Origin: Bacteroidales bacterium
GTDB lineage: Bacteria; Bacteroidota; Bacteroidia; Bacteroidales; F082
Assembly (NCBI GenBank): GCA_021647205.1
Contig: JAKIVD010000005.1
Span: 62,001 to 126,000, forward strand
Length of the DNA: 64,000 nucleotides
Direction of reading: 5' to 3'
The notes beneath the pieces were generated by a model. That model ran no database searches. It saw nothing but the letters and a program-made list of their open reading frames with translations, and was not told where the DNA came from. How positions within the stretch are numbered: position 1 is the stretch's first letter; each line of letters begins with the position of its first letter. Both the position numbers and the translations under genes were made by a program. Below, in pieces: positions 1 through 64,000 of this stretch.

Positions 1-1083
1 AACATGGTTAATTCCATTGACATCTGGATCAATCCGCTGGCCAATCCTGACGGCACCTATGCCGGGGGTAACGAATCTGTTTTCGGGGCAACCCGTTACA
101 ATGCCAATTTTGTTGACCTGAACCGCAATTATCCCGACCCCGAAGACGGCCCCCACCCCGACGGCAATGCCTACCAGGCCGAAACACAGGCCTTCATGGA
201 TTTTGCCGATGCTCATCATTTCTCCCTTTCTGCTAATTTTCATGGAGGGGCTGAGGTAATTAACTATCCCTGGGATACCTGGGCAAAGCTCACTGCCGAC
301 AATGACTGGTGGGTCTATGTTTGCCGGCAATATGCTGATACGGCACAAGCTCACAGTCCGGCCGGCTATTTTACCGACCTGAACAATGGGATCACCAATG
401 GCTATGCCTGGTACGAAGTTGCCGGCGGCAGACAGGACTACATGAATTACGAACAACATTGCCGCGAAGTTACCGTCGAGCTTTCTGGATCCAAGCTGCC
501 CTCCCCCGTTCAGTTACCTGACTTCTGGGAATACAACTACCGCTCATTTCTGGATTATATGGAACAATCCCTGTTTGGTATCCGCGGGCTTGTTACCGAT
601 GCCCAGACAGGGGAAGCGGTTTATGCAGAAGTATTTATCGAAGGGCACGATGAAGATCAATCACAGGTGTACGCTAACCTGCCCACAGGAAATTACAACC
701 GTCTGATCTATTCGGGAAATTACACGGTTACTTATCGTTCCGGGGGCTATTTACCATTTGTGGTAAGCAATGTTGTGGTCGCAAATGACAGTACGACCAT
801 CGTCAATGTCCAGTTGGATTCGCTGGTCGGGCTGGACGAAGAAGAACAATCGACCGATGGGGTGCTTGTTTTTCCGAACCCTGCAAAAAACATGCTCAAT
901 ATCCACCTTACCGGCTTGGCAGAAGAAATTACATTGATCAGTGCGGGCGGACGGACATTCCTGCACACTGTCCCCACGACGGAGAACATCCGGATTGACC
1001 TGAGTAAATTCCCCAAAGGGGTTTACGTCCTGAATGTCAGGCTTGAAGGACGCACCGTTAACCAAAAAATCATGATTCAATAA
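1..1083 (+). CDS. Secreted M14 zinc carboxypeptidase with T9SS type A sorting domain (5' end outside window)
   Basis: C-terminal 361 codons of a zinc metallocarboxypeptidase that removes C-terminal residues from peptides outside the cell. The reading frame is open back to base 1, so the true start and the HxxE zinc ligands lie upstream. Visible family marks are NPDGT, the VDLNRN block, the third zinc-ligand region NFHGG followed by NYPWDTW, and the catalytic glutamate region VTVELS. A carboxypeptidase-regulatory-like beta sandwich follows (about residues 193-275), and the last 75 residues are a T9SS type A sorting domain (VFPNPAKNML start, KGVYVLNV near the end), which implies secretion by the type IX system and surface attachment. 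Family assignment is firm; substrate preference cannot be read. Confidence 0.9.
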   Translation, partial: NMVNSIDIWINPLANPDGTYAGGNESVFGATRYNANFVDLNRNYPDPEDGPHPDGNAYQAETQAFMDFADAHHFSLSANFHGGAEVINYPWDTWAKLTADNDWWVYVCRQYADTAQAHSPAGYFTDLNNGITNGYAWYEVAGGRQDYMNYEQHCREVTVELSGSKLPSPVQLPDFWEYNYRSFLDYMEQSLFGIRGLVTDAQTGEAVYAEVFIEGHDEDQSQVYANLPTGNYNRLIYSGNYTVTYRSGGYLPFVVSNVVVANDSTTIVNVQLDSLVGLDEEEQSTDGVLVFPNPAKNMLNIHLTGLAEEITLISAGGRTFLHTVPTTENIRIDLSKFPKGVYVLNVRLEGRTVNQKIMIQ

Positions 1084-1200
1084 TTTCCCCTTTCAATAAG
1101 AAGTCGGAAGACGACCGGGGTTTATACCCGTTTTTTCCTCGCTGCGGGCAATCGTGCTCATCAAGTTGGAAAAGGCACCCAGGTCAATACCAGGTAATTG

Positions 1201-1230
1201 AAAAAAGGGTCTGAAATTCAGACCCTTTTA
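1201..1230. terminator. Bidirectional intrinsic terminator
   Basis: A 7-bp stem GGGTCTG/CAGACCC (1207-1213 with 1219-1225) with a 5-nt loop has an A run before it and a T run after it. It can end the carboxypeptidase transcript on the plus strand, and it lies 43 nt beyond the 3' end of the minus-strand tRNA-Arg. Confidence 0.7.
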
Positions 1231-1272
1231 AGGTAAGCTTTGCTGTAACTTGTTGCGTTTCAGCACATCACG

Positions 1273-1346
1273 TGAACCCGAAGGGACTCGAACCCCTAAC
1301 CTCCTGATCCGTAGTCAGGTGCACTATCCAATTATGCTACGGGTCC
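1273..1346 (-). tRNA. tRNA-Arg (anticodon ACG)
   Basis: The minus strand folds into a complete cloverleaf of 74 nt. The acceptor stem is GGACCCG/CGGGTTC, the D stem GCAT/GTGC, the anticodon stem CCTGA/TCAGG with loop CTACGGA giving anticodon ACG, and the T stem AGGGG/CCCTT with loop TTCGAGT. The discriminator base is A. CCA is not encoded, so it must be added after transcription. An ACG anticodon would normally be edited to ICG and read CGU, CGC and CGA. Confidence 0.95.
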
Positions 1347-1383
1347 ATAATTTGGAGTGCAAAAGTACAAAGTTTTTCTATTA

Positions 1384-1436
1384 TTTCAACTTTCAACTTT
1401 CAACTTTCAACTTTTAACTTTCAACTTTCAACTTTC
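1384..1436. repeat. Tandem heptamer array TTTCAAC (7 copies)
   Basis: Seven back-to-back heptamers TTTCAAC (one variant TTTTAAC) occupy 1384-1432, followed by TTTC. The array ends 11 nt before the stop codon of the minus-strand permease gene. Two related arrays occur at 5785-5897 and 11678-11712, also at 3' ends of minus-strand genes. Confidence 0.9.
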
Positions 1437-1446
1437 CCCCCTCCCC

Positions 1447-2673
1447 TCACTCATACCGCAGTGCCCTGGCAGGTTCAATGCGCGAAATATACCAGGATGG
1501 GACAAGAAGCATCAGCAGGCAAATGACAAAAGTACCCAGGTTAAGCAGGAGGAAGTTTGTCAAGGACAATTCAACCGGTACAAAATCCATGTAGTAGTCT
1601 GCGGGTGACAACTTAATCAGATGGAAATTATTCTGGACAAAATAAAATCCCAGCCCGGCCACGTTTCCCCAAAGCATGCCTTTTGAAATGATAACGGCAG
1701 CCTTCAGCAAAAAAACTTTCCTGATGGAAGCGTTCGTCGCACCCAGTGCCTTGAGGATACCGACCATACTGGTGCGTTCCAGAATAATGATCAACAAGGT
1801 GGAAACCATTGTGATGCCGGCCACAAGAATCAGTAAAACAAGTACCACGGCCACATTCATGTCAAGCAGGTCCAGCCAGTTGAATATTTGCGGATATTCT
1901 TCTTTAACCGTGATCAGGTTCAGTTTGTAGGGGATTTCACGGTATAGCTGCTCAGCAACTTCGTCAAGCCTGTCGGGTTCCCGGATAAAAACCTCAATGC
2001 TTCCCACCTGATTTTCCTGCCAGTTGTTGAGCTTTTGCAGATGACGGATGTCGGCAATCAGGTAACGGCTGTCGAACTCTTCGAGGCTGGTCTTGAAAAT
2101 GCCGCTGATTTTGAATTTCCTGCCCCGTGCCTGCGATCGGTCACCACTCACAAACCACACCCGCAGTTCATCGCCGGTGGTCACTTTCAGCTTTGCAGAT
2201 AAGCTGGCTGAAATCAGCACCTCATTTGTTTTTTTGTCAGCACTTACGTCAGGGAAATGCCCATCAACAATACACCCATTCAAAAATTTCCGGTCAAAGT
2301 CGGTGCCAACACCTTTCACCACTACCCCCTGGATTTGCTCCCCTGTTTTAAGCACGCCTGCTTTTTTGGCAACAAACTGAACATGTTTGACTTCGGGATT
2401 CTTTGCCAGCTTTTCAACAAACTCCGGCTTGATGGTCAATGGTTGTTCTTCAAGCGAGGCATTATTGGTAAAGGGCACTATTTGCAGGTGTGCCGCAAAA
2501 CCAATTATTTTATCGCTGATGGTTTTTTTGAAACCTATGACAATGGCCACCGAAATGATCATAAGTGCAAGTCCCAATGCAATACTTATGTAGGAAATAC
2601 GGATGACCGGCTTGGAGAGCATATCCGTTTTTCCCCCCGAGATTTTTTTTGCTATGAAATATTCAAAACCCAA
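1447..2673 (-). CDS. LolC/LolE-type ABC transporter permease (FtsX/MacB_PCD family)
   Basis: About 408-aa integral membrane protein resembling the permeases that pull lipoproteins from the inner membrane in LolCDE systems. It has the family layout: an N-terminal FIAKKISGGK segment, one membrane segment (ISYISIALGLALMIISVAIVI), a large periplasmic domain, then three C-terminal FtsX-type membrane segments. I place the start at TTG 2673 (preceded by AGGA), because the protein then begins like LolC/E proteins and does not overlap the divergent gene at 2728; the open frame itself continues to 2988. ATG codons further in (MLSKP) are alternatives. No ATPase gene is adjacent. Lipoprotein export is a family-based inference; an antimicrobial or other MacB-like exporter role is possible. 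Confidence 0.8.
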   Translation of the reverse strand: MGFEYFIAKKISGGKTDMLSKPVIRISYISIALGLALMIISVAIVIGFKKTISDKIIGFAAHLQIVPFTNNASLEEQPLTIKPEFVEKLAKNPEVKHVQFVAKKAGVLKTGEQIQGVVVKGVGTDFDRKFLNGCIVDGHFPDVSADKKTNEVLISASLSAKLKVTTGDELRVWFVSGDRSQARGRKFKISGIFKTSLEEFDSRYLIADIRHLQKLNNWQENQVGSIEVFIREPDRLDEVAEQLYREIPYKLNLITVKEEYPQIFNWLDLLDMNVAVVLVLLILVAGITMVSTLLIIILERTSMVGILKALGATNASIRKVFLLKAAVIISKGMLWGNVAGLGFYFVQNNFHLIKLSPADYYMDFVPVELSLTNFLLLNLGTFVICLLMLLVPSWYISRIEPARALRYE

Positions 2674-2694
2674 AGTTCCTGGCGATAAAAAGTA

Positions 2695-2702
2695 TATTTT
2701 TG
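2695..2702 (+). promoter_or_regulatory. Candidate Bacteroidota -7 element for the muramidase gene
   Basis: TATTTTTG matches the TAnnTTTG -7 consensus of Bacteroidota housekeeping promoters and lies 25 nt upstream of the ATG at 2728. The -33 region (GTTC around 2675) is only a weak match. Confidence 0.4.
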
Positions 2703-2727
2703 ACAAAAGTAACAAAACCAAAGACCC

Positions 2728-3921
2728 ATGTACCCATTCAGGCTGACAGCTGTTGTTGCATTCCTCTTTTTTTCTCTTGCCGGTTTCGGCCAACACGAAA
2801 AACTTCAGATTGTGCCATCCGACCAGATTGTAAGCGGTGCACAAAACACAGCAGCTTATCTGCCCCTTTTGCAGGACAACAAAGTCGCAGTTGTTGCTAA
2901 CCACGCTTCGTTGATAGGCCAAACGCACCTTGTTGACAGCCTCAGAAGCCTTGGCGTAAACATTGTGAAGATATTCAGCCCGGAGCACGGGTTCCGTGGA
3001 ATTGCCGATGCCGGTGAAAAGGTGGAGAGCAAGTTTGACGCTGCAACTTCATTGCCACTTATTTCCCTTTACGGCGATCACAAAAAACCCACAAAGGATG
3101 ATTTGGCAGGGGCCGAACTCGTCGTGTTCGACCTCCAGGATGTCGGCGTCCGCTTTTTTACCTACATTTCCACTTTGACGTATGTGATGGAAGCCTGCGC
3201 CGAAAACAACATCCCGCTCATTGTTCTTGATCGTCCAAACCCCAATGGTTTTTATGTGGATGGCCCGGTACTTCAACCGGAGTTTACGTCATTCATCGGT
3301 TTACACCCGGTGCCGGTAGTGTACGGGATGACCATCGGTGAATATGCCCAAATGGTCAATGGCGAGGGCTGGCTGAAAGACAGCGTACGGTGTAATCTTA
3401 CCATCATCCCTTTACAGGGATACCGGCACGATATGATCGTGGACCTTCCGGTGAAACCCTCCCCCAACCTCCCCAACTGGCAGTCGGTTTACCTTTACCC
3501 TTCACTGGCTTTTTTCGAGGGAACGGTAATGAGTGTGGGCAGGGGAAGCGATTTCCCTTTTCAGTTGTACGGCCATCCGGAATTTCCGATGGGCACTTAC
3601 GAATTTGTTCCCGAAAGCAACGAAGGCAACAAACACCCCAAATATGAAGGGCAGCAGTGTTACGGCGCCAAATTGTTGCGCTATGCCGGAAGGTATCCTT
3701 ACAACCCCCGACTGTTGGCATTAAATTATCTGCACGACACCTACCGGTTTATGAGGTCAAAGGGCGAGTTCTTTAATGATTATTTTGAGCTGCTTGCCGG
3801 AAATAACGAGTTGCGCAAACAAATCGAAGAAGGAGTATCACTTCCCGAAATACGGTCCGGCTGGCAGAAAGACCTTGATGTTTTTATGGCAATAAGGAGA
3901 AAGTACTTGCTGTACGAGTAA
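2728..3921 (+). CDS. NamZ-like exo-beta-N-acetylmuramidase (DUF1343, GH171)
   Basis: 397-aa exported protein of the DUF1343 family, whose characterised member NamZ releases terminal MurNAc from peptidoglycan fragments. The first 22 residues form a signal peptide ending in GFGQ. Recognisable family blocks include VANHASLIGQTHLVD, KIFSPEHGFRG, ELVVFDLQDVGVRFFTYISTL split over about residues 125-150, and VLDRPNPN. Length is normal for the family, so the gene looks intact. It is transcribed divergently from the permease gene. Cell-wall recycling in the periplasm is the likely role, by homology only. Confidence 0.85.
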   Translation: MYPFRLTAVVAFLFFSLAGFGQHEKLQIVPSDQIVSGAQNTAAYLPLLQDNKVAVVANHASLIGQTHLVDSLRSLGVNIVKIFSPEHGFRGIADAGEKVESKFDAATSLPLISLYGDHKKPTKDDLAGAELVVFDLQDVGVRFFTYISTLTYVMEACAENNIPLIVLDRPNPNGFYVDGPVLQPEFTSFIGLHPVPVVYGMTIGEYAQMVNGEGWLKDSVRCNLTIIPLQGYRHDMIVDLPVKPSPNLPNWQSVYLYPSLAFFEGTVMSVGRGSDFPFQLYGHPEFPMGTYEFVPESNEGNKHPKYEGQQCYGAKLLRYAGRYPYNPRLLALNYLHDTYRFMRSKGEFFNDYFELLAGNNELRKQIEEGVSLPEIRSGWQKDLDVFMAIRRKYLLYE

Positions 3922-3932
3922 AACAATGGCAC

Positions 3933-3959
3933 AAAAAAAGACCGCCCATCCGGACGGCC
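3933..3959 (-). terminator. Intrinsic terminator for the small unknown gene
   Basis: On the minus strand a GC-rich hairpin CCGTCC-GGAT-GGGCGG is followed by seven T. It lies 27 nt after the stop codon of the minus-strand gene at 3986-4249. Confidence 0.65.
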
Positions 3960-3985
3960 ATTTCTAATTCCATGGAGCCAAAGTG

Positions 3986-4249
3986 CTAACTTTGTGAAAA
4001 CTTTTTCAGGTCGGAAAGTATTTTTTTATTGACTTTTCTGGGGTTTTTCTTTTTGAAGGCTTCCAGTTCCTTCAGGGCTATCACGCCATATTCGTACAGC
4101 CCTGAAGGGTTTTTGTCATAATCGTAGCTGCCGATACAATAGTCTAATTTCGATTTCAGGTCAAGATATTTTTCCATCCCGGGTTTTGCAAACACTTGTG
4201 AAGCCATCTGGCAGGCATTTCTGAATTTCTCTGTATTTTTCATTTCCAT
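3986..4249 (-). CDS. Small protein of unknown function (87 aa)
   Basis: Short, soluble, lysine-rich and probably helical protein with no signal peptide or membrane segment. I do not recognise the family. The start is placed at the ATG at 4249 (a second ATG lies at 4243); the frame extends upstream to 4279. It is single-standing, followed by its own terminator. The C-terminal third is strongly basic (ten lysines in about 30 residues), which could suit nucleic-acid binding, but nothing specific supports this. Confidence 0.55.
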   Translation of the reverse strand: MEMKNTEKFRNACQMASQVFAKPGMEKYLDLKSKLDYCIGSYDYDKNPSGLYEYGVIALKELEAFKKKNPRKVNKKILSDLKKFSQS

Positions 4250-4505
4250 TTTATTCTGTTTTAAAATTTGAAGGCGCAAATATAGAAGAGTTTAACAGCC
4301 CTGTTTCATTTTATCAAGAATTAAGCGTTAAATATCCAATTGACAAAGCCTACAATCTTTTCCATACGCTGATAGACGATGATTCAAACGATTGCAGACT
4401 TGACCAGGTAAAGCCGAATGTGTTACTTCCAAAATGACGGCCTGTTTTCAACAAGCAGGGGTTGCCGATATTTTTCTATATTCGTCCCATCAAAAAACCG
4501 AAACC

Positions 4506-4775
4506 ATGTGTCTTTCTTTACCAGGTAAAATACTCAGCATCGACGACAGTTCTGAGCTGCGGATGGCTGAAGTTGATTTTGGCGGCGTCAAACGCGAAGT
4601 GTGTGTGGAATGGGTACCCGAAGCGGTGATTGGTGATTATGTGCTCGCCCACGTGGGTACTGCACTGACAGTGCTTGACGAGGAGAGTGCCCGGGAAAGT
4701 ATCGCCGCCCTCACGGAATTAAGTAAAATACTGGAAGAAGAAGAGCGCAAACGCCCCTTAAACCTTCCTGAATGA
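4506..4775 (+). CDS. hypC: Hydrogenase maturation chaperone HypC/HupF
   Basis: 89-aa chaperone that carries the Fe(CN)2CO group, with HypD, to the hydrogenase large subunit. The protein begins MCLSLPGKIL, giving the essential cysteine at position 2, which fixes the start at 4506 rather than the upstream ATG at 4434. The small beta-barrel core is followed by an acidic helical tail. The stop codon overlaps the ATG of the sigma-54 activator gene (ATGA at 4772-4775), so the two are translationally coupled. It lies 2.4 kb upstream of hyaA. HypB, D, E and F are not in this window. Confidence 0.92.
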   Translation: MCLSLPGKILSIDDSSELRMAEVDFGGVKREVCVEWVPEAVIGDYVLAHVGTALTVLDEESARESIAALTELSKILEEEERKRPLNLPE

Positions 4776-5758
4776 ACAAGCTCCGGAGTGTCGCCATAAT
4801 TACGCAGGACGAGCAAATGCTCCGCTTAATCGATCGCATCAACAAGATTGCCGACTCGGACAGCAGTGTGCTGCTGATAGGAGAAACAGGTGTGGGCAAA
4901 GAAGTGTTTGCCGATTACATCCATCACCTGAGCAACCGTGGCCCTAACCCTTTTGTGAAAATCGGACTTGCCGCCCTCCCGCCCGAACTGCTCGAAAGTG
5001 AGCTTTTCGGTTTTGAAAAGGGATCGTTCACCAATGCCGACCACCAGAAAAAAGGCATGTTCGAGCTGGCACATACGGGCAGCATCTTACTTGATGACAT
5101 TGATGACACACCCTTGAAAACACAGGTCAAGCTGTTGCGTGTTCTTGAAACCAATGAGGTAAGGCATATCGGAGGAACCCAAGCCATTCCCGTTGATGTC
5201 AGGTTGATTTGCGCATCGAAAGTGGAAATCAAAGACATGGTCGAGCACAAGCTCTTCAGACAGGACCTGTATTACCGGATTAATATTGTACAAATCAGGA
5301 TACCGCCATTGCGGGAGCGGAAAGAGGACATCCCCTTGCTGATAGGGCATTTTCTGAAAAGGTTTGGGAAAGAAAAAAAACTGGGCATCTCAAAAACGGC
5401 TTTGGACCACCTGATGGGATATCACTGGCCGGGTAATGTGCGCGAACTGCGGAATGTAATTCAGCGTGCTTCTTTGTTTGCCGAAAACGACATTAAAGTA
5501 AGCGACCTCCCCGACGATTACCTGCAGATCGATCCCATCGAAAGGCTGATGAAAGCTTGCCATTCCTGCTTCACCAATAGTGGCATGCCTTTCCACAGCG
5601 TTATGCAATGCCTCGAAACAAGGCTGCTGAAAGAAGCTCTTGAACACAGCAAAGGAAACCAGAGCGAAGCTGCCAGGCGACTGGGGATGAAGCTTTCCAC
5701 CTTCAGGGACAAGATTAAAAAGGCGGACGATTGCCAACCGGAAACACCAATGACATGA
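4772..5758 (+). CDS. Sigma-54-dependent transcriptional activator (AAA+ and Fis-type HTH, no receiver domain)
   Basis: 328-aa bacterial enhancer-binding protein made of only an AAA+ domain (about 15-240) and a C-terminal Fis-type helix-turn-helix (about 284-315). Walker A is GETGVGKE at 37-44 and the arginine-finger region FRQDLYYR is at 162-169. Three normally invariant features differ: the sigma-54 contact loop GAFTGA reads GSFTNA (84-89), the Walker B acidic pair DE reads DD (108-109), and the switch asparagine (N64 of PspF) aligns with G65. With no receiver or sensory domain it must be controlled by another protein or by its level. Overlap with hypC and a -24/-12 promoter ahead of the hydrogenase operon suggest it controls hydrogenase expression (inference). 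Confidence 0.85.
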   Translation: MNKLRSVAIITQDEQMLRLIDRINKIADSDSSVLLIGETGVGKEVFADYIHHLSNRGPNPFVKIGLAALPPELLESELFGFEKGSFTNADHQKKGMFELAHTGSILLDDIDDTPLKTQVKLLRVLETNEVRHIGGTQAIPVDVRLICASKVEIKDMVEHKLFRQDLYYRINIVQIRIPPLRERKEDIPLLIGHFLKRFGKEKKLGISKTALDHLMGYHWPGNVRELRNVIQRASLFAENDIKVSDLPDDYLQIDPIERLMKACHSCFTNSGMPFHSVMQCLETRLLKEALEHSKGNQSEAARRLGMKLSTFRDKIKKADDCQPETPMT

Positions 5759-5784
5759 TAAGTCGGCCTCTTAACTTTTACCCC

Positions 5785-5897
5785 CAACTTTTCAACTTTT
5801 CAACTTTTCAACTTTGAACTTTCAACTTTGAACTTTCAACTTTGAACTTTCAACTTTGAACTTTCAACTTTGAACTTTCAACTTTGAACTTTCAACT
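5785..5897. repeat. Tandem array of alternating TTTCAAC/TTTGAAC heptamers
   Basis: About 113 bp. It begins with CAACTTTT-type octamers and settles into a 14-bp period (TTTCAAC then TTTGAAC, about six rounds). The C/G alternation makes adjacent units partly self-complementary (TTGAA/TTCAA). The array lies between the converging activator and HsmA-family genes and runs into the latter, supplying its stop codon. Confidence 0.9.
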
Positions 5898-6272
5898 TCT
5901 CATCCCCATAAACATCCCGCCAAAATAAGGCACCAGCCATATCAGCCAGACGACCAGACTGTAACGATGGAATTTTTTTCTTGCCTCCCGGCTTCCTTTT
6001 TTGGCTACACGGGTTGCCCAGATAGCGTGTACAAGCATCAGCCAAATGGCGATCTGGCCGGTCAGTGTGTGCAGTTCCAGCAAATCGAAACTCCCTTTCG
6101 ACAATTGATACATGGCAAAGGTTCCGGAGAAATCAAAAACAAGACCGGCCCAGAATGCAGCGACATGCCACATTTTAAGATAACGGGCATTCCGTTCAGC
6201 CCACACTCCCAGCGAATAAAAAAACAGTGCCAGTGTTATCAGAACAACCGACAGCAACAAGATTTCAGACAT
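5892..6272 (-). CDS. HsmA-family (TIGR03987-like) four-helix membrane protein
   Basis: 126-aa membrane protein with four hydrophobic segments, matching the pattern of the TIGR03987/HsmA family (LALFFYSLGVWAER near the N terminus, KMWHVAAFWAGLVFD next, and conserved HTLTGQIAIWLMLVHA). Biochemical function is unknown. The start is placed at ATG 6272, preceded by AGAGAAAG; the frame is open to 6338 but that part lacks family similarity. The last codons (Arg-Ser-stop) lie at the edge of the heptamer array, so the C terminus may have been reset by the repeat. Confidence 0.7.
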   Translation of the reverse strand: MSEILLLSVVLITLALFFYSLGVWAERNARYLKMWHVAAFWAGLVFDFSGTFAMYQLSKGSFDLLELHTLTGQIAIWLMLVHAIWATRVAKKGSREARKKFHRYSLVVWLIWLVPYFGGMFMGMRS

Positions 6273-6448
6273 CTTTCTCTTTTTTGATGTTTTTAGAAGC
6301 CAATCAGGACAAGCCCCTAAAAGAACCCGTGTGGCCAAAAATACGAAGTAATTCGCTGCAACATCTTTCAGGTCAAATTTTTAAATCTCATGCAGAAAAG
6401 TAACGGATCGTCAAGTTATAATTCCTGTGAATTTCCGCAATTCGTTCA

Positions 6449-6458
6449 CGGATATCCG
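6449..6458. promoter_or_regulatory. Palindrome, possible upstream activator site
   Basis: Perfect 10-bp palindrome CGGATATCCG about 125 nt upstream of the -24 element, a typical distance for a sigma-54 enhancer. Only position and symmetry support it. Confidence 0.25.
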
Positions 6459-6580
6459 CAAGTTGGGAAGTGCGGCTATTTAGAGACAATTTGAATTGCG
6501 ACAAGGCGGTAATTTTTATCTGCTGTTTCTCATCCCGTTATAGAGTTTTGACTTCCTGCTTCACGGTAATTATTAATTCT

Positions 6581-6596
6581 TGGAATAGTCATTGCC
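6581..6596 (+). promoter_or_regulatory. Sigma-54 (-24/-12) promoter of the hydrogenase operon
   Basis: TGGAATAGTCATTGCC has GG (6582-6583) and GC (6594-6595) separated by exactly 10 nt, and the TTGC of the -12 element, compared with consensus TGGCACGnnnnTTGCW. Transcription would start near 6607, 18 nt before the ATG at 6625. The gene for a sigma-54 activator lies 0.8 kb upstream. Confidence 0.7.
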
Positions 6597-6624
6597 TATA
6601 GGGAGCAACTATAAAATTTCCAAA

Positions 6625-6828
6625 ATGGAAAAAGCAACAATCCAATTTAAAGGTCAGGTTGCCGAACTCATGGAGCACAAAGGCAAGAGGCATGCTAAAA
6701 TTATCTGTGATACGGACAATTTACTCATCTCTATTGAGGATGTCAATCACCTTGAATTGGGTGGTGATATTACCATCGAAGGCGAGATCAGGATAAAGTC
6801 AATACAATTCGAACAAATGGAAACATAA
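6625..6828 (+). CDS. Small beta-rich protein of unknown function, first gene of the hydrogenase operon
   Basis: 67-aa soluble protein, probably a small beta barrel (alternating hydrophobic strands, GGDITIEGEIRIKSI near the end). I do not recognise the family; the fold pattern loosely recalls TOBE or HypC-type barrels, but it lacks the Cys2 of HypC. The start is ATG 6625 because the predicted transcript begins near 6607; an in-frame ATG at 6592 overlaps the -12 promoter element. It is 109 nt ahead of hyaA in the same transcript, so a role in hydrogenase assembly is plausible but unproven. Confidence 0.6.
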   Translation: MEKATIQFKGQVAELMEHKGKRHAKIICDTDNLLISIEDVNHLELGGDITIEGEIRIKSIQFEQMET

Positions 6829-6937
6829 AAAATGGCAGGATGGGGACCTTTATCATCCGGGAACTCAACAATACAACAACCAAACAGTCTAACCATAAAC
6901 ACAACGAAATAAACAGTTTAACATAAAACCCATCATT

Positions 6938-8047
6938 ATGAGTAAAAACCAAAAAACCTATTATGATCTGGCCATTGAGAAAGGCTATTCGCGCCGCGAT
7001 TTCATGAAGTTCAGTGCGATGATGGCAGCCCTGCTCGGTCTCGAATCCAGCAGCATCGGCCAGGTGGCCAAAGCATTGGAAACCAAAACCCGCATCCCGG
7101 TTATCTGGCTGCACGGCCAGGAATGTACCTGTTGCAGTGAGTCATTCATCCGTTCGTCGCATCCATTGGTTGCCGATATTTTACTGGACAAAATTTCCCT
7201 TGATTACACCGAAACCTTAATGGCTGCCGCAGGGCACCAGGCAGAGAAGTCACTACAAGATACGATTAGAGATTATAAAGGAAAATATATTCTTGCTGTT
7301 GAAGGTTCCATCCCGCTAAACAACAACGGGGTTTACTGCTGTATTGGCGGCAAGACCTTCGAACAGATTGTAGAAGAGGCCGCCAAAGATGCGTACGCAG
7401 TCCTCGCCTGGGGGAACTGTGCGTCAGCCGGCTGTGTTCAGGCTGCCAAGCCGAATCCCACCGGTGCGGTACCGATACATAAAATGATATCGGGAAAACC
7501 ACTGATCAATGTCCAGGGCTGCCCGCCAATTGCCGAAGTAATGGCCGGCGTGCTGGTACATATTTTAACATTCGGGCAGATTCCCGAACTTGACAGGTTA
7601 AAGAGGCCGAAGGCGTTTTACTCACGGCGCGTTCACGACACCTGCTACCGCCGGCCAAACTTTGATGCCGGATTGTTTGTCCAGTCGTTTGACGATGAAA
7701 ATGCCAAACGCGGCTTCTGTCTTTACAAAATGGGCTGTAAAGGCCCCGTTACATACAACGCATGTGGCGTAATGGAATGGAACAACGGAACCAGCTTCCC
7801 CATTAAATCAGGTCATCCCTGTATTGGTTGTTCCGAAGAAGGGTTTTGGGACAATGGCCCCTTCTACACCCACCTGACTAATTTCCCGGGATTTGGTATT
7901 GAATCAACTGCCGACAAAGTCGGATTAGGACTTGGCATCGCAACCGGGGTTGGTATTGCCGCACATGCCATTTCGACCAATATCCGAAAAAGGAGTTTGA
8001 TTAACAAAGTAAATGGCAAACCGGAACTAGAAAAAAACGAATCTTAA
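6938..8047 (+). CDS. hyaA: [NiFe]-hydrogenase small subunit, oxygen-tolerant (group 1d) type
   Basis: 369-aa membrane-bound uptake hydrogenase small subunit carrying three FeS clusters. A Tat signal with SRRDFMK (18-24) starts the protein and a single C-terminal membrane anchor (about 326-346) ends it. Proximal-cluster cysteines are C63, C65, C66 (CTCC), C161, C166 and C195. C65 and C166 correspond to the two extra cysteines (C19, C120) of E. coli Hyd-1 that make the oxygen-tolerant [4Fe-3S] cluster. H233, C236, C261 and C267 hold the distal cluster, and C276, C295 and C298 the medial [3Fe-4S] cluster. Close overall resemblance to E. coli HyaA. It is followed 14 nt later by hyaB. Confidence 0.95.
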
Positions 8048-8061
8048 AAGGAAAATAAGTT

Positions 8062-9780
8062 ATGGAAAAAAGAATAGTAGTCGATCCCATCACAAGAATT
8101 GAAGGACACTTACGTGTTGAGATAGAAGTAAAAGATAATGTTATCGTTGATGCCTACAGTTCGGGGACTATGGTTCGCGGCCTTGAAATTATCCTGAAAG
8201 GGCGTGACCCGCGCGATGCCTGGGCATTTACCGAAAGGGTCTGTGGCGTTTGTACCACTGTCCATGCCCTGGCTTCCTGCCGTACTGTTGAAAACGCCCT
8301 GGGGATTGTCATTCCCCCGAATGCCGAACTGGTCAGGAACCTCATGTTCTGCACGCAAATGATCCAGGACCATGTGGTTCATTTCTACCATTTGCACGCC
8401 CTCGACTGGGTTGACGTGGTATCGTCCCTGCGTGCCGACCCGAAAGCAACTTCTGCGCTGGCACAAAGTATTTCCAGCTGGCCGAAAAGCTCGGTCGGGT
8501 ATTTCAGGGATGTCCAGAAACGCATCAAAGCCTTTGTTGAAACTGGTCAGCTCGGAATCTTCGCCAACGGTTACTGGGGAAACCCCTCTTATAAATTGCC
8601 CCCCGAAGCCAACCTGATGGCCGTTGCCCACTACCTTGAGGCCCTCGAATGGCAAAAGGAAATTGTGAAAGTCCATGCCATCTTTGGCGGCAAAAACCCG
8701 CACCCCAACTATTTGGTGGGCGGTGTGCCGGCCGCCATCAACCTGAATGAATCCAATGCGTTGAATGCCGAGCGTTTCGCTTATGTCAAGAAGCTCCTGG
8801 ATGATGCCAAAACCTTCGTCGAACAGGTGTACATTCCCGACCTGATGGCCATTGCGTCCTTTTACAAAGACTGGGGTGCCATTGGCGGCGGACTGGAGAA
8901 TTACCTTGTTTACGGTGATTTACCCACCAACGGGTACAACGACCCGAGCAGTTTTAAATTCCCTCGTGGTGCCATTCTCGGACGCGATTTAAGCAAAGTG
9001 CATGAAGTGGACACAGCTGACCCTGACCAGGTGAAGGAGTTCATCTCCAAATCGTGGTACGAATATGACAGCGGAAAAAACAGCGGGAAACATCCCTGGG
9101 AAGGACAAACAAACCTCAATTACACCGGACCGAAACCACCTTACGATCAACTGAATGTTGAAGAAGCTTATTCGTGGCTGAAAACACCAAGGTGGAAAGG
9201 TCATGCCATGGAAGTTGGCCCGCTGGCCAGGATGCTTGTCGGCTATGCCTCCGGGCGTGAAGATTTCCAGGAAGTGGTAAACGCTGCCCTGACCAACCTC
9301 AATGTACCGGTCAGTGCCTTGTTCTCAACACTTGGACGTACAGCAGCACGCGGACTCGAAACACAGCTTGTTGTCGGCTGGTCGCAGGAATTTTTCGACC
9401 AGTTGATCACGAACATCAAAAACGGCGACACACGTTTGAGCACAGATTATATGTGGGAACCATCAGACTGGCCACTAATGGCCAAAGGTGTCGGGATGAC
9501 TGAAGCACCAAGAGGGGCTTTGGCACACTGGATTGTTATCAAAGACAAGAAAATTGACAACTACCAGCTTGTGGTCCCCAGTACATGGAATGCTTCGCCA
9601 CGGGATACGAAAGGCCAGATGTCAGCCTACGAAGCCTCGCTGATCGGTACACCTGTTGCCGATCCGGAGCAACCACTCGAACTGCTCCGTACGATTCACT
9701 CTTTCGACCCATGCATTGCCTGTGCAGTACATGTGTATGATGAAAAAGGAAGCTATGTCCATCAAATTCAAACATTTTAA
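8062..9780 (+). CDS. hyaB: [NiFe]-hydrogenase large subunit
   Basis: 572-aa catalytic subunit. The nickel-iron site is held by C61 and C64 (RVCGVC) and by C551 and C554 (DPCIACAVH, 549-557). The sequence continues 15 residues past H557; this tail is the expected substrate of the HyaD protease, which cuts after the histidine once nickel is inserted. There is no signal peptide, as usual: it is co-exported with HyaA through Tat. Tight spacing to hyaA and hyaC (3 nt) shows one operon. Confidence 0.96.
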   Translation: MEKRIVVDPITRIEGHLRVEIEVKDNVIVDAYSSGTMVRGLEIILKGRDPRDAWAFTERVCGVCTTVHALASCRTVENALGIVIPPNAELVRNLMFCTQMIQDHVVHFYHLHALDWVDVVSSLRADPKATSALAQSISSWPKSSVGYFRDVQKRIKAFVETGQLGIFANGYWGNPSYKLPPEANLMAVAHYLEALEWQKEIVKVHAIFGGKNPHPNYLVGGVPAAINLNESNALNAERFAYVKKLLDDAKTFVEQVYIPDLMAIASFYKDWGAIGGGLENYLVYGDLPTNGYNDPSSFKFPRGAILGRDLSKVHEVDTADPDQVKEFISKSWYEYDSGKNSGKHPWEGQTNLNYTGPKPPYDQLNVEEAYSWLKTPRWKGHAMEVGPLARMLVGYASGREDFQEVVNAALTNLNVPVSALFSTLGRTAARGLETQLVVGWSQEFFDQLITNIKNGDTRLSTDYMWEPSDWPLMAKGVGMTEAPRGALAHWIVIKDKKIDNYQLVVPSTWNASPRDTKGQMSAYEASLIGTPVADPEQPLELLRTIHSFDPCIACAVHVYDEKGSYVHQIQTF

Positions 9781-9782
9781 TT

Positions 9783-10499
9783 ATGCATGTAAAGAATCAC
9801 ATAACCAAAACCTTAATGCACCCGGTTTATGTCTGGGAACTGCCTGTACGTTTCTTCCACTGGATTAATGCATTAAGCATTGTCGCCCTTGCAGTAACCG
9901 GTTTCATTATCGGTGACCCGCCCGCTATTCAGAGTGCCACCGAGGCTTCTTTTAGTTATTGGTTTGGCACAGTCAGAATAATCCATTTCATTGCCGCTTA
10001 TGTATTCTTTTTCAACTTTGTCTTCAGGATTTATTGGGGCTTTGTGGGAAACCGCTTCGCCAACTGGAAGAATTTTATTCCATATACAAAAAGGAGTTGG
10101 ATAGACATGTGGGAAATCATCCGTGTAGATATTCTCCAGATCAAAAGCGCCGACAACCCTAACCTCGGGCACAATGCCCTGGCAAGTTTTACCTATTTCA
10201 TTACTTTTCTTGCTTTTCTGCTTCAGGTGCTTACCGGCTTTGGCATTTATGCCACAACCAGCAGTGCCTGGCTGCCCGCGCTGTTTGCTTGGGTACCTGC
10301 AATGCTTGGCGGAGACATGGTAACGCGAGACATCCATCACCTCATGATGTGGGTGTTCGCCCTGTTTGCCATGGTTCATGTTTACCTTGTTTTTTACCAC
10401 GATTACATTGACTGGAACGGAACGACTTCGTCGATTATCGGTGGGTGGAAATTTCAGGAAGAAGGTAAAGAAGAACGCGAGAAAGAACTGGATAAATAA
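9783..10499 (+). CDS. hyaC: Hydrogenase b-type cytochrome subunit
   Basis: 238-aa di-haem membrane cytochrome that receives electrons from the small subunit and passes them to quinone. Four hydrophobic segments are visible, with histidines at family positions (RFFHWINAL in the first, RIIHFIAAY in the second, DIHHLMMWVFALFAMVHVY near the last). It begins 3 nt after hyaB and closes the structural hyaABC set. Because it feeds electrons to the quinone pool, the complex most likely oxidises hydrogen for anaerobic or low-oxygen respiration. Confidence 0.93.
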   Translation: MHVKNHITKTLMHPVYVWELPVRFFHWINALSIVALAVTGFIIGDPPAIQSATEASFSYWFGTVRIIHFIAAYVFFFNFVFRIYWGFVGNRFANWKNFIPYTKRSWIDMWEIIRVDILQIKSADNPNLGHNALASFTYFITFLAFLLQVLTGFGIYATTSSAWLPALFAWVPAMLGGDMVTRDIHHLMMWVFALFAMVHVYLVFYHDYIDWNGTTSSIIGGWKFQEEGKEEREKELDK

Positions 10500-10559
10500 G
10501 GTATAAACTTGTCCTGGCTTCCAGGCTTTGGAAAGAACCTAATGTTCACGGGTTAAAAA

Positions 10560-10586
10560 CCCCCTTTGAATAACAAGGGGGTTTTT
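10560..10586 (+). terminator. Intrinsic terminator after hyaC
   Basis: Seven-bp stem CCCCCTT/AAGGGGG with an 8-nt loop followed by five T, 61 nt after hyaC. It separates hyaABC from hyaD, which therefore needs read-through or its own promoter. Confidence 0.8.
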
Positions 10587-10656
10587 ATATTTCGGATTGC
10601 CACCCGATTTACCGAATGCTTTGTATCTTGCAGCAAAAATATGGAGGAAGTACAAA

Positions 10657-11133
10657 TTGAAAATACACGATAAAACATTAATCCTTGGCCTGGGCAATGT
10701 ATTGCTTCAGGACGAAGGCATTGGTGTTCACACATTGAAAGCATTGGAAAAGATGGAATGGCCAGAGAATGTTGACCTCCTTGATGGCGGGACGGGCGGC
10801 TTTGTATTGCTTTCCCTTTTTCAGGATTACAAAAAGATGATAATCATTGATGCGGCACTCAGTAACGAGCCCGAAGGAACCATCAATATAATTCAACCAA
10901 AATATGCCAAAGATTTTCCGAAATCGCTTTCTACCCATGAACTGGGATTGAAAGACATGATTGAATCGGCCATTCTGCTTGGCAAGGTTCCCGTGATTTT
11001 TCTGATTACTGTTTCGATAAAACCGGTGCAAAAGATGAGCGTGGAACTAACCGACACGATGGCAAAGAAAATTCCGGAAACAGTTGAAAAGGTCAAATGG
11101 GTCCTGGACACTTTAGTCAAAAGCGCTTCCTGA
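10657..11133 (+). CDS. hyaD: Hydrogenase maturation endopeptidase (HyaD/HybD family)
   Basis: 158-aa nickel-dependent protease that removes the C-terminal tail of HyaB. Nickel ligands of HybD (E16, D62, H93) align with E20 (LLQDEGIG), D65 (IIIDAA) and H94 (STHELGL). I choose the TTG at 10657 because GGAGGA lies 9 nt before it and the protein then begins like the family; an in-frame ATG at 10597 would add an unlike N terminus immediately after the terminator. Convergent with hypA. Confidence 0.9.
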   Translation: MKIHDKTLILGLGNVLLQDEGIGVHTLKALEKMEWPENVDLLDGGTGGFVLLSLFQDYKKMIIIDAALSNEPEGTINIIQPKYAKDFPKSLSTHELGLKDMIESAILLGKVPVIFLITVSIKPVQKMSVELTDTMAKKIPETVEKVKWVLDTLVKSAS

Positions 11134-11159
11134 CTTTCCTGATTTTATACCAATTGTAT

Positions 11160-11187
11160 ATCAAAATGGCCAAAGGCTCATTTTGAT
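11160..11187. terminator. Hairpin between convergent hyaD and hypA
   Basis: ATCAAAATG-GCC-AAA-GGC-T-CATTTTGAT forms a 12-bp stem with one bulge and a 3-nt loop, with A- or T-rich arms on both sides, 13 nt before the hypA stop codon. A bidirectional terminator role fits the convergent arrangement. Confidence 0.5.
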
Positions 11188-11199
11188 TTGTAAGCGGTA

Positions 11200-11544
11200 T
11201 TAAACATCAACAACCAGCGACTTTACTTTGAGTTCCTTTCCACTGAGAATCTCATGAAACAAACCGGTACAATCCGGACAGGAATCGAAAATATTCTCAA
11301 TTTCAAACTCTGCCAGGCAGTCGTTGCACTTCGCCAGGGCCTTGATTTTATTGATTTTTATTTCTGCCTTTTCGAGGAGTGTATTTCTGGTGGCCATTTC
11401 CATTGCCGTTTCGAGCGCTTCAAATTCTATCCCCGACAGGGCACCCACATCCAGCACCAATTCATTCACCGCATTAGCATTTGCCTTCTTTGCCTCATCT
11501 TCTGCGATTTCGATAATGCTCAGGGCAATGGAAAACTCGTGCAT
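11200..11544 (-). CDS. hypA: Hydrogenase nickel-insertion protein HypA
   Basis: 114-aa metallochaperone that delivers nickel with HypB. It starts MHEFSIA, giving the nickel-binding His2, and carries a zinc site of two CxxC pairs (C73/C76 and C89/C92). Length is normal. It faces hyaD and stands alone, with no hypB next to it. Confidence 0.95.
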   Translation of the reverse strand: MHEFSIALSIIEIAEDEAKKANANAVNELVLDVGALSGIEFEALETAMEMATRNTLLEKAEIKINKIKALAKCNDCLAEFEIENIFDSCPDCTGLFHEILSGKELKVKSLVVDV

Positions 11545-11677
11545 GGTTTTGTTTATTTGTCTATTCCGTCAGTGTAGTTTTTTGCTGTCATTTCGTTGTA
11601 CCCTCTTTGGGAGTGCATCATTGGTGCATTGAAGCTAAATGGTGGCCAAACCCAAAACCCCAACGCTTAGCAACTAC

Positions 11678-11712
11678 TTTCAACTTTTGACTTTTAACTT
11701 TTGACTTTTGAC
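11678..11712. repeat. Tandem heptamer/octamer array (TTTCAAC, TTTTGAC, TTTTAAC)
   Basis: Five units of 7-8 nt end 6 nt before the stop codon of the minus-strand aminotransferase gene. It is a third member of the array family seen at 1384 and 5785. Confidence 0.8.
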
Positions 11713-11718
11713 TCCCTC

Positions 11719-12915
11719 CTACTTCCTTCCCGGATAAACCTTCAGTGCTTCATCCAGCACTTTAACCGAAGCCTTCAGGTCTTCAACTTTCAACACATAA
11801 CTGATGCGCACCTCATTTTTTCCTTTACCGGGGGTTGAGTAAAAGCCCGAAGCAGGGGCCAGCATTACCGTCTGGTTTTCAAAACTGAAATCTTCGAGCA
11901 GCCACTGGCAAAATTTGTCAGAGTCGTCGATTGGCAAGCGGGCCACCACATAAAAAGCGCCGGAAGGATTGGGGCAAAAAGCATTGTCAATGCTATTTAT
12001 ACCTTCAACCACGGCATTCCTGCGTACCAGGTATTCGTCTTTTACTTTTTTAAAATAGGCCTCAGGTGTGTCCACAGCAGCTTCGGCAGCAACCTGGCCA
12101 AATGTGGGCGGGCTTAAGCGGGCCTGCGCAAATTTGAGCGCAGTTGCCATCACTTCTTTGTTCTTCGAGATCATCCAGCCGATGCGTACACCGCAGGCAC
12201 TGTATCGTTTTGAGACCGAATCAATGAGAATCACATTTTCCTCTATTCCATCCAGGTTCATGGCCGAATAATGTTGTTTACCATCATAAGTAAATTCGCG
12301 GTAAACCTCATCAGAAATTAAAAAGAGGTTGTGCTTTTTCACAATATCACGCAGGATTTCCAACTCTTCTTTTGAATAAAGATACCCGGTAGGGTTGTTG
12401 GGGTTGCAAACCAGGATAGCCTTGGTTTTGAAAGTAATGTTTTTTTCAAAATCGGCAATCGGGGGCAATGCAAAACCGGTATCAATGGATGAAAATATCG
12501 GCTTGACTTGGATACCGGCATTGGTGGCAAAACCGTTGTAATTTGCATAGAAAGGTTCAGGGATAATCACTTCATCGCCCGGATCCATGATGGACTGGAA
12601 GGCAAACAGCAAGGCCTCGGAAGCACCCGTCCCGACGATAATTTCTTCGGGGGACACTTCAATATTTACCGTTTTATAATATTCAACCAATTTTTCCCGC
12701 AGGGAAGGCATTCCGGCCGAATGGCTGTATTCAATTACGTTGTGCGGATAATTCCTGACCGCATTCAGTGCAACATCAGGTGTTTCTATGTCGGGTTGCC
12801 CGATGTTAAGCGGAAATATTTTTATTCCTTTCGCACGTGCAGCTTCTGCAAACGGGACTAATTTACGGATGGGGGATTCGGGCATAGCCCTCCCCTTTTT
12901 CGATATCTGAAGCAT
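11719..12915 (-). CDS. PLP-dependent class I/II aminotransferase (aspartate aminotransferase-like)
   Basis: 398-aa cytoplasmic fold-type I aminotransferase. Marks are LNIGQPDI, the VGTGASEALL cofactor loop, VCNPNNPTGYLYS with the conserved asparagine, ISDEVYREFTYDG with the conserved aspartate and tyrosine, and SVSKRYSACGVRIGW with the Schiff-base lysine; NEVRISY near the end has the carboxylate-binding arginine. Likely substrates are aspartate, aromatic or branched-chain amino acids with 2-oxoglutarate. Specificity cannot be decided from sequence. It stands alone, with a heptamer array at its 3' end. Confidence 0.88.
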   Translation of the reverse strand: MLQISKKGRAMPESPIRKLVPFAEAARAKGIKIFPLNIGQPDIETPDVALNAVRNYPHNVIEYSHSAGMPSLREKLVEYYKTVNIEVSPEEIIVGTGASEALLFAFQSIMDPGDEVIIPEPFYANYNGFATNAGIQVKPIFSSIDTGFALPPIADFEKNITFKTKAILVCNPNNPTGYLYSKEELEILRDIVKKHNLFLISDEVYREFTYDGKQHYSAMNLDGIEENVILIDSVSKRYSACGVRIGWMISKNKEVMATALKFAQARLSPPTFGQVAAEAAVDTPEAYFKKVKDEYLVRRNAVVEGINSIDNAFCPNPSGAFYVVARLPIDDSDKFCQWLLEDFSFENQTVMLAPASGFYSTPGKGKNEVRISYVLKVEDLKASVKVLDEALKVYPGRK

Positions 12916-12996
12916 TAATATCCGGTTTTGGGTAATCGGTTTAAAACAGGGAGCAAACCCACACTTCAGGTAAAACTGCGCTGCTTTTCCCCGGAA

Positions 12997-13467
12997 TTAC
13001 TTGTTAATTGGTGCTGCCCCTGTGCCCGTTTCCTTTTCGGGAAGGGCTTCTGCCGGTTTGGCAACTACTTTTCCCTTAATCCGCAACACGATTGATTTTT
13101 TGTTCTTGGCGTTGGAATAGACGGTAACGGTTTTGTTAAAAGGCCCCACTTTTTTCGTGTTGTAAGTTACCTTTATCTGACTGTCGTCGCCTGGCAAAAT
13201 GGGCTCTTTAGGCCATGAAGGGACGGTACACCCGCAGGAAGAGCGCGGTTTTGAAAGAATGAGTGGTTCATTTCCGGTATTTGTGAAAACAAAACTAAAA
13301 CTCCCGTCAGATCCCTGGTAGATTTCACCATAGTCATGCGTTGTAGTTTTAAACGAAATTGCGGGGCCATTCATTTTCTGGTCCATTCCTTCCTTCTTGG
13401 AAGCGTCCTGTGCTGAAACAACCGAAACCATCAGCATCATTGTCAAAACAATCAATACTCTTTTCAT
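12997..13467 (-). CDS. Exported DUF1573 protein
   Basis: 156-aa protein with a clear signal peptide (residues 1-19, ending VVSAQ) and a DUF1573 immunoglobulin-like domain: HDYGEIYQGSDGSFSFVFTN, the cysteine loop SSCGCTVP, and YNTKKVGPFNKTVTVYSN. The family is very common in Bacteroidota and its function is unknown. The C-terminal 20 residues are low complexity. It has its own promoter candidate just upstream. Confidence 0.85.
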   Translation of the reverse strand: MKRVLIVLTMMLMVSVVSAQDASKKEGMDQKMNGPAISFKTTTHDYGEIYQGSDGSFSFVFTNTGNEPLILSKPRSSCGCTVPSWPKEPILPGDDSQIKVTYNTKKVGPFNKTVTVYSNAKNKKSIVLRIKGKVVAKPAEALPEKETGTGAAPINK

Positions 13468-13493
13468 TGTTATTATTTTTAAAATTTAACGGA

Positions 13494-13501
13494 CAAATGT
13501 A
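13494..13501 (-). promoter_or_regulatory. -7 promoter element of the DUF1573 gene
   Basis: On the minus strand TACATTTG is a perfect TAnnTTTG match, 26 nt upstream of the ATG. A TTG lies 21 nt further upstream, slightly longer than the usual spacing. Confidence 0.5.
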
Positions 13502-13657
13502 GCAATATTCCAACAGCTAAATCAATATTTAACAGATTATTATTTATTTGTTCTCCGGCGGTCGGTGAAAAGAAAGCAACTGATTTCCTTCGCCGGCAGC
13601 AAAGATGGTGGCAGGTCTCATTAACAGACTCTCCAACGGTCAACCAAAGCAAAGTGC

Positions 13658-14476
13658 TCACAATTTCTCCCCGCATTTTTTGCAGTAGAGCGCGTCGTCG
13701 TCGTGTTCAGAAAAATTGCAGTTCTCACAAGCCTGGGTATTTGTCCTTTTCCTCGATTTTAAAACCATCTCGGTCGTGATAATGCCGGTTGGTACGGCTA
13801 TAATTGCATAGCCTACAATCATCAGTAAAGAAGCCAGTGTCTGGCCGGCTACTGTTTGGGGGGCAATATCGCCGTAGCCGACAGTTGTAATTGTTACGAT
13901 TGCCCAGTATATTGAAACGGGAATATTGGTAAAACCGTTTTCCGGGCCTTCGATTAAATACATCACCGAGCCAATAATGACCACAATGGTGATGATCACT
14001 TCGAGAAAAACAATTATTTTGGCGCGACTGCTTGCAAAGGCTGTCTTTAAAGTATTGGCCGCACCCACAAACCGCATCAATTTCAACACCCTGAACACAC
14101 GAAGTAAACGCAATATCCTCACTACCATTAAATAATGGGAACCCACAAGGAACAAACTCAAATAGGTCGGCACAATAGCGAGGAAATCAATTATTCCGTA
14201 AAAGCTGAACAGGTACCTGCCCGGGTTCTTCACCGTGTAAATACGCAGGAAATATTCGAGGGTAAATAAAATGGTGAGCCCCCATTCAACGGCATTGAAC
14301 AAATGGCCATATTCTTCATGCAGACTTGAAATGCTGTCGAGCAATACGATGATCACACTAAGGATAATCGCAAAAAACAACAATATGTCAAACGCCTTTC
14401 CTGCCGGCGTATCTGCCTCAAAAATAATATCGTGTATTCTTTTTCTCACTGTCTGCCCGGGTTCTTTTATTGTCAA
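13658..14476 (-). CDS. Voltage-gated-type potassium channel with C-terminal zinc ribbon
   Basis: 272-aa six-helix ion channel. Potassium selectivity comes from the filter TVGYGD (198-203). The S4 helix has basic residues every third position (R120, R123, R126, R129, K132, R135), as in voltage sensors. After the last membrane helix a short basic stretch leads to a compact zinc ribbon with CxxC pairs at C250/C253 and C265/C268. The zinc ribbon replaces the usual cytoplasmic regulatory domain and could sense metal or redox state (inference). It stands alone and is divergent from the haem-protein genes. Confidence 0.88.
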   Translation of the reverse strand: MTIKEPGQTVRKRIHDIIFEADTPAGKAFDILLFFAIILSVIIVLLDSISSLHEEYGHLFNAVEWGLTILFTLEYFLRIYTVKNPGRYLFSFYGIIDFLAIVPTYLSLFLVGSHYLMVVRILRLLRVFRVLKLMRFVGAANTLKTAFASSRAKIIVFLEVIITIVVIIGSVMYLIEGPENGFTNIPVSIYWAIVTITTVGYGDIAPQTVAGQTLASLLMIVGYAIIAVPTGIITTEMVLKSRKRTNTQACENCNFSEHDDDALYCKKCGEKL

Positions 14477-14570
14477 ATTGGCAATTTGCTAAAATAGAAA
14501 ACTAAGCCAATCCTGCTAAGTTGGCAGTAATTATTTATTTTTGCCAGTTTACTAATCAATTTAAATAATC

Positions 14571-14972
14571 ATGAAAAAACAATTTCCTGCATTTATTGCA
14601 GTACTTGCAATCGGATTTTTCTTCCTGAATTTTACGGCGCAGAACGAGAGCATTACTTTGGCTGCTGACGGTTCAAAGTTTGAAATACCGGACAACGTTA
14701 AGCAAATAATTGACAACTCCTGCTTTGGCTGTCACAATATCGAATCGAAAAATGACAAGGCCAAAAAGAAATTACTGTTCGACGAACTGGGTGAGTTGAA
14801 GACCCATAAGCTTGTCGGGAAACTGGCTGATATTTCGGATGTTGTTGGCGAAGGAGAGATGCCACCGAAAAAAGCCATCGAAAGATTTCCTTCCATAAAG
14901 CTATCGGATGAAGACAGGAACATATTGAAAGAGTGGGCTGCAAAGACTGCTGAAGAACTCACATCGAAATAA
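14571..14972 (+). CDS. Exported haem-binding-domain (cytochrome c-like) protein
   Basis: 133-aa protein with an N-terminal signal or anchor helix (about 6-24) and one CxxCH haem site (C51-H55, CFGCH), followed by GEGEMPPKKA, whose methionine is a probable distal ligand. It matches the Haem_bd family in shape. A similar gene follows 28 nt later, so the two are probably co-transcribed. They may be small periplasmic electron carriers; the partner is unknown. Confidence 0.8.
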   Translation: MKKQFPAFIAVLAIGFFFLNFTAQNESITLAADGSKFEIPDNVKQIIDNSCFGCHNIESKNDKAKKKLLFDELGELKTHKLVGKLADISDVVGEGEMPPKKAIERFPSIKLSDEDRNILKEWAAKTAEELTSK

Positions 14973-15000
14973 TTTTGTCCACTCCAAAAAATACAAGCTC

Positions 15001-15456
15001 ATGAAAAAGAAAACAATCTGGATTGGGTTGCTGGCGATAATACTTATCATCCAGCTCATTCCTTCCGGAAAGCCGGAAGTTGAAAGGAACAACCCCGACG
15101 ACCTCCTGCAAAACAACCCCGTTCCTGAAAAAGTGGGGAAACTGCTCAGAGCGGCCTGCTACGACTGTCATTCGAATGAAAGCAACTATCCCTGGTACGC
15201 TTATGTGGCACCGGTTTCTTTTTTGGTTTATTACGATATCCGTCATGGCCGCGACGAATTGAATTTCTCTGACTGGAATACACTTGGGAAAATTGAGCAG
15301 GCCAAATTGCTTGACGAGATAGGTGAAGCCGTGGAAGAGGAAGAAATGCCCCTGCCCATCTACCCGCCACTGCATCCCGAAGCAAGGTTAAGTGATGCTG
15401 ACAGGCAACTGATCACCGACTGGGCGGATAGTTTTGCCGAAAGTTTGTTTGAGTAA
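15001..15456 (+). CDS. Haem-binding-domain protein
   Basis: 151-aa membrane-anchored protein of the Haem_bd family. It has one N-terminal hydrophobic helix (7-20), then AACYDCHSNESNYPWY carrying CxxCH at C53-H57 and the family NE(S)xYPWY block, then EEMPLPIYPPLHPEARLSDADR with a methionine likely to be the sixth haem ligand. It is a distant paralogue of the gene just upstream (shared MP and LSDxDR blocks). Confidence 0.85.
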   Translation: MKKKTIWIGLLAIILIIQLIPSGKPEVERNNPDDLLQNNPVPEKVGKLLRAACYDCHSNESNYPWYAYVAPVSFLVYYDIRHGRDELNFSDWNTLGKIEQAKLLDEIGEAVEEEEMPLPIYPPLHPEARLSDADRQLITDWADSFAESLFE

Positions 15457-15694
15457 TAAATCTAGCAATAATTATCTTTTGCGTTTTTATTCCTTATTCG
15501 ACCAATTCGCTTTTGCTCAAGCAGTTCAATTATTTACGCCATGCTCTACAAGATAATTTTGAAATAAAAAACTACTTAATAATCAACTAATCACCAATTA
15601 ACAAATTATTAAAAAAAGAAAAATCTTATTTTAATCATTCTGATTTTGCTGTGAAGCAATAATCGGGAAAGCACAAGAAACCGAAACCATTAGT

Positions 15695-16378
15695 GTGCCG
15701 GAAGCACAATCTCTCATTAATCCAGCAAAAAAGAAAGTTTTTTCTCAGAAACGTAAGGAAACCTCAGGCAGTCCTTACATTGTATTAGACTTTGAAGGTC
15801 TTGGGAACAATGACCCAATTAATGACTTCTATAACGGAGGCTTAAGTGGGCAGGGGAACGCCGGGGTAAATTATGGTATTGAGTTTGGGACTGCACTGGG
15901 TAAAATTGATGCGGATGCAGGAGGTAATGGCAATTTTGCAAATGAGCCATCACCATCAACTATTATGTTTTTCCTAAGTTCGAACCAGGTTTACCTTAAT
16001 GTTGCTGCTGGTTTTACTAACGCTTTTTCGTGCTTTTACACAGCAGGGTACGATGCATCTATTGAAGTTTATGATGGACTTAATGGTACGGGCAATCTGC
16101 TTGGATCGGCAATACTGCCGGCTAATGGAAACAACAATTGCACCGGCGACCCAAATGGTTGGTATTGTAATTGGGATCCTGTAGGCATTACTTTTTCCGG
16201 AACCGCAAAGTCTGTAGTTTTTGGTGGAAATACTGATTATGTTGGTTTTGATGATGTAACTTTTGGAACACCAAACCCGGGGCCGCCACCAATCCCCCTC
16301 TCTAAATGGTCGCTTCTTTTCGGAGTTCTCTTAATTGCTGTGTTTATTGGTATTCGTTTCATTAAAAGAATAGCTTAA
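15695..16378 (+). CDS. Exported protein with IPTL/PEP-CTERM-like C-terminal sorting signal; 5' end disrupted
   Basis: 227-aa open frame from a GTG. The beta-rich body (YIVLDFEGLGNN ... YVGFDDVTFG) resembles PEP-CTERM-type surface proteins. The end is a tripartite signal: PIPLSKW, a hydrophobic helix (SLLFGVLLIAVFIGI) and a basic tail RFIKRIA. No signal peptide is in frame; instead a hydrophobic core LILIILILL is encoded at 15625-15651 in another frame, running to a stop, and the CDS frame resumes with CEAIIGKAQ, like the end of a signal peptide. A one-base difference would join them, so this is a frameshifted gene, a recent pseudogene, or an assembly error. No exosortase gene is in the window. 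Confidence 0.65.
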   Translation: MPEAQSLINPAKKKVFSQKRKETSGSPYIVLDFEGLGNNDPINDFYNGGLSGQGNAGVNYGIEFGTALGKIDADAGGNGNFANEPSPSTIMFFLSSNQVYLNVAAGFTNAFSCFYTAGYDASIEVYDGLNGTGNLLGSAILPANGNNNCTGDPNGWYCNWDPVGITFSGTAKSVVFGGNTDYVGFDDVTFGTPNPGPPPIPLSKWSLLFGVLLIAVFIGIRFIKRIA

Positions 16379-16442
16379 GGAAAAAGCTATCTCGTCCGTT
16401 CAGGAGAAGCAGGATGGATAGTTGTCAGACGACTATTACGCC

Positions 16443-16477
16443 AAAAAGCGCTTTTCCCAATGGGAAAAGCGCTTTTT
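16443..16477. terminator. Strong bidirectional terminator
   Basis: Perfect 17-bp inverted repeat built as AAAAAGCGCTTTTCCCA with its complement around a single A (16460). It starts with five A and ends with five T, so it works in both directions between the converging CTERM-protein gene and korC. Confidence 0.9.
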
Positions 16478-16493
16478 ATTGCGCGGGGTTCGG

Positions 16494-17039
16494 CTAATTT
16501 ATTTCAATTACATTCTTCATCCCCATCGTAATGGCATCTTCATTTAAAGGAATCAGTTTATGATACCTCTCGTGCAGCGACTTTTTTAAGCCCCGGATAA
16601 CGTTGTCCATTTTCACAATGGGTTTAACCTTGAGGTAGCCACCAAGTACAACCATGTTAAATATCTTGGTGTTTCCCATCTCCGTAGCAATCCTGGCGCC
16701 TTCAATCTTATAGATTTTGATATCCTTTCTTGTCGGGTGGTGGGTAATTCCGTTGGGGTCGTAAATTAAAACACCGCCAGGTTTCACTGTTTCCTCAAAT
16801 TTGTCCATCGACTGCTGATTGAGGATAATGGCCGTGTCGTAAGCCGTAAGTGTGGGCGAGCTGATTCTTTCGTCGCTGAGAATAACAGTTACATTGGCAG
16901 TGCCCCCTCTCATCTCAGGGCCGTAAGCCGGAAACCAGCTCACTTCCTGATCCTGCATTATTCCCGAGTAGGCCAGAATTTTCCCCATGGACAAAACACC
17001 TTGTCCGCCAAAACCTGCGATGATTATTTCTTCTGTCAT
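16494..17039 (-). CDS. korC: 2-oxoacid:ferredoxin oxidoreductase gamma subunit
   Basis: 181-aa gamma subunit. The N terminus (IIIAGFGGQGVLSMGKILA) has the glycine-rich family motif, followed by WFPAYGPEMRGGTANVTVILSD. Last gene of the minus-strand operon korD-korA-korB-korC. The complex oxidises a 2-oxoacid to an acyl-CoA with ferredoxin reduction; 2-oxoglutarate or branched-chain 2-oxoacids are the likely substrates. Confidence 0.9.
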   Translation of the reverse strand: MTEEIIIAGFGGQGVLSMGKILAYSGIMQDQEVSWFPAYGPEMRGGTANVTVILSDERISSPTLTAYDTAIILNQQSMDKFEETVKPGGVLIYDPNGITHHPTRKDIKIYKIEGARIATEMGNTKIFNMVVLGGYLKVKPIVKMDNVIRGLKKSLHERYHKLIPLNEDAITMGMKNVIEIN

Positions 17040-17060
17040 TTTTTTAACTTTAATCGGTTA

Positions 17061-17855
17061 CTATTTTTTCGGCACTATTTCACCGTTTACCTTCAGGTCG
17101 CCCAATTCGTAAAACGGGAACATATTTTCTTCCATCCAGACATTTGAATCCGTAGGTGTCATTTTCCAGCCCGAATTACAATTAGAGACAATCTCAACAA
17201 AAGAAACACCCGGTATTCCGTCCAACTGATTTTGGAAGGCCTTCCGTATGGCACGTTTGGATTTGCGGACGGCTGACGGTGTGTGCACTGCCTGGCGTGT
17301 AACGTAGTAAGTACCTGGCAACTGCGCAACGAGTTCAGTCATTTTCAAGGGATTTCCCATCGTCAGCACTTCTCTTCCGAAAGGCGAAGTTGATGTTTTC
17401 ATATTGGGCAAGGTAGTTGGGGCCATCTGGCCTCCGGTCATTCCATAAATACCGTTGTTGATGAAAATCATCACAATCTGTTCTCCCCTGTTGCACACAT
17501 GGATGGTTTCGGAAGTGCCGATAGCAGCGAGGTCACCATCGCCCTGATATGAGAAGACAGTTTTTCCGGGCCACAAACGTTTGATGGCAGTGGCTACAGC
17601 CGGTGCACGTCCATGGGCAGCCTCCTGCATGTCAACGTTCAAAAATTCGTAGGCCAACACCGAACAGCCCACCGGGGCAATGCCGATGGTTTCATTTTCC
17701 CGCCCCAGTTCTTCAATCACTTCCATAATCAGGCGGTGCGCAGTGCCATGTCCACAACCCGGGCAATAGCTCAGGGTATTGTCGGTCATCAGCTTTGTTT
17801 TGACGTAAACCTGGTTTTCCGGTTTAATAATATCTTGTAGTGTTAACTCAGGCAT
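17061..17855 (-). CDS. korB: 2-oxoacid:ferredoxin oxidoreductase beta subunit (thiamine-pyrophosphate binding)
   Basis: 264-aa TPP-binding subunit. CPGCGH (31-36) and the TPP/Mg motif GDGD (105-108) through NNGIYGMTGGQ (133-143) are intact. The gene starts 3 nt after korA ends. Oxygen-sensitive enzymes of this type are typical of anaerobes, and reduced ferredoxin is the electron carrier. Confidence 0.93.
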   Translation of the reverse strand: MPELTLQDIIKPENQVYVKTKLMTDNTLSYCPGCGHGTAHRLIMEVIEELGRENETIGIAPVGCSVLAYEFLNVDMQEAAHGRAPAVATAIKRLWPGKTVFSYQGDGDLAAIGTSETIHVCNRGEQIVMIFINNGIYGMTGGQMAPTTLPNMKTSTSPFGREVLTMGNPLKMTELVAQLPGTYYVTRQAVHTPSAVRKSKRAIRKAFQNQLDGIPGVSFVEIVSNCNSGWKMTPTDSNVWMEENMFPFYELGDLKVNGEIVPKK

Positions 17856-17858
17856 AAT

Positions 17859-18944
17859 TTAACCTCCTATTAATTGATTTTTTAAAGCTTCCAAGACTTC
17901 TTCGGGCGAATGGATAACGCCACCGTAACGGCCAAAGTGCTCAACCTTTGTTCTTTCACGAACGGTCAGGCGCACATCCTCAACCATTTGCCCGGCACTC
18001 ATTTCAACTGCCAAAAAGCCCTTCACACCTTTTTTCACTAAATCATCTATCGGTTGCTTAGGGAAAGGCCACAGGCTGATTGGCCGCAGCAAACCCACTT
18101 TGATTCCTTCTTCCCCGGCCAGCTGGATTGACTTCTGGGCAATCCGTGCACTGGAACCATAGGCGATGATAATGTAATCGGCAGTTTCACAATCTATCAT
18201 CTCAAAACGTACTTCTTCAGCTTCCAGTTTTCGGTATTTCTCCTGAAGGAGCATGTTATGTTTTTCCAGTTTGTACGGGTCAAGGTGCAGTGAAGTCAAA
18301 ATGCGGCGCTCCTGCCCTTTCGGTTTACCGTTTGTTGCCCAGGGATAGCGCTCAATTACTTCCTCATCGGTCAGGCGTGGAACGGGATCAAACAGCTCCA
18401 CCTTTTCCATCATTTGCCCGATGAGGCCGTCTGCCACGATGAGTACCGGCGTACGGTATTTAAAAGCAAGATCGAAAGACAGCGGGACAAAATCGGACAT
18501 TTCCTGTACGGAAGCCGGCGCCAAAACGGGAAGACGATAGTCGCCATGACCACCACCTTTTACCGACTGAAAATAGTCGGATTGTGCCGGTTGGATATCA
18601 CCCAGTCCGGGGCCACCACGGACAACGTTCGCAACAACGCATGGGATTTCGGCTCCGGCCATATAGGAAAGCCCTTCCTGCATCAAACTGATACCGGGGC
18701 TTGAAGAAGAAGTCATTACTTTCTTTCCGGTGCCACCACCGCCATAAAGCATGTTGATGGATGCCACTTCGCTTTCAGCCTGCAGCACGATCATTCCTGT
18801 TCTGTCAAAAGGTTTTTCTGCCATCAGGTATTCTATTACCTCGCTCTGGGGAGTAATCGGGTAGCCAAAATAGCCGTCAACGCCGGCCCTTATTGCCGCT
18901 TCTGCGAGGGCTTCATTACCCTTCATTAATCTTAGTTCGCCCAT
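17859..18944 (-). CDS. korA: 2-oxoacid:ferredoxin oxidoreductase alpha subunit (VorB/KorA)
   Basis: 361-aa alpha subunit with YFGYPITPQSEV (2-oxoacid binding threonine), QAESEVASINMLYG and TSSSSPGISLMQEGLSYMAGAE, then a C-terminal domain beginning near YIIIAYGSSARIAQ. It closely follows the pattern of proteins named VorB (3-methyl-2-oxobutanoate) or KorA (2-oxoglutarate). Sequence inspection cannot separate these two substrates. Confidence 0.92.
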   Translation of the reverse strand: MGELRLMKGNEALAEAAIRAGVDGYFGYPITPQSEVIEYLMAEKPFDRTGMIVLQAESEVASINMLYGGGGTGKKVMTSSSSPGISLMQEGLSYMAGAEIPCVVANVVRGGPGLGDIQPAQSDYFQSVKGGGHGDYRLPVLAPASVQEMSDFVPLSFDLAFKYRTPVLIVADGLIGQMMEKVELFDPVPRLTDEEVIERYPWATNGKPKGQERRILTSLHLDPYKLEKHNMLLQEKYRKLEAEEVRFEMIDCETADYIIIAYGSSARIAQKSIQLAGEEGIKVGLLRPISLWPFPKQPIDDLVKKGVKGFLAVEMSAGQMVEDVRLTVRERTKVEHFGRYGGVIHSPEEVLEALKNQLIGG

Positions 18945-18951
18945 AATTTCT

Positions 18952-19188
18952 TTACTTATTTTCTGTTACTTTCAGCCGGTAAACGGTGATTACACCGTCG
19001 GGGCACACAATAGCACAATTGGTGCAACCGGTACACGCACCGGGATTTACCATATACGCAAAGTGGTATCCTTTGCCGTTTACTTCTTTAGCCAATTCAA
19101 TGACGTCGGTGGGGCATGCCGGAACACATACTTCACAGCCTTTACAGCCCTCCACATCAACAACAATGGCGCCTCTCATTTTTGCCAT
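18952..19188 (-). CDS. korD: 2[4Fe-4S] ferredoxin-type delta subunit
   Basis: 78-aa FeS subunit with two classic 4Fe-4S motifs: C15, C18, C21 and C25; C52, C55, C58 and C62. First gene of the operon, 7 nt ahead of korA. It passes electrons between the TPP site and external ferredoxin. Confidence 0.93.
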   Translation of the reverse strand: MAKMRGAIVVDVEGCKGCEVCVPACPTDVIELAKEVNGKGYHFAYMVNPGACTGCTNCAIVCPDGVITVYRLKVTENK

Positions 19189-19373
19189 AACATTCAGAGA
19201 TATCTTTAAAAATTCGCGAGCGAAATTACGGTTTTAAGAAAAGCCAGCCCTTGTTTATGGTAGTATTTTTACCAAAAATCAGTAATTTATAAAGGATTTA
19301 ATTTAGAAAGTTCAGGCATTCATTTGGCAGATGCTGTAAAAGGAAATATTTCAGATGAGTCGAATCCAGGGAA

Positions 19374-22300
19374 TTACCTAAGCAAACTTACCGTACCGTA
19401 AGATTCAATTTGTTTGCCGTCGTAGGAAACAACAACGAGACGCCAGGAATAAACGCCCCGCGGGAGCACATCGCCATTGTTGTACAGCTTGCCATTCCAG
19501 CGTTCGTCAAAATTATCGGTAGAAAAGATAAGGTTGCCCCATCTGCTGAAAACATCGAGGTGGTAACTTAAAATCTCAGGCCCCTGCCAAAACAGGTCAA
19601 AATAATCGTTAAGCCCATCCCCATTTGGGGTAAATGCATTTGGCGCCAAAATGTTAAAACGGTTGTCAACAAAAACACTGGATGTTTTCATACAATTATT
19701 TCCATCGGTAACAACCACAATATATTCACCAACCTGATCGATTTCTGTATAGTAGTCAGCCGAACCGGTCTCCCACAAATAGTTATAGGGGCCAACTCCA
19801 CCTTCCACCTCAAGCTCAATGACGTTTTGCGTGTAATCAACATTAAAATCCAGCGAGATGGAATCGGGGGCTTCGAGCGTGGAAGTACCAAATGCCGTAC
19901 ATCCTTCACGGTCGGTTATGGCATAGCGGTAGGTACCACTTCCAATGCTGTCAAGTCGCGGGGTGCTTGCAATTAAATTATCATTCTGATACCACAAAAC
20001 TTCGTAGGGCCCGCTGCCCGTTCCTTCATAGATTTCAATATCCAGCGATCCGTCAACAGTATTAAAGCAACTTGGGTCGGTTTGATTTATTCCTGTTGAA
20101 TAGAAGCATCCCCACAAGAAAGTGTCTTTCTTTACACAATCGACATCACCTTCGCTGTAGAACACTGTCAGGGTGTAATATCCCGTATTGTGCGGAGGCA
20201 GGACAAGGCAATAGTCAGTTCCCACGGTATCACCTTCAGGAAACTTTTGCCACAGATAAGTAGTGCCCGGACCTGTGTTGAAATTTGATGCGCACACAAT
20301 CAACGTATCGCCAACATTGGTTGTGATACTGTCAATTTTGAACCTTGACGGATTGTCGTGAAAAACCCAGCCATCGTTGGAAGCATTCAGGTCGGTACTG
20401 AAATTGCCTGCATCGAAAACCGCACCTCCCAAAGCTTTAATATTGCTCATCTCGATAAAATCGCCATACACTTCACCGGAGCTCTTAAAGATTTCGGCCT
20501 GCTGGTCGTTGAACGATTGCAGCCAGATTGACTCACAATTGCTGCCCCGGATGTTAAATTCTTCTTTGATTATTTGCTGTTGACCACCTTCCAGTTCATA
20601 AATGTGCCCCGATGCAAAACTCAGGTCCTTAAATGTATTGCTTCCTGAGATATGGCCATCATCAGCAAAAGAGGTACTGCCATACACACCATTACCATTG
20701 ATAATACCTGCACTGCTAAACATCAGCTCGCCAATTGTGTCATTTCCATTGACCATGCCGTCATCGCCAAAACTCACCAGGCCGATATTGTAAATATTCA
20801 TGGCTGATGTATCGCCTGTATTTACCGAGCCTCTTCCCGAAAACTCTACTCTCTCTGCGAACACATGGCTTTTCTCACCGGTAAGTTCGCCATTGTTAAA
20901 CGAGATGTTTCTAAAGATGACCGTATCAGATGTATTTATCATAAGGCTTTGGTTTCTGTTCGCTGAAGTAAACGATATATCGTAGTAGCGGATGGTCCCT
21001 GCATTTCTTTGAAACAAATGACCTCTTTCGATTTGAATACGGGCAGTATTTTCGTACATGCTCAGGTTTCTGCCATCAAGATACCAGTAGTTATTAATGA
21101 ATAGCTGTGAAGAGCCCAGAGACAAGCCCCGGAATGTGCCGTAGGCTGAATAAAAACGCGAACACTTTACCGTTTGGTCGTTAAAGAAAAGTGAGCCGTT
21201 CATCAGGAAAACCGAGTTTCTCAGCGTGTCATTGTTACCTAGGTCAAGCTCATCAAGCAAAGTCCATTCACCGCCGGCACCATTAAAATAAAAATCGTTT
21301 TCAATATTATGAAATTTAACACCATTTGTTTTGATGGTGTTTCCCGGTTCAGATGATTCAAACCAAATGGGGCCTTTGAAGTGAAATTTGACCTTATCTG
21401 TTAATATAAGCGAACCAAAAACCCTTAAATCCCTTGGTTCAGATGTGCTAAACACTGGCTCGTCAATTTCTTTTGACCATATCAGGTTATTGACAAAAGC
21501 ATTATTTAAGTTGACCGTAACCTGATTGCCTGCCCCGGCGAAGGAATGTTTGTCAAAAGTAACATTATCAATGGGTGTCGGCACACATTCCCCTCCCAGT
21601 CCGTTGCTGCTCGACGACCAATGCTGGGTCTCGTTCCAGTCACCGGAACCACCAACCCAATAGAGGTCTCTCTGCGCAGGCCCTGATATTTCGTCCCAGC
21701 CCTGGTTATTTCCCAGGTCAACCGCATTTCTTGCTATATACACAGCTGGTGGTAGCACCCGGATATCCTTTAATGAGACATAGTTTAAGAACAAGGTGTC
21801 GGTCATCATCTTCAGCCTGGCTGCTCCACCACTGCTGGAGCAACGCAATATTGAAGTACCTTCACAGCTTACAGGTGCAATAATCTCATTGTTTATCGTT
21901 TGTGTCCTCCCGTTGGGAAGTCCGTAAACACAGGCTTCCGATATCATAATTGTATCAAACATATTGTTGCCCAATATATTAGCATTACTAGCGAATGAAA
22001 CCCGCTGAAATATGGAGTAGGTTGAATCGTTCCTTAAGGTTGCCAAACCGGAAGAGCTGGTAAATGACACCTGATGAAAACGCAAAGTATCGCCACCGCA
22101 TGTCTTGAGAAGCGCATCCTCCCCAGTCATTTCAATGCGCAATTTGCTTTGATTGAATTGCAGGTTTACAGTATTCAGACTCAATCCGGGCTCCCTGATT
22201 GAGCGGGAAGATTTTTTAATCCGCATCAATGAAGTTCCCAGGTTCAATGCGCGTTGCCATGCGGAGTCTGAAACAAAACTGTTGCAAATTATGGGATGGT

Positions 22301-23825
22301 TTTTGCTGTTCAGCGAACCTTTCTGAAAATTGATGCGACCTTCAACTTTTAAGGCACCCTTTAAATCCCATTCGCCGTTTTCGCCCGAAAAATCCAAATC
22401 TCCTTTAAACGAATTGCCACTGGTTTCAATAAACTGATTGCCCACAGTATCACGGAAAGAAAATTCGCCTGAAAACAAATTCTTCATTTTTTGTGAAAAG
22501 CGCAACGTCCCATAAACCACCAACCGGCTGCTGTCGTGCACATTCACGAGAGCTGCGCTCTTATTCGATGTCCACATCAAATCACTGCAAGAGGCCGAAA
22601 CAAGGTCAAGCCTCACCGTGTCATTTCCCGAGAAGGAGTTTTCATCGAAAAAGACATTATCGTAAGGTAAGGGAACACATTTAGCATCAAAGTCGTTGTT
22701 TTGGGATGTCCAGTGTAAGGTGTCCGACCAGTTACCTGTTCCGTTCAACCAGTACATGTCACGGGAGTTCGCATAAATATTACAGGCAATATTGTTTCCA
22801 TTGTCCACCGAATTATATGCGTTAAATGATCCATCAGACAATATATTGGCCTGAATAAGCCGCAGGCCGACAAAGGAAATATTTACGCTTCCCCCACTTT
22901 TTTTAATTATTGCATGCTCCTGGTTTGTTGATTGGATATCAATCAAGCCACTGCATCCCCTGGCAATTAATTTCTGATTTACCGTCTGTGTTTTTCCGCC
23001 TTCCAGTTTACAACTGATGCCGGCATTTAGTTTTAACTGCTCAATCGTATTATTCCCAAGAATCTCAACACTGTTAGAAAACTCAAGTTTGTTATAATGC
23101 AGCCCTGCCCCGTCAAACAGCATTTCGGACAGGGGGTTTGGGCAATTGAACCATATGCGTGAACTGCCCCTGTTTAAAGTAAGCGAGTTTGTAACTTCCC
23201 AATGTCCACCATGAGCGGTAATTTTAATCAGCGAGGCGCCCAGAACAATTTTTCTGTTTTTCGCTCCCGTTGAAATAAAAGAACCGCAAATGACGGTTTT
23301 TCCCTTGGTGTTGATCTCCCCTTCTAAAAGACTGATATCCGACTCACCAATATCAATTATTGAAAGAAAATCCCATTGTCCCTCTCCCTCAAATACCAGA
23401 TTCGATTGTAATTGTACACCGGCAAAGTCAATTTTTTGTTCTTTTTTCTTTGATCTAAAATAAATATCACCGGTAAAAATAATTGTCATTTGCTGATGCA
23501 AGCGAAACGAACCAAACACCGTGAGCTTACTCTTGCCGGCAAAACGTACGGGCCTGTCAACTGCTGACCAGTCCATACCCTTGCAGACCGCATCCCGGTC
23601 AATAGTCACCCTTTGGTTGTCAGCAGTAAAAGAAGCTGCATCAAAAATTACATTGTCGAACGCAGTGGGAATTCCGCCATTGTCAGATGACCAGTTTGAT
23701 GGATCAGACCAATTACCGGTTCCACCCCGCCAGTAAAAGTCCTGGGCTTGTGCTGATAAAGCCAGCAACAACAGGAGAGTCAACAGAAATCTCCCTCCAA
23801 TGACAACATTTTTAATGTTATTCAC
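19374..23825 (-). CDS. Giant T9SS type B surface protein with three repeated modules
   Basis: 1483-aa secreted protein. It has a signal peptide (LLTLLLLLALSAQAQ, ending about residue 28) and three long repeats of about 360 residues starting near residues 30, 356 and 719, each opening with YWxGGTGNWSDxxxW followed by a PxxxDNVxFDxxSF box. Two Ig-like or SprB-like segments follow (DPSCFNTVDGSLDI ... GPYEVLWYQND, and GGVGPYNYLWETG). The end is a gliding-motility-type (CHU_C) sorting domain from NAFTPNGDGLNDYF. The repeats look like parallel beta-helix adhesin material. Adhesion or surface-layer function is inferred. Confidence 0.88.
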   Translation of the reverse strand: MNNIKNVVIGGRFLLTLLLLLALSAQAQDFYWRGGTGNWSDPSNWSSDNGGIPTAFDNVIFDAASFTADNQRVTIDRDAVCKGMDWSAVDRPVRFAGKSKLTVFGSFRLHQQMTIIFTGDIYFRSKKKEQKIDFAGVQLQSNLVFEGEGQWDFLSIIDIGESDISLLEGEINTKGKTVICGSFISTGAKNRKIVLGASLIKITAHGGHWEVTNSLTLNRGSSRIWFNCPNPLSEMLFDGAGLHYNKLEFSNSVEILGNNTIEQLKLNAGISCKLEGGKTQTVNQKLIARGCSGLIDIQSTNQEHAIIKKSGGSVNISFVGLRLIQANILSDGSFNAYNSVDNGNNIACNIYANSRDMYWLNGTGNWSDTLHWTSQNNDFDAKCVPLPYDNVFFDENSFSGNDTVRLDLVSASCSDLMWTSNKSAALVNVHDSSRLVVYGTLRFSQKMKNLFSGEFSFRDTVGNQFIETSGNSFKGDLDFSGENGEWDLKGALKVEGRINFQKGSLNSKNHPIICNSFVSDSAWQRALNLGTSLMRIKKSSRSIREPGLSLNTVNLQFNQSKLRIEMTGEDALLKTCGGDTLRFHQVSFTSSSGLATLRNDSTYSIFQRVSFASNANILGNNMFDTIMISEACVYGLPNGRTQTINNEIIAPVSCEGTSILRCSSSGGAARLKMMTDTLFLNYVSLKDIRVLPPAVYIARNAVDLGNNQGWDEISGPAQRDLYWVGGSGDWNETQHWSSSSNGLGGECVPTPIDNVTFDKHSFAGAGNQVTVNLNNAFVNNLIWSKEIDEPVFSTSEPRDLRVFGSLILTDKVKFHFKGPIWFESSEPGNTIKTNGVKFHNIENDFYFNGAGGEWTLLDELDLGNNDTLRNSVFLMNGSLFFNDQTVKCSRFYSAYGTFRGLSLGSSQLFINNYWYLDGRNLSMYENTARIQIERGHLFQRNAGTIRYYDISFTSANRNQSLMINTSDTVIFRNISFNNGELTGEKSHVFAERVEFSGRGSVNTGDTSAMNIYNIGLVSFGDDGMVNGNDTIGELMFSSAGIINGNGVYGSTSFADDGHISGSNTFKDLSFASGHIYELEGGQQQIIKEEFNIRGSNCESIWLQSFNDQQAEIFKSSGEVYGDFIEMSNIKALGGAVFDAGNFSTDLNASNDGWVFHDNPSRFKIDSITTNVGDTLIVCASNFNTGPGTTYLWQKFPEGDTVGTDYCLVLPPHNTGYYTLTVFYSEGDVDCVKKDTFLWGCFYSTGINQTDPSCFNTVDGSLDIEIYEGTGSGPYEVLWYQNDNLIASTPRLDSIGSGTYRYAITDREGCTAFGTSTLEAPDSISLDFNVDYTQNVIELEVEGGVGPYNYLWETGSADYYTEIDQVGEYIVVVTDGNNCMKTSSVFVDNRFNILAPNAFTPNGDGLNDYFDLFWQGPEILSYHLDVFSRWGNLIFSTDNFDERWNGKLYNNGDVLPRGVYSWRLVVVSYDGKQIESYGTVSLLR

Positions 23826-24227
23826 CTGTTTTGTTTATGATAAACCTTTATGTTTAAAGACATTCTTTAAACACAACACTGGAACCATTAAACATATTCA
23901 CAAGTAAAATGCAGGCTGTTTAATGGGCTTGCTTCCGTGATGAGGTTTTGTTTCTCATTGCGAAAATAGCAAAAAACTATTCACTTTAACATTTTTATCA
24001 AACTTATTTGCTCTTTTTTTTAAAATACTGTCAAAAAACAACTCTTGTGCGGTGCCCGCTTATGTCAGGTAAATTATCCATCAAAATAGCCGGCAACTAG
24101 CCCGCTTTACGAATTATCTGTCAGATTGTTACTTTTTATACTTTTTTCTTTCAATATTCAAAAAATTAATCGGATATTTGCAGCCCGAAATTAATAACCT
24201 ATTTATTTACTTAAAAACGAATTAGTT
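23826..24227. other. Gene-free divergent promoter region
   Basis: About 400 nt between the giant surface protein and rpsP. It holds a 9-bp inverted repeat TGTTTAAAG/CTTTAAACA at 23851-23873, just upstream of the surface-protein ATG, and an AT-rich stretch before rpsP with an imperfect -7 element GATATTTG near 24174. No gene was found in it. Confidence 0.5.
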
Positions 24228-25013
24228 ATGGCAACTAAGATGAGATTGCAGCGGTTTGGTAAAAAGAGAAGTCCTTTTTATCATATCGTCATTGCGGATG
24301 GTCGTGCACCACGAGACGGAAAATTTATTGAGAAGATTGGCACTTACAATCCCATCCCGAACCCGGCTGACATCAAATTAGATTTTGACAAAGCCTTAGA
24401 CTGGTTACAAAAAGGTGCTCAGCCCACCGAAACCGTTCGCGCTATCCTTTCTTATAAAGGTGTCCTTTACAAGAACCATTTGATAAAAGGCATGAAGAAG
24501 GGTGCGATGAGCGAAGCAGAAGTGGAAGTTAAATTCCAGAATTGGCTGACTGAAAAAGAAGCCAAAATTGACGCCAAGCGCAGTGGGTTACTTGAAAAAG
24601 ACCGCGCTGAACGAAAAGCAATACTGGATGCTGAAACGAAAATCAGTGAAGACCGTGCAGCCGACCTCGCCAAAAGAAAAGCGGATGAGATTGAAGCCCA
24701 GGTAGCCGAAGCACGGGAAGCTGTCAAGGAAGAAGAGACGGACACTACCGAAGGTGATACTGATGAGCCGGTAACCAAAGAAGCTGTTGCGGCAAAGGTA
24801 AACGAAGAAGAAGCACCTGTAACTGAAGAAAAAGCACCTGAAGTTGCGGCTACGGAAACAGCGGACGAAAAAGTTGAACCCAAAGAGGAACCCAAAGAAG
24901 AAGTTGCCGCCGAGACAAAGAAGGAAGAACCGAAAAAAGAAGCCAAAGAAGAAACCGTGAAGAAAGAAAAAGAAGAGGCGAAGGAGGACGTCAAAAAGGA
25001 AACCAAAGAATAG
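24228..25013 (+). CDS. rpsP: 30S ribosomal protein S16 with long charged C-terminal extension
   Basis: 261 aa, about three times the length of E. coli S16. Residues 1-85 are a normal S16 (MRLQRFGKKRSPFYHIVIAD, IGTYNP, AILSYKGVLYKNHL). Residues about 95-170 are Bacteroidota-type helical extension, and residues about 170-261 are almost only K, E, A, T, P and V in repeats such as EEPKEE and KKEAKEE. The tail is probably disordered. The start ATG is clear. A strong terminator separates it from rimM, the usual partner. Confidence 0.93.
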   Translation: MATKMRLQRFGKKRSPFYHIVIADGRAPRDGKFIEKIGTYNPIPNPADIKLDFDKALDWLQKGAQPTETVRAILSYKGVLYKNHLIKGMKKGAMSEAEVEVKFQNWLTEKEAKIDAKRSGLLEKDRAERKAILDAETKISEDRAADLAKRKADEIEAQVAEAREAVKEEETDTTEGDTDEPVTKEAVAAKVNEEEAPVTEEKAPEVAATETADEKVEPKEEPKEEVAAETKKEEPKKEAKEETVKKEKEEAKEDVKKETKE

Positions 25014-25032
25014 TTTGTTCCTTTAAAAAAAA

Positions 25033-25060
25033 GCCCGGCACTTTGTGCCGGGCTTTTTTT
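25033..25060 (+). terminator. Intrinsic terminator after rpsP
   Basis: Nine-bp GC-rich stem GCCCGGCAC/GTGCCGGGC with TTT loop, followed by seven T, 20 nt after the rpsP stop. An A run precedes it. Confidence 0.92.
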
Positions 25061-25132
25061 GTGACTTCCCGGTTCGTCTTTTTTTTTCCACACCTTAAAG
25101 CACCGGAGAAATGTCGCAATCAAAATCTCTTT

Positions 25133-25140
25133 TAACTTTG
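25133..25140 (+). promoter_or_regulatory. -7 promoter element of rimM
   Basis: TAACTTTG is a perfect TAnnTTTG match 19 nt before the rimM ATG, downstream of the rpsP terminator. No good -33 TTTG is visible at the expected distance. Confidence 0.45.
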
Positions 25141-25159
25141 CAAATTTGAAGCTTTTGCC

Positions 25160-25687
25160 ATGCACAACTTTGCGGATTACTATTTTTTAGGGAAGATATT
25201 CAAACCAAACGGCTATCGTGGGAAAGTCAACGCCTGGCTCGATGTGGACGACCCTTCAGAATACGAATCGCTGCAAATGGTTTTTCTTGCCTTAAACGGG
25301 ACACTCGTCCCCTATTTCATCGACTCCATTCACATCCTGAACAACAAAGCAGTAATCCGCTTTCAGGATTTCGACAGCATCGAAAAAGCAGAACAGGTCA
25401 ACAACGCAGAAATGTACCTGCCACTCGCTGATTTACCAAAACTAAGCGGAAATAAATTCTATTTCCACGAAATCATCGGGTTTGTGGTACTTGACAAAAC
25501 GAGGGGGGAACTCGGTGAAATTCGTCAGATATTCGACTACCCAAACCAGGCTGTGATGCAGGTCTTTTATGAGGGAAAAGAGGTCTTGATTCCCATCAAC
25601 CCAAATGTGATCCTCCATCTTGACCGCGAAAAAAAGGAAATCCTGGTTGATGCGCCGGAAGGCTTGATTGATCTTTACCTTAGTTAA
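25160..25687 (+). CDS. rimM: 16S rRNA processing protein RimM
   Basis: 175-aa ribosome maturation factor that binds S19 and helps form the 30S head. The N-terminal RimM barrel begins YFLGKIFKPNGYRGKVNAWLD, and the C-terminal PRC-like barrel carries FYFHEIIGFVVLD and EVLIPINPNVILHLDREKKEILVDAPEGLIDLYL. Normal length. It follows rpsP as in many bacteria and is 5 nt ahead of the methyltransferase gene, probably in one transcript. Confidence 0.93.
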   Translation: MHNFADYYFLGKIFKPNGYRGKVNAWLDVDDPSEYESLQMVFLALNGTLVPYFIDSIHILNNKAVIRFQDFDSIEKAEQVNNAEMYLPLADLPKLSGNKFYFHEIIGFVVLDKTRGELGEIRQIFDYPNQAVMQVFYEGKEVLIPINPNVILHLDREKKEILVDAPEGLIDLYLS

Positions 25688-25692
25688 ACATC

Positions 25693-26427
25693 ATGTCGAA
25701 ACACCCCCACGATAAACGCCTGTTTCACTTCAGGCAGTTCAGCCTGCACCACCACCAATCGTCAATGAAAGTAGGTACAGATGCAGTCCTGCTCGGGGCA
25801 TGGGCCGACATAGGGGGAGCGGACAGCATTCTGGACGTTGGAACCGGATGCGGTATTATTTCCCTCTTGCTGGCGGCCAGGAGCCGGGCAAAAGTTGATG
25901 CGCTTGAAATCGACCCCGCATCGGTTCAGGAATGTACGGAAAATTTCAGGAGCTCCGTTTTCGGGCAACAATTACACGTGGAACAGATTGGTTTTTCCGA
26001 ATATGCTTCTTCCTGCCGTCATCGCTACGACCTGATTGTTTCCAACCCACCCTTTTTCAAGGACTATTCTTTCAAACCAAAAGAGGAAGCACGCAAAAAT
26101 GCACGGCATGCCGACACACTCAGTTTTGGGCAACTTTGCGAAGGGGTTGCCAGGTTATTAAAACCAGATGCAAAATTCTGCCTCGTCCTTCCGATGCCCG
26201 AATTGCCCGGATTCATGGAAACCGCGGCACAATTTCAACTTCATGTGCAAAAACAAATGGACATTTTTCCCAGGCGGAACCAGGCAGCCAACAGGGTTAA
26301 TTTGCAATTGGGTTTTAACAAACCGAAGGAAATTCAAACAGAAAATTTCACTATCCGGGAAAATGACCTTACTTTTACAAACCAGTACACCGACTTTCTG
26401 AAAGATTATTATATTGGTCTGGACTAA
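25693..26427 (+). CDS. TrmN6-like tRNA1(Val) (adenine37-N6)-methyltransferase
   Basis: 244-aa SAM-dependent methyltransferase of the YfiC/TrmN6 family. SAM-binding motif DVGTGCG is at 48-54 and the catalytic N6-adenine motif NPPFF at 118-122. The start HFRQFSLHHHQSSMKVGTDAVLLGAWA matches the family N terminus. Probably co-transcribed with rimM. Confidence 0.88.
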   Translation: MSKHPHDKRLFHFRQFSLHHHQSSMKVGTDAVLLGAWADIGGADSILDVGTGCGIISLLLAARSRAKVDALEIDPASVQECTENFRSSVFGQQLHVEQIGFSEYASSCRHRYDLIVSNPPFFKDYSFKPKEEARKNARHADTLSFGQLCEGVARLLKPDAKFCLVLPMPELPGFMETAAQFQLHVQKQMDIFPRRNQAANRVNLQLGFNKPKEIQTENFTIRENDLTFTNQYTDFLKDYYIGLD

Positions 26428-26470
26428 TACCCCGGACACCTTATAAACATGCCACGTTAAATCGAGTTTT

Positions 26471-27262
26471 ATGAAACACCTGACAAAACACCTCCTGCTG
26501 CTGCTTCTTGTAAGCGCATTGCTTTCCCAGGCCTGTTGGAGCCTTTCAGGAAAACAGGAATTGAGGATTGCCATCTCCAAAGAAGGTAAATCGGGGAGTT
26601 ATTCGGGATGGCTGAAAAGGCATGGCAATAACATTCAGTGGTTTAACCTTTACCCCCTGGGAATTGATTCGGCACTTCAATTGCTAAAAACCTGTGACGG
26701 TTTGCTGCTGACGGGCGGAGAAGACGTCTTCCCGGGAGTGTACGGAAAAATCGGTGATACGCCACGCTGTGGTGCCATTGACCGCTTTCGCGACAGCCTT
26801 GAATTTGCACTGATTCAGGCTGCACTGGTAGAAAAAATGCCTGTTTTCGGGATTTGCCGGGGACTGCAGATTCTGAACGTTAAGCTTGGCGGAACTTTGT
26901 ACATAGATATTCCGGCTGATTTTGACACTACGGTTATCCATCGACAAAAAGACTGGCAGAACTGCTTTCATTCTGTTCAGGTAGAGCCCGGTACAATGTT
27001 GTACACTTTAAGCAAAACACCAACGGCTGAAGTTACGAGCAATCACCACCAGGGAATTGAGCTGCCCGGTGAAGGACTGCGCATCTCCGCATTTTCCTTT
27101 GATAAACTACCGGAAGCCATCGAATGGGAAAACGGGAAAAACAAAAGTTTCCTGATGGGCGTCCAATGGCATCCCGAGCGGATGGACACGCTAGACCCGC
27201 TATCGGCACCACTGGCCGGAATATTTTTGAAGGAAGCTGAAGATTTCAGGAAAAGCTGGTAA
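26471..27262 (+). CDS. Exported class I glutamine amidotransferase-like hydrolase (peptidase C26)
   Basis: 263 aa with a lipoprotein-like signal (cysteine at 22 after LLSQA). The hydrolase domain has the nucleophile C129 in FGICRG and partners H234 and E236 (QWHPE), so the triad is complete. The family includes gamma-glutamyl-GABA hydrolases and other enzymes that cut gamma-glutamyl bonds. Export is unusual for this family but frequent in Bacteroidota. Its 3' end overlaps the convergent DUF985 gene by 17 nt. Substrate unknown. Confidence 0.82.
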   Translation: MKHLTKHLLLLLLVSALLSQACWSLSGKQELRIAISKEGKSGSYSGWLKRHGNNIQWFNLYPLGIDSALQLLKTCDGLLLTGGEDVFPGVYGKIGDTPRCGAIDRFRDSLEFALIQAALVEKMPVFGICRGLQILNVKLGGTLYIDIPADFDTTVIHRQKDWQNCFHSVQVEPGTMLYTLSKTPTAEVTSNHHQGIELPGEGLRISAFSFDKLPEAIEWENGKNKSFLMGVQWHPERMDTLDPLSAPLAGIFLKEAEDFRKSW

Positions 27263-27752
27263 ATTCTTCAATGATATTTTTATGCTGAGGGAAGGCTTCC
27301 AGCAGGATTCTTCTTTCAGCCAGTTCAAAATCCGCAAAATCGAAGCCGGGTGAAACCGTACAGCCCACCAATGAAAAAACACCGAGCGGACGCGCTGCAA
27401 ACCAATGTCCGTAGGGAATGGTAAGCTGAGGAAACAGGCCGGAACCGGGGTTTAAACCCAGTTGTTGTCTTTTCAGTTTACCTTTTGGGTCGATCGAAAT
27501 CAGTTCCAGGGGCCAGCCATCATAAAAATGCCAGGTTTCGTCAGCACTGATGCGGTGAAACCGGGACAGTTCATCCTGCCGTAAAAGATAATAAATGGAA
27601 GTGGAAAAAGACCGCGCACCGGCAAACCTCCGTGGCAATGCTTCAGCGGCCAGTTGCTCTGGCGAACGGTAAACTTCCTTATAATATCCGCCTTCAGGAT
27701 GCCTGTGCATTTCCAATTGCTCAATCCATTCGCCGGCCGCTCTATTTTTCAT
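27246..27752 (-). CDS. Cupin family protein (DUF985)
   Basis: 168-aa single-domain cupin. Family marks are RHPEGGYYKEVYR, the STSIYYLL strand, HRISADETWHFYDG with metal-binding histidines, and FSLVGCTVSPGFDFADFELA near the end. Start at ATG 27752, which overlaps the last 11 nt of the upstream outer-membrane-protein gene, suggesting translational coupling; the frame is open to 27863. Function of the family is unknown; a sugar-epimerase-like cupin fold is expected. Confidence 0.85.
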   Translation of the reverse strand: MKNRAAGEWIEQLEMHRHPEGGYYKEVYRSPEQLAAEALPRRFAGARSFSTSIYYLLRQDELSRFHRISADETWHFYDGWPLELISIDPKGKLKRQQLGLNPGSGLFPQLTIPYGHWFAARPLGVFSLVGCTVSPGFDFADFELAERRILLEAFPQHKNIIEEFTSFS

Positions 27753-28410
27753 CAATAATCCGTTTACTTTGTTCTTCGTTAAAGACCCAGATAAGCCTGA
27801 AACTGATGACACTGTTGAACTGGTTGCGTGTCCATTTTTCACCGGCCAGGTTCTCAAACTCACGTGTACGAATGCTGAACATGGTGTATTGGTAACGCAG
27901 GTTAAATTTCAATTGTTTGTACACCCTGATTCGCAAATCACCCAGGATACTGAAATCGTTTTTGCTGTACACACCGCTTTCGAGTGTTGTCGTCTCCATC
28001 AATTTGCCATGTTCCCATTCTTTTACACCAACCAGTCTGCCCCATGAAAAACCGCCACCGGCCGAAATAAAGCCTTTGTCAGTGTACATGACCAAAACAG
28101 GGATATCCATATAATTCAGCTTCACTCTGTAAGCGCCATTGTACAACGAATCGTTGTATTGTGCACTTTGGTTGGCGCCTTTTTGGTTGTACAACACTTC
28201 CATCGAAACATCCCAGTTCTTCGCAAAGGGAACCATCACACCGGCACCCACATTGAGGCCAATTTTACGAAAACCATAAACTTCATCCCCGTCAACCTGG
28301 GTGAGGTTCATGCCCAAAATGGCTTCGCCTTTGATAACCTGCGCATTCATGTTCAGCGCTGCAAAGACAAGCAGGGGGAACAAAAAGAGTAAGATGTTCT
28401 TTCTTTTCAT
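27742..28410 (-). CDS. Outer membrane beta-barrel protein (PorT/OmpA-barrel type)
   Basis: 222 aa with signal peptide (residues 1-24, ending NMNAQ). The body is a run of amphipathic beta strands, KIGLNVGAGVMVPF, WDVSMEVLYNQKGAN, LNYMDIPVLVMY, FNLRYQYTMFSI, as in eight-stranded barrels, including the common YLDIPVL-like block. It overlaps the DUF985 gene by 11 nt. Function unknown. Confidence 0.8.
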   Translation of the reverse strand: MKRKNILLFLFPLLVFAALNMNAQVIKGEAILGMNLTQVDGDEVYGFRKIGLNVGAGVMVPFAKNWDVSMEVLYNQKGANQSAQYNDSLYNGAYRVKLNYMDIPVLVMYTDKGFISAGGGFSWGRLVGVKEWEHGKLMETTTLESGVYSKNDFSILGDLRIRVYKQLKFNLRYQYTMFSIRTREFENLAGEKWTRNQFNSVISFRLIWVFNEEQSKRIIDEK

Positions 28411-28569
28411 GGGGTAGCAAAAAGATTTTAGCCTTAACGCAAAAGTAGTCCAATAATTGTAAGCCCGCTTAAACTGTGAAGCCGTTTTTAATCAAACTTT
28501 CAGGGAGTTCATGTTTTTTCGCTGTTGGTTTGGCGCACTAGCTACCGAAAAGGTTCAGCGCAGCACGGG

Positions 28570-31500
28570 TCAGAAGCGAAACTCCGTATAATCGGCACCT
28601 GTTTCGATGGGGTAGCTTCCCTGGTAAACATTGCCAAGGTAACCGTCGATGGCAATTGAGTCGCCCATACTGAAAGTGTAGTTGTTCAGGCTGCATTTTT
28701 TTTCATTTTCAAAAACAAGCAGGCTGCTGCAATTCACTACCGATGTTTTACCCAGCCTGACTGCGGTAACGGCTGCATGGGAAGTTGCCCCTCCCTTGGC
28801 CGTCAGCAGACCGTCAGTAGCAAAAATCATGGCAATGTCATCGGGGACGGTGTCGGGCCTGACAAGAATGAGTTGTTCACCGGGGTATTTTTTGCGCAAC
28901 AGCGCGATGTCTTTGTCGTCGAAAGCAACGCGGCCATTCATGGCACTTCCGCCGATGCCGATACCCCGGCCTGCAAGCTTCATGTTGTCAACAGGAGTGC
29001 TGAAAACCTGTACCGACTTGAAACCAGACATGTCTAAATCCCTTGTTTGAAGGATGTATAAATCTTCCGGGCTTTCCGACTCAAATGTAAACTCTATTTC
29101 CTGCGGGCCGTAGCCATGGTGCTCCGTGAGTTGCAGTGCAAGTTCGTTCAGTTTTTCGTAAATATCAGGATACTGCTCCTGCAGCGAAGGATCACCATTG
29201 GAGATTTCTTTCTGGTTGCTGCTGACCGGCAAAGGCTTTACCAGCCCTGCAACAATATCTTCCCCCTGGCTGCACAGGGTAAAATCGCCGTAAAGGTGCA
29301 CGCCCTGTTTCTGCTTTTTGGGGTTTTGCGTAAAAACAACACCCGTGCCAGAAGTTTTGCGCAGGTTGCCAAAAACCATCCGCTGCACAATTACCGCCGT
29401 ACCCCATTCATCGGCAATTTCGAGGTGTTCGCGGTAGGCGATGGCCCGTTTCGACGACCACGATTCAAACACCAGGTTGATGGTAAGTATCAACTGCTCA
29501 AAGACATCCTCCACGAATATTATCTTGTTTTTTTTCAGCGTTTGCTTGTAGGCCAGCGCAATTTCGCGCATGGCAGCGGGCGTGAAATCAATTTTCTGCC
29601 TGACCTTGTATTTGCTTTTAAACCTGCCGATAACTTCGTCGAAAACATCCCGGCTAAGCCCGTAGGCCATCCCCCAACTCTGCAGCAGCCGCCGGTAAGA
29701 ATCCCAGGCTGACCACTCAAATTCGGGTTGTCGGCTCATCCTTTCTGTAATATCGTCATTAAGGCCAACGTTTAAAAAAGTGTCCATCGCACCGGGCATG
29801 GAAATTGCGGAACCCGAACGGACGGAAAGCAAGAGCGGGTTATCTGGCTTGCCGTACTTTTTGCCTGCCCCGTCTTCCACCATGTGCAAATGCTTCCTGA
29901 TTTGTTCGTGCATTTCTTTTTTTAGTTCGGGATGCTCCAGTATCGCTTTATGCCTCCGGAATACTTCAGTCGTTATGACAAACCCCGGCGGGATGGGGAA
30001 ACCGGCCATGCGAAGGATCTTTAGGTGATAGGCCTTCGAGCCCAAAAAAACCTGGTTGTCAACTTGCGGATTGGGTTTTTTCAGACGGGTCATTATCAGG
30101 TCCGAATTGTACGACATCACTTCATTGAGCATGGATGAAGGAAGGTTGTCCACCATTTCCCGCAAGGATTCCAGTATCCGTGCAATAAAATTATCAAGCG
30201 GCTGCATGAGAAAAGCATCAGCAATCACCTCCCTGTAAAACTCTTCGGACACCCTGTTTACGGTTTGAACAATTTCCTTTTCGCTGCCTTTCTCTTCAGG
30301 ACCAACAAGTTGCGGAATAACCACGCGCAGTGGGATTTCGTAGGTTTTTAAAAAGTACTGCACAATAATGCGCTTGACATCTTCGGCAATAAACTGGAAA
30401 ATATTGATGTACTGACCAAAGGAAAAACTCTGTGACCGCAAACTGTATTTCAGCATCAACAGGTTGGCATTGAAACTTTGGTTGGTGATGCCGTCCAGTT
30501 CGAGGCCAACCCTGAAATATTCCAGGATAAAGTAAATGTTGTTCAGCGTTTTGGCCGAAATGTAGTTCAGGTTAATGAGTTCCACAACTTTTTCCATCAA
30601 CCGTGTGGCCACATTTTCAAGACGGAATGTCAGGCCAAGTGCTTCGAATTTTGGTTCGCGATAAACGCCATACATCGAAGGGATACCAATGGCAATATGC
30701 CGTTTGTGGTAGATATTCTCCCAGCTTTTGCTGGGTTTGGGATTGAAAATAACCGCTTTCAGTTTATTCATGAAAGCATAGATCAATTTTAATGAATTTT
30801 CAAAGTCCTGCCCGTCAAGCGCCATTCTAAGCTTATCGATCTCTCTTTCCTCAATAAAGGAAAAACGCTTGAGCAGATTGGTTATATCAACCGTATCGAA
30901 GGAATATTTCTCCTTCAAGAAAGCATACAGTTTCCTGATGTCCCTCAGCCGTTCCTTGTCCCTGTCATTGGAAACATTCAGCTTGTTCAACAGCATTTCA
31001 AACTCCCTTTCGCCCAATGCCAGCAATTCATCGGGGCCTGAGTTGTTGATAGCACACAGCTCGTTGACCATCAGGTGCACAGGGGCGAACCATTCACTTT
31101 TTTTGTCGATGGATTTGTACACGTTCTCAGGAAGTGAATCCTTCAGGGCTTCCAGCTTACCGTCATACCAGAAGCGGAAAATACGCCGTGTAAGCCCGAT
31201 GAGCGTATTGTTGCTCTCTGTGTGTACCTGCTTGCGCAAAAAATGCACCAGCATATCTTTACGGTGCGAGATTTCATCCATTGTGGTGGTTACCTTACGG
31301 ATTTCCCCTTCGGCACCAATTTCATTAAAATATACCGGGAAGATCCTTGTCAGCTGTTTTACTTTTTTGTAATGCGGGGCGATGTTTGAGTTAAGTATCC
31401 TGGTGATTTCGCGTTGAAAAAGGTCGGTGTCGCTGATGAAGATGCCGCCAAGTTGCAGGTTGACAATCAGCGTTGAGAGCAGCCGCTCCATATTCGACCG

Positions 31501-32685
31501 GGAATACTCGATCAGTTCGAGCCAAATACGGATGTTCTTAATGTGGTTGCTGTTGACTGATAGTTGCCAGTCCTCGTTCACAAAAACCATCCCGGGTGTT
31601 TCAAAGCCAAACCCGATCAATTTGTTCTCAAAATGACTGAGCAGGCCATTTTCGGGGGTATCCAGGTCGATGGCCTTTTTTCCCAGGGTCAGCAACATGT
31701 CCAGTACCGATGAAGTATGTGTTTTCCGCAAAGCGGAAGCAAACTCAAACAACTGATCGACGAACGGCCTGATTTTGTCAGGCTCAATTTCGTCAATGGT
31801 CTGGCTGAGGATTTTGTTCAGCTTCCAGATAAGACGTTCTTTGTGGGTTGCTATTCCGGGCAATTGAAGCAGGTAAAATATAAAATGAAATTTTTCAACG
31901 AAGCTTGGAAACAAATCAACGGAGCCGGCAAAATGTTCCGCCACCTGATCGTAGTCGGGGATATTGCCAATCAGTTCTTCCCAGCAGCCGGCCTTTTCAA
32001 GTCTGTTGCGCAGCTTTTTGAACCAAGGCTTCCCAATTTCATTTTCCACTGTTTTCGGATCGATGGTGAGGATGTGCTGTTTTTCTTTCAACCACCGCCC
32101 GATGTCGGAACTGAATTCCCAAAAATTAATGTTTTCGGCAAATACGGAATGGGTCAGCGCAAAGGCCGACCGGCCAAATTCCTTGTTGCAGCCAATGCTT
32201 TGGAGGTAGCGTCCGAAAAATTTAGAGGCCATGATGAAACTGTGACTGTCCTTTTTAAACCCGGCCTCCAGGGTTTTGAGGCAATCGTGCAGTGTTCTGC
32301 CGAAATCTTTCTTTTCCCCGGCCAGCTTCTGTGAAAACTCAAGAAGGGTACGTATTACCATGACCCGCAGTTCTTCACTGTCGATGCTCAACAGCAGGCC
32401 CCGTAACAGTTTCTGGGGAACTGAAAAAGCCTTGGCAGGATTTCGCAGGCCGATGTAAAACCAATAATCCGTCAATAAAATGCCACGCAGTTCTTCGGCA
32501 ACAAATTTCCTGTTGCTAAAAGGATGCTGGTATTCGACTATGCAATCGTTTGCACGTTTGTTGATTCCATAATACTTTTTTGACAGATTTATAAACGACT
32601 GATACTCAACAGGTATTTTAATGTCTTTATACCTGGTCTCGGCGAGGTTGGCTTCGAGGGCTTTGGAAATGAGTTTTTCTTCCAT
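28570..32685 (-). CDS. PPDK-like phosphotransferase lacking the PEP-binding barrel
   Basis: 1371-aa cytoplasmic protein. Residues 1 to about 875 are a helical region I cannot assign. From about residue 880 a pyruvate-phosphate-dikinase ATP-grasp domain begins (LGSKAYHLKILRMAGFPIPPGF), with SVRSGSAISMPGAMDTFLNVGLND and EFTFESESPEDLYILQTRD. It is followed by the swivelling phosphohistidine domain with catalytic H1303 in KGGATSHAA. The protein then ends within 70 residues, so the C-terminal TIM barrel that binds PEP/pyruvate is missing. It may phosphorylate another acceptor (as rifampin phosphotransferase and glucan dikinases do) or work with a separate protein. Divergent from gap. Confidence 0.85.
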   Translation of the reverse strand: MEEKLISKALEANLAETRYKDIKIPVEYQSFINLSKKYYGINKRANDCIVEYQHPFSNRKFVAEELRGILLTDYWFYIGLRNPAKAFSVPQKLLRGLLLSIDSEELRVMVIRTLLEFSQKLAGEKKDFGRTLHDCLKTLEAGFKKDSHSFIMASKFFGRYLQSIGCNKEFGRSAFALTHSVFAENINFWEFSSDIGRWLKEKQHILTIDPKTVENEIGKPWFKKLRNRLEKAGCWEELIGNIPDYDQVAEHFAGSVDLFPSFVEKFHFIFYLLQLPGIATHKERLIWKLNKILSQTIDEIEPDKIRPFVDQLFEFASALRKTHTSSVLDMLLTLGKKAIDLDTPENGLLSHFENKLIGFGFETPGMVFVNEDWQLSVNSNHIKNIRIWLELIEYSRSNMERLLSTLIVNLQLGGIFISDTDLFQREITRILNSNIAPHYKKVKQLTRIFPVYFNEIGAEGEIRKVTTTMDEISHRKDMLVHFLRKQVHTESNNTLIGLTRRIFRFWYDGKLEALKDSLPENVYKSIDKKSEWFAPVHLMVNELCAINNSGPDELLALGEREFEMLLNKLNVSNDRDKERLRDIRKLYAFLKEKYSFDTVDITNLLKRFSFIEEREIDKLRMALDGQDFENSLKLIYAFMNKLKAVIFNPKPSKSWENIYHKRHIAIGIPSMYGVYREPKFEALGLTFRLENVATRLMEKVVELINLNYISAKTLNNIYFILEYFRVGLELDGITNQSFNANLLMLKYSLRSQSFSFGQYINIFQFIAEDVKRIIVQYFLKTYEIPLRVVIPQLVGPEEKGSEKEIVQTVNRVSEEFYREVIADAFLMQPLDNFIARILESLREMVDNLPSSMLNEVMSYNSDLIMTRLKKPNPQVDNQVFLGSKAYHLKILRMAGFPIPPGFVITTEVFRRHKAILEHPELKKEMHEQIRKHLHMVEDGAGKKYGKPDNPLLLSVRSGSAISMPGAMDTFLNVGLNDDITERMSRQPEFEWSAWDSYRRLLQSWGMAYGLSRDVFDEVIGRFKSKYKVRQKIDFTPAAMREIALAYKQTLKKNKIIFVEDVFEQLILTINLVFESWSSKRAIAYREHLEIADEWGTAVIVQRMVFGNLRKTSGTGVVFTQNPKKQKQGVHLYGDFTLCSQGEDIVAGLVKPLPVSSNQKEISNGDPSLQEQYPDIYEKLNELALQLTEHHGYGPQEIEFTFESESPEDLYILQTRDLDMSGFKSVQVFSTPVDNMKLAGRGIGIGGSAMNGRVAFDDKDIALLRKKYPGEQLILVRPDTVPDDIAMIFATDGLLTAKGGATSHAAVTAVRLGKTSVVNCSSLLVFENEKKCSLNNYTFSMGDSIAIDGYLGNVYQGSYPIETGADYTEFRF

Positions 32686-32724
32686 GGAAAAATATTAAGG
32701 CATTCTATTCGGGAAAATTATCTT

Positions 32725-32732
32725 TACTTTTG
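32725..32732 (+). promoter_or_regulatory. Candidate -7 element of gap
   Basis: TACTTTTG matches TAnnTTTG, 73 nt upstream of the gap ATG in the divergent region shared with the PPDK-like gene. The -33 element is weak. Confidence 0.35.
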
Positions 32733-32805
32733 CTCTCCATTTAAGCGAAGACCAACAGACACAAAGATACTACGATTAATAATAACTGATAAAATTGATA
32801 ATAAA

Positions 32806-33813
32806 ATGACAAAGATTAAAATTGGAATTAACGGATTCGGGCGGATTGGACGCAATGTGTTCAAACTCTCCCTGGAGAGAAATAACCTTGAAGTGGTTGG
32901 AATTAACGACCTGACAGACACTAAAACACTTGCTCACCTCCTAAAATACGACTCGACCCAGGGGAAATTTAACGGGACGATTACCCATAATAACAACAAC
33001 CTGGTGGTGAACGGAAGAGAAATACCGGTAACGGCGGAACGTTCACCTATAGAAATTAAGTGGCACCAAACACCCGATGTGGTGATTGAAGCAACCGGAA
33101 TTTTTCGCCAGCGTGAAAGCAACAAAGGGGGCTATGGCGACCACCTGAAAAACGGGGCCAAAAAGGTTATCCTCACTGTCCCTGCCAAAGATGAGATTGA
33201 CCGCATGATAGTCTTGGGGGTAAACGACAACGAACTGCAGGATGAAGACCAATGCGTTTCAAATGCTTCATGCACCACCAATTGCCTGGCACCGGTGGCA
33301 AAAGTGCTAAACGACCGCTTCGGTATCGAAAACGGTTTGATGACCACCATCCATGCCTACACCAACGACCAGCGCATTCTTGACGCACCCCATTCTGACC
33401 TGCGCAGGGCCAGGTCTGCAGCGGTTTCGCAAATACCCACCACAACCGGCGCTGCCAAAGCTGTTGGTAAAGTTATCCCTGATTTGAACGGCAAGCTTGA
33501 TGGTATGGCCGTGCGCATTCCCACTCCCACGGGCTCACTGGTTGATCTGGTTGTTAACCTGAAAACCGAAGCAACAAAAGACGAAATTAATGCAGCCATG
33601 AAAGAAGCTGCCGAAGGCCCCATGAAAGGAATATTGGAATATACCGAAGACCCCATTGTTTCGGTGGATATTATTCACAATACCCACTCCTCCGTTTTTG
33701 ATGCAGACAGCACAATGGTTCAGGGAAAGACGGTGAAAGTGCTTTCGTGGTACGACAACGAATGGGGTTACTCGGCCCGGGTGGTTGACCTGATTGAGAA
33801 GTTTAACTTTTAG
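32806..33813 (+). CDS. gap: Glyceraldehyde-3-phosphate dehydrogenase, type I
   Basis: 335-aa glycolytic enzyme oxidising glyceraldehyde-3-phosphate with phosphate and NAD. NAD-binding GINGFGRIGR is at 7-16, D35 marks NAD preference, catalytic C156 lies in SNASCTTNC and H183 in TIHAYT. NEWGYSARVVDL near the end is canonical. Complete and normal length. Confidence 0.97.
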   Translation: MTKIKIGINGFGRIGRNVFKLSLERNNLEVVGINDLTDTKTLAHLLKYDSTQGKFNGTITHNNNNLVVNGREIPVTAERSPIEIKWHQTPDVVIEATGIFRQRESNKGGYGDHLKNGAKKVILTVPAKDEIDRMIVLGVNDNELQDEDQCVSNASCTTNCLAPVAKVLNDRFGIENGLMTTIHAYTNDQRILDAPHSDLRRARSAAVSQIPTTTGAAKAVGKVIPDLNGKLDGMAVRIPTPTGSLVDLVVNLKTEATKDEINAAMKEAAEGPMKGILEYTEDPIVSVDIIHNTHSSVFDADSTMVQGKTVKVLSWYDNEWGYSARVVDLIEKFNF

Positions 33814-33874
33814 CGGGAACTGTTCGTCATCAGGCGTATTTCTTTAGTTTGTTTTCAACGGAAGATAAACCAGG

Positions 33875-36523
33875 CTACCGTCCCCGAATTAAGGTAACCG
33901 ATCCCTTGATTGTGAACTGTTCGGTTCCGTTCAATGTAACAATGTACACTTCGCAAACATAGTAGTAAACACCTTCCGAACAGTCTGTGTTGTTGTTCTG
34001 GTTCTTCCCGTCCCAGTTAATTTGCGGGTCTTCCGTGGTGTACATTGTTTTTCCCCAGCGGTTAAATATTTTCATGTCCACCCGCTCGACATTGGCCTTT
34101 GGATTCCCCGTATTTCCTGTCTTGGGGATAAATAAGTCATTCACATCATCGGCATTTGGCGTGAACACGTTGGGTAGTTCATAAGGGGGACAGGCATCGT
34201 AGCCTACACAAACTATTTCGCTCAGATTACTGACATTGCCCACCGAATCCACCGCGCTCACCGAATAACAACCCACCACCGACTCGATACCCGTATGGCG
34301 GTAATAAGTAATGGTATCCTGGTCGTTGACTTCAATGGAATCAATCAATTGCAGGAACTGGCCACCCGGCGGGGTATAATAAATCAGAAAATAGGAAGCA
34401 TTGCAATCGCAGTTCTCGTTGTTGTCGCATATTTCACCATCAGGCATTTGAATTGCCAGTTCGTTGGCAACTTCTTCGCAATCAGGCTCAACTGTAAGCA
34501 GGGGTTGGCAGGGTGGCACATTGTCAATGGGAGTATCGCAAACAAGCTGGGAAAAATTAATTAAGGGATCAACCAGGCCAGAAAGTGAATAATGCCCGAT
34601 GGCCTTAATGTAATAGCAATACTCTTCTTCATTTGTAACATCCAGGTCATTGTACAGCGGGAGAATACTCGTGCCAACGGCATCGAAAGTTGTCATTTCC
34701 GGGCCCTTTCTAAAAATAACATATTGCGCATTCTCCCAGGGAACACTGAAGAGCCAACTCAGCCTGACCTCTCCGTCTGTGGGTTCCGTGCGCAAAAAGA
34801 CGGAAGAAGCTTTCTGGGAGCTCCCGATAAAACCAACGGTCCCGCTTTCCATATCAACACGGTAACTGTACGGCCGTGCGTTCGTGTTCAGGTTCACCGA
34901 TTTATCAAGATAAATGGTATCATTCAGGCTGTTGAACTGTGCAACCTCCTCAGGTGCATCCCAAACAAAACCATCGTTTCTGAACAAGATGTACTTATAG
35001 GGGCCGGGGTATGTGATGGTGTCGAGCTCGGTTGGTTTCGACCAGACAACGAGTACATTCCCGCTGTTCAGGTTCAGGCTGTCGTTGCTCACATGCGTTA
35101 TTATGGGCACATCTTTTTTCAGCCTGCTGCACGCTTCGTTGGAAGCAAAACTCTCGGCCCCGTCATAAAAGGAGGCTGTTACCCTGTAACAATATTGTAT
35201 TCCCGGCACCAGTCCTTCCCCGTCATTGTCATCACGAAAACTCAATGTATTCAGACCTTCAACTTCCCTGATAAGGCGAAAGCCGGTATAAGGGGGCACA
35301 CCCGTTTCACAATAACCGGGCTCCCAGCCCGATTCACCGCTCCGGCGATAAATTTTATATCCGATGGCATTTTCACACTGGCTTTTTCCCCAACTCAGGT
35401 TGATGCCGTTTCCCAGTGCATCAGCTTGCAGGTTCTCCGGTGCAGGGGCATTAACCTGAATAAAGACGGTCTTAAAATTCACCAGGCTAATGGGGAAGCC
35501 ATTGTCTTTAGCTTTGAAAACAGCAGTATAGGGTTCAAACCTGACGTGCTCACATGAAGTTTGCCAATAAAAGCTTGTGGAAACGGTGTCGTTACCAATG
35601 GCAGGGTCAGGCTGAATGTAGGCAGGGCTTGTGCTTTGCTCAAAAGGGCCACCAAAACCTGTGAGTTCAACACTTGTGCCATCCGGATCGAAAGCCGAAA
35701 TATCGAATTGCAGAAACTCGCCGGCCAGCACACAAGTATCGTCAATGGTAATAATTTCCGGGGGGTCGTGGTCGCAAGCTACTATCTCAATTTGCATGTC
35801 GCGGCGTACCGAACTGATTTTAATGCCGTGCCGCCACTCCTCAATAACGAATGCCACATTGTATTCCCCCTGGAGAACGGGCGTTATCCAAAGCAGGTCG
35901 CCACTCACAGGGTTCATTGAAAAAATATCAGATGTCTTGGGGTAGCTGTACCCGGGAATATCAAAACCGCCCCCCCCCTTGCAAACAACAAGGTGGTACG
36001 AAAGGCTATCCCCGTCAATATCATAAGCCCCGGGATTATGAACAAAATTCTTTCCGACACAACCCTGATCGATGGGGGGATTAAGCAGTTGTACCGAATT
36101 GTTGTAACCCAGAAATGGGTTAATCGTCAGGGAGGTCTCGATAAACATGGGCACATTTACCGAGTTGGGGATATTGATAACCCCATTATTGCGGTTGGGG
36201 TCTTCAACAGAAACCGTGTAAGTGCCCGGTGCCGGGAAAGTGTGCAAACCTTTGTAAATATTCAGCGAAATATCAAAAACGCCGGGGATCTCCTCAAAAA
36301 CAATTCTTGGCAGCTCGTCGCCACTGCCGTCATCCCAGGAAACCGGCATGGTTGTCCGTGTGTCGTCTGCCGGACTCGAAGTTCGCGTGTACATGGTTAT
36401 TGTGAACTCAAAGGTCAGGCCTTCAATGTGCCGGTAGGTAATTTCGGCAGCTCTTTGGTGAGTTGCCAGGGCAAGGTTCGCCATAAAAAAAAAGGCCGAA
36501 AAAACCAATATTACTTTCTTCAT
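33875..36523 (-). CDS. Large T9SS type B secreted protein with fibronectin/Ig-like domains
   Basis: 882-aa secreted protein. Signal peptide MKKVILVFSAFFFMANLALA. The N-terminal region (ITYRHIEGLTFEFTITMYTR ... DDGSGDELPRI) is the type found in many gliding-associated surface proteins, followed by several fibronectin-III-like units (PENLQADALGNGINLSW, PTDGEVRLSWLFSVPW, and others). It ends in a CHU_C type B sorting domain (NVFTPNADDVNDLFIP, MKIFNRWGKTMY, GVYYYVC). The role at the cell surface is unknown. Convergent with gap. Confidence 0.88.
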   Translation of the reverse strand: MKKVILVFSAFFFMANLALATHQRAAEITYRHIEGLTFEFTITMYTRTSSPADDTRTTMPVSWDDGSGDELPRIVFEEIPGVFDISLNIYKGLHTFPAPGTYTVSVEDPNRNNGVINIPNSVNVPMFIETSLTINPFLGYNNSVQLLNPPIDQGCVGKNFVHNPGAYDIDGDSLSYHLVVCKGGGGFDIPGYSYPKTSDIFSMNPVSGDLLWITPVLQGEYNVAFVIEEWRHGIKISSVRRDMQIEIVACDHDPPEIITIDDTCVLAGEFLQFDISAFDPDGTSVELTGFGGPFEQSTSPAYIQPDPAIGNDTVSTSFYWQTSCEHVRFEPYTAVFKAKDNGFPISLVNFKTVFIQVNAPAPENLQADALGNGINLSWGKSQCENAIGYKIYRRSGESGWEPGYCETGVPPYTGFRLIREVEGLNTLSFRDDNDGEGLVPGIQYCYRVTASFYDGAESFASNEACSRLKKDVPIITHVSNDSLNLNSGNVLVVWSKPTELDTITYPGPYKYILFRNDGFVWDAPEEVAQFNSLNDTIYLDKSVNLNTNARPYSYRVDMESGTVGFIGSSQKASSVFLRTEPTDGEVRLSWLFSVPWENAQYVIFRKGPEMTTFDAVGTSILPLYNDLDVTNEEEYCYYIKAIGHYSLSGLVDPLINFSQLVCDTPIDNVPPCQPLLTVEPDCEEVANELAIQMPDGEICDNNENCDCNASYFLIYYTPPGGQFLQLIDSIEVNDQDTITYYRHTGIESVVGCYSVSAVDSVGNVSNLSEIVCVGYDACPPYELPNVFTPNADDVNDLFIPKTGNTGNPKANVERVDMKIFNRWGKTMYTTEDPQINWDGKNQNNNTDCSEGVYYYVCEVYIVTLNGTEQFTIKGSVTLIRGR

Positions 36524-36704
36524 CAGCTAAAAACTAAGAAAACCAAAACTACGAATTATCTGCAAACCCAATGCCAAATTGGGAAAATGCTTTTCGCGTG
36601 ATTGTATTTGTTGCTGGTCAAATTATTTACAACATCCAACCGTCCAACCTCAAACAATCCAACCATCAAACAATCCGACAATATAACCACAACCCGACCG
36701 AACC

Positions 36705-36732
36705 TTTGAACCAACAAATTTGTCTAATTTTG
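36705..36732 (+). promoter_or_regulatory. Promoter of the RSH gene
   Basis: TTTG (36705-36708), 16-nt spacer, then TAATTTTG (36725-36732), a full match to the -33/-7 pattern, 21 nt before the ATG at 36754. Confidence 0.6.
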
Positions 36733-36753
36733 TAGTGACTGTTTAATAAGCTT

Positions 36754-38994
36754 ATGCAAACTGAAGTATTGGAACAAGAAAGGCTGGAAATACTCAGGCG
36801 TTACCGGCGTTTGATAGAGGTGTGGCATACCCGGAAAACCACGCAGGACAGGTGGATGGTACGAAAAGCCTTCCGCCTTGCTGCCGATGCCCACAAGGAC
36901 ATGCGCCGGAAATCGGGTGAACCTTTTATTTTTCACCCGCTTGAGGTGGCCATCATTGCTGCCGGCGAAATTGGCCTGGGACGCACTTCCATTATCTCCG
37001 CTTTGCTCCATGATACCGTTGAGGACACCGACCTGGCACTGGAAGACATCAAAGGTATGTTTGGCGAAGATGTCTCACGGATTATCGACGGGCTGACAAA
37101 AATTGAAGATATTTCCGAAACACCGGCTTCTTCCCAGTCCGAAACCCTGAAAAAAATCCTGCTCACACTTTCTGACGATGTACGCGTAATTCTGATTAAG
37201 CTTGCCGACAGGCTGCACAACCTGAGGACACTGGAGGCCATGCCCCGCGAAAAACAGGTAAAAATAGCTTCCGAAACAACTTACCTTTACGCTCCCCTGG
37301 CTTACCGCCTGGGGCTCTATTCGATGAAAAGCGAACTGGAAGAATTGTCATTCAAATTCTCCGAACCCCATCTTTACCGCGAGATAAAAGAAAAATTGAA
37401 TGACGGGGCCAAAGCGCGTCAGGCCTATTTCTCCGCTTTTCGCAAACCCGTCGAAAAGGCTTTGAAGAAACTAAAGCTCAACTTCACCATTGAATGTAAA
37501 ACAAAAACAGCCTATTCCATCTGGCAAAGGATGGTGCAGGACGAAATCCCCTTTGAAGAGGTTTATGATGTTTTTAATGTGGATGTTGTAATTGATACCG
37601 AAAAAGAAAACGAACCGGTGGCCTGCTGGTCGGCCTATTCGGTAATAACAACCCTCTACAGGCCAAACAACAAAACCCTTCGCGATTTTATCAGCGCCCC
37701 CAAAGCCAACGGTTACGAAAGCATCCACATCACTGTCATGGGGCAAAACGGCCACTGGGTTGACGTACACATCCGCAGCAGGCGGATGGATGAAATTGCA
37801 AAAAAAGGCTACCCAGCCTACCTGAAATACAAAACGCAGGACGCTTCGGATGCAGGCCTCGACAAATGGCTGAACAAGACGAAAGAACTGCTCAGGGAAA
37901 GTGAAGAAGAAACCGTGAGTTTCATCGATGATTTTACGAAAAACCTTTTCTCGGACGAAATTGTAATCTTTACACCAAAAGGCGATATGATTAATTTGCC
38001 GCTTCGTGCCACCGTGCTTGATGTGGCCTATGCCATCCACTCCGATTTGGGAAACCATTGCATTGGTGCCAACGTAAACCACCGTCTCAGGCCTGTCGAT
38101 TACGAATTGAAATCGGGCGACCAGGTGGAGATTATCAAGTCGAGGGTACAACAACCGAATGAAGACTGGTTCAAATATGTATCAACTGCCCGTGCCAAAT
38201 CCAGGATTAAAATTGCCATTAAAACGGAAAGGAAAAAATACCGGGAAGAAGGCAGAAAATTACTGGAAGATTATTTCAGGCAATTAAAAATTGAAAACTC
38301 GAAAACAAACATTAACAAACTGATTGAACAAAAAAACCTGAGCGGGCCTGTTGACCTTTATTATTTTCTTGCCAAAGAACAAATCAGCCTCAAGGGTGTG
38401 AAAGAAGTATTCAGCCCTACCGAGAGCGCGATGAGCCGGCTTCGCAATTTCCGTTTCCCGTTTATTAAGCAAAAAGTATCCCTCGCCGCCAACAATTCGC
38501 AATCACAACTCACGGAAAACGCAAAGAAGACCGGGAACAAAACCGGAAAAAACCTTGCTGAATTCTCGGCACTGGAGTATTCGGTCTCAAAATGCTGCAA
38601 CCCCATCCCCGGCGACAATGTTATCGGGCTTTTGTTTCCCAACGAACCCATCCAGATTCACAAAACAGGCTGCGATACGGCAATCAGGCTAATGTCGCAT
38701 TATGGAAAAAACATTGTCAAAGCCAAATGGAAACAAAAGGAAGGGGTTACTTTCCTGGCAGGCCTGCAGGTGAAAGCAGTTGACAAACAGGGACTGCTCA
38801 GGAATATTACCAACAGGATAACAGATGATTTCGGCCTGAACATCCGGTCGTTCAACCTGGAAAACATTGAAGGCCTGGTAGATATCAACCTGACACTTTA
38901 CGTGAACAGTACCGAAAAACTCAACAAACTTATCCAGGGGCTGAAAAAAATCAAAGAAGTACTCAAAGTTTCGCGTTACAATAAAATTGATTAA
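36754..38994 (+). CDS. RelA/SpoT-family (p)ppGpp protein with intact hydrolase and diverged synthetase site
   Basis: 746-aa long RSH protein. The HD hydrolase is intact: H61, HDTVED at 86-91, and LADRLHNLRTL with D152 and N156. In the synthetase domain D272 and Y321 are kept (D264 and Y308 of S. dysgalactiae Rel), but the catalytic E323 position is D337, R295 is T308, R269 is D278 and the AAHW block reads PAYL. TGS domain about 401-463, zinc/CC region at KCCNPIPGD, ACT domain at about 670-745. A hydrolase-dominant, SpoT-like role is therefore likely. A second RSH is usual in Bacteroidota but is not in this window. Confidence 0.88.
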   Translation: MQTEVLEQERLEILRRYRRLIEVWHTRKTTQDRWMVRKAFRLAADAHKDMRRKSGEPFIFHPLEVAIIAAGEIGLGRTSIISALLHDTVEDTDLALEDIKGMFGEDVSRIIDGLTKIEDISETPASSQSETLKKILLTLSDDVRVILIKLADRLHNLRTLEAMPREKQVKIASETTYLYAPLAYRLGLYSMKSELEELSFKFSEPHLYREIKEKLNDGAKARQAYFSAFRKPVEKALKKLKLNFTIECKTKTAYSIWQRMVQDEIPFEEVYDVFNVDVVIDTEKENEPVACWSAYSVITTLYRPNNKTLRDFISAPKANGYESIHITVMGQNGHWVDVHIRSRRMDEIAKKGYPAYLKYKTQDASDAGLDKWLNKTKELLRESEEETVSFIDDFTKNLFSDEIVIFTPKGDMINLPLRATVLDVAYAIHSDLGNHCIGANVNHRLRPVDYELKSGDQVEIIKSRVQQPNEDWFKYVSTARAKSRIKIAIKTERKKYREEGRKLLEDYFRQLKIENSKTNINKLIEQKNLSGPVDLYYFLAKEQISLKGVKEVFSPTESAMSRLRNFRFPFIKQKVSLAANNSQSQLTENAKKTGNKTGKNLAEFSALEYSVSKCCNPIPGDNVIGLLFPNEPIQIHKTGCDTAIRLMSHYGKNIVKAKWKQKEGVTFLAGLQVKAVDKQGLLRNITNRITDDFGLNIRSFNLENIEGLVDINLTLYVNSTEKLNKLIQGLKKIKEVLKVSRYNKID

Positions 38995-39185
38995 TCTTTT
39001 GCCAGGCCAGTTGCTGTGTAATTTCTTTCCAGGCAGCAAACAGGCTCTAATTCCTGCTAAAGGGTTAATTTTTAGCTTTTCATAGCCGGCTGATTGTAGA
39101 CCGTCTTTCTTTCTGAAATTTAATTCGAACTTAAACTGCTTAAAAATAAAAAATTTGTATTTTTACACCATAAAAACAGCTTGGC

Positions 39186-39668
39186 ATGAAGTTGAACAAC
39201 AAAAAAGATACTCTTGAATCGGTAAAGAAACTATTTACCGATTATCTTGAGGCAAGGGGTCACCGGAAAACACCTGAGCGCTATACAATCTTAAAGGAGA
39301 TTTACGCGACCGAAGGCCACTTCGACATCGAGACCCTGTACATCCGTATGAAAAACAACAAGTACAGGGTGAGCCGGGCTACTTTGTACAATACCATCGA
39401 ATTGCTGCTGGATTGCAACCTGGTTACCAAACATCAGTTTGGCAACAACTGCGCGCAATTCGAACGCTCCTTCAAATTCAAACAGCACGATCATTTTGTT
39501 TGCGTTGACGATGGGAAAGTACTGGAGTTTTGCGATCCGCGTGTGCAGGAAATCCAAAAATCTGTTGAAGAACTGCTGGGCGTTAAAGTTAACTACCATT
39601 CGCTTACCTTCTACGGAAGATGTAACGATCACGAAAAAGGCAACACGGTTAAAATAGAGATCAAATAA
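39186..39668 (+). CDS. Fur-family transcriptional regulator
   Basis: 160-aa metal-dependent repressor. A winged helix (about 28-95, with recognition helix around [14 protein letters not shown]) is followed by the dimer domain with the metal site HDHFVC (H101, H103). It has only single cysteines (C106, C116, C146) and no CxxC structural zinc pair. Fur, PerR or Zur specificity cannot be settled. It is upstream of purA and separated from it by a hairpin. Confidence 0.88.
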
Positions 39669-39681
39669 TCTGAAACAGTGC

Positions 39682-39709
39682 TTGCAGTACAACATTTATA
39701 TTACATTTG
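39682..39709 (+). promoter_or_regulatory. Promoter of purA
   Basis: TTG (39682-39684), 17-nt spacer, TACATTTG (39702-39709). Transcription should start around 39715, directly in front of the hairpin at 39722-39746. Confidence 0.6.
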
Positions 39710-39721
39710 CTTCCATAACAC

Positions 39722-41047
<1,326 letters not shown>

Positions 41048-41048
<1 letters not shown>

Positions 41049-41078
41049 CTTTTCCAAAGTTTTGAACTTTGGAAAAGT
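41048..41078. terminator. Hairpin between convergent purA and the GtrA gene
   Basis: Perfect 14-bp stem ACTTTTCCAAAGTT/AACTTTGGAAAAGT with a TTG loop. It overlaps the last base of the purA stop codon and ends 1 nt before the GtrA stop codon. It lacks a long T run, so it may be a bidirectional terminator or an mRNA-end stabiliser. Confidence 0.55.
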
Positions 41079-41079
41079 G

Positions 41080-41499
41080 TCAGTAAATAAAAAATACCCT
41101 GTCGGGATTGAAGGTAATCAAAGCGTTGGCAAAGAAGTTCCAAATCGTTACGGCTCCAATGGCAAAGATTTTCGCAAAGTAAAAGTTCATTTTCAGACGA
41201 CTCACCAGCAGCCAAAGTATCAGGGTGTTTAAGCCCAGGCCGATGAGGGAAATCACGAAAAACCCGGTAAATTCTACCATCACTTCGGGGTTGGTGCTCT
41301 TAAAAGTCCAGATGCGGTTCAGGTAGTAGTTCGATGTTGCTGCCGTTGTAAAGCCGATGGCATTGGCCACGTATTTGGGGATGTGCAGTTTTTCTTTGCA
41401 GAGGTAGGTGATGCCAAAATCCACAAAAACACCGGAGAACCCCACTACCCCAAACTTCAGGAATTTGAATACAAAGGTTTTTGAGAACAGTTCACTCAT
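41080..41499 (-). CDS. GtrA-family membrane protein
   Basis: 139 aa with four membrane helices. FLKFGVVGFSGVFVDFGITYLC, ANAIGFTTAATSNYYLNRIWTF and the final ANALITF match the GtrA family, thought to move polyprenyl-linked sugars across the membrane for surface polysaccharide decoration. No glycosyltransferase partner is adjacent. Confidence 0.88.
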   Translation of the reverse strand: MSELFSKTFVFKFLKFGVVGFSGVFVDFGITYLCKEKLHIPKYVANAIGFTTAATSNYYLNRIWTFKSTNPEVMVEFTGFFVISLIGLGLNTLILWLLVSRLKMNFYFAKIFAIGAVTIWNFFANALITFNPDRVFFIY

Positions 41500-41611
41500 T
41501 CTTATCCTGCTGTAATTTTACGTGATGGCACTCTGTAATACCAAGGAACGGCAAAGATAATGTTTTAAAGGGAAAGGGCCGGAAAGAATCCACCTTCCAG
41601 CATCCGTAGGA

Positions 41612-41698
41612 TCTGGAAGAGTTGTGCTTACTGACAAAACGTTTTAAAACATGGACACAGACTCTTCCAGGGGTTTTGCACCCTGGAAGGTCTTTAAG
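41612..41698. repeat. Inverted-repeat region downstream of the amylase gene
   Basis: CTGGAAGAGT (41619) recurs as its complement ACTCTTCCAG (41667), and CTTCCAGGG/CCCTGGAAG (41670-41695) forms a 9-bp stem. Nothing here looks coding. It could end the minus-strand amylase transcript, though no T run follows. Confidence 0.45.
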
Positions 41699-44461
41699 CT
41701 AATTTTTAAGAAACTTCCGCGTACCAGTTCTTCCGTCCGTTGTTTGAACTTTCAAAAAATAAATCCCGGGTTCTAAAGCGGAAACATCGATTGAAGAAGA
41801 TTGTCCCAATCTTTGTTCAAGGGCAAGTACATTTTGCCCCAGCATGTTGAACACTTCAATTTTTATGAGCTGACCGGACACGGCAAGCGATAACTGATTA
41901 TTGGCCGGGTTTGGGAACAGAAGAAGTTGCAGGTTTTCAGTTGCAGTATTTTCGTCAATTCCTACAAAATCGGGTGTTTGCAGTTTCTGATCAGCGTACA
42001 AACGGTATTCGCCTGCAGCAAGGCTGATGGGTTCATTCACATCGGAAACCTCAACCGAATCACCAGTCCAGAACTCATACCAGGTTCCCGTGGAAAAAAA
42101 TCCGGGATTGACATTAGCTTCCGTCACGCCGAAATTTCCCAATATCACAACGGACATTCCGGGCGAAGCGAGTTTAATTTTCTTCAGGGCACCATAGACG
42201 TCCAATTCAAAATCAGCCGTTTCAAAGACATCCAGTTCCGCCCTGAGTTTCATCAGGGCACTCCAGGTGTGCATCAGTTTACGCCGGTGCCAGTCATCGA
42301 GGTAATCCCATCTGGGCGGCTTCTCCCCTACCCGGCCGTTGAAGTCAATGGAATAATCGTAGCCCCGTTCACCAAACTGCCAAATCATTTTTGGCCCGGG
42401 AATGGTAAAAAAGAAGTTAGCGGCAAGGGCTTGTCGTTGCAAAGCGACAATGGTGTCTGTGATGTCATAGTCTCCGTTTGAATTGCCCCAACTCACATTT
42501 TTGAACATCATCCGCTCTTCGTCGTGGCTTTCCATATAACCAACCACATTCGGTTGTGCCCAGCCCCTTTTTTGATACGAAATCCATGAAAAATCAGATT
42601 TCCCGTTCTCGGTCCAGCCCATCGTCCCTTCGTTGTAATTAAAATTCATATTGCCCCATAAAAGAATACCGTAGTTGGCCAGTTCTTTTTCTTCAGAATT
42701 TTCGGCCAGGTGTTCGAAGATAATAAAGGCATCCGGGTTGCGCTTCCATATTTCATCGGTCATTCGTTTCAGCAGCCTGATCCTGTCGGCATCGTATTTG
42801 CTGCCCCAGGGATCATCATTGCCTTTGATGTTATTTCCAAAACCTTTGGTAAAGTCAAACCTGAACCCATCGATCATGTATTCGCTCATCCAGTAACCGT
42901 TGATGCTGTCAACCAGTTTTTGCGTTTGCAGACTCTCATGGTTAAAATCATTTCCCCACTGCGCGTCAGGGTTCAGGAAGTTGCTCTGCTCATTAAACCA
43001 GGGGTTGTTTGCTGCCGGACGGTTCATTTCCGCATTCCAGTACATCATCACGAAGGGGCAGGTGCCATAAGCATGGTTAAGCACGATATCGATTAAAACA
43101 GCTATTCCACGGCTGTGGCATTCGTCGATGAAAGCTTTGAGCGTATTCCTCGGCCCATAATATTTATCGGGGGCGAAGTAGTAGTTGGGGTTGTAACCCC
43201 AGCTTGAGTTGCCTTCAAATTCGTTGACGGGCATGAGTTCGATGGCATTCACACCCAGTTTTTCAAGGTAATCCAGCGAGTCAATCAACGCGTTGTAATC
43301 GTGAGCCGCCAGAAAATCCCTGACCAACAATTCATAAATAACTAGGTCATCTTTTTTTGGCGGGACAAAGTCTGTAATATTCCATTCGTATTCTTCCTGA
43401 TCTGTTTGGAGGACAGAGGCGATCCAAACAGTTTTATCGAAGGGGTATTCGGGCAAACCCGGATAAGTTGTCGAACTGATGTATTTGTCATTCCAGGGAT
43501 CACTCACCTGCTCGCAATACATATCGCCTACCCTTATTTCCCCATCAATAAAATACTGGAAGATGTATTGTTGCTTTGGTTCCAGGCCCGTGATCTCAAT
43601 CCAGAACCTGTTTTGATCGGGAGTCCGTTTCATGTACACGGCATCCGACAATTCCCAGTTGCTGTAATCGCCCCAGGCAAAGACAAATTCCTTGTCAGGA
43701 GCGTACAAACTCAGGATGACCGAGGTGCTGCTTGTATAATTTATTCCATCTTTGACACCTTCGGGAAGCGGGACTACTTCAACATCTTTCCTGGCATAAT
43801 AGGAGAAGGTATCCGAAACGCTGTCGCTGCCTGTGGTTGCTACCGCTGTTATTCGTTTTTTCCCGAAGTCCTCTACCGGAATTTTGTATTCAAAAGAACT
43901 TCCTGTCCCCGCAAACAGCAGGCTGTCATCAAGGTACAGAAAACTGGAGTCAGCAAGATTCACAATCCATTTTACAAGAACCGTGTCATTTTGCTGTACA
44001 ATTAGCGGGTTGGTTTCGGGGGCGGTGATGAGAATCGCCAGTATTTCTTCGTACACCCCGTAAAAAATATCGGGTGAAGTTTGCTGGGTCCCGTCAGCGC
44101 TCCTGAAAACAAATGCCATTTCGCTAATATTTCCGGAGGTACCCACACCATAAAAATCACGGACTGTTGGTACAATATCCAGCTGATAAAGATTGGTACC
44201 GATTTCTGTTAACTCAGGTTGTGTATCGTTATCCCCCCAACTGCCAATTACATTCTGCCATGAATTGCCATTCACCGTCAAGCCGGTATGGGCATACACT
44301 TTTCCTGAATAGCCTTCCAGTCCGGTACCCGTTGCATTAAACGTAATGGTGGCTGCAGCTTCAGCCGATGGAAACGGCGGGTCAACAACAATGAGCTGTG
44401 AATGGATAGAATTGATAAAAGCAAAAGAAAACAACAATGGAAATACATATTTTTTAATCAT
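41699..44461 (-). CDS. Secreted GH13 alpha-amylase with T9SS type A sorting domain
   Basis: 920 aa. Signal peptide MIKKYVFPLLFSFAFINSIHSQ fixes the start at 44461 rather than the longer open frame to 44716, which would run through a terminator. Order: an N-terminal glucan-enzyme beta domain also present in the GH31 protein of this locus, further Ig-like and CBM48/E-set-like domains (FAWGDYSNWEL), the GH13 barrel, C-terminal beta domain, T9SS domain (LFPNPANNQLSLAV). Catalytic regions: IDIVLNH, GFRFDFTK with the nucleophile Asp, IIFEHL with the acid/base Glu, and MESHDEER. It should cut starch or glycogen outside the cell. Confidence 0.92.
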   Translation of the reverse strand: MIKKYVFPLLFSFAFINSIHSQLIVVDPPFPSAEAAATITFNATGTGLEGYSGKVYAHTGLTVNGNSWQNVIGSWGDNDTQPELTEIGTNLYQLDIVPTVRDFYGVGTSGNISEMAFVFRSADGTQQTSPDIFYGVYEEILAILITAPETNPLIVQQNDTVLVKWIVNLADSSFLYLDDSLLFAGTGSSFEYKIPVEDFGKKRITAVATTGSDSVSDTFSYYARKDVEVVPLPEGVKDGINYTSSTSVILSLYAPDKEFVFAWGDYSNWELSDAVYMKRTPDQNRFWIEITGLEPKQQYIFQYFIDGEIRVGDMYCEQVSDPWNDKYISSTTYPGLPEYPFDKTVWIASVLQTDQEEYEWNITDFVPPKKDDLVIYELLVRDFLAAHDYNALIDSLDYLEKLGVNAIELMPVNEFEGNSSWGYNPNYYFAPDKYYGPRNTLKAFIDECHSRGIAVLIDIVLNHAYGTCPFVMMYWNAEMNRPAANNPWFNEQSNFLNPDAQWGNDFNHESLQTQKLVDSINGYWMSEYMIDGFRFDFTKGFGNNIKGNDDPWGSKYDADRIRLLKRMTDEIWKRNPDAFIIFEHLAENSEEKELANYGILLWGNMNFNYNEGTMGWTENGKSDFSWISYQKRGWAQPNVVGYMESHDEERMMFKNVSWGNSNGDYDITDTIVALQRQALAANFFFTIPGPKMIWQFGERGYDYSIDFNGRVGEKPPRWDYLDDWHRRKLMHTWSALMKLRAELDVFETADFELDVYGALKKIKLASPGMSVVILGNFGVTEANVNPGFFSTGTWYEFWTGDSVEVSDVNEPISLAAGEYRLYADQKLQTPDFVGIDENTATENLQLLLFPNPANNQLSLAVSGQLIKIEVFNMLGQNVLALEQRLGQSSSIDVSALEPGIYFLKVQTTDGRTGTRKFLKN

Positions 44462-44585
44462 GGTCGCGGGGTGTATAAGATAGCGTACAAAAGTAATTGA
44501 AAACAAAGCAGTAATGAAGCGCCGTTTTAGAATTGGCGGTTTCAACACCGGGCAGCCCGGCAACCGGGAGTTGCAAACCGTATCG

Positions 44586-44602
44586 TAAACGATTGCAAAA
44601 GC
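44586..44602. promoter_or_regulatory. LacI-type operator candidate upstream of the amylase gene
   Basis: TAAACGATTGCAAAAGC lies about 125-140 nt upstream of the amylase ATG and after the terminator of the preceding gene. It differs at only two positions from the site ahead of the LacI gene (53238-53254, reverse strand). Confidence 0.5.
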
Positions 44603-44623
44603 CGGAAAATAAGCAGTTACCGT

Positions 44624-44655
44624 AAAAAAAAGCTGTCCGCCAAATGACGGACAGC
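44624..44655 (-). terminator. Intrinsic terminator of the sus operon
   Basis: On the minus strand stem CGGACAGC pairs with GCTGTCCG (44632-44639 with 44648-44655), followed by a run of seven T (44624-44630). It lies 30 nt after the T9SS glucan-binding-like gene. Confidence 0.85.
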
Positions 44656-44684
44656 CTTTAGTTCGGCAATTCAAAAAGAAGCAC

Positions 44685-45659
44685 TTATTTCTTGATGAAT
44701 TTTGAAGTCTGGACACCAGTCTTATTGTAAAGGCTGATGATATAAACCCCGCTTTTAAGTTCTGATAAATTCATTGATACCCTTTCGGTGTCAACAATAA
44801 AGGTACGAACAAGCTTACCGCTAATATCGTAAATATCAATTTTATTTACGTCTTCAACACCACTGATGTTCAGGCTGCTGACAACCGGGTTTGGATACAT
44901 GTCATAAGTAAACTCGACTTTTGTATCAAAAATCCCGGCATTAATATCACCCCAAAGATCGTCAACTGTTTTGTCGGCAGTGTCAACAGCAACTACACGG
45001 TTGTCGCCGCCGTCCCATTCGCCGCCACCCCAGTCAGGGTTATTGTCAACAATGCGGAAATACTTGTATTGCCATTCTCCCGGGTACATCAGAACCTGAG
45101 TTGTGTATGTCATTGATCCTTCCTCGATAGGTGAAAGCATCAGTTCCGGAATGCTTCCCGGAATCATCCAGCCGGCAAAATCCCCGGTCATAAAAACTTT
45201 ATCAGCTGCCGGGTCAAATGGATCGGCAGGGGTCATGTCAACCTGGAAAGTAATCCAATAAGGCTTGTTGGCCCAGACGTTTGCAAAGGTAAGGTTGTCC
45301 AGTAAAAGAATTGTAACACGGTTTGGATCGCCATTCCATTCGCCATTTTCCCAACTTGCTTCACCGTTAATTACCCTAAAATATTTGTACTGAACCTGGC
45401 CTGAATCAGCCAACAATGTAATCGAATAAATCATCGGATCGGTATCTGTCGGAGTCATCTTAAATGTCTCGTCGGTACCGGGTTCTGCCCAACCGGCAAA
45501 ACTACCGGAAACATACACTTCATCTGTTGCCGGATCAAAAGGATCGGCATTGGTCATGTCAACCGTAAAGGTAACATTGAACTGTGTTTGTGCCATCAGC
45601 AATGTGCCCATTGCCATGAACAATAACAAAGCACTAAATTTGAAAGTAGATTTTCTCAT
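44685..45659 (-). CDS. T9SS type A protein with two glucan-binding-like modules
   Basis: 324-aa exported protein. Signal peptide ends near LLMAQ. Two tandem modules of about 110 residues, each starting with FxVDMTxADPFDPAxDxVxxxGxFAGW and containing QYKYFR then a GGxNRV-like end, resemble CBM20/CBM48 starch-binding folds. The last 80 residues are a T9SS domain (YPNPVVSSLNISG). No catalytic domain. It probably plays the SusF/SusE-like glucan-holding role at the surface, last gene of the susCDE transcript. Confidence 0.78.
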   Translation of the reverse strand: MRKSTFKFSALLLFMAMGTLLMAQTQFNVTFTVDMTNADPFDPATDEVYVSGSFAGWAEPGTDETFKMTPTDTDPMIYSITLLADSGQVQYKYFRVINGEASWENGEWNGDPNRVTILLLDNLTFANVWANKPYWITFQVDMTPADPFDPAADKVFMTGDFAGWMIPGSIPELMLSPIEEGSMTYTTQVLMYPGEWQYKYFRIVDNNPDWGGGEWDGGDNRVVAVDTADKTVDDLWGDINAGIFDTKVEFTYDMYPNPVVSSLNISGVEDVNKIDIYDISGKLVRTFIVDTERVSMNLSELKSGVYIISLYNKTGVQTSKFIKK

Positions 45660-45950
45660 AATGAATGTAATTTAATTAAACAATTTTTTTATTTGATAAG
45701 GTGTTTTTCTTTGCTAAGAGGCTGTAAATATAATAAAAACCGCAATAAGTCAAATTTGTCAAATCGGGCTGCCTGCCAGCCCTTATTTATTTCGGCCTAA
45801 TATTCAGCCTGTTGCATTTAAGCAGAAACTATAATTTATTTGTTAAAAAAATATAATTGATGCAAACCTTGTCGGCTGCCAACCGGTAGCAGGCAAGGAG
45901 CAATTACAGGCTGATTCTTTATTCCATATTTCCGGTTGTTGCCGCGCATT

Positions 45951-47042
45951 TTATTTCCCGCTCAATTCGTAAGTAGGTTCGGGGGTTGTAAACCTGAGGA
46001 TGAAGGTCAACGTGCCCCCATCAGGAATCGGGATGTCGGCACCACCGGGGACCAGCGTTCCGTCATCCGGATCTTTTGCACCAAGATTCACATCCCATCC
46101 ATCATTGGCCCTGTATTTAAACCGCTGGTTTTCGGCTGCAGGGATATTCTCTACAGTAACCCATAAATATTGGTTATCGGCATCCCAGATCATGTTAATG
46201 TCTTCTGACCAGCCCAGCCATTCACCGATAACGCCCCAGTTTTGCAGTTCATAAGTCCAACTCAGGTTTTCAATATCAACTTCCACATAATACCCACCCG
46301 AATCGGGAACTGTTAAATTTCCTGCTCCGGGATCGGTATCTAATTCACCAGGGTTGGCACCGTTACCGTAATTGGTGTGTTCCCAGTCAGGATCAGAAGT
46401 AAACTTAAATTCGTAGGTGCCGCCTGCCGGGAAATAAATGTACCCGGTGTAGATGCCATCACCGTCAAAATCGTAAATATTTGGCGCTTCAGCGGGGTTC
46501 CATCCCTGGTAATCGCCAGGTACCCATAGCTTTGCATATTCGGCCGGGCCACCACTTTCGTAAGGGGTGAAAGTCGAATTTGTTTCTTCCGAATCCAACA
46601 TGGATCCGGTGATCACTGCGCCGTCATCATAGGATTTGAGTGAAGCCACAACCCTGAATTTTACGCTGCCGGCCACATCAACCTCAAGTCCCAAAGTTAC
46701 AAGTGATTTATTCAGGTCGCCATAGGTTGTGGTATAAGTTGTTTCAGAAGTGCTTACAATTTTCTTTGCCGTCTCGAAACTACTGTCGGCCTGCGCCATT
46801 TGCAACAAATAGGAAGTTGCTGCCAGGTCGGTCAGGTTGTATTCCGCTGCAGACCACGAAAATGTAATTGTTGAATCAGCATTTTCTTTGGAAAAGACAA
46901 ATGCTGAGCCATTCGCAGGACTGGTGATGGCTGGTTTTACAGCCAGGCTCATATCTAATTGAGGATCTGTCTCCACTTTTTTACAGGCGTCTGTCAGTAT
47001 GATTCCCGAAAGCAGGAATAATATAAATACTATTTTTTTCAT
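45951..47042 (-). CDS. SusE-like starch-binding outer membrane lipoprotein
   Basis: 363 aa. Lipoprotein signal with C20 after GIILTDA. N-terminal SusE-type Ig domain (AITSPANGSAFVFS ... TITFSW), followed by two CBM-like units, LWVPGDYQGWNP with YEFKFTSDPDWEH, and GVIGEWLGWSED with NQRFKYRANDGWDVN. It should hold alpha-glucan at the cell surface. The gene starts 21 nt after susD ends, in one operon. Confidence 0.88.
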   Translation of the reverse strand: MKKIVFILFLLSGIILTDACKKVETDPQLDMSLAVKPAITSPANGSAFVFSKENADSTITFSWSAAEYNLTDLAATSYLLQMAQADSSFETAKKIVSTSETTYTTTYGDLNKSLVTLGLEVDVAGSVKFRVVASLKSYDDGAVITGSMLDSEETNSTFTPYESGGPAEYAKLWVPGDYQGWNPAEAPNIYDFDGDGIYTGYIYFPAGGTYEFKFTSDPDWEHTNYGNGANPGELDTDPGAGNLTVPDSGGYYVEVDIENLSWTYELQNWGVIGEWLGWSEDINMIWDADNQYLWVTVENIPAAENQRFKYRANDGWDVNLGAKDPDDGTLVPGGADIPIPDGGTLTFILRFTTPEPTYELSGK

Positions 47043-47063
47043 TTTTCTAATATTTTCATTTTT

Positions 47064-48650
47064 CTAATAACCGGTATTCTGAACAAGGTTCGGGTTGGCA
47101 TTGATGTCAGGGTCAGGAATGGGGAAGATGTCATATTTACCATCTGTAGCCGTTCCGAGTGCTGTGTTTCCCTTCCATGGCCATAGATAAGCAGCACCTG
47201 AAAACTTACCGAACCTTACAAGGTCAGTTCGGCGGTGGCCTTCCCAAAACAGTTCTCGTGCCCTTTCATCAAGGATAAAATCAAGTGTCAGGTCTGCCGA
47301 AGTAATATTTCCGCCGGTATTTCCATACGCCCTGGTCCTTAGTTGATTGATATATTCAACAGCTGTGGCCTGGTTTCCGCCACCGCCTCTTAATACGGCC
47401 TCGGCATACATCAGGTAAGCATCGGCCAGCCTGAACATGGGAAAATCGGTATCAGGAAAGGTCAGGTCCTGCCCGGTCAACCCATCCGACGTAATATTTT
47501 TAAATTTAGTGATGGCATAACCATCCTGAAAATTACCAATATCCTGAATTTCTTTTGTTTGGCCTTCGGTAAAAAACATGGCACGGCTGTCAGCATCACC
47601 AGTTTCGTCAGGAAACTTATCGACAAAAGCGCTGGTTGTGCGTGTTCCGCCCCAGCCGCCGTCAATACCATAATCACCGGGCGTCATATCGCCACCAACT
47701 GCGGCATGGATAATGAAAGTGGTGCCTCCCCAGGTTTGGGTGTTCAATCCGTCGAAGGCAATCGGGAAAATCACTTCGGGTGATTTGTCGTTGTCAGCCA
47801 GGAAGATATTTTGGTAAACCGGGTCGATACTGTAACCCGAGTTGATGACTTTCAGGCTGTATTCCAATGCCTTGTCGTAGCTTGCCGTACCGGTATACAC
47901 TTCGGCATTCAGGTAAATATTTGCCAGGAGCATCCAAACGGCAGCTTTGTCGGCCCGTGCATATTCATTTGACATGGGGTCCATCATCTGGCTTTCAATC
48001 TGGAGGAGTTCATCTTCAATATAATTAAAGAGGTCGGCCCTCAAAATTTGCTTTGGAAAAAATGCACCTACAGGATCGTTTTCGGTTACGAAAGGAACAT
48101 TGCCAAACAAATCCATGGCATGCCAATAGCTGAGTGCCCTCAGGAAACGGGCTTCGGCACGAAAAAACTTTACGTCATCCCTTAATTGCCCCTGAACACC
48201 GCGTTCATCCAGCTTCGTGTCGCTGGTTTCGCGGATGTACTCGTTACAGGCAGTTACCTGATAAAAAATCCTGTAATAAAAAGCGGCGATAAACACATCG
48301 CTGGCGCCCCACGATTGACCGTGGAAGTTTTTAATGGTCTGGTCGTTCCAGCCAATTACGGCTTCGTCGGTAGTCAGTTCCTGATGGTACCAGTAACCGC
48401 GCAGGTACTGTCCGAAACCCTCGTCAATACCACTGATGTCAGGCTTACCTGCCGGGCCTTCCTGTCCTGAAACAGCCAGGCCGGCATAGAGTTTCGCCAG
48501 AACGGCCTTATAAGATGCCGGATCATCAAAAACTTCTGCTGCTGTAACTTCATCAGGGTCGATGGGCCTGGTATCGAGATCTTTGATACAGCTTGTTGTC
48601 AAAACCGTAAAAGCTGTAATTGCGAGAAAGCTATTTAAAATCTTTTTCAT
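47064..48650 (-). CDS. susD: SusD/RagB-family nutrient-binding lipoprotein
   Basis: 528-aa outer membrane lipoprotein (C21 after VLTTS) that forms a lid on the SusC transporter. Helical TPR-type scaffold, FFRAEARFLRALSYWHAMDLFGNVPFVTE block and C-terminal LFWEGHRRTDLVRFGKF are typical. In this locus the ligand is expected to be starch-derived oligosaccharides. Confidence 0.94.
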   Translation of the reverse strand: MKKILNSFLAITAFTVLTTSCIKDLDTRPIDPDEVTAAEVFDDPASYKAVLAKLYAGLAVSGQEGPAGKPDISGIDEGFGQYLRGYWYHQELTTDEAVIGWNDQTIKNFHGQSWGASDVFIAAFYYRIFYQVTACNEYIRETSDTKLDERGVQGQLRDDVKFFRAEARFLRALSYWHAMDLFGNVPFVTENDPVGAFFPKQILRADLFNYIEDELLQIESQMMDPMSNEYARADKAAVWMLLANIYLNAEVYTGTASYDKALEYSLKVINSGYSIDPVYQNIFLADNDKSPEVIFPIAFDGLNTQTWGGTTFIIHAAVGGDMTPGDYGIDGGWGGTRTTSAFVDKFPDETGDADSRAMFFTEGQTKEIQDIGNFQDGYAITKFKNITSDGLTGQDLTFPDTDFPMFRLADAYLMYAEAVLRGGGGNQATAVEYINQLRTRAYGNTGGNITSADLTLDFILDERARELFWEGHRRTDLVRFGKFSGAAYLWPWKGNTALGTATDGKYDIFPIPDPDINANPNLVQNTGY

Positions 48651-48673
48651 GATATTTTCAATTAATAGTACGA

Positions 48674-51600
48674 TTAAAACACAAGGTTAACACCCACAAC
48701 ATAAGCACGCGGGCGCGGATAGATATTGTTGTCAATACCATTGAATATCTCCGGGTCAAGACCTGCGTAATTGGTAATGGTAAAGGCATTGTTTACCGTT
48801 CCCGAAATACGGAGGCTCACCCTGCCGCCATTGATGTTGGCAAACAGGTAACTCAGGGAGAGGTAATCCATGCGGAAAAACGAAGCTTCCTGAACGTAAT
48901 AGTCTGACAAATAGCGCGGACTCTGGAAATTCGTTTCATATACGTTGCTTGTGATATTGCTCAAATAAGGCCCTTCGGCACGGTACAACCTTTCGTATAC
49001 CCCGTTTTCAGAAGCTACATTATTATAGACATAATTACCGAAATTGGCCCGGCCGCTAAAAGAGAAGTCCCAGTTTTTATAGCGCAGTTTCGAATTGATT
49101 CCGAAGTAAAACTTTGCCGTTGGGTCCTGAAAATGGTACCTGTCGGCATCCGTTATCACCCCGTCCCCGTTACGGTCAACATAAAGCCCTTCAATCGGTT
49201 TACCATCGGTGCCATACACCTGCTCAAACACAAAGAAGGAGTTGATTGGGTGGCCTACACTTTGTATTTGGATTTTGTTGCCCACACCACCTGAAATATT
49301 ACCGGTGGGGTCGCCCAGGTAATCCGGATCATCAGATGCAGTCAGTTTGGTAATCTTATTGTCGTTGTAGGTCGCATTCAACCCTATGTCCCAATACCAG
49401 TTTTCGGTTACTACGGGACGGGTCATAATTGAGAACTCAACCCCTTTGTTTTCCATTGTCCCAATATTGGTCAACAGGTAGTTCGTCAGATTTGAACCTG
49501 CCGGGACGGGGGTAAAATTAATCAGGTCTTTGGTTTTCCGCTTATAAAAGTCGATGGATCCATAGAACCTGTCGTCGGCAAAACCGTAATCCAGGGCAAT
49601 ATTCCAGGTTTCGGTTTCTTCCCATTTAATATTTCCGTCGTAACCTTCGGCACGCAATGTCTGGTAATACTTCGGATTCCCGTTTTCGTCGTAACCAAAC
49701 TGGTAATTGGCAGTTGGCTGACTGGCCGTGTACCTGGGGAGATACGGGTAGTCGTTGCCTTCTTGCAATGCCTGTTGTCCTGTGATGCCCCAGCCCAACC
49801 TGAGCTTAAGCTGGGAGATTACTTTGGAATCCCGCAGCCATTTTTCTTCATTAATCTTCCATCCCAGTGCAACTGACGGGAACAAACCCCAGCGGTTGTC
49901 GGGAGAGAAGCGCGAGGTACCGTCCTGGCGAACCGTAGCCGTCAACATATAACGGTTGCCATAGGTGTAGTTGAAACGACCGTAGAATGAGACCAGGTAA
50001 TACTCGGTGCGGTCATCAAATATTCTTTGGATCAAAGTATCGCTTGGCCGGTGCGGGATGTTGCGGTTGTCGCTGTATTGCGTCCTTTTGAAATGCTGCC
50101 ATGAGTAGCCCCCCATCACGACAAAATGGCTTTTGATCGACTCGACAGACTTGTCATAGGTCACATAAAAATCAAGCAGGTCATTTTTTCTTTGCTGATC
50201 ATAAACATTATTGACGCCACCGCCATTCTTTAAATCATATTCCCAGGCTGCAAAGTAAGGAACATATACGCTACCATCGCTCCAGGAACGATCGGTCCCG
50301 AGATTTAAGGTCAACCTCAGTTCAGGCAAAGCATGTAATTTATAATCAAGTTTTATGTTTCCAACAAAAGTGGTAACATTGGATTTATCTTTACGCAAAT
50401 TCAGCAGTGCAACCGGATTGGTTGTGCCCAGCGCAACCGGTGCGCCGCCATCCTGTAGCCAGGCATAATAACCACCGTAGTCTGTTGTATCGTACTGGCC
50501 TTCCTGATCAGGTACCGGGATGGTATAAACCGAGTCGTTGGTAATGGGTTTCGTGGGATCGAACTGGAGGGCCCCGCCAATGGCGCCACGGTCGGCAAAT
50601 TTGTTGTTGATGTAACCAAACTGCCCGTTCAGGCTTATCGTAAGGTGGTCGTCTAAAAACCGTGGATCAAGTGAAAACCCGCCTGTAAAGCGCGAAAAAT
50701 TATCGTTCAGCAAAATGCCGTCCTGATTGGTGTAACCCAGCGAAACCCGGTAGGGCATGTTTTTAGCAGCACCTTTGGCACTCAGGTAGTGGTCCTGTCC
50801 GAAAGCGGGTTTAAAGATTTCATCCTGCCAGTTGGTACTGATGTTTTTGTCATCCAATAAACTGAGGGCCGATCCGGAAATACGCCCTTCTTCCACTCCT
50901 CTGTTCAATTCGGCACGGAATTGGCCGGCATCCAGTACACCGACAGTCCGGGTGGGAGTAAAGAGCGAAAATTTGCCATCGTAAGTAAACTGAAGCGGTT
51001 GCCCGATTTTACCTTTTTTGGTAGTAATAATAATGACACCGTTCGAGGCCCTTGAACCGTAAATAGCAGTGGCCGAGGCATCTTTCAAGATATTGAAGGA
51101 TTCGATGTCATTTGGGTTGATGGTGTTCAACGGGTTTCTTGCCCCGCTGATTCCGTCGCTGTTCATCGCCACACCATCGATTACGATCAGGGGATCGTTC
51201 AGCGCGTTGAGCGAAGCGCCACCCCGGATACGGATTGTAGAACCTTCGCCTGGTGCACCGCCACCGCTGACAACCTGCACACCGGCCACTTTTCCTGCAA
51301 TCAGGTTCGTGGCCGAAGTAATTTGCCCCTGGTTAAACTCTTTCGATGAAATGGCGGTTACCGCTCCGGTAGCATCGTCTTTCTTCTGCGTTCCGTAGCC
51401 GATAATCAACACTTCATCCAAGCCCATGGATTCACTCTCCATACCGATATTTACCGTAGTGCCCGGTTCAACCACCATCTCTTGTGGCATGTATCCGACA
51501 TAGGAAAACACCAGGGTTGTCTTGGGCTCCACCTGAATGGAAAAAGTACCATCAATATTCGTGGATGTTCCGGTTGTGGTACCCTTAATAACGACAGTTG

Positions 51601-51736
51601 CCCCCGGTAGTGTTGTCCCGTCGTGCACATCAAATATTTTTCCGGTAACCTCTCCGGATTGCGCAAGTAACGAAACGGAACCCCACAGTAACAATGCCGT
51701 TAGCAACATCAATTTTGCGGATAGAAGTTTAAGCAT
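48674..51736 (-). CDS. susC: SusC-family TonB-dependent outer membrane transporter
   Basis: 1020 aa. Signal peptide ends LLAQ. The carboxypeptidase-like domain (GEVTGKIFDVHDGTTLPGATVVIKG) is followed by a plug domain with VDEVLIIGYGTQKK-like TonB region and the RIRGGASLNALNDPLIVIDGV block. The 22-stranded barrel ends in YVVGVNLVF with terminal Phe. It imports maltooligosaccharides with SusD. First gene of the operon. Confidence 0.95.
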   Translation of the reverse strand: MLKLLSAKLMLLTALLLWGSVSLLAQSGEVTGKIFDVHDGTTLPGATVVIKGTTTGTSTNIDGTFSIQVEPKTTLVFSYVGYMPQEMVVEPGTTVNIGMESESMGLDEVLIIGYGTQKKDDATGAVTAISSKEFNQGQITSATNLIAGKVAGVQVVSGGGAPGEGSTIRIRGGASLNALNDPLIVIDGVAMNSDGISGARNPLNTINPNDIESFNILKDASATAIYGSRASNGVIIITTKKGKIGQPLQFTYDGKFSLFTPTRTVGVLDAGQFRAELNRGVEEGRISGSALSLLDDKNISTNWQDEIFKPAFGQDHYLSAKGAAKNMPYRVSLGYTNQDGILLNDNFSRFTGGFSLDPRFLDDHLTISLNGQFGYINNKFADRGAIGGALQFDPTKPITNDSVYTIPVPDQEGQYDTTDYGGYYAWLQDGGAPVALGTTNPVALLNLRKDKSNVTTFVGNIKLDYKLHALPELRLTLNLGTDRSWSDGSVYVPYFAAWEYDLKNGGGVNNVYDQQRKNDLLDFYVTYDKSVESIKSHFVVMGGYSWQHFKRTQYSDNRNIPHRPSDTLIQRIFDDRTEYYLVSFYGRFNYTYGNRYMLTATVRQDGTSRFSPDNRWGLFPSVALGWKINEEKWLRDSKVISQLKLRLGWGITGQQALQEGNDYPYLPRYTASQPTANYQFGYDENGNPKYYQTLRAEGYDGNIKWEETETWNIALDYGFADDRFYGSIDFYKRKTKDLINFTPVPAGSNLTNYLLTNIGTMENKGVEFSIMTRPVVTENWYWDIGLNATYNDNKITKLTASDDPDYLGDPTGNISGGVGNKIQIQSVGHPINSFFVFEQVYGTDGKPIEGLYVDRNGDGVITDADRYHFQDPTAKFYFGINSKLRYKNWDFSFSGRANFGNYVYNNVASENGVYERLYRAEGPYLSNITSNVYETNFQSPRYLSDYYVQEASFFRMDYLSLSYLFANINGGRVSLRISGTVNNAFTITNYAGLDPEIFNGIDNNIYPRPRAYVVGVNLVF

Positions 51737-51811
51737 AATTTTAATTGTTTGGTTTATCGAAATTCAATATCTTCACCTTTAATTACTGTTCACTGTTTTC
51801 TTAATACGTAT

Positions 51812-51819
51812 CAAAAGTA
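51812..51819 (-). promoter_or_regulatory. -7 promoter element of susC
   Basis: Minus-strand TACTTTTG matches TAnnTTTG, leaving a leader of about 70 nt to the susC ATG. No -33 TTG stands at the usual distance, which would suit an activated promoter. Confidence 0.4.
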
Positions 51820-51840
51820 TATATTTCATCAATACCTTAA

Positions 51841-51857
51841 TTTTTGTTAAACAAAAA
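51841..51857. promoter_or_regulatory. Perfect palindrome near the susC -33 region
   Basis: TTTTTGTT-A-AACAAAAA, 17 nt, begins 21 nt upstream of the -7 element, so it covers where the -33 contact should be. A protein-binding site is possible; the AT-rich sequence keeps confidence low. Confidence 0.35.
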
Positions 51858-51987
51858 TGCAGGCAGCCTCCCGGGGAGGGTCTTTTAAAGCACAACGTAC
51901 TTATCTGAATAAATGAGTGTTACAAGTAACAACATTTGTTTTTCGGACGGATGAATAAAATTCTTTTTTGCAAAACAACTTTTGAGC

Positions 51988-51999
51988 GCAATCGTTTTA
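51988..51999. promoter_or_regulatory. LacI-type operator candidate upstream of susC
   Basis: GCAATCGTTTTA, complement TAAAACGATTGC, shares the AAACGATTG core with the sites at 44586 and 53238. Confidence 0.45.
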
Positions 52000-52027
52000 A
52001 ATCACAGTTTTCCAGTGGATTTCATTG

Positions 52028-52041
52028 TGAAAGCGCTTCCA
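52028..52041. promoter_or_regulatory. cre-like LacI-family operator
   Basis: TGAAAGCGCTTCCA fits the 14-nt catabolite-responsive-element pattern TGWAARCGYTWNCW at every position. It lies between the LacI gene and susC. Confidence 0.5.
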
Positions 52042-52149
52042 ATAAAAAAAGTTCTCTCATCAACATCTTCCTCTTCACTACCGCTTTATCCGGCAGGAGG
52101 TTCAATACTTAAACAGGTTTCTGGTAAGGGTGTTTCAGAATACTTCCCG

Positions 52150-53157
52150 TTAACTCGAAGCCCGGACGATTAATTCTGTTTTCAACGTATGCCTTTCAGG
52201 TTCATAATCAAAGCTATCGGCTTTTATCCGCCGGAGGAGAATCTCCGTGGCTTTTTTGCCCAAATCGTAGCCAAACTGATCCACCGAACTCAGCTCAGGT
52301 TCGCAGATGGAAGAACTCCGGCTGTTCTCGAACCCCACTATTCTCAGTTCATCCGGGACATTTATTCCCAACTTCCGGGCTGTTTTCATCACAGCGATGG
52401 CCGTCAGGTCATTCACCGCAAACACACCATCGGGACGGTTAAGCTTTTTCAGTACACCGCGAGAGATTTTAACAGCAGAGTCAAAGGTATCGCAGGCATA
52501 AACCAGATCGTTGGTAAATGTGAAGCCGTTTTTTTCCAGTGCATCTTTGTAACCTTTCAGCCTGTTCATTCCGAGCAGCAGGTGCTGGGGGGCCGAATAA
52601 AAGGCAATACGCTGACAACCCCTCTCAATCAGATGGCTGACCGCCTTGAAAGCACCGGAATAATCATCAACCATCACACTGTCAGCATGAAATTGGTGGA
52701 GTACCCTGTCATAAAAAACCAGCGGTATCTCGTTGTCGATGAGTTGCTGGAAATGAGAAAAGTCCTGTGTCTCTTTGGAGAAAGAAGCCAGTACACCATC
52801 TACACGGTTGGCAAGCAGGGTTTGGGTGTTGAGCACCTCCCTCAGATAAGATTCATTGGACTGAACCACCAGAACATTGAAATTGTTCTGGTAAGCCACC
52901 TCTTCGATACCGTTGATAATTGTTGAAAAAAAATAGTGCTGTACTTCGGGAACGACCAGCCCGATAGTGTTGGTACGGCTGTGCTTGAGGTTCAGGGCAA
53001 TAAGGTTTGGCTGGTAGCCCAGTATTCTTGCCAGTTCCTGGACAGCTTCACGCGTCTTAATGCTGATATCAGGATGGTTCTGCAAAGCCCTGGAAACAGT
53101 TGATGTGGAAATGCCCAGTTTCTCAGCAATATCTTTTAAGGTAATTTGTTTTTTCAT
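52150..53157 (-). CDS. LacI-family transcriptional regulator of the glucan locus
   Basis: 335 aa. N-terminal HTH ITLKDIAEKLGISTSTVSRALQNHPDIS with hinge helix NLIALNLKHSRTNTIGLVVP, then a periplasmic-binding-protein-like sensor domain. Placed directly upstream of susC and on the same strand, it most likely senses maltose or a maltooligosaccharide and controls the surrounding genes. Operator candidates lie ahead of its own gene, the amylase gene, the GH13 pair and susC. Bacteroides instead uses the SusR hybrid-type activator, so this locus is controlled differently. Confidence 0.9.
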   Translation of the reverse strand: MKKQITLKDIAEKLGISTSTVSRALQNHPDISIKTREAVQELARILGYQPNLIALNLKHSRTNTIGLVVPEVQHYFFSTIINGIEEVAYQNNFNVLVVQSNESYLREVLNTQTLLANRVDGVLASFSKETQDFSHFQQLIDNEIPLVFYDRVLHQFHADSVMVDDYSGAFKAVSHLIERGCQRIAFYSAPQHLLLGMNRLKGYKDALEKNGFTFTNDLVYACDTFDSAVKISRGVLKKLNRPDGVFAVNDLTAIAVMKTARKLGINVPDELRIVGFENSRSSSICEPELSSVDQFGYDLGKKATEILLRRIKADSFDYEPERHTLKTELIVRASS

Positions 53158-53187
53158 CTAATTTGTGCACCTCCGTTTCCCGGGAGC

Positions 53188-53195
53188 CAAAGTTA
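53188..53195 (-). promoter_or_regulatory. -7 promoter element of the LacI gene
   Basis: Minus-strand TAACTTTG, 30 nt before the ATG. A TTTG lies only 12 nt further upstream, shorter than usual. Confidence 0.4.
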
Positions 53196-53237
53196 AGGTT
53201 TTTCATACAAAGGGCGAATGTATGCAAATGTAGTGCC

Positions 53238-53254
53238 GCTTTTACAATCGTTTG
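53238..53254. promoter_or_regulatory. LacI-type operator candidate upstream of the LacI gene
   Basis: Minus strand reads CAAACGATTGTAAAAGC, nearly identical to the site ahead of the amylase gene, about 80-97 nt upstream of the regulator ATG. This would allow autoregulation. Confidence 0.5.
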
Positions 53255-53336
53255 CGGACTTCTGTTTATTTGTTATTTCGACCCGTCCCGGGCGGAGAGA
53301 GATGACAGCCGGTTCCTTTAAGCCAAACCTGAAGGC

Positions 53337-53927
53337 CTATTCGACCAAATTAACACCAATGATTTTAATCCTCGGAGTCAACCATTGCCCTTCTGCATTT
53401 GATTGTTGAATCTTGCGGACCACATCCATTCCGTCAATGACTTTGCCAAAAGCGGCAAAGCCCTGTCCGTCGGAATTCCGGTTGCCTCCGTAATCCAACG
53501 AAGGCTGGTCGCCCACACAAATAAAAAACTCACAAGTTGCCGTACCGGGTTCGTTGCGGGCCATCGAAATCACGCCATCTTTGTGCAAAATACCAGTTGT
53601 TTTGGTGTTTTCGTGGGGAATGGGGGCAAGCATCTGTGGATGATTGTCTTCGTAGAGGCCACCCTGGATCACTTCAATTTTCACCTTGTTATCCGGTTGA
53701 TTATCCAGGCTTACCGTGCGGTAAAAGGTAGCATCATTCAAACGGCTCTCTTCAATGTATTTCAGAAAATTGGCGACCGTAAGGGGGGCTTTGTCAGGAT
53801 ACAATTCCAGGGTGATGTTGCCCAGTTCCGTTTTCATCAGCACTTTTGGATTGCTGGTTTGGGTACAACAACCCGAAAGTACAAGGGGGACAAGGAAAAG
53901 AAAGAAGAAATATTTTAAAGATTTCAT
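53337..53927 (-). CDS. Cyclophilin-type peptidyl-prolyl isomerase lipoprotein
   Basis: 196 aa. Lipoprotein signal with C20 (VPLVLSGC). The cyclophilin domain runs from LMKTELGNITLELYPDKAPLTVANFLKYI through VIQGGLYEDN, GVISMARNEPGTATCEFFICVGDQPSLDY and GFAAFGKVIDGMDVV. Extracytoplasmic folding helper. No functional link to the glucan genes on either side is evident. Confidence 0.92.
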   Translation of the reverse strand: MKSLKYFFFLFLVPLVLSGCCTQTSNPKVLMKTELGNITLELYPDKAPLTVANFLKYIEESRLNDATFYRTVSLDNQPDNKVKIEVIQGGLYEDNHPQMLAPIPHENTKTTGILHKDGVISMARNEPGTATCEFFICVGDQPSLDYGGNRNSDGQGFAAFGKVIDGMDVVRKIQQSNAEGQWLTPRIKIIGVNLVE

Positions 53928-54084
53928 GTGCTAAATTTAAGGTTTTTTTTGGATTGGCAACTTGCATTCTTTGTCAAAACGCTTTCAGGTGCAAGTACGC
54001 CGGGAGCTTTTCTTTTGCTATTCGGGATTTCAAACTCCGAATTCCAGGCATGCGAATTACAAACCCGGATGAGCACCGGGCACG

Positions 54085-55806
54085 TTAAATCACCCGCAAC
54101 CAGACAAAACCAAAGGGCTCAAAACGAAAACTGCTGTTCTCGTCTTCGACGGAAAACCCCTGTGGAAACAGGAGCATTAAATCCTTGTCGGGAAAAGGGT
54201 TCCTGATGTTTATCGGCCCGGATGATAAATTATTAATTACCAACAATTGTTCATCTTCAAGTGTTCGCGTATAAGCCAACACCTTCTCTGTTTTCTCCCC
54301 CGAAAGTGTTTCTGCCAAAAGGAAACCGGTTGTCCCCCTGCCCAAAACCCTTTCATCTTTCCGGGTATTGAGCATGCTGCTGATCATTCCAAAAACGCGG
54401 GAATGAAAGCTTTCTTCATCTTTCAGGTTTTCCTGCAATTTTTCCCAGTCAATCCGTCCGCGCACCAAAAAGCGGGTGTCGTCTTTTCCGGTGAGTTTGA
54501 TTTGTTCGGCATAATATTTTTCGTCATTCCATTTACCAAATTCATCGCCATAATAAACCACCGGCGTCCCGGTGAGGGTAAGCATCAACGAATAAGCCAG
54601 GCCGATTTTACGTTCGTCGCGTTGCATCAATTCCGACAGCCGCGCCGAAATGCCCTCGCCCAGCCTGAAATCCCATTCAGCTTGGTGGCAATAATTGTCA
54701 TGGATAAACTTCCGGTCTTCTTCCGAAACATAAACCAGTTCCAGGCTCAATTCGTCGTGCACCCGTAAAAAACTCAGCCACTGGCTGTTTGCCGGAATCC
54801 TGGGCGTTACCGCTGGGCTGAGTGTTTGTTTAACAGGCCGGCCATCCTCAAGGGCAATCGCTTTGAACATCATGGGCATCAACGGAAAATGGTAGGCTGC
54901 ATGGCATTCATCACCCTCTCCCATGTATTTGACCACCTCCTTGGGTTTTTGGCAGGCTTCGGCAAGTAGTAACGTGCCGGGTTTTGTGTAATCGAGTATC
55001 GCTCTGAAAAACTTGACAATCGTATGTGTTTTGGGAAGGTTTTCGCAATTGCTTCCCTCTTCTTTCCAGAGATAAGGAATGGCATCGGCACGAAAACCAT
55101 CTACCCCCGTAGTTTGCCAATACAACAGGTTGCGGCTCATGGCCAGCAAAACATCGGGGTTTTTGTAATTCAGGTCGGGTTGAAAACTGAAGAAGCGGTG
55201 GAAGTAATTCCAGCCGTCTCCATTGGGCTCCCAATTGCTGTCTTCAATGCCTTTGAACAGCAGCCTTGCCTTGCCGTAAAGCGAAGTATTCTTGCTCCAG
55301 ATATAATAATTTCGGTAGGGATTGTCTTCCGATTTTCGGGCTTCCAAAAACCAGGGGTGCTGGTCAGACGAATGGTTGATGGCAATGTCGAATATTACCC
55401 GGATACCCCTTGAATGGGCTTCTTTCAGAAAATTTCCAAAAACGGCTTCCTGCTCTTCCCGGCTTGAATCTGCCGTCAGGCCCAGCAAATCAGGCCGGAT
55501 GCGGTCGTATTTTTTGATGTCGAAACCGGCATCGCGCATGGGCGAATCAAGGATGGGCAACAGCCACAGGCAGTTGACACCCAAATCCTGTAAGTAATCC
55601 AGTTTGTCTGACAGTCCGTTAAAATCTTTATTGAACAAATCGACGTACAAAGCGTACACAATGGCGTCTTTGTACCAATCGGTTTCTGCTTGCTTTGGAG
55701 GGCTGTTTTTTGGTTCCAGTTCCCTTAGAAAATCATTCAGTTTTCCTTCCCCGGTATCGGGGTAAAGTTCATTCCAGTAATGTTTTAGCCTGGTTCTTTC
55801 GTTCAT
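54085..55806 (-). CDS. Cytoplasmic GH13 enzyme, trehalose-synthase-like
   Basis: About 573 aa, no signal peptide. GH13 regions: VIFDIAINHSSDQHPWF, GVDGFRADAIPYL with the nucleophile Asp, LLAEACQ with the acid/base Glu, and FLRVHDELSLELV. The HDELSLE block together with GISARLSELMQRDERKI and GTPVVYYGDEFGKWND is close to maltose glucosyltransferase/trehalose synthase (TreS). It may turn maltose into trehalose or act as an intracellular glucosidase. Start chosen at ATG 55806 (MNERTRLKHYW); ATGs at 55812 and 55833 are alternatives. Confidence 0.85.
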   Translation of the reverse strand: MNERTRLKHYWNELYPDTGEGKLNDFLRELEPKNSPPKQAETDWYKDAIVYALYVDLFNKDFNGLSDKLDYLQDLGVNCLWLLPILDSPMRDAGFDIKKYDRIRPDLLGLTADSSREEQEAVFGNFLKEAHSRGIRVIFDIAINHSSDQHPWFLEARKSEDNPYRNYYIWSKNTSLYGKARLLFKGIEDSNWEPNGDGWNYFHRFFSFQPDLNYKNPDVLLAMSRNLLYWQTTGVDGFRADAIPYLWKEEGSNCENLPKTHTIVKFFRAILDYTKPGTLLLAEACQKPKEVVKYMGEGDECHAAYHFPLMPMMFKAIALEDGRPVKQTLSPAVTPRIPANSQWLSFLRVHDELSLELVYVSEEDRKFIHDNYCHQAEWDFRLGEGISARLSELMQRDERKIGLAYSLMLTLTGTPVVYYGDEFGKWNDEKYYAEQIKLTGKDDTRFLVRGRIDWEKLQENLKDEESFHSRVFGMISSMLNTRKDERVLGRGTTGFLLAETLSGEKTEKVLAYTRTLEDEQLLVINNLSSGPINIRNPFPDKDLMLLFPQGFSVEDENSSFRFEPFGFVWLRVI

Positions 55807-55926
55807 GGGCATGGCTGTTAAGCTGAATGACAAAACTACTTAAATTCAGACGGAAGCTGTAAATCTGAGCTTGAAAGCGGCAAAACTTTCAGGCAGTATC
55901 AAAGCTGTTGGGCAGGATGTGGGAAT

Positions 55927-55945
55927 ACAAACGTTTGCAAAAAGC
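55927..55945. promoter_or_regulatory. LacI-type operator candidate between two divergent GH13 genes
   Basis: ACAAACGTTTGCAAAAAGC contains the perfect palindrome CAAACGTTTG (55928-55937) and the same A-rich flank as the sites at 44586 and 53238. It lies between the divergent TreS-like and neopullulanase-like genes, so one site could serve both. Confidence 0.55.
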
Positions 55946-56017
55946 AGTTTCTGTTTTCTGAAATGAATAAACAACGCAATTGCCGTCCTTTGAAAACCTA
56001 CTGCCGGTTTATGCCTG

Positions 56018-56045
56018 TTGCACACCATAAAATGTGGTATTTTTG
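56018..56045 (+). promoter_or_regulatory. Promoter of the neopullulanase-like gene
   Basis: TTG (56018-56020), 17-nt spacer, TATTTTTG (56038-56045), the same spacing as the purA promoter. It ends 33 nt before the ATG at 56079, which rules out the open-frame start at 56034. Confidence 0.65.
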
Positions 56046-56078
56046 AAATCGCAAATTCCGAAAATTAACTTCTTTCAG

Positions 56079-57935
56079 ATGAAACTTAGATTATTGACCA
56101 TTGTCGTTCTGCTTGTGGTTGTTACCATCCGTACCGAAGCCCAAAAGGCCGGTTTACAGCGCATCGACCCCCCATTCTGGTGGACAGGAATGCAAAACAA
56201 CACCCTGCAACTGATGGTTTACGGGGAGAATATTTCGGCTACAAAACCACAAATTCATTATCCGGGCGTTTTGCTGAAAGAGGTGATCGCAGTGGAAAGC
56301 CCCAATTATTTATTTCTCAACCTGGTGATTGACAACAACGCCAAAGCAGGGAGTTTCGACATTGGTTTTTATAAAAAGAAGAGGAAGGTGGAATCCTATA
56401 AATTTGTGTTGAAAACCCGCGATTCCAATCCTGATTTGCACAAGGGTTTCGATAACTCAGATGTCATTTATCTGTTGATGCCCGACCGTTTTGCCAATGG
56501 TGACAGCACCAACGACAACATGCCGGGGATGATTGACACAGCCAAGCGTTCCAATCCACTTGGACGGCACGGTGGCGATATCCGGGGAATCGCCAACCAT
56601 TTGGATTACCTGAATGAACTGGGGGTTACAACCATCTGGACCACGCCCTTGCTCGAAAACAACATGCCCCGACAGTCGTATCACGGTTATGCCATCACCG
56701 ATTATTACAACATCGACCCGCGTTTCGGTACAAATGAAGATTATAAAAAGCTCGTGAAAGAAGCCCACCAAAAAGGCTTAAAAATTGTGATGGATATGGT
56801 GGCCAACCATTGCGGAACGGGCTACTACTGGAACGATGATTTGCCTTCGAAAGACTGGTACAACCAGTGGCCCGAATTTACACGTTCCAATTACCGGGTG
56901 GCCGTTCAGTCGGATCCCAACGCACCGCAGGCCGATTACGATAAAATGGTAAAAGGATGGTTTGACCACACCATGGCCGACCTGAACCAACACAACAAAC
57001 TGCTGGCGGAATTCCTGATTCAAAATACCATCTGGTGGATAGAATATGCCGGAATTGATGGTATCCGACAGGACACTTACCCGTATTCTTACAAAGATTT
57101 TATGGCTGAGTGGATGCAGCGCATTCTGGAAGAATATCCTGATTTTAATGTGGTTGGCGAGGTGTGGCTCGATTACCCTCCCGTAACGGCTTACTGGATG
57201 GACAATAAAACCAATGCCGATGGCTACCGCTCGTACCTTACCAATGTTTTCGACTTCCCGCTCTCCACAGCCATTGCCCGTGCTTTTAATGAGAAAGAAG
57301 GCTGGTCGTCGGGGACGATGCGGCTTTACGAATTGTTGTCGCAGGATTTTCTGTACAGCAATCCCATGAACATCGTCACTTTTTCTACCAACCACGATGC
57401 TGACCGCTTTTTCAGCAAGATGAATGAGGATTACCAGAAATTCAAACTGGGGATGATTTTTTTGATGACCACGCGGGGCATTCCGCAAATTTATTACGGT
57501 GGGGAAATTTTAATGACCGGCCGCGAACATAAGGGGCACGGAACCATCCGTGAAGATTTTCCCGGTGGATGGCCCGGCGACAGTGAGAATGCTTTTACTT
57601 CACAGGGGCGCACCGAAGAACAGGAAGAAGCTTTCAATTTTATGCGGCGATTGCTGAACTGGCGAAAAAACAATCGCGCCGTGCAATACGGCAGCTTAAA
57701 ACAATACCTTCCCGAGGATGGTGTTTATGTTTATTTCCGGCATTTCGAAGGCGAATCGGTGATGGTGGTTTTGAATAACATTGCCGAGAACAAGACCATC
57801 GACCTGTCGCGTTTTGAAAAAGACCTGGCCGGTTTTAACAAAGGAAGGAGTGTGCTGACACGGCAATCGTTTGACAGCCTCGATACTTTGAATGTGCCGG
57901 CTAAATCGGGTTTGGTGATTGTGCTGGGAGAATAG
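56079..57935 (+). CDS. Periplasmic GH13 neopullulanase/cyclomaltodextrinase (SusA-like)
   Basis: 618 aa with signal peptide (MKLRLLTIVVLLVVVTIRTEAQ). N-terminal cyclomaltodextrinase-type beta domain beginning IDPPFWWTGMQNNTLQLMVYG, then the GH13 barrel: IVMDMVANHCG, GIDGIRQDTYPY with the nucleophile Asp, NVVGEVW with the acid/base Glu, FSTNHDADR. It should hydrolyse maltooligosaccharides in the periplasm. First gene of a plus-strand glucan set. Its stop codon directly abuts the DUF559 repeat element. Confidence 0.92.
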   Translation: MKLRLLTIVVLLVVVTIRTEAQKAGLQRIDPPFWWTGMQNNTLQLMVYGENISATKPQIHYPGVLLKEVIAVESPNYLFLNLVIDNNAKAGSFDIGFYKKKRKVESYKFVLKTRDSNPDLHKGFDNSDVIYLLMPDRFANGDSTNDNMPGMIDTAKRSNPLGRHGGDIRGIANHLDYLNELGVTTIWTTPLLENNMPRQSYHGYAITDYYNIDPRFGTNEDYKKLVKEAHQKGLKIVMDMVANHCGTGYYWNDDLPSKDWYNQWPEFTRSNYRVAVQSDPNAPQADYDKMVKGWFDHTMADLNQHNKLLAEFLIQNTIWWIEYAGIDGIRQDTYPYSYKDFMAEWMQRILEEYPDFNVVGEVWLDYPPVTAYWMDNKTNADGYRSYLTNVFDFPLSTAIARAFNEKEGWSSGTMRLYELLSQDFLYSNPMNIVTFSTNHDADRFFSKMNEDYQKFKLGMIFLMTTRGIPQIYYGGEILMTGREHKGHGTIREDFPGGWPGDSENAFTSQGRTEEQEEAFNFMRRLLNWRKNNRAVQYGSLKQYLPEDGVYVYFRHFEGESVMVVLNNIAENKTIDLSRFEKDLAGFNKGRSVLTRQSFDSLDTLNVPAKSGLVIVLGE

Positions 57936-58129
57936 AATCCCCCCAACCCCCTTTAGGAAAGGGGGAGTTATGGGGATGCCCTTTAGGAAAGGGGGAGTTA
58001 TGGGGATGTGCTTTAGGAAATGGGAGTGGAGGGGATGCACAAAAAGAATTAGAATGAATCTGTTGAAAACTGGAAATACGGAAAAATCCAAGGAGAAGCC
58101 CACCTCTCCCCCTTCTAAGGGGGCTGGGG
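57936..58129. repeat. Left flanking repeat of the DUF559 element
   Basis: Two C/G-rich hairpin blocks. Block A (57936 to about 58036) has repeated CCCTTTAGGAAAGGG hairpins joined by AGTTATGGGGATG. Block B (58099-58129) has the hairpin CCCCCTTCTAAGGGGG inside CCCACCTCT...GGCTGGGG. Both recur in the same order and orientation at 58597-58812. Block A starts one base after the stop codon of the GH13 gene. Confidence 0.92.
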
Positions 58130-58617
58130 GGATTCATAACCGTTACCTGCCCTACAATAAAAAGCTCAAACAGTTCTCCAAAAACCTGAGAAACGACAGC
58201 ACACGATCAGAAATTGCACTTTGGCAGGAACTACGGGGAGCTAAAACGGGATATACTTTCAATAGGCAAAAACCCATTTTAAATTACATCGTTGATTTCT
58301 ACTGTAAACCACTAAACTTGGTAATTGAAGCAGATGGAATTAGTCACTGGGATAAAGAACAAATTAAAAAAGATCAAATCAGACAGGAGAAACTTGAGAA
58401 GCTCGGACTCCATTTTCTAAGATTCGATGATGATGAAATATTGAATGATATGGAAAATATTTTGAGAGTTATTGAAATAACGATTGAGGATTTGGAACAG
58501 ATATATCCGGAGGCAAGAAAAAGGAGAAAAGATGGGGAACGTCCTAAAAGGAAGAGACGGACGCGTGCGGAGCGGGGGAAATGCAGCAGCAGTAGGAATC
58601 CCCCCAACCCCCTTTAG
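58054..58617 (+). CDS. DUF559 (Vsr-like) endonuclease-domain protein
   Basis: 187 aa. The DUF559 core (about residues 30-155) has SEIALWQELRG, NRQKPILNYIVDFYC, LVIEADGISHW and a C-terminal LRFDDDEILNDMENIL, a restriction-endonuclease-like fold related to very-short-patch-repair nucleases; D and ExD of the active site are present. Repeat block B is translated into its N terminus (PTSPPSKGAGG), and repeat block A supplies the last residues (NPPNPL) and the TAG stop. The start at ATG 58054 is a best guess; the frame is open from inside the upstream gene. The C-terminal 30 residues are very basic. Function unknown; see the flanking repeats. Confidence 0.75.
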   Translation: MNLLKTGNTEKSKEKPTSPPSKGAGGIHNRYLPYNKKLKQFSKNLRNDSTRSEIALWQELRGAKTGYTFNRQKPILNYIVDFYCKPLNLVIEADGISHWDKEQIKKDQIRQEKLEKLGLHFLRFDDDEILNDMENILRVIEITIEDLEQIYPEARKRRKDGERPKRKRRTRAERGKCSSSRNPPNPL

Positions 58618-58812
58618 GAAAGGGGGAGTTATGGGGATGCCCTTTAGGAAAGGGGGAGTTTTGGGGATGCCCTTTAGAGAAAGAGTAGTTATGGGGGAAA
58701 AGATAGAGTTGAGGAAAGATGCAAAAGTGACGTAAAATGAGAATTCCAAACATAGGAATTACGGGAAACACTCAGGAAAAACCCACCTCTCCCCCTTCTA
58801 AGGGGGCTGGGG
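58597..58812. repeat. Right flanking repeat of the DUF559 element
   Basis: Second copy of blocks A (58597 to about 58697) and B (58782-58812, identical to 58099-58129 over 31 nt). The spacer between blocks is also recognisably related to the left one (GGAAATACGGAAAAATCC versus GGAATTACGGGAAACACTC). It ends 43 nt before the next gene. Confidence 0.92.
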
Positions 58813-58855
58813 CAATTCCTGGTTGAATACGGGATTGGTACAATAAATAAACACA

Positions 58856-61687
58856 ATGAAACTTAAAACAATTGCTATTCTGGTTTTAATGCTGGCGACC
58901 TGGAACCTCCCCGCCCAGATAGCCTGGCTTACACCGGCAGACCCCACAGTAGATGAGGAAGTAACCCTCACCTTTGATGCTAAACAAGGCAACAAAGCAC
59001 TGGCCGGTTATGAGGGAACGGTCTACCTGCACACCGGTATCATTACCGATAAAAGTCTGGACGGCGGCGACTGGAAGCACGTAGTTGGTAACTGGGGCAA
59101 AGCCGATGAAAGGGTAAAAATGACAAGCAAAGGGAACGGCCTGTACACCTTCGAATTTGTTATTCGCTCGTTTTATGAGCTGCGCCCCGAAGAGCAAGCC
59201 CGCCAACTGGCCTTTGTGTTTCGCAGCGAAGAGGGGGCCAAAGTGGGAAAAACCGGCACCAATGAAGATATTTTCCTTGCTGTAAACGGTTACCGTCCAC
59301 CGGTAAAGAAAGAAGCCGTTTACCTTTTCGAAACCCGGAAATACATTTCCGATTCATTGCACGGCAACCAACTGGATATCCGAACCAACCACGGGACGGT
59401 ACGTGTCACACCTTTTACGGACCGCATCATTCAAATTGTTAACCTTCCCGAAAAAAACAATTACAAAGATTTATCCGATGCGGTGATTCTGCAGCCGCCC
59501 CGTATTCGTATTTTTATTGAAGTAACCGACGATTGGTTGAAATACAAAACCGACAGCCTCGAAGTGGTTTTCCACAAAGACCCTTTTTTTGCCGCCTTTG
59601 TTTACCACGGCGACACCATTCTTCAGGAAGAAAAAGGATATTTTGAACGCAGCGACAACAACGGGCTCCGCTTTCAACTCGACAACAACGAAAAAATCTA
59701 CGGCTTGGGGGAAAGGGCGAATGCATTCAACCTTGTTGGCAGCCGCTACAAATTGTACAACCGGCCAAAATATGGTTACGAAATTGGCGCTAAGAACTTG
59801 AATTATTCCATTCCGCTGGTGGTTTCTTCCCGGAAATATTTGTTGCTGTTCGACAATCCCCAGAAGGGCTATGCCGATGTGGGGGAAACCGAACAGCAGA
59901 TTTTGGAATGGGGGGCAATTGGAGGTACAATGAAATACTTTCTCATTGCCGGAAACAGTTTCAAATCGCTGGTCATGGATTATTCATTACTCACCGGCCG
60001 GCAGCCCATGCCACCGCGCTGGGCCTTGGGGAATTTGCAGTCGCGCATGGGCTACCGCAGCCAGAGGGAAACCGATTCCATCGTCAGGCTGATGCAACAA
60101 TACGATTTCCCCATCGATGCCGTTATCCTCGATTTTTACTGGTTTGGCGACAGCATCATGGGCACCATGGGCCGGCTGGACTGGTACAAACCCAACTGGC
60201 CGCAGCCCGAAAAAATGATTCAAAAATTCAGGAAAACCGGTGTCAAAACCATCCTGATTACCGAACCCTACATCCTCGATTCGCTGGCCAATTTTAAAAT
60301 TGCCGATAGTTTGGGCATCCTTGCCACCGACAGTTTGGGGAGTTCCTACGTCAACAAAGAGTTTTACTTCGGCCACGGAGCCCTTATTGATATTTTTAAA
60401 CCGGAAGCGCAGGATTGGTTTTGGGAACAATACCAAAAGCAAATCAAAATTGGCGTGGCCGGCTGGTGGGGCGATCTGGGAGAACCCGAGAACCATCCTT
60501 CCGACCAAATTCACGTCAATGGCAAGGCCGACGAAGTGCACAATATTTACGGCCATTATTGGGACAAAATGTTGTTTGAAAAGTACCGGAGATACCATCC
60601 CGAAACCCGTTTGTTCAACCTCAACCGTTCGGGTTTTGCCGGCTCTCAGCGCTACGCTGTTTATCCCTGGACAGGCGATGTTTCGCGCTCCTGGGGCGGC
60701 TTGCAGGCACAATTGCCGCTGATGCTGCACATGAGTTTGAGTGGCTTGCCCTTCATCCATTCCGATGCCGGTGGTTTTGCGCAGGGAACTAAAAACGATG
60801 AGTTGTACACCCGCTGGCTGCAAATGGCCTGCTTCTCGCCCATCCTTCGCCCGCACGGCTCCGACATCCCTTCCGAACCGGTTTATTTCTCCGAACACAC
60901 CCGTGAAATTGTGCGCAACTTCATGAAACTGCGTTACCGTTTGCTGCCTTACATTTACACCACTGCCATGCAGGCCCACCTGCGGGGCTACCCCATCGTC
61001 AGGCCCTTGTTTTTTGAGTTTCCGGAGGACACCGCAACTTACAACATCAGTAGCGAATATTTGTTTGGAGGGCAATTTCTGGTAGCCCCTGTTGTTGAGG
61101 CCGGAATTGAAAGGTTATCTGTTTACCTGCCGGGAGAAGTCAAATGGTACAATTTCTGGGATAAGCAAAAATTCGCCGGTGGTCAATGGATTGAGGTGCC
61201 CGTCATTCTCGAAACCATTCCTGTTTTTGTTCAGGAAGGCGCTTTCATTCCCCTGGTAAAGGCCGTCAGCAGTACCGATTTTTATTCGTCGCAGGAACTC
61301 ACTGTCCGTTATTTTCCCGGAAATATTGGCGACTCCAGCGCTTACACCATCTTTGAAGATGATGGCAAAACCTACGGAACCATTGGCCGTGGCGAGTTTG
61401 AATTGATGGTGATGAAAGCCCGCCAGCCCGATGAAAAATCCATGCAGATTCAGTTCAGCAAAGACGGCTGGGACTACCAGGGCATGCCCTTGAAACGGGT
61501 GATGAAACTGGAAATTGTGGGGCAGTCACCAAAAGCAAAACGAAACATCACCCTGAACGGGGAAAAAATGAGAAAGAAAAAAGAAAGTGATAACTTTGAA
61601 GGTTTCTATTTCAACTCATCCGGAATGTTGGTTGTTGATTTTAACTGGGATGGGAGAATGATAAAAATAGATATTATAAAAAAATAA
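58856..61687 (+). CDS. Exported GH31 alpha-glucosidase/4-alpha-glucosyltransferase
   Basis: 943 aa with a signal peptide (residues 1-19, ending LPAQ). N-terminal domain of about 120 residues (GYEGTVYLHTGI ... AFVFRSEEG) is shared with the secreted amylase of this locus. GH31 parts follow: an N-terminal beta domain (IYGLGERANAFNLVG), barrel with PRWALGNLQSRMGYRS, nucleophile Asp in GWWGDLGEPE, acid/base Asp in WTGDVSRSWGGL, and a C-terminal DUF5110-like domain. WGDLGEPE resembles oligosaccharide 4-alpha-D-glucosyltransferases such as Agd31B, so transglucosylation is as likely as hydrolysis. 18 nt before the next gene, same operon. Confidence 0.9.
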   Translation: MKLKTIAILVLMLATWNLPAQIAWLTPADPTVDEEVTLTFDAKQGNKALAGYEGTVYLHTGIITDKSLDGGDWKHVVGNWGKADERVKMTSKGNGLYTFEFVIRSFYELRPEEQARQLAFVFRSEEGAKVGKTGTNEDIFLAVNGYRPPVKKEAVYLFETRKYISDSLHGNQLDIRTNHGTVRVTPFTDRIIQIVNLPEKNNYKDLSDAVILQPPRIRIFIEVTDDWLKYKTDSLEVVFHKDPFFAAFVYHGDTILQEEKGYFERSDNNGLRFQLDNNEKIYGLGERANAFNLVGSRYKLYNRPKYGYEIGAKNLNYSIPLVVSSRKYLLLFDNPQKGYADVGETEQQILEWGAIGGTMKYFLIAGNSFKSLVMDYSLLTGRQPMPPRWALGNLQSRMGYRSQRETDSIVRLMQQYDFPIDAVILDFYWFGDSIMGTMGRLDWYKPNWPQPEKMIQKFRKTGVKTILITEPYILDSLANFKIADSLGILATDSLGSSYVNKEFYFGHGALIDIFKPEAQDWFWEQYQKQIKIGVAGWWGDLGEPENHPSDQIHVNGKADEVHNIYGHYWDKMLFEKYRRYHPETRLFNLNRSGFAGSQRYAVYPWTGDVSRSWGGLQAQLPLMLHMSLSGLPFIHSDAGGFAQGTKNDELYTRWLQMACFSPILRPHGSDIPSEPVYFSEHTREIVRNFMKLRYRLLPYIYTTAMQAHLRGYPIVRPLFFEFPEDTATYNISSEYLFGGQFLVAPVVEAGIERLSVYLPGEVKWYNFWDKQKFAGGQWIEVPVILETIPVFVQEGAFIPLVKAVSSTDFYSSQELTVRYFPGNIGDSSAYTIFEDDGKTYGTIGRGEFELMVMKARQPDEKSMQIQFSKDGWDYQGMPLKRVMKLEIVGQSPKAKRNITLNGEKMRKKKESDNFEGFYFNSSGMLVVDFNWDGRMIKIDIIKK

Positions 61688-61705
61688 GACATTAAATAAA
61701 ATACA

Positions 61706-63100
61706 ATGAGAAAAAACAGATTTATCCTATTTTCGCCCCTCGTTTTTTGCTTGGTACTGCTTATGCTTATTTCTTGCCAGGAAAGCCCGAAGAAAATGAA
61801 CGACAATCAGGAACAAACCAAAGAATCATCAGGGATGAAACACGTCGAATGGAGCAGAAGCGCCAATATTTATGAAGTCAACATCAGGCAATATACCGAA
61901 GAGGGCACGTTTAAAGCCTTCCGTAAGCACTTGCCCCGTTTAAAAGAAATGGGGGTGGACATCCTCTGGCTGATGCCCATCCACCCGGTGAGTAAACTCA
62001 ACCGCAAAGGCACACTGGGTAGTTATTATGCTGTGGCCGATTACAAAGCCGTAAATCCCGAATTCGGCAATATGGACGATTTTAAAGCTTTGGTGGAAGA
62101 GGCCCACGGTTTGGGCATGAAAGTCATTCTCGACTGGGTGGCCAACCATTCGGGCTGGGACAATGTGTGGACGGTGGAACACGAAGATTTTTATGAGAAG
62201 GACAGCAATGGCAAGTTCATTTCCCCTTACGACTGGACGGATGTGATTTCCTTCGATTACAACAATCCGCAAATGCGCGACAGCATGATTACTGCCTTGA
62301 AATTCTGGATTACCGAAGCCGACATCGATGGTTACCGCTGCGATGTGGCCGGGATGGTGCCGACCGATTTCTGGGATGATGCACGAACAGCAATGGACAA
62401 AATCAAGCCTGTTTTTATGTTGGCCGAAGACGAAGACAATGCCGATTTATTGCGCCATGCCTTCGACATGAATTACACCTGGAAACTGAACCACTTGATG
62501 AATGACATTGCCAAAGGCAAAAAAATTGCCAACGACATTTGGGATTATCTGAAATGGAATGATGCACATTTCCAGCCGGACGATTACCGCATGGCCTTCA
62601 CCACCAACCACGACGAGAACTCCTGGAACGGAACCACCAAAGAACGCCTGGGAGATGCCACTGAGGTTTTTGCTGTTCTCTCCTACACCGTCAAAGGGAT
62701 GCCACTTATTTACTGCGGGCAGGAAGCCGGTTTGGACAAACGGCTGGCCTTTTTTGAAAAAGACACCATCAACTGGGACAAGTTATCAGAAGTTGACTTT
62801 TACACCACATTGAACAAATTAAAGCACAACAACAAAGCCCTGTGGAACGGCACTGCCGGCGGTGAAATGCTTCGCATTGGTGGCGGTGTTAATCCAAATG
62901 TTTTTGCTTTTTACAGGCTTAAACAAGGGAACATTGTGGCCAGCTTTTTAAACCTGAGTCCCGGCAAACAAAGCATCACTTTCGACCAAAGCCAAATCGA
63001 AGGCGATTACACCGATGTCTTCAGCGGGAAGAAAGTAAGCCTGCGCAAGGGCCATAAATTTACCCTGAAACCCTGGGGGTATTTGGTGTTGACGAAGTAA
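61706..63100 (+). CDS. GH13 alpha-amylase-family lipoprotein
   Basis: 464 aa. Lipoprotein signal with C24 (LLMLISC). Compact GH13 enzyme: VILDWVANHSG, DGYRCDVAGMV with the nucleophile Asp, PVFMLAEDED with the acid/base Glu, FTTNHDENSW. Short family members of this kind are maltooligosaccharide-acting amylases at the periplasmic or outer face. Last gene of the GH13-GH31-GH13 plus-strand set, ended by a strong hairpin. Confidence 0.92.
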   Translation: MRKNRFILFSPLVFCLVLLMLISCQESPKKMNDNQEQTKESSGMKHVEWSRSANIYEVNIRQYTEEGTFKAFRKHLPRLKEMGVDILWLMPIHPVSKLNRKGTLGSYYAVADYKAVNPEFGNMDDFKALVEEAHGLGMKVILDWVANHSGWDNVWTVEHEDFYEKDSNGKFISPYDWTDVISFDYNNPQMRDSMITALKFWITEADIDGYRCDVAGMVPTDFWDDARTAMDKIKPVFMLAEDEDNADLLRHAFDMNYTWKLNHLMNDIAKGKKIANDIWDYLKWNDAHFQPDDYRMAFTTNHDENSWNGTTKERLGDATEVFAVLSYTVKGMPLIYCGQEAGLDKRLAFFEKDTINWDKLSEVDFYTTLNKLKHNNKALWNGTAGGEMLRIGGGVNPNVFAFYRLKQGNIVASFLNLSPGKQSITFDQSQIEGDYTDVFSGKKVSLRKGHKFTLKPWGYLVLTK

Positions 63101-63110
63101 TCACCGAACT

Positions 63111-63146
63111 GTCGTTCTAATCCGTCAGCCGACGGATTAGAACGAC
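63111..63146. terminator. Bidirectional terminator hairpin
   Basis: Perfect 16-bp stem GTCGTTCTAATCCGTC with its complement around AGCC, 10 nt after the amylase stop and 8 nt before the convergent T9SS gene. A weak T-rich stretch (TTGTTTT) follows on the plus strand. Confidence 0.8.
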
Positions 63147-63154
63147 AAATTGTT

Positions 63155-64000
63155 TTATTCCACGACCATTTTCTTCGTCACCCTGTTCTGCCCGGCAGTA
63201 ACGGTATAAAAATAAACTCCCGGACTGAAGTCCTTCAATCGCAAAACAAGCTGTTGACTACCCTCTTCGAGACGGCCAAAATCCTTTACAAACAATTGCC
63301 GCCCGGTGATGGAATAAACGGTCACGCTTACATTTTCTGATTTGTACAATTCCAGCTGGATGGTAGTTTCCTCCCGGAAAGGGTTGGGTACGTTGCCTGA
63401 AACAAACAGGGGTTGTTGGAGGGAAGATTGTTCTTCGATACCAACCCATCCGCAAAACAGGTAAGGATCCCACTCGGAGGGCCAGTCATAATAACCTATG
63501 GTAAAATCCTGAATGTACTTAAATTGTACCGGCATCAACGGATCAGTTGGATCCATGTCAAGGTAAACATAAGGAATAGTATAATCACCGTCAGACTCAA
63601 AGGCATATTTGGGTGCGGTTCCCAGGTAGGCCTGCCACATTCCTTCGGAGAACAGTGTAACATTTATGGGGCCGTTCTCAACAGGAGATCCCCATGTCCT
63701 GATGTAGGTAATCGGATCGAAACCCCGCACCCAGATATTCGGGCTGGTGTTCTCAACTTGGTCTTCGAGGTCGGTATCCAGCCAGGAAATAAAGATTTTA
63801 TCGGCAGTCGGACTGGTTGTGATCTGGATACGGTTGTCCTGTGACATGTCCCCAAATGTTCCCCTAAAAGTTCTGGGCCTGCCCATTTCAATGGCACAAA
63901 ACGGGTTGTAGGGATTCTCATCGAGCAGGTCGTAGGCACCAAGGTAACCCTCGGCAGTAATGATGCTGAAAGGATCAGCGCCCGTCGGACCGACCATGAC
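63155..64000 (-). CDS. T9SS type A secreted protein, 5' end outside window
   Basis: C-terminal 281 codons of a longer secreted protein; the frame is open to the window edge. The last 80 residues are a T9SS type A domain (VPNPFREETTIQLELY ... GVYFYTVTAG). The part before (RIQITTSPTADKIFISWLDTDLED, IWVRGFDPIT) resembles beta-propeller sialidase-like or BNR-type repeats, but I cannot name the family. No clear link to the glucan set. Confidence 0.75.
   Translation of the reverse strand, partial: VMVGPTGADPFSIITAEGYLGAYDLLDENPYNPFCAIEMGRPRTFRGTFGDMSQDNRIQITTSPTADKIFISWLDTDLEDQVENTSPNIWVRGFDPITYIRTWGSPVENGPINVTLFSEGMWQAYLGTAPKYAFESDGDYTIPYVYLDMDPTDPLMPVQFKYIQDFTIGYYDWPSEWDPYLFCGWVGIEEQSSLQQPLFVSGNVPNPFREETTIQLELYKSENVSVTVYSITGRQLFVKDFGRLEEGSQQLVLRLKDFSPGVYFYTVTAGQNRVTKKMVVE

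Follow-up and report, generated by a model that had tools for sequence, protein, structure and literature searches.

A DUF559 gene between inverted hairpin pairs: a candidate self-spreading unit comparable to REP/RAYT systems

Within a 64,000-nt stretch of DNA from a Bacteroidales bacterium (here, the window), a gene of the DUF559 family lies between two pairs of C/G-rich hairpins. Sequence comparison gives good support to the view that the gene and its hairpins form a unit, and this unit likely moves. We lean toward the explanation, already put forward in a preliminary description of this DNA, that nuclease and hairpins make up a self-spreading unit resembling REP/REPIN-RAYT systems, with an unrelated enzyme of Vsr fold and PD-(D/E)XK type. 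Hairpins on both sides of the gene, agreement between left and right, clustering of hairpin class on the nuclease tree, copy number, site polymorphism and the lack of these hairpins at Y1 transposase loci speak for this explanation; counting in part against it is the locus itself, where the unit is single-copy.

Small REP-like hairpins for which no mover is known occur in many bacterial genomes. In our estimation there is about an even chance that the widespread dispersed hairpins of this kind in Bacteroidota, several other phyla and Escherichia coli are made and kept by solitary DUF559/Vsr-fold nucleases, which would then be a second, unrelated REPIN enzyme converged on the inverted-doublet architecture of RAYT. 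If DUF559 nucleases do move or keep hairpins, a family of unknown function would gain a role, E. coli ycjD would gain a testable one, and a Vsr-type nuclease would be a new engine for tiny mobile DNA. A search of the open-access literature, which leaves most subscription-journal papers outside, found no link of DUF559 or ycjD to hairpin repeats.

Layout of the window locus

The GH13 gene ends at 57935 and the GH31 gene begins at 58856, both on the plus strand, which leaves a gap of 920 nt. The sequence and ORF reading agree with the earlier account of its content: hairpin A, hairpin B, the DUF559 gene, hairpin A and hairpin B (Table 1). Two further amylase-like ORFs, judged from their translations (54085-55833, minus strand, and 61706-63100, plus strand), flank the GH13 and GH31 genes; the element therefore lies within a starch/maltose-type cluster.

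Table 1. Features of the GH13-GH31 interval in the window
Feature	Position	Strand	Evidence
GH13 gene (alpha-amylase/cyclomaltodextrinase-type)	56034..57935	+	Pfam Alpha-amylase 4.1e-57, Cyc-maltodext_N and _C; ORF
Hairpin A, left: C-tract foot AATCCCCCCAA and stem CCCCCTTTAGGAAAGGGGG (57947-57965)	57935..57965	+	Repeats, folding
Spacer of left A-B pair, including 30-nt tandem repeat derived from block A	57966..58098	.	
Hairpin B, left: stem CCCCCTTCTAAGGGGG (58108-58123), inverted foot CTGGGGGGATTC (58124-58135)	58099..58135	-	
DUF559 nuclease ORF from in-frame ATG, 187 aa	58054..58617	+	ORF, Pfam, alignment, model
Hairpin A, right: foot and stem CCCCCTTTAGGAAAGGGGG (58608-58626)	58596..58626	+	
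Spacer of right A-B pair, with 30-nt tandem repeat	58627..58781	.	
Hairpin B, right: stem 58791-58806, degenerate foot CTGGGGCAATTC	58782..58818	-	
GH31 gene (alpha-glucosidase-type)	58856..61687	+	Pfam Glyco_hydro_31_2nd 1.7e-90; ORF

The two copies of block A are indeed near-identical (57935-58016 versus 58596-58677, 96% over 82 nt), and those of block B match at 31 of 31 nt (58099-58129 versus 58782-58812). The left repeat had been placed one base after the GH13 stop codon; it actually starts on the last base of that codon (57935). The right copy does supply the end of the nuclease, as claimed, its last six codons (NPPNPL) and stop lying within the right hairpin foot. The DUF559 frame is open back to a TTG at 57919 and its conserved core spans about 58138-58530, so that left hairpin B adjoins this core and falls within the open frame.

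The term "direct repeats" in the preliminary description needs qualification. The block does recur, but within a flank A and B are mutually inverted (57935-57953 versus 58117-58135, 95% complementary), and the "direct repeat" is thus the repetition of an inverted pair. The hairpins that touch the gene, B on the left and A on the right, are also inverted to each other (58117-58138 versus 58593-58614, 91%).

Each of the four hairpins is built as a C-tract foot next to a stem, and DNA folding of block A shows that its foot can also pair with a G-tract further on, for a stem of two tiers. When each hairpin was folded alone as DNA and compared with shuffles, three of the four were modestly more stable (z -1.95, -1.76 and -2.16), and right hairpin B was no more stable (z -0.42). 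The repeats are not a matter of chance, since the pattern CCCCCTTN{0,10}AAGGGGG has five matches in the whole of the window's own genome, four of them at this locus, and its reversed control has none. The earlier account had counted absence of the blocks elsewhere against itself; kindred hairpins do occur in other genomes, but in the genome of origin the class is essentially confined to the window locus (the same four of five matches), where we therefore see a single-copy unit and no expanded family.

Block A also carries a decayed 30-nt tandem unit (AGGAAAGGGGGAGTTATGGGGATGCCCTTT-like; 57955-58046 and 58616-58707), and this decaying tandem suggests that block A is itself growing through local duplication.

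The DUF559 protein and known systems

The window protein is a clear member of DUF559 (PF04480; E=1.4e-28, 99.3 bits against a curated Pfam cut-off of 20.6), and the residues invariant in 54 aligned relatives include E25, D53, E64, D66, H70, D79 and R95. The closest structure to its AlphaFold2 model (mean pLDDT 85) is NGO0050 of Neisseria gonorrhoeae (3hrl, TM 0.90 to target), followed by the catalytic domain of the homing endonuclease I-Bth0305I (3r3p, TM 0.73 to target); a profile search agrees on both (3r3p E=8.5e-5). Vsr is among the weaker structural matches (E 0.14-0.16). On the predicted structure the protein is of PD-(D/E)XK type and Vsr/EDxHD-like, with a nuclease activity that the fold would imply.

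YcjD of E. coli and NGO0050 belong to the same family, and in the excerpts of PMC1189080 and PMC12817139 that we consulted they are characterised only as PD-(D/E)XK-type proteins, YcjD having been assigned to that superfamily by earlier work cited in the first of these; the descriptions in these excerpts draw no link to repeats. Near both genes the loci that we read have C/G hairpins, as in the window, but these are degenerate or one-sided. EDxHD homing endonucleases such as I-Bth0305I (excerpts of PMC3943268) have a related catalytic fold by profile and model; unlike them, the window protein is small, has no recognised separate DNA-binding region, is found in no intron or intein, and is flanked by hairpins.

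Comparison with REP/REPIN elements and their RAYT (TnpA-REP), as described in excerpts of PMC3733652, brings out both likeness and difference. Inverted palindromes flank the RAYT gene as they do DUF559 genes, and dispersed copies are single or in inverted pairs with a copy number that tracks the gene, which is also the case for DUF559 hairpins. RAYT, however, is an HUH tyrosine transposase, whereas here the enzyme is a PD-(D/E)XK-type DUF559 protein, in which Pfam yields only DUF559 and MTES_1575 and no HUH Y1 tyrosine transposase. The REP/RAYT foot is GTAG, whereas DUF559 hairpin feet read as the C-tracts AATCCCCC or CCCACCCC. With both the HUH Y1 enzyme and the GTAG tag absent, the window unit is no member of REP/RAYT. 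The same excerpts describe CGTC-tagged REPs as REP-like repeats without a dedicated transposase, and these differ from DUF559 hairpins in both foot and stem. Rfam gave no match of note.

It is barely plausible, in our judgement, that the protein is simply a Vsr-type mismatch repair or restriction enzyme with incidental repeats. Such a role would accord with the weaker structural matches to Vsr and with Caulobacter VsrA, a DUF559-domain protein whose gene context or function ties it to a cytosine methyltransferase (excerpts of PMC12907096). The surrounding ORFs here are glycosidases, though, with no methyltransferase noted among them (Pfam on GH13 and GH31, the immediate neighbours; others by translation). 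The second DUF559-profile match of the same genome (C37:22900-24300) is a Vsr-like ORF by eye and has no such hairpins in the flanks that were read. Two other candidates were set aside: phage origin, for which there were two weak phage records alone, and a defence system, for which all PADLOC matches were weak.

Hairpins at DUF559 loci and their match to the nuclease

The loci examined numbered 119: named relatives (the best 80 of 564 confirmed stretches), 30 family loci from a search of 100 family genomes (49 with a match), eight plasmid-collection loci and E. coli ycjD. Three of these were the same records as others, leaving 116. Two further loci were left out, one a phage record without annotation and the other a long gene fusion.

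Five exact stem classes were searched for in both 300-nt flanks of the 102 loci with long enough flanks, which include loci from the best 80 of 564 confirmed stretches; both flanks were positive in 49. Among 1,135 control intervals drawn from these loci, none had an exact-class hairpin on both sides. As the classes were written after viewing these flanks, a motif-free test is the fairer one. With seven loci dropped for flanks shorter than 120 nt, 109 loci were scored for inverted repeats without reference to any motif, and 88 of them scored above the 95th percentile of 569 controls and 82 above the 99th. DUF559 homologues are thus not generally without such repeats, the outcome that had been named as contrary to a nuclease-hairpin unit. 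The 88 comprise 67 of 76 named loci (from the best 80 of 564) and 13 of 15 strong family relatives, together with just four of nine weak family relatives and four of nine distant-taxon loci, figures that count against the favored explanation. A generic best-hairpin scan proved too blunt (of 80 loci, 32 passed the 95th control percentile on the left, 31 on the right and 18 on both sides), and C/G hairpins were visible in most flanks inspected despite its low counts.

In the plasmid-collection loci (Cyanobacteria, Deinococcus, Alpha- and Betaproteobacteria), inspection by eye shows distinct C/G hairpins near the gene, with which the score agrees in a minority. On the cyanobacterial plasmids (L142, L147), DUF559 genes are found amid several C/G hairpins in tandem, which have loops of their own, e.g., CCCCCCAATTCTGGGGGG.

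At the loci read, the inverted hairpins beside the gene are whole, with no single hairpin split by it, and the pair-gene-pair arrangement of the window recurs in two further genomes (G057 and G023). Most of the 315 non-syntenic alignments ended before the hairpin (160 of 197 on the left, 163 of 185 on the right). Those that reached its outer edge mostly ended within 10 nt of it (27 of 33 left, 14 of 20 right), which lends weak support, at the level of aligned sequence, to the hairpin as a candidate element boundary.

Hairpin class also goes with the nuclease. Left and right stems were of the same class in 52 of the 53 loci typed on both sides, against 15.8 expected by shuffling. On a nuclease tree of 103 proteins and 121 columns (strong support for 15 of the 99 inner branches; untyped rows treated as one group), hairpin class required 21 changes versus 59.5 when shuffled, and 0 of 200 shuffles were as low; joint descent alone could be sufficient for this clustering. 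Dispersed hairpins, in 15 named genomes, are mostly of the resident nuclease's class. The CCCCCTT class numbered 4-24 and the CCCCTC class 1-2 in five Algoriphagus genomes; the corresponding counts were 0-1 and 6-31 in four Mucilaginibacter genomes, 0 and 6 in Fulvivirga, and 1 and 16 in Agaribacillus. Exceptions with both classes are Marinoscillum (3 and 5) and three Acinetobacter (5 and 7, 10 and 5, 7 and 1). Reversed-pattern controls in the 15 genomes gave 0-3.

These data bear on an alternative reading, in which the hairpins serve as ordinary transcription terminators or attenuators, are kept next to a short nuclease gene and have spread mainly by descent. Strong G+C stems in intergenic DNA are what terminators look like, joint descent would also give the clustering on the tree, and some close relatives do have their DUF559 genes at a common site. 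We nevertheless consider this reading improbable: control intervals lacked two-sided hairpins altogether, dispersed copies reach 115 in one genome (reversed control 0), and among pairs of DUF559 genes 60-80% identical just 12 of 348 have the neighbours on both sides in common, a count that short contigs lower.

Dispersed copies, mobility and possible mechanism

Among the 100 family genomes, 20 have a close DUF559 gene, defined as a match of at least 90 bits; 14 of these contain five or more hairpins, counted by two patterns, versus 9 of the 80 others (Fisher p=3.8e-7), and stratification within genera kept the association (p=5e-5). Because the hairpins that flank the gene inflate this comparison, four were subtracted per gene-bearing genome, upon which the association fell to p=0.019 within genera. 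Two observations count against a simple relation: some genomes have many hairpins without a close DUF559 gene (e.g., 11 in G047, 12 in G098 and 8 in G071), and six with a close gene have merely 2-4.

In G083, the genome with 115 exact foot-plus-stem copies, 30 copies were taken and 26 were readable; none had a downstream inverted partner and one had a partner 99 nt upstream. Most of the copies read share a tail beyond the hairpin; beside the resident DUF559 gene this foot and stem recur with no such tail, which counts against the favored explanation. Standalone inverted pairs do exist in other genomes: eight were read, with stem starts 51-109 nt apart, one of the eight being degenerate and in the window's own genome. 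In G057 (L252-L254) each hairpin of a pair is nested in a larger AT-rich inverted repeat with arms TTAATAAAATGAAT and AAATCAGAAAATAAA, so that the pairs resemble two big hairpins side by side.

A possible though unlikely alternative is that something else spreads the hairpins, with the DUF559 gene acting as a free-standing homing endonuclease gene whose product cuts the repeats and which is copied in between them. The fold and profile match to I-Bth0305I would suit such a passenger, as would genomes with hairpins and no close gene, the solo hairpins of G083 with their own tail, and the lone hairpins without the gene at the GH13-GH31 site of three relatives (below). Against it, the gene lies between whole inverted hairpins and not within a split one. 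The match of hairpin class to the nuclease tree and the copy number that goes with the gene further suggest that the gene matters for the repeats themselves.

A GH13 survey gave a match in 67 of the 100 genomes; 30 loci were read, and GH31 is the next gene in 27. Of these 27 gaps, three have DUF559 and hairpins, three a lone hairpin without the gene (one by eye) and 21 neither, 20 of the last being 0-119 nt long and one 959. G042, one further genome, has an apparent GH31 start (by eye) after the element. Fixation of the element at this site in all relatives, which had been listed as evidence against mobility, is thus not what we found; the gaps are polymorphic. One Algoriphagus genome has a 999-nt stretch with the element where a relative, its flanks 85-87% identical, has 240 unrelated nt. 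We looked for a clean empty site with a target-site duplication at GH13-GH31, tktB-ypfG, fabI-sapF and in Algoriphagus, and none was clean; loss could account for part of the presence and absence at these sites. At a neighbouring intergenic site, Algoriphagus relative G143 (L263) has a CCCCCTT-type pair, and the species compared with it (L068) has different sequence of a repetitive kind there.

There is a small chance that a RAYT (Y1, HUH) or another transposase moves the hairpins and the DUF559 gene rides along. Y1_Tnp genes are present in 19 of 20 tested genomes, and the doublets are inverted as in REPINs. Yet about 90 kb at 30 Y1_Tnp (RAYT/IS200-type) loci of these genomes, 20 uncut and 10 cut by a contig edge, contained 0 exact-class hairpins, which makes RAYT an unlikely mover here. 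Many of the Y1 genes come with inverted repeats that are specific to them.

If the nuclease itself spreads the hairpins, as we favor, it would recognise hairpins of its own class by their foot and stem, either when these are extruded or when replication leaves them single-stranded, and would cut or nick there. Host repair or recombination might then copy the hairpin pair into the broken site, at times with the gene between two pairs. Enzymes of this fold hydrolyse with metal-bound water, and a covalent intermediate is not expected; homing-like cleavage followed by repair copying is therefore likelier than strand transfer of the RAYT type. The model predicts that each nuclease prefers its own flanking hairpin class.

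E. coli ycjD offers a second setting. The repeat of ycjD type may be BoxC. At ycjD the C/G hairpins are one-sided, downstream and at the 3' end of the gene, the upstream hairpin being another sequence. In a set of 60 rows spread over the ranking, with one partial ycjD row and one plasmid row excluded, the median number of matching places is 14 in the 37 rows with ycjD and 3 in the 21 rows without it (p=2.6e-9, lineages pooled). At fabI-sapF, two strains without ycjD have an efflux operon in its place, as is likewise described in excerpts of PMC12817139. Between tktB and ypfG, a ycjD-type hairpin is present in a few of the 40 strains listed and the classic E. coli REP sequence in five of six sequenced-through comparisons; two repeat systems appear to alternate at this one site.
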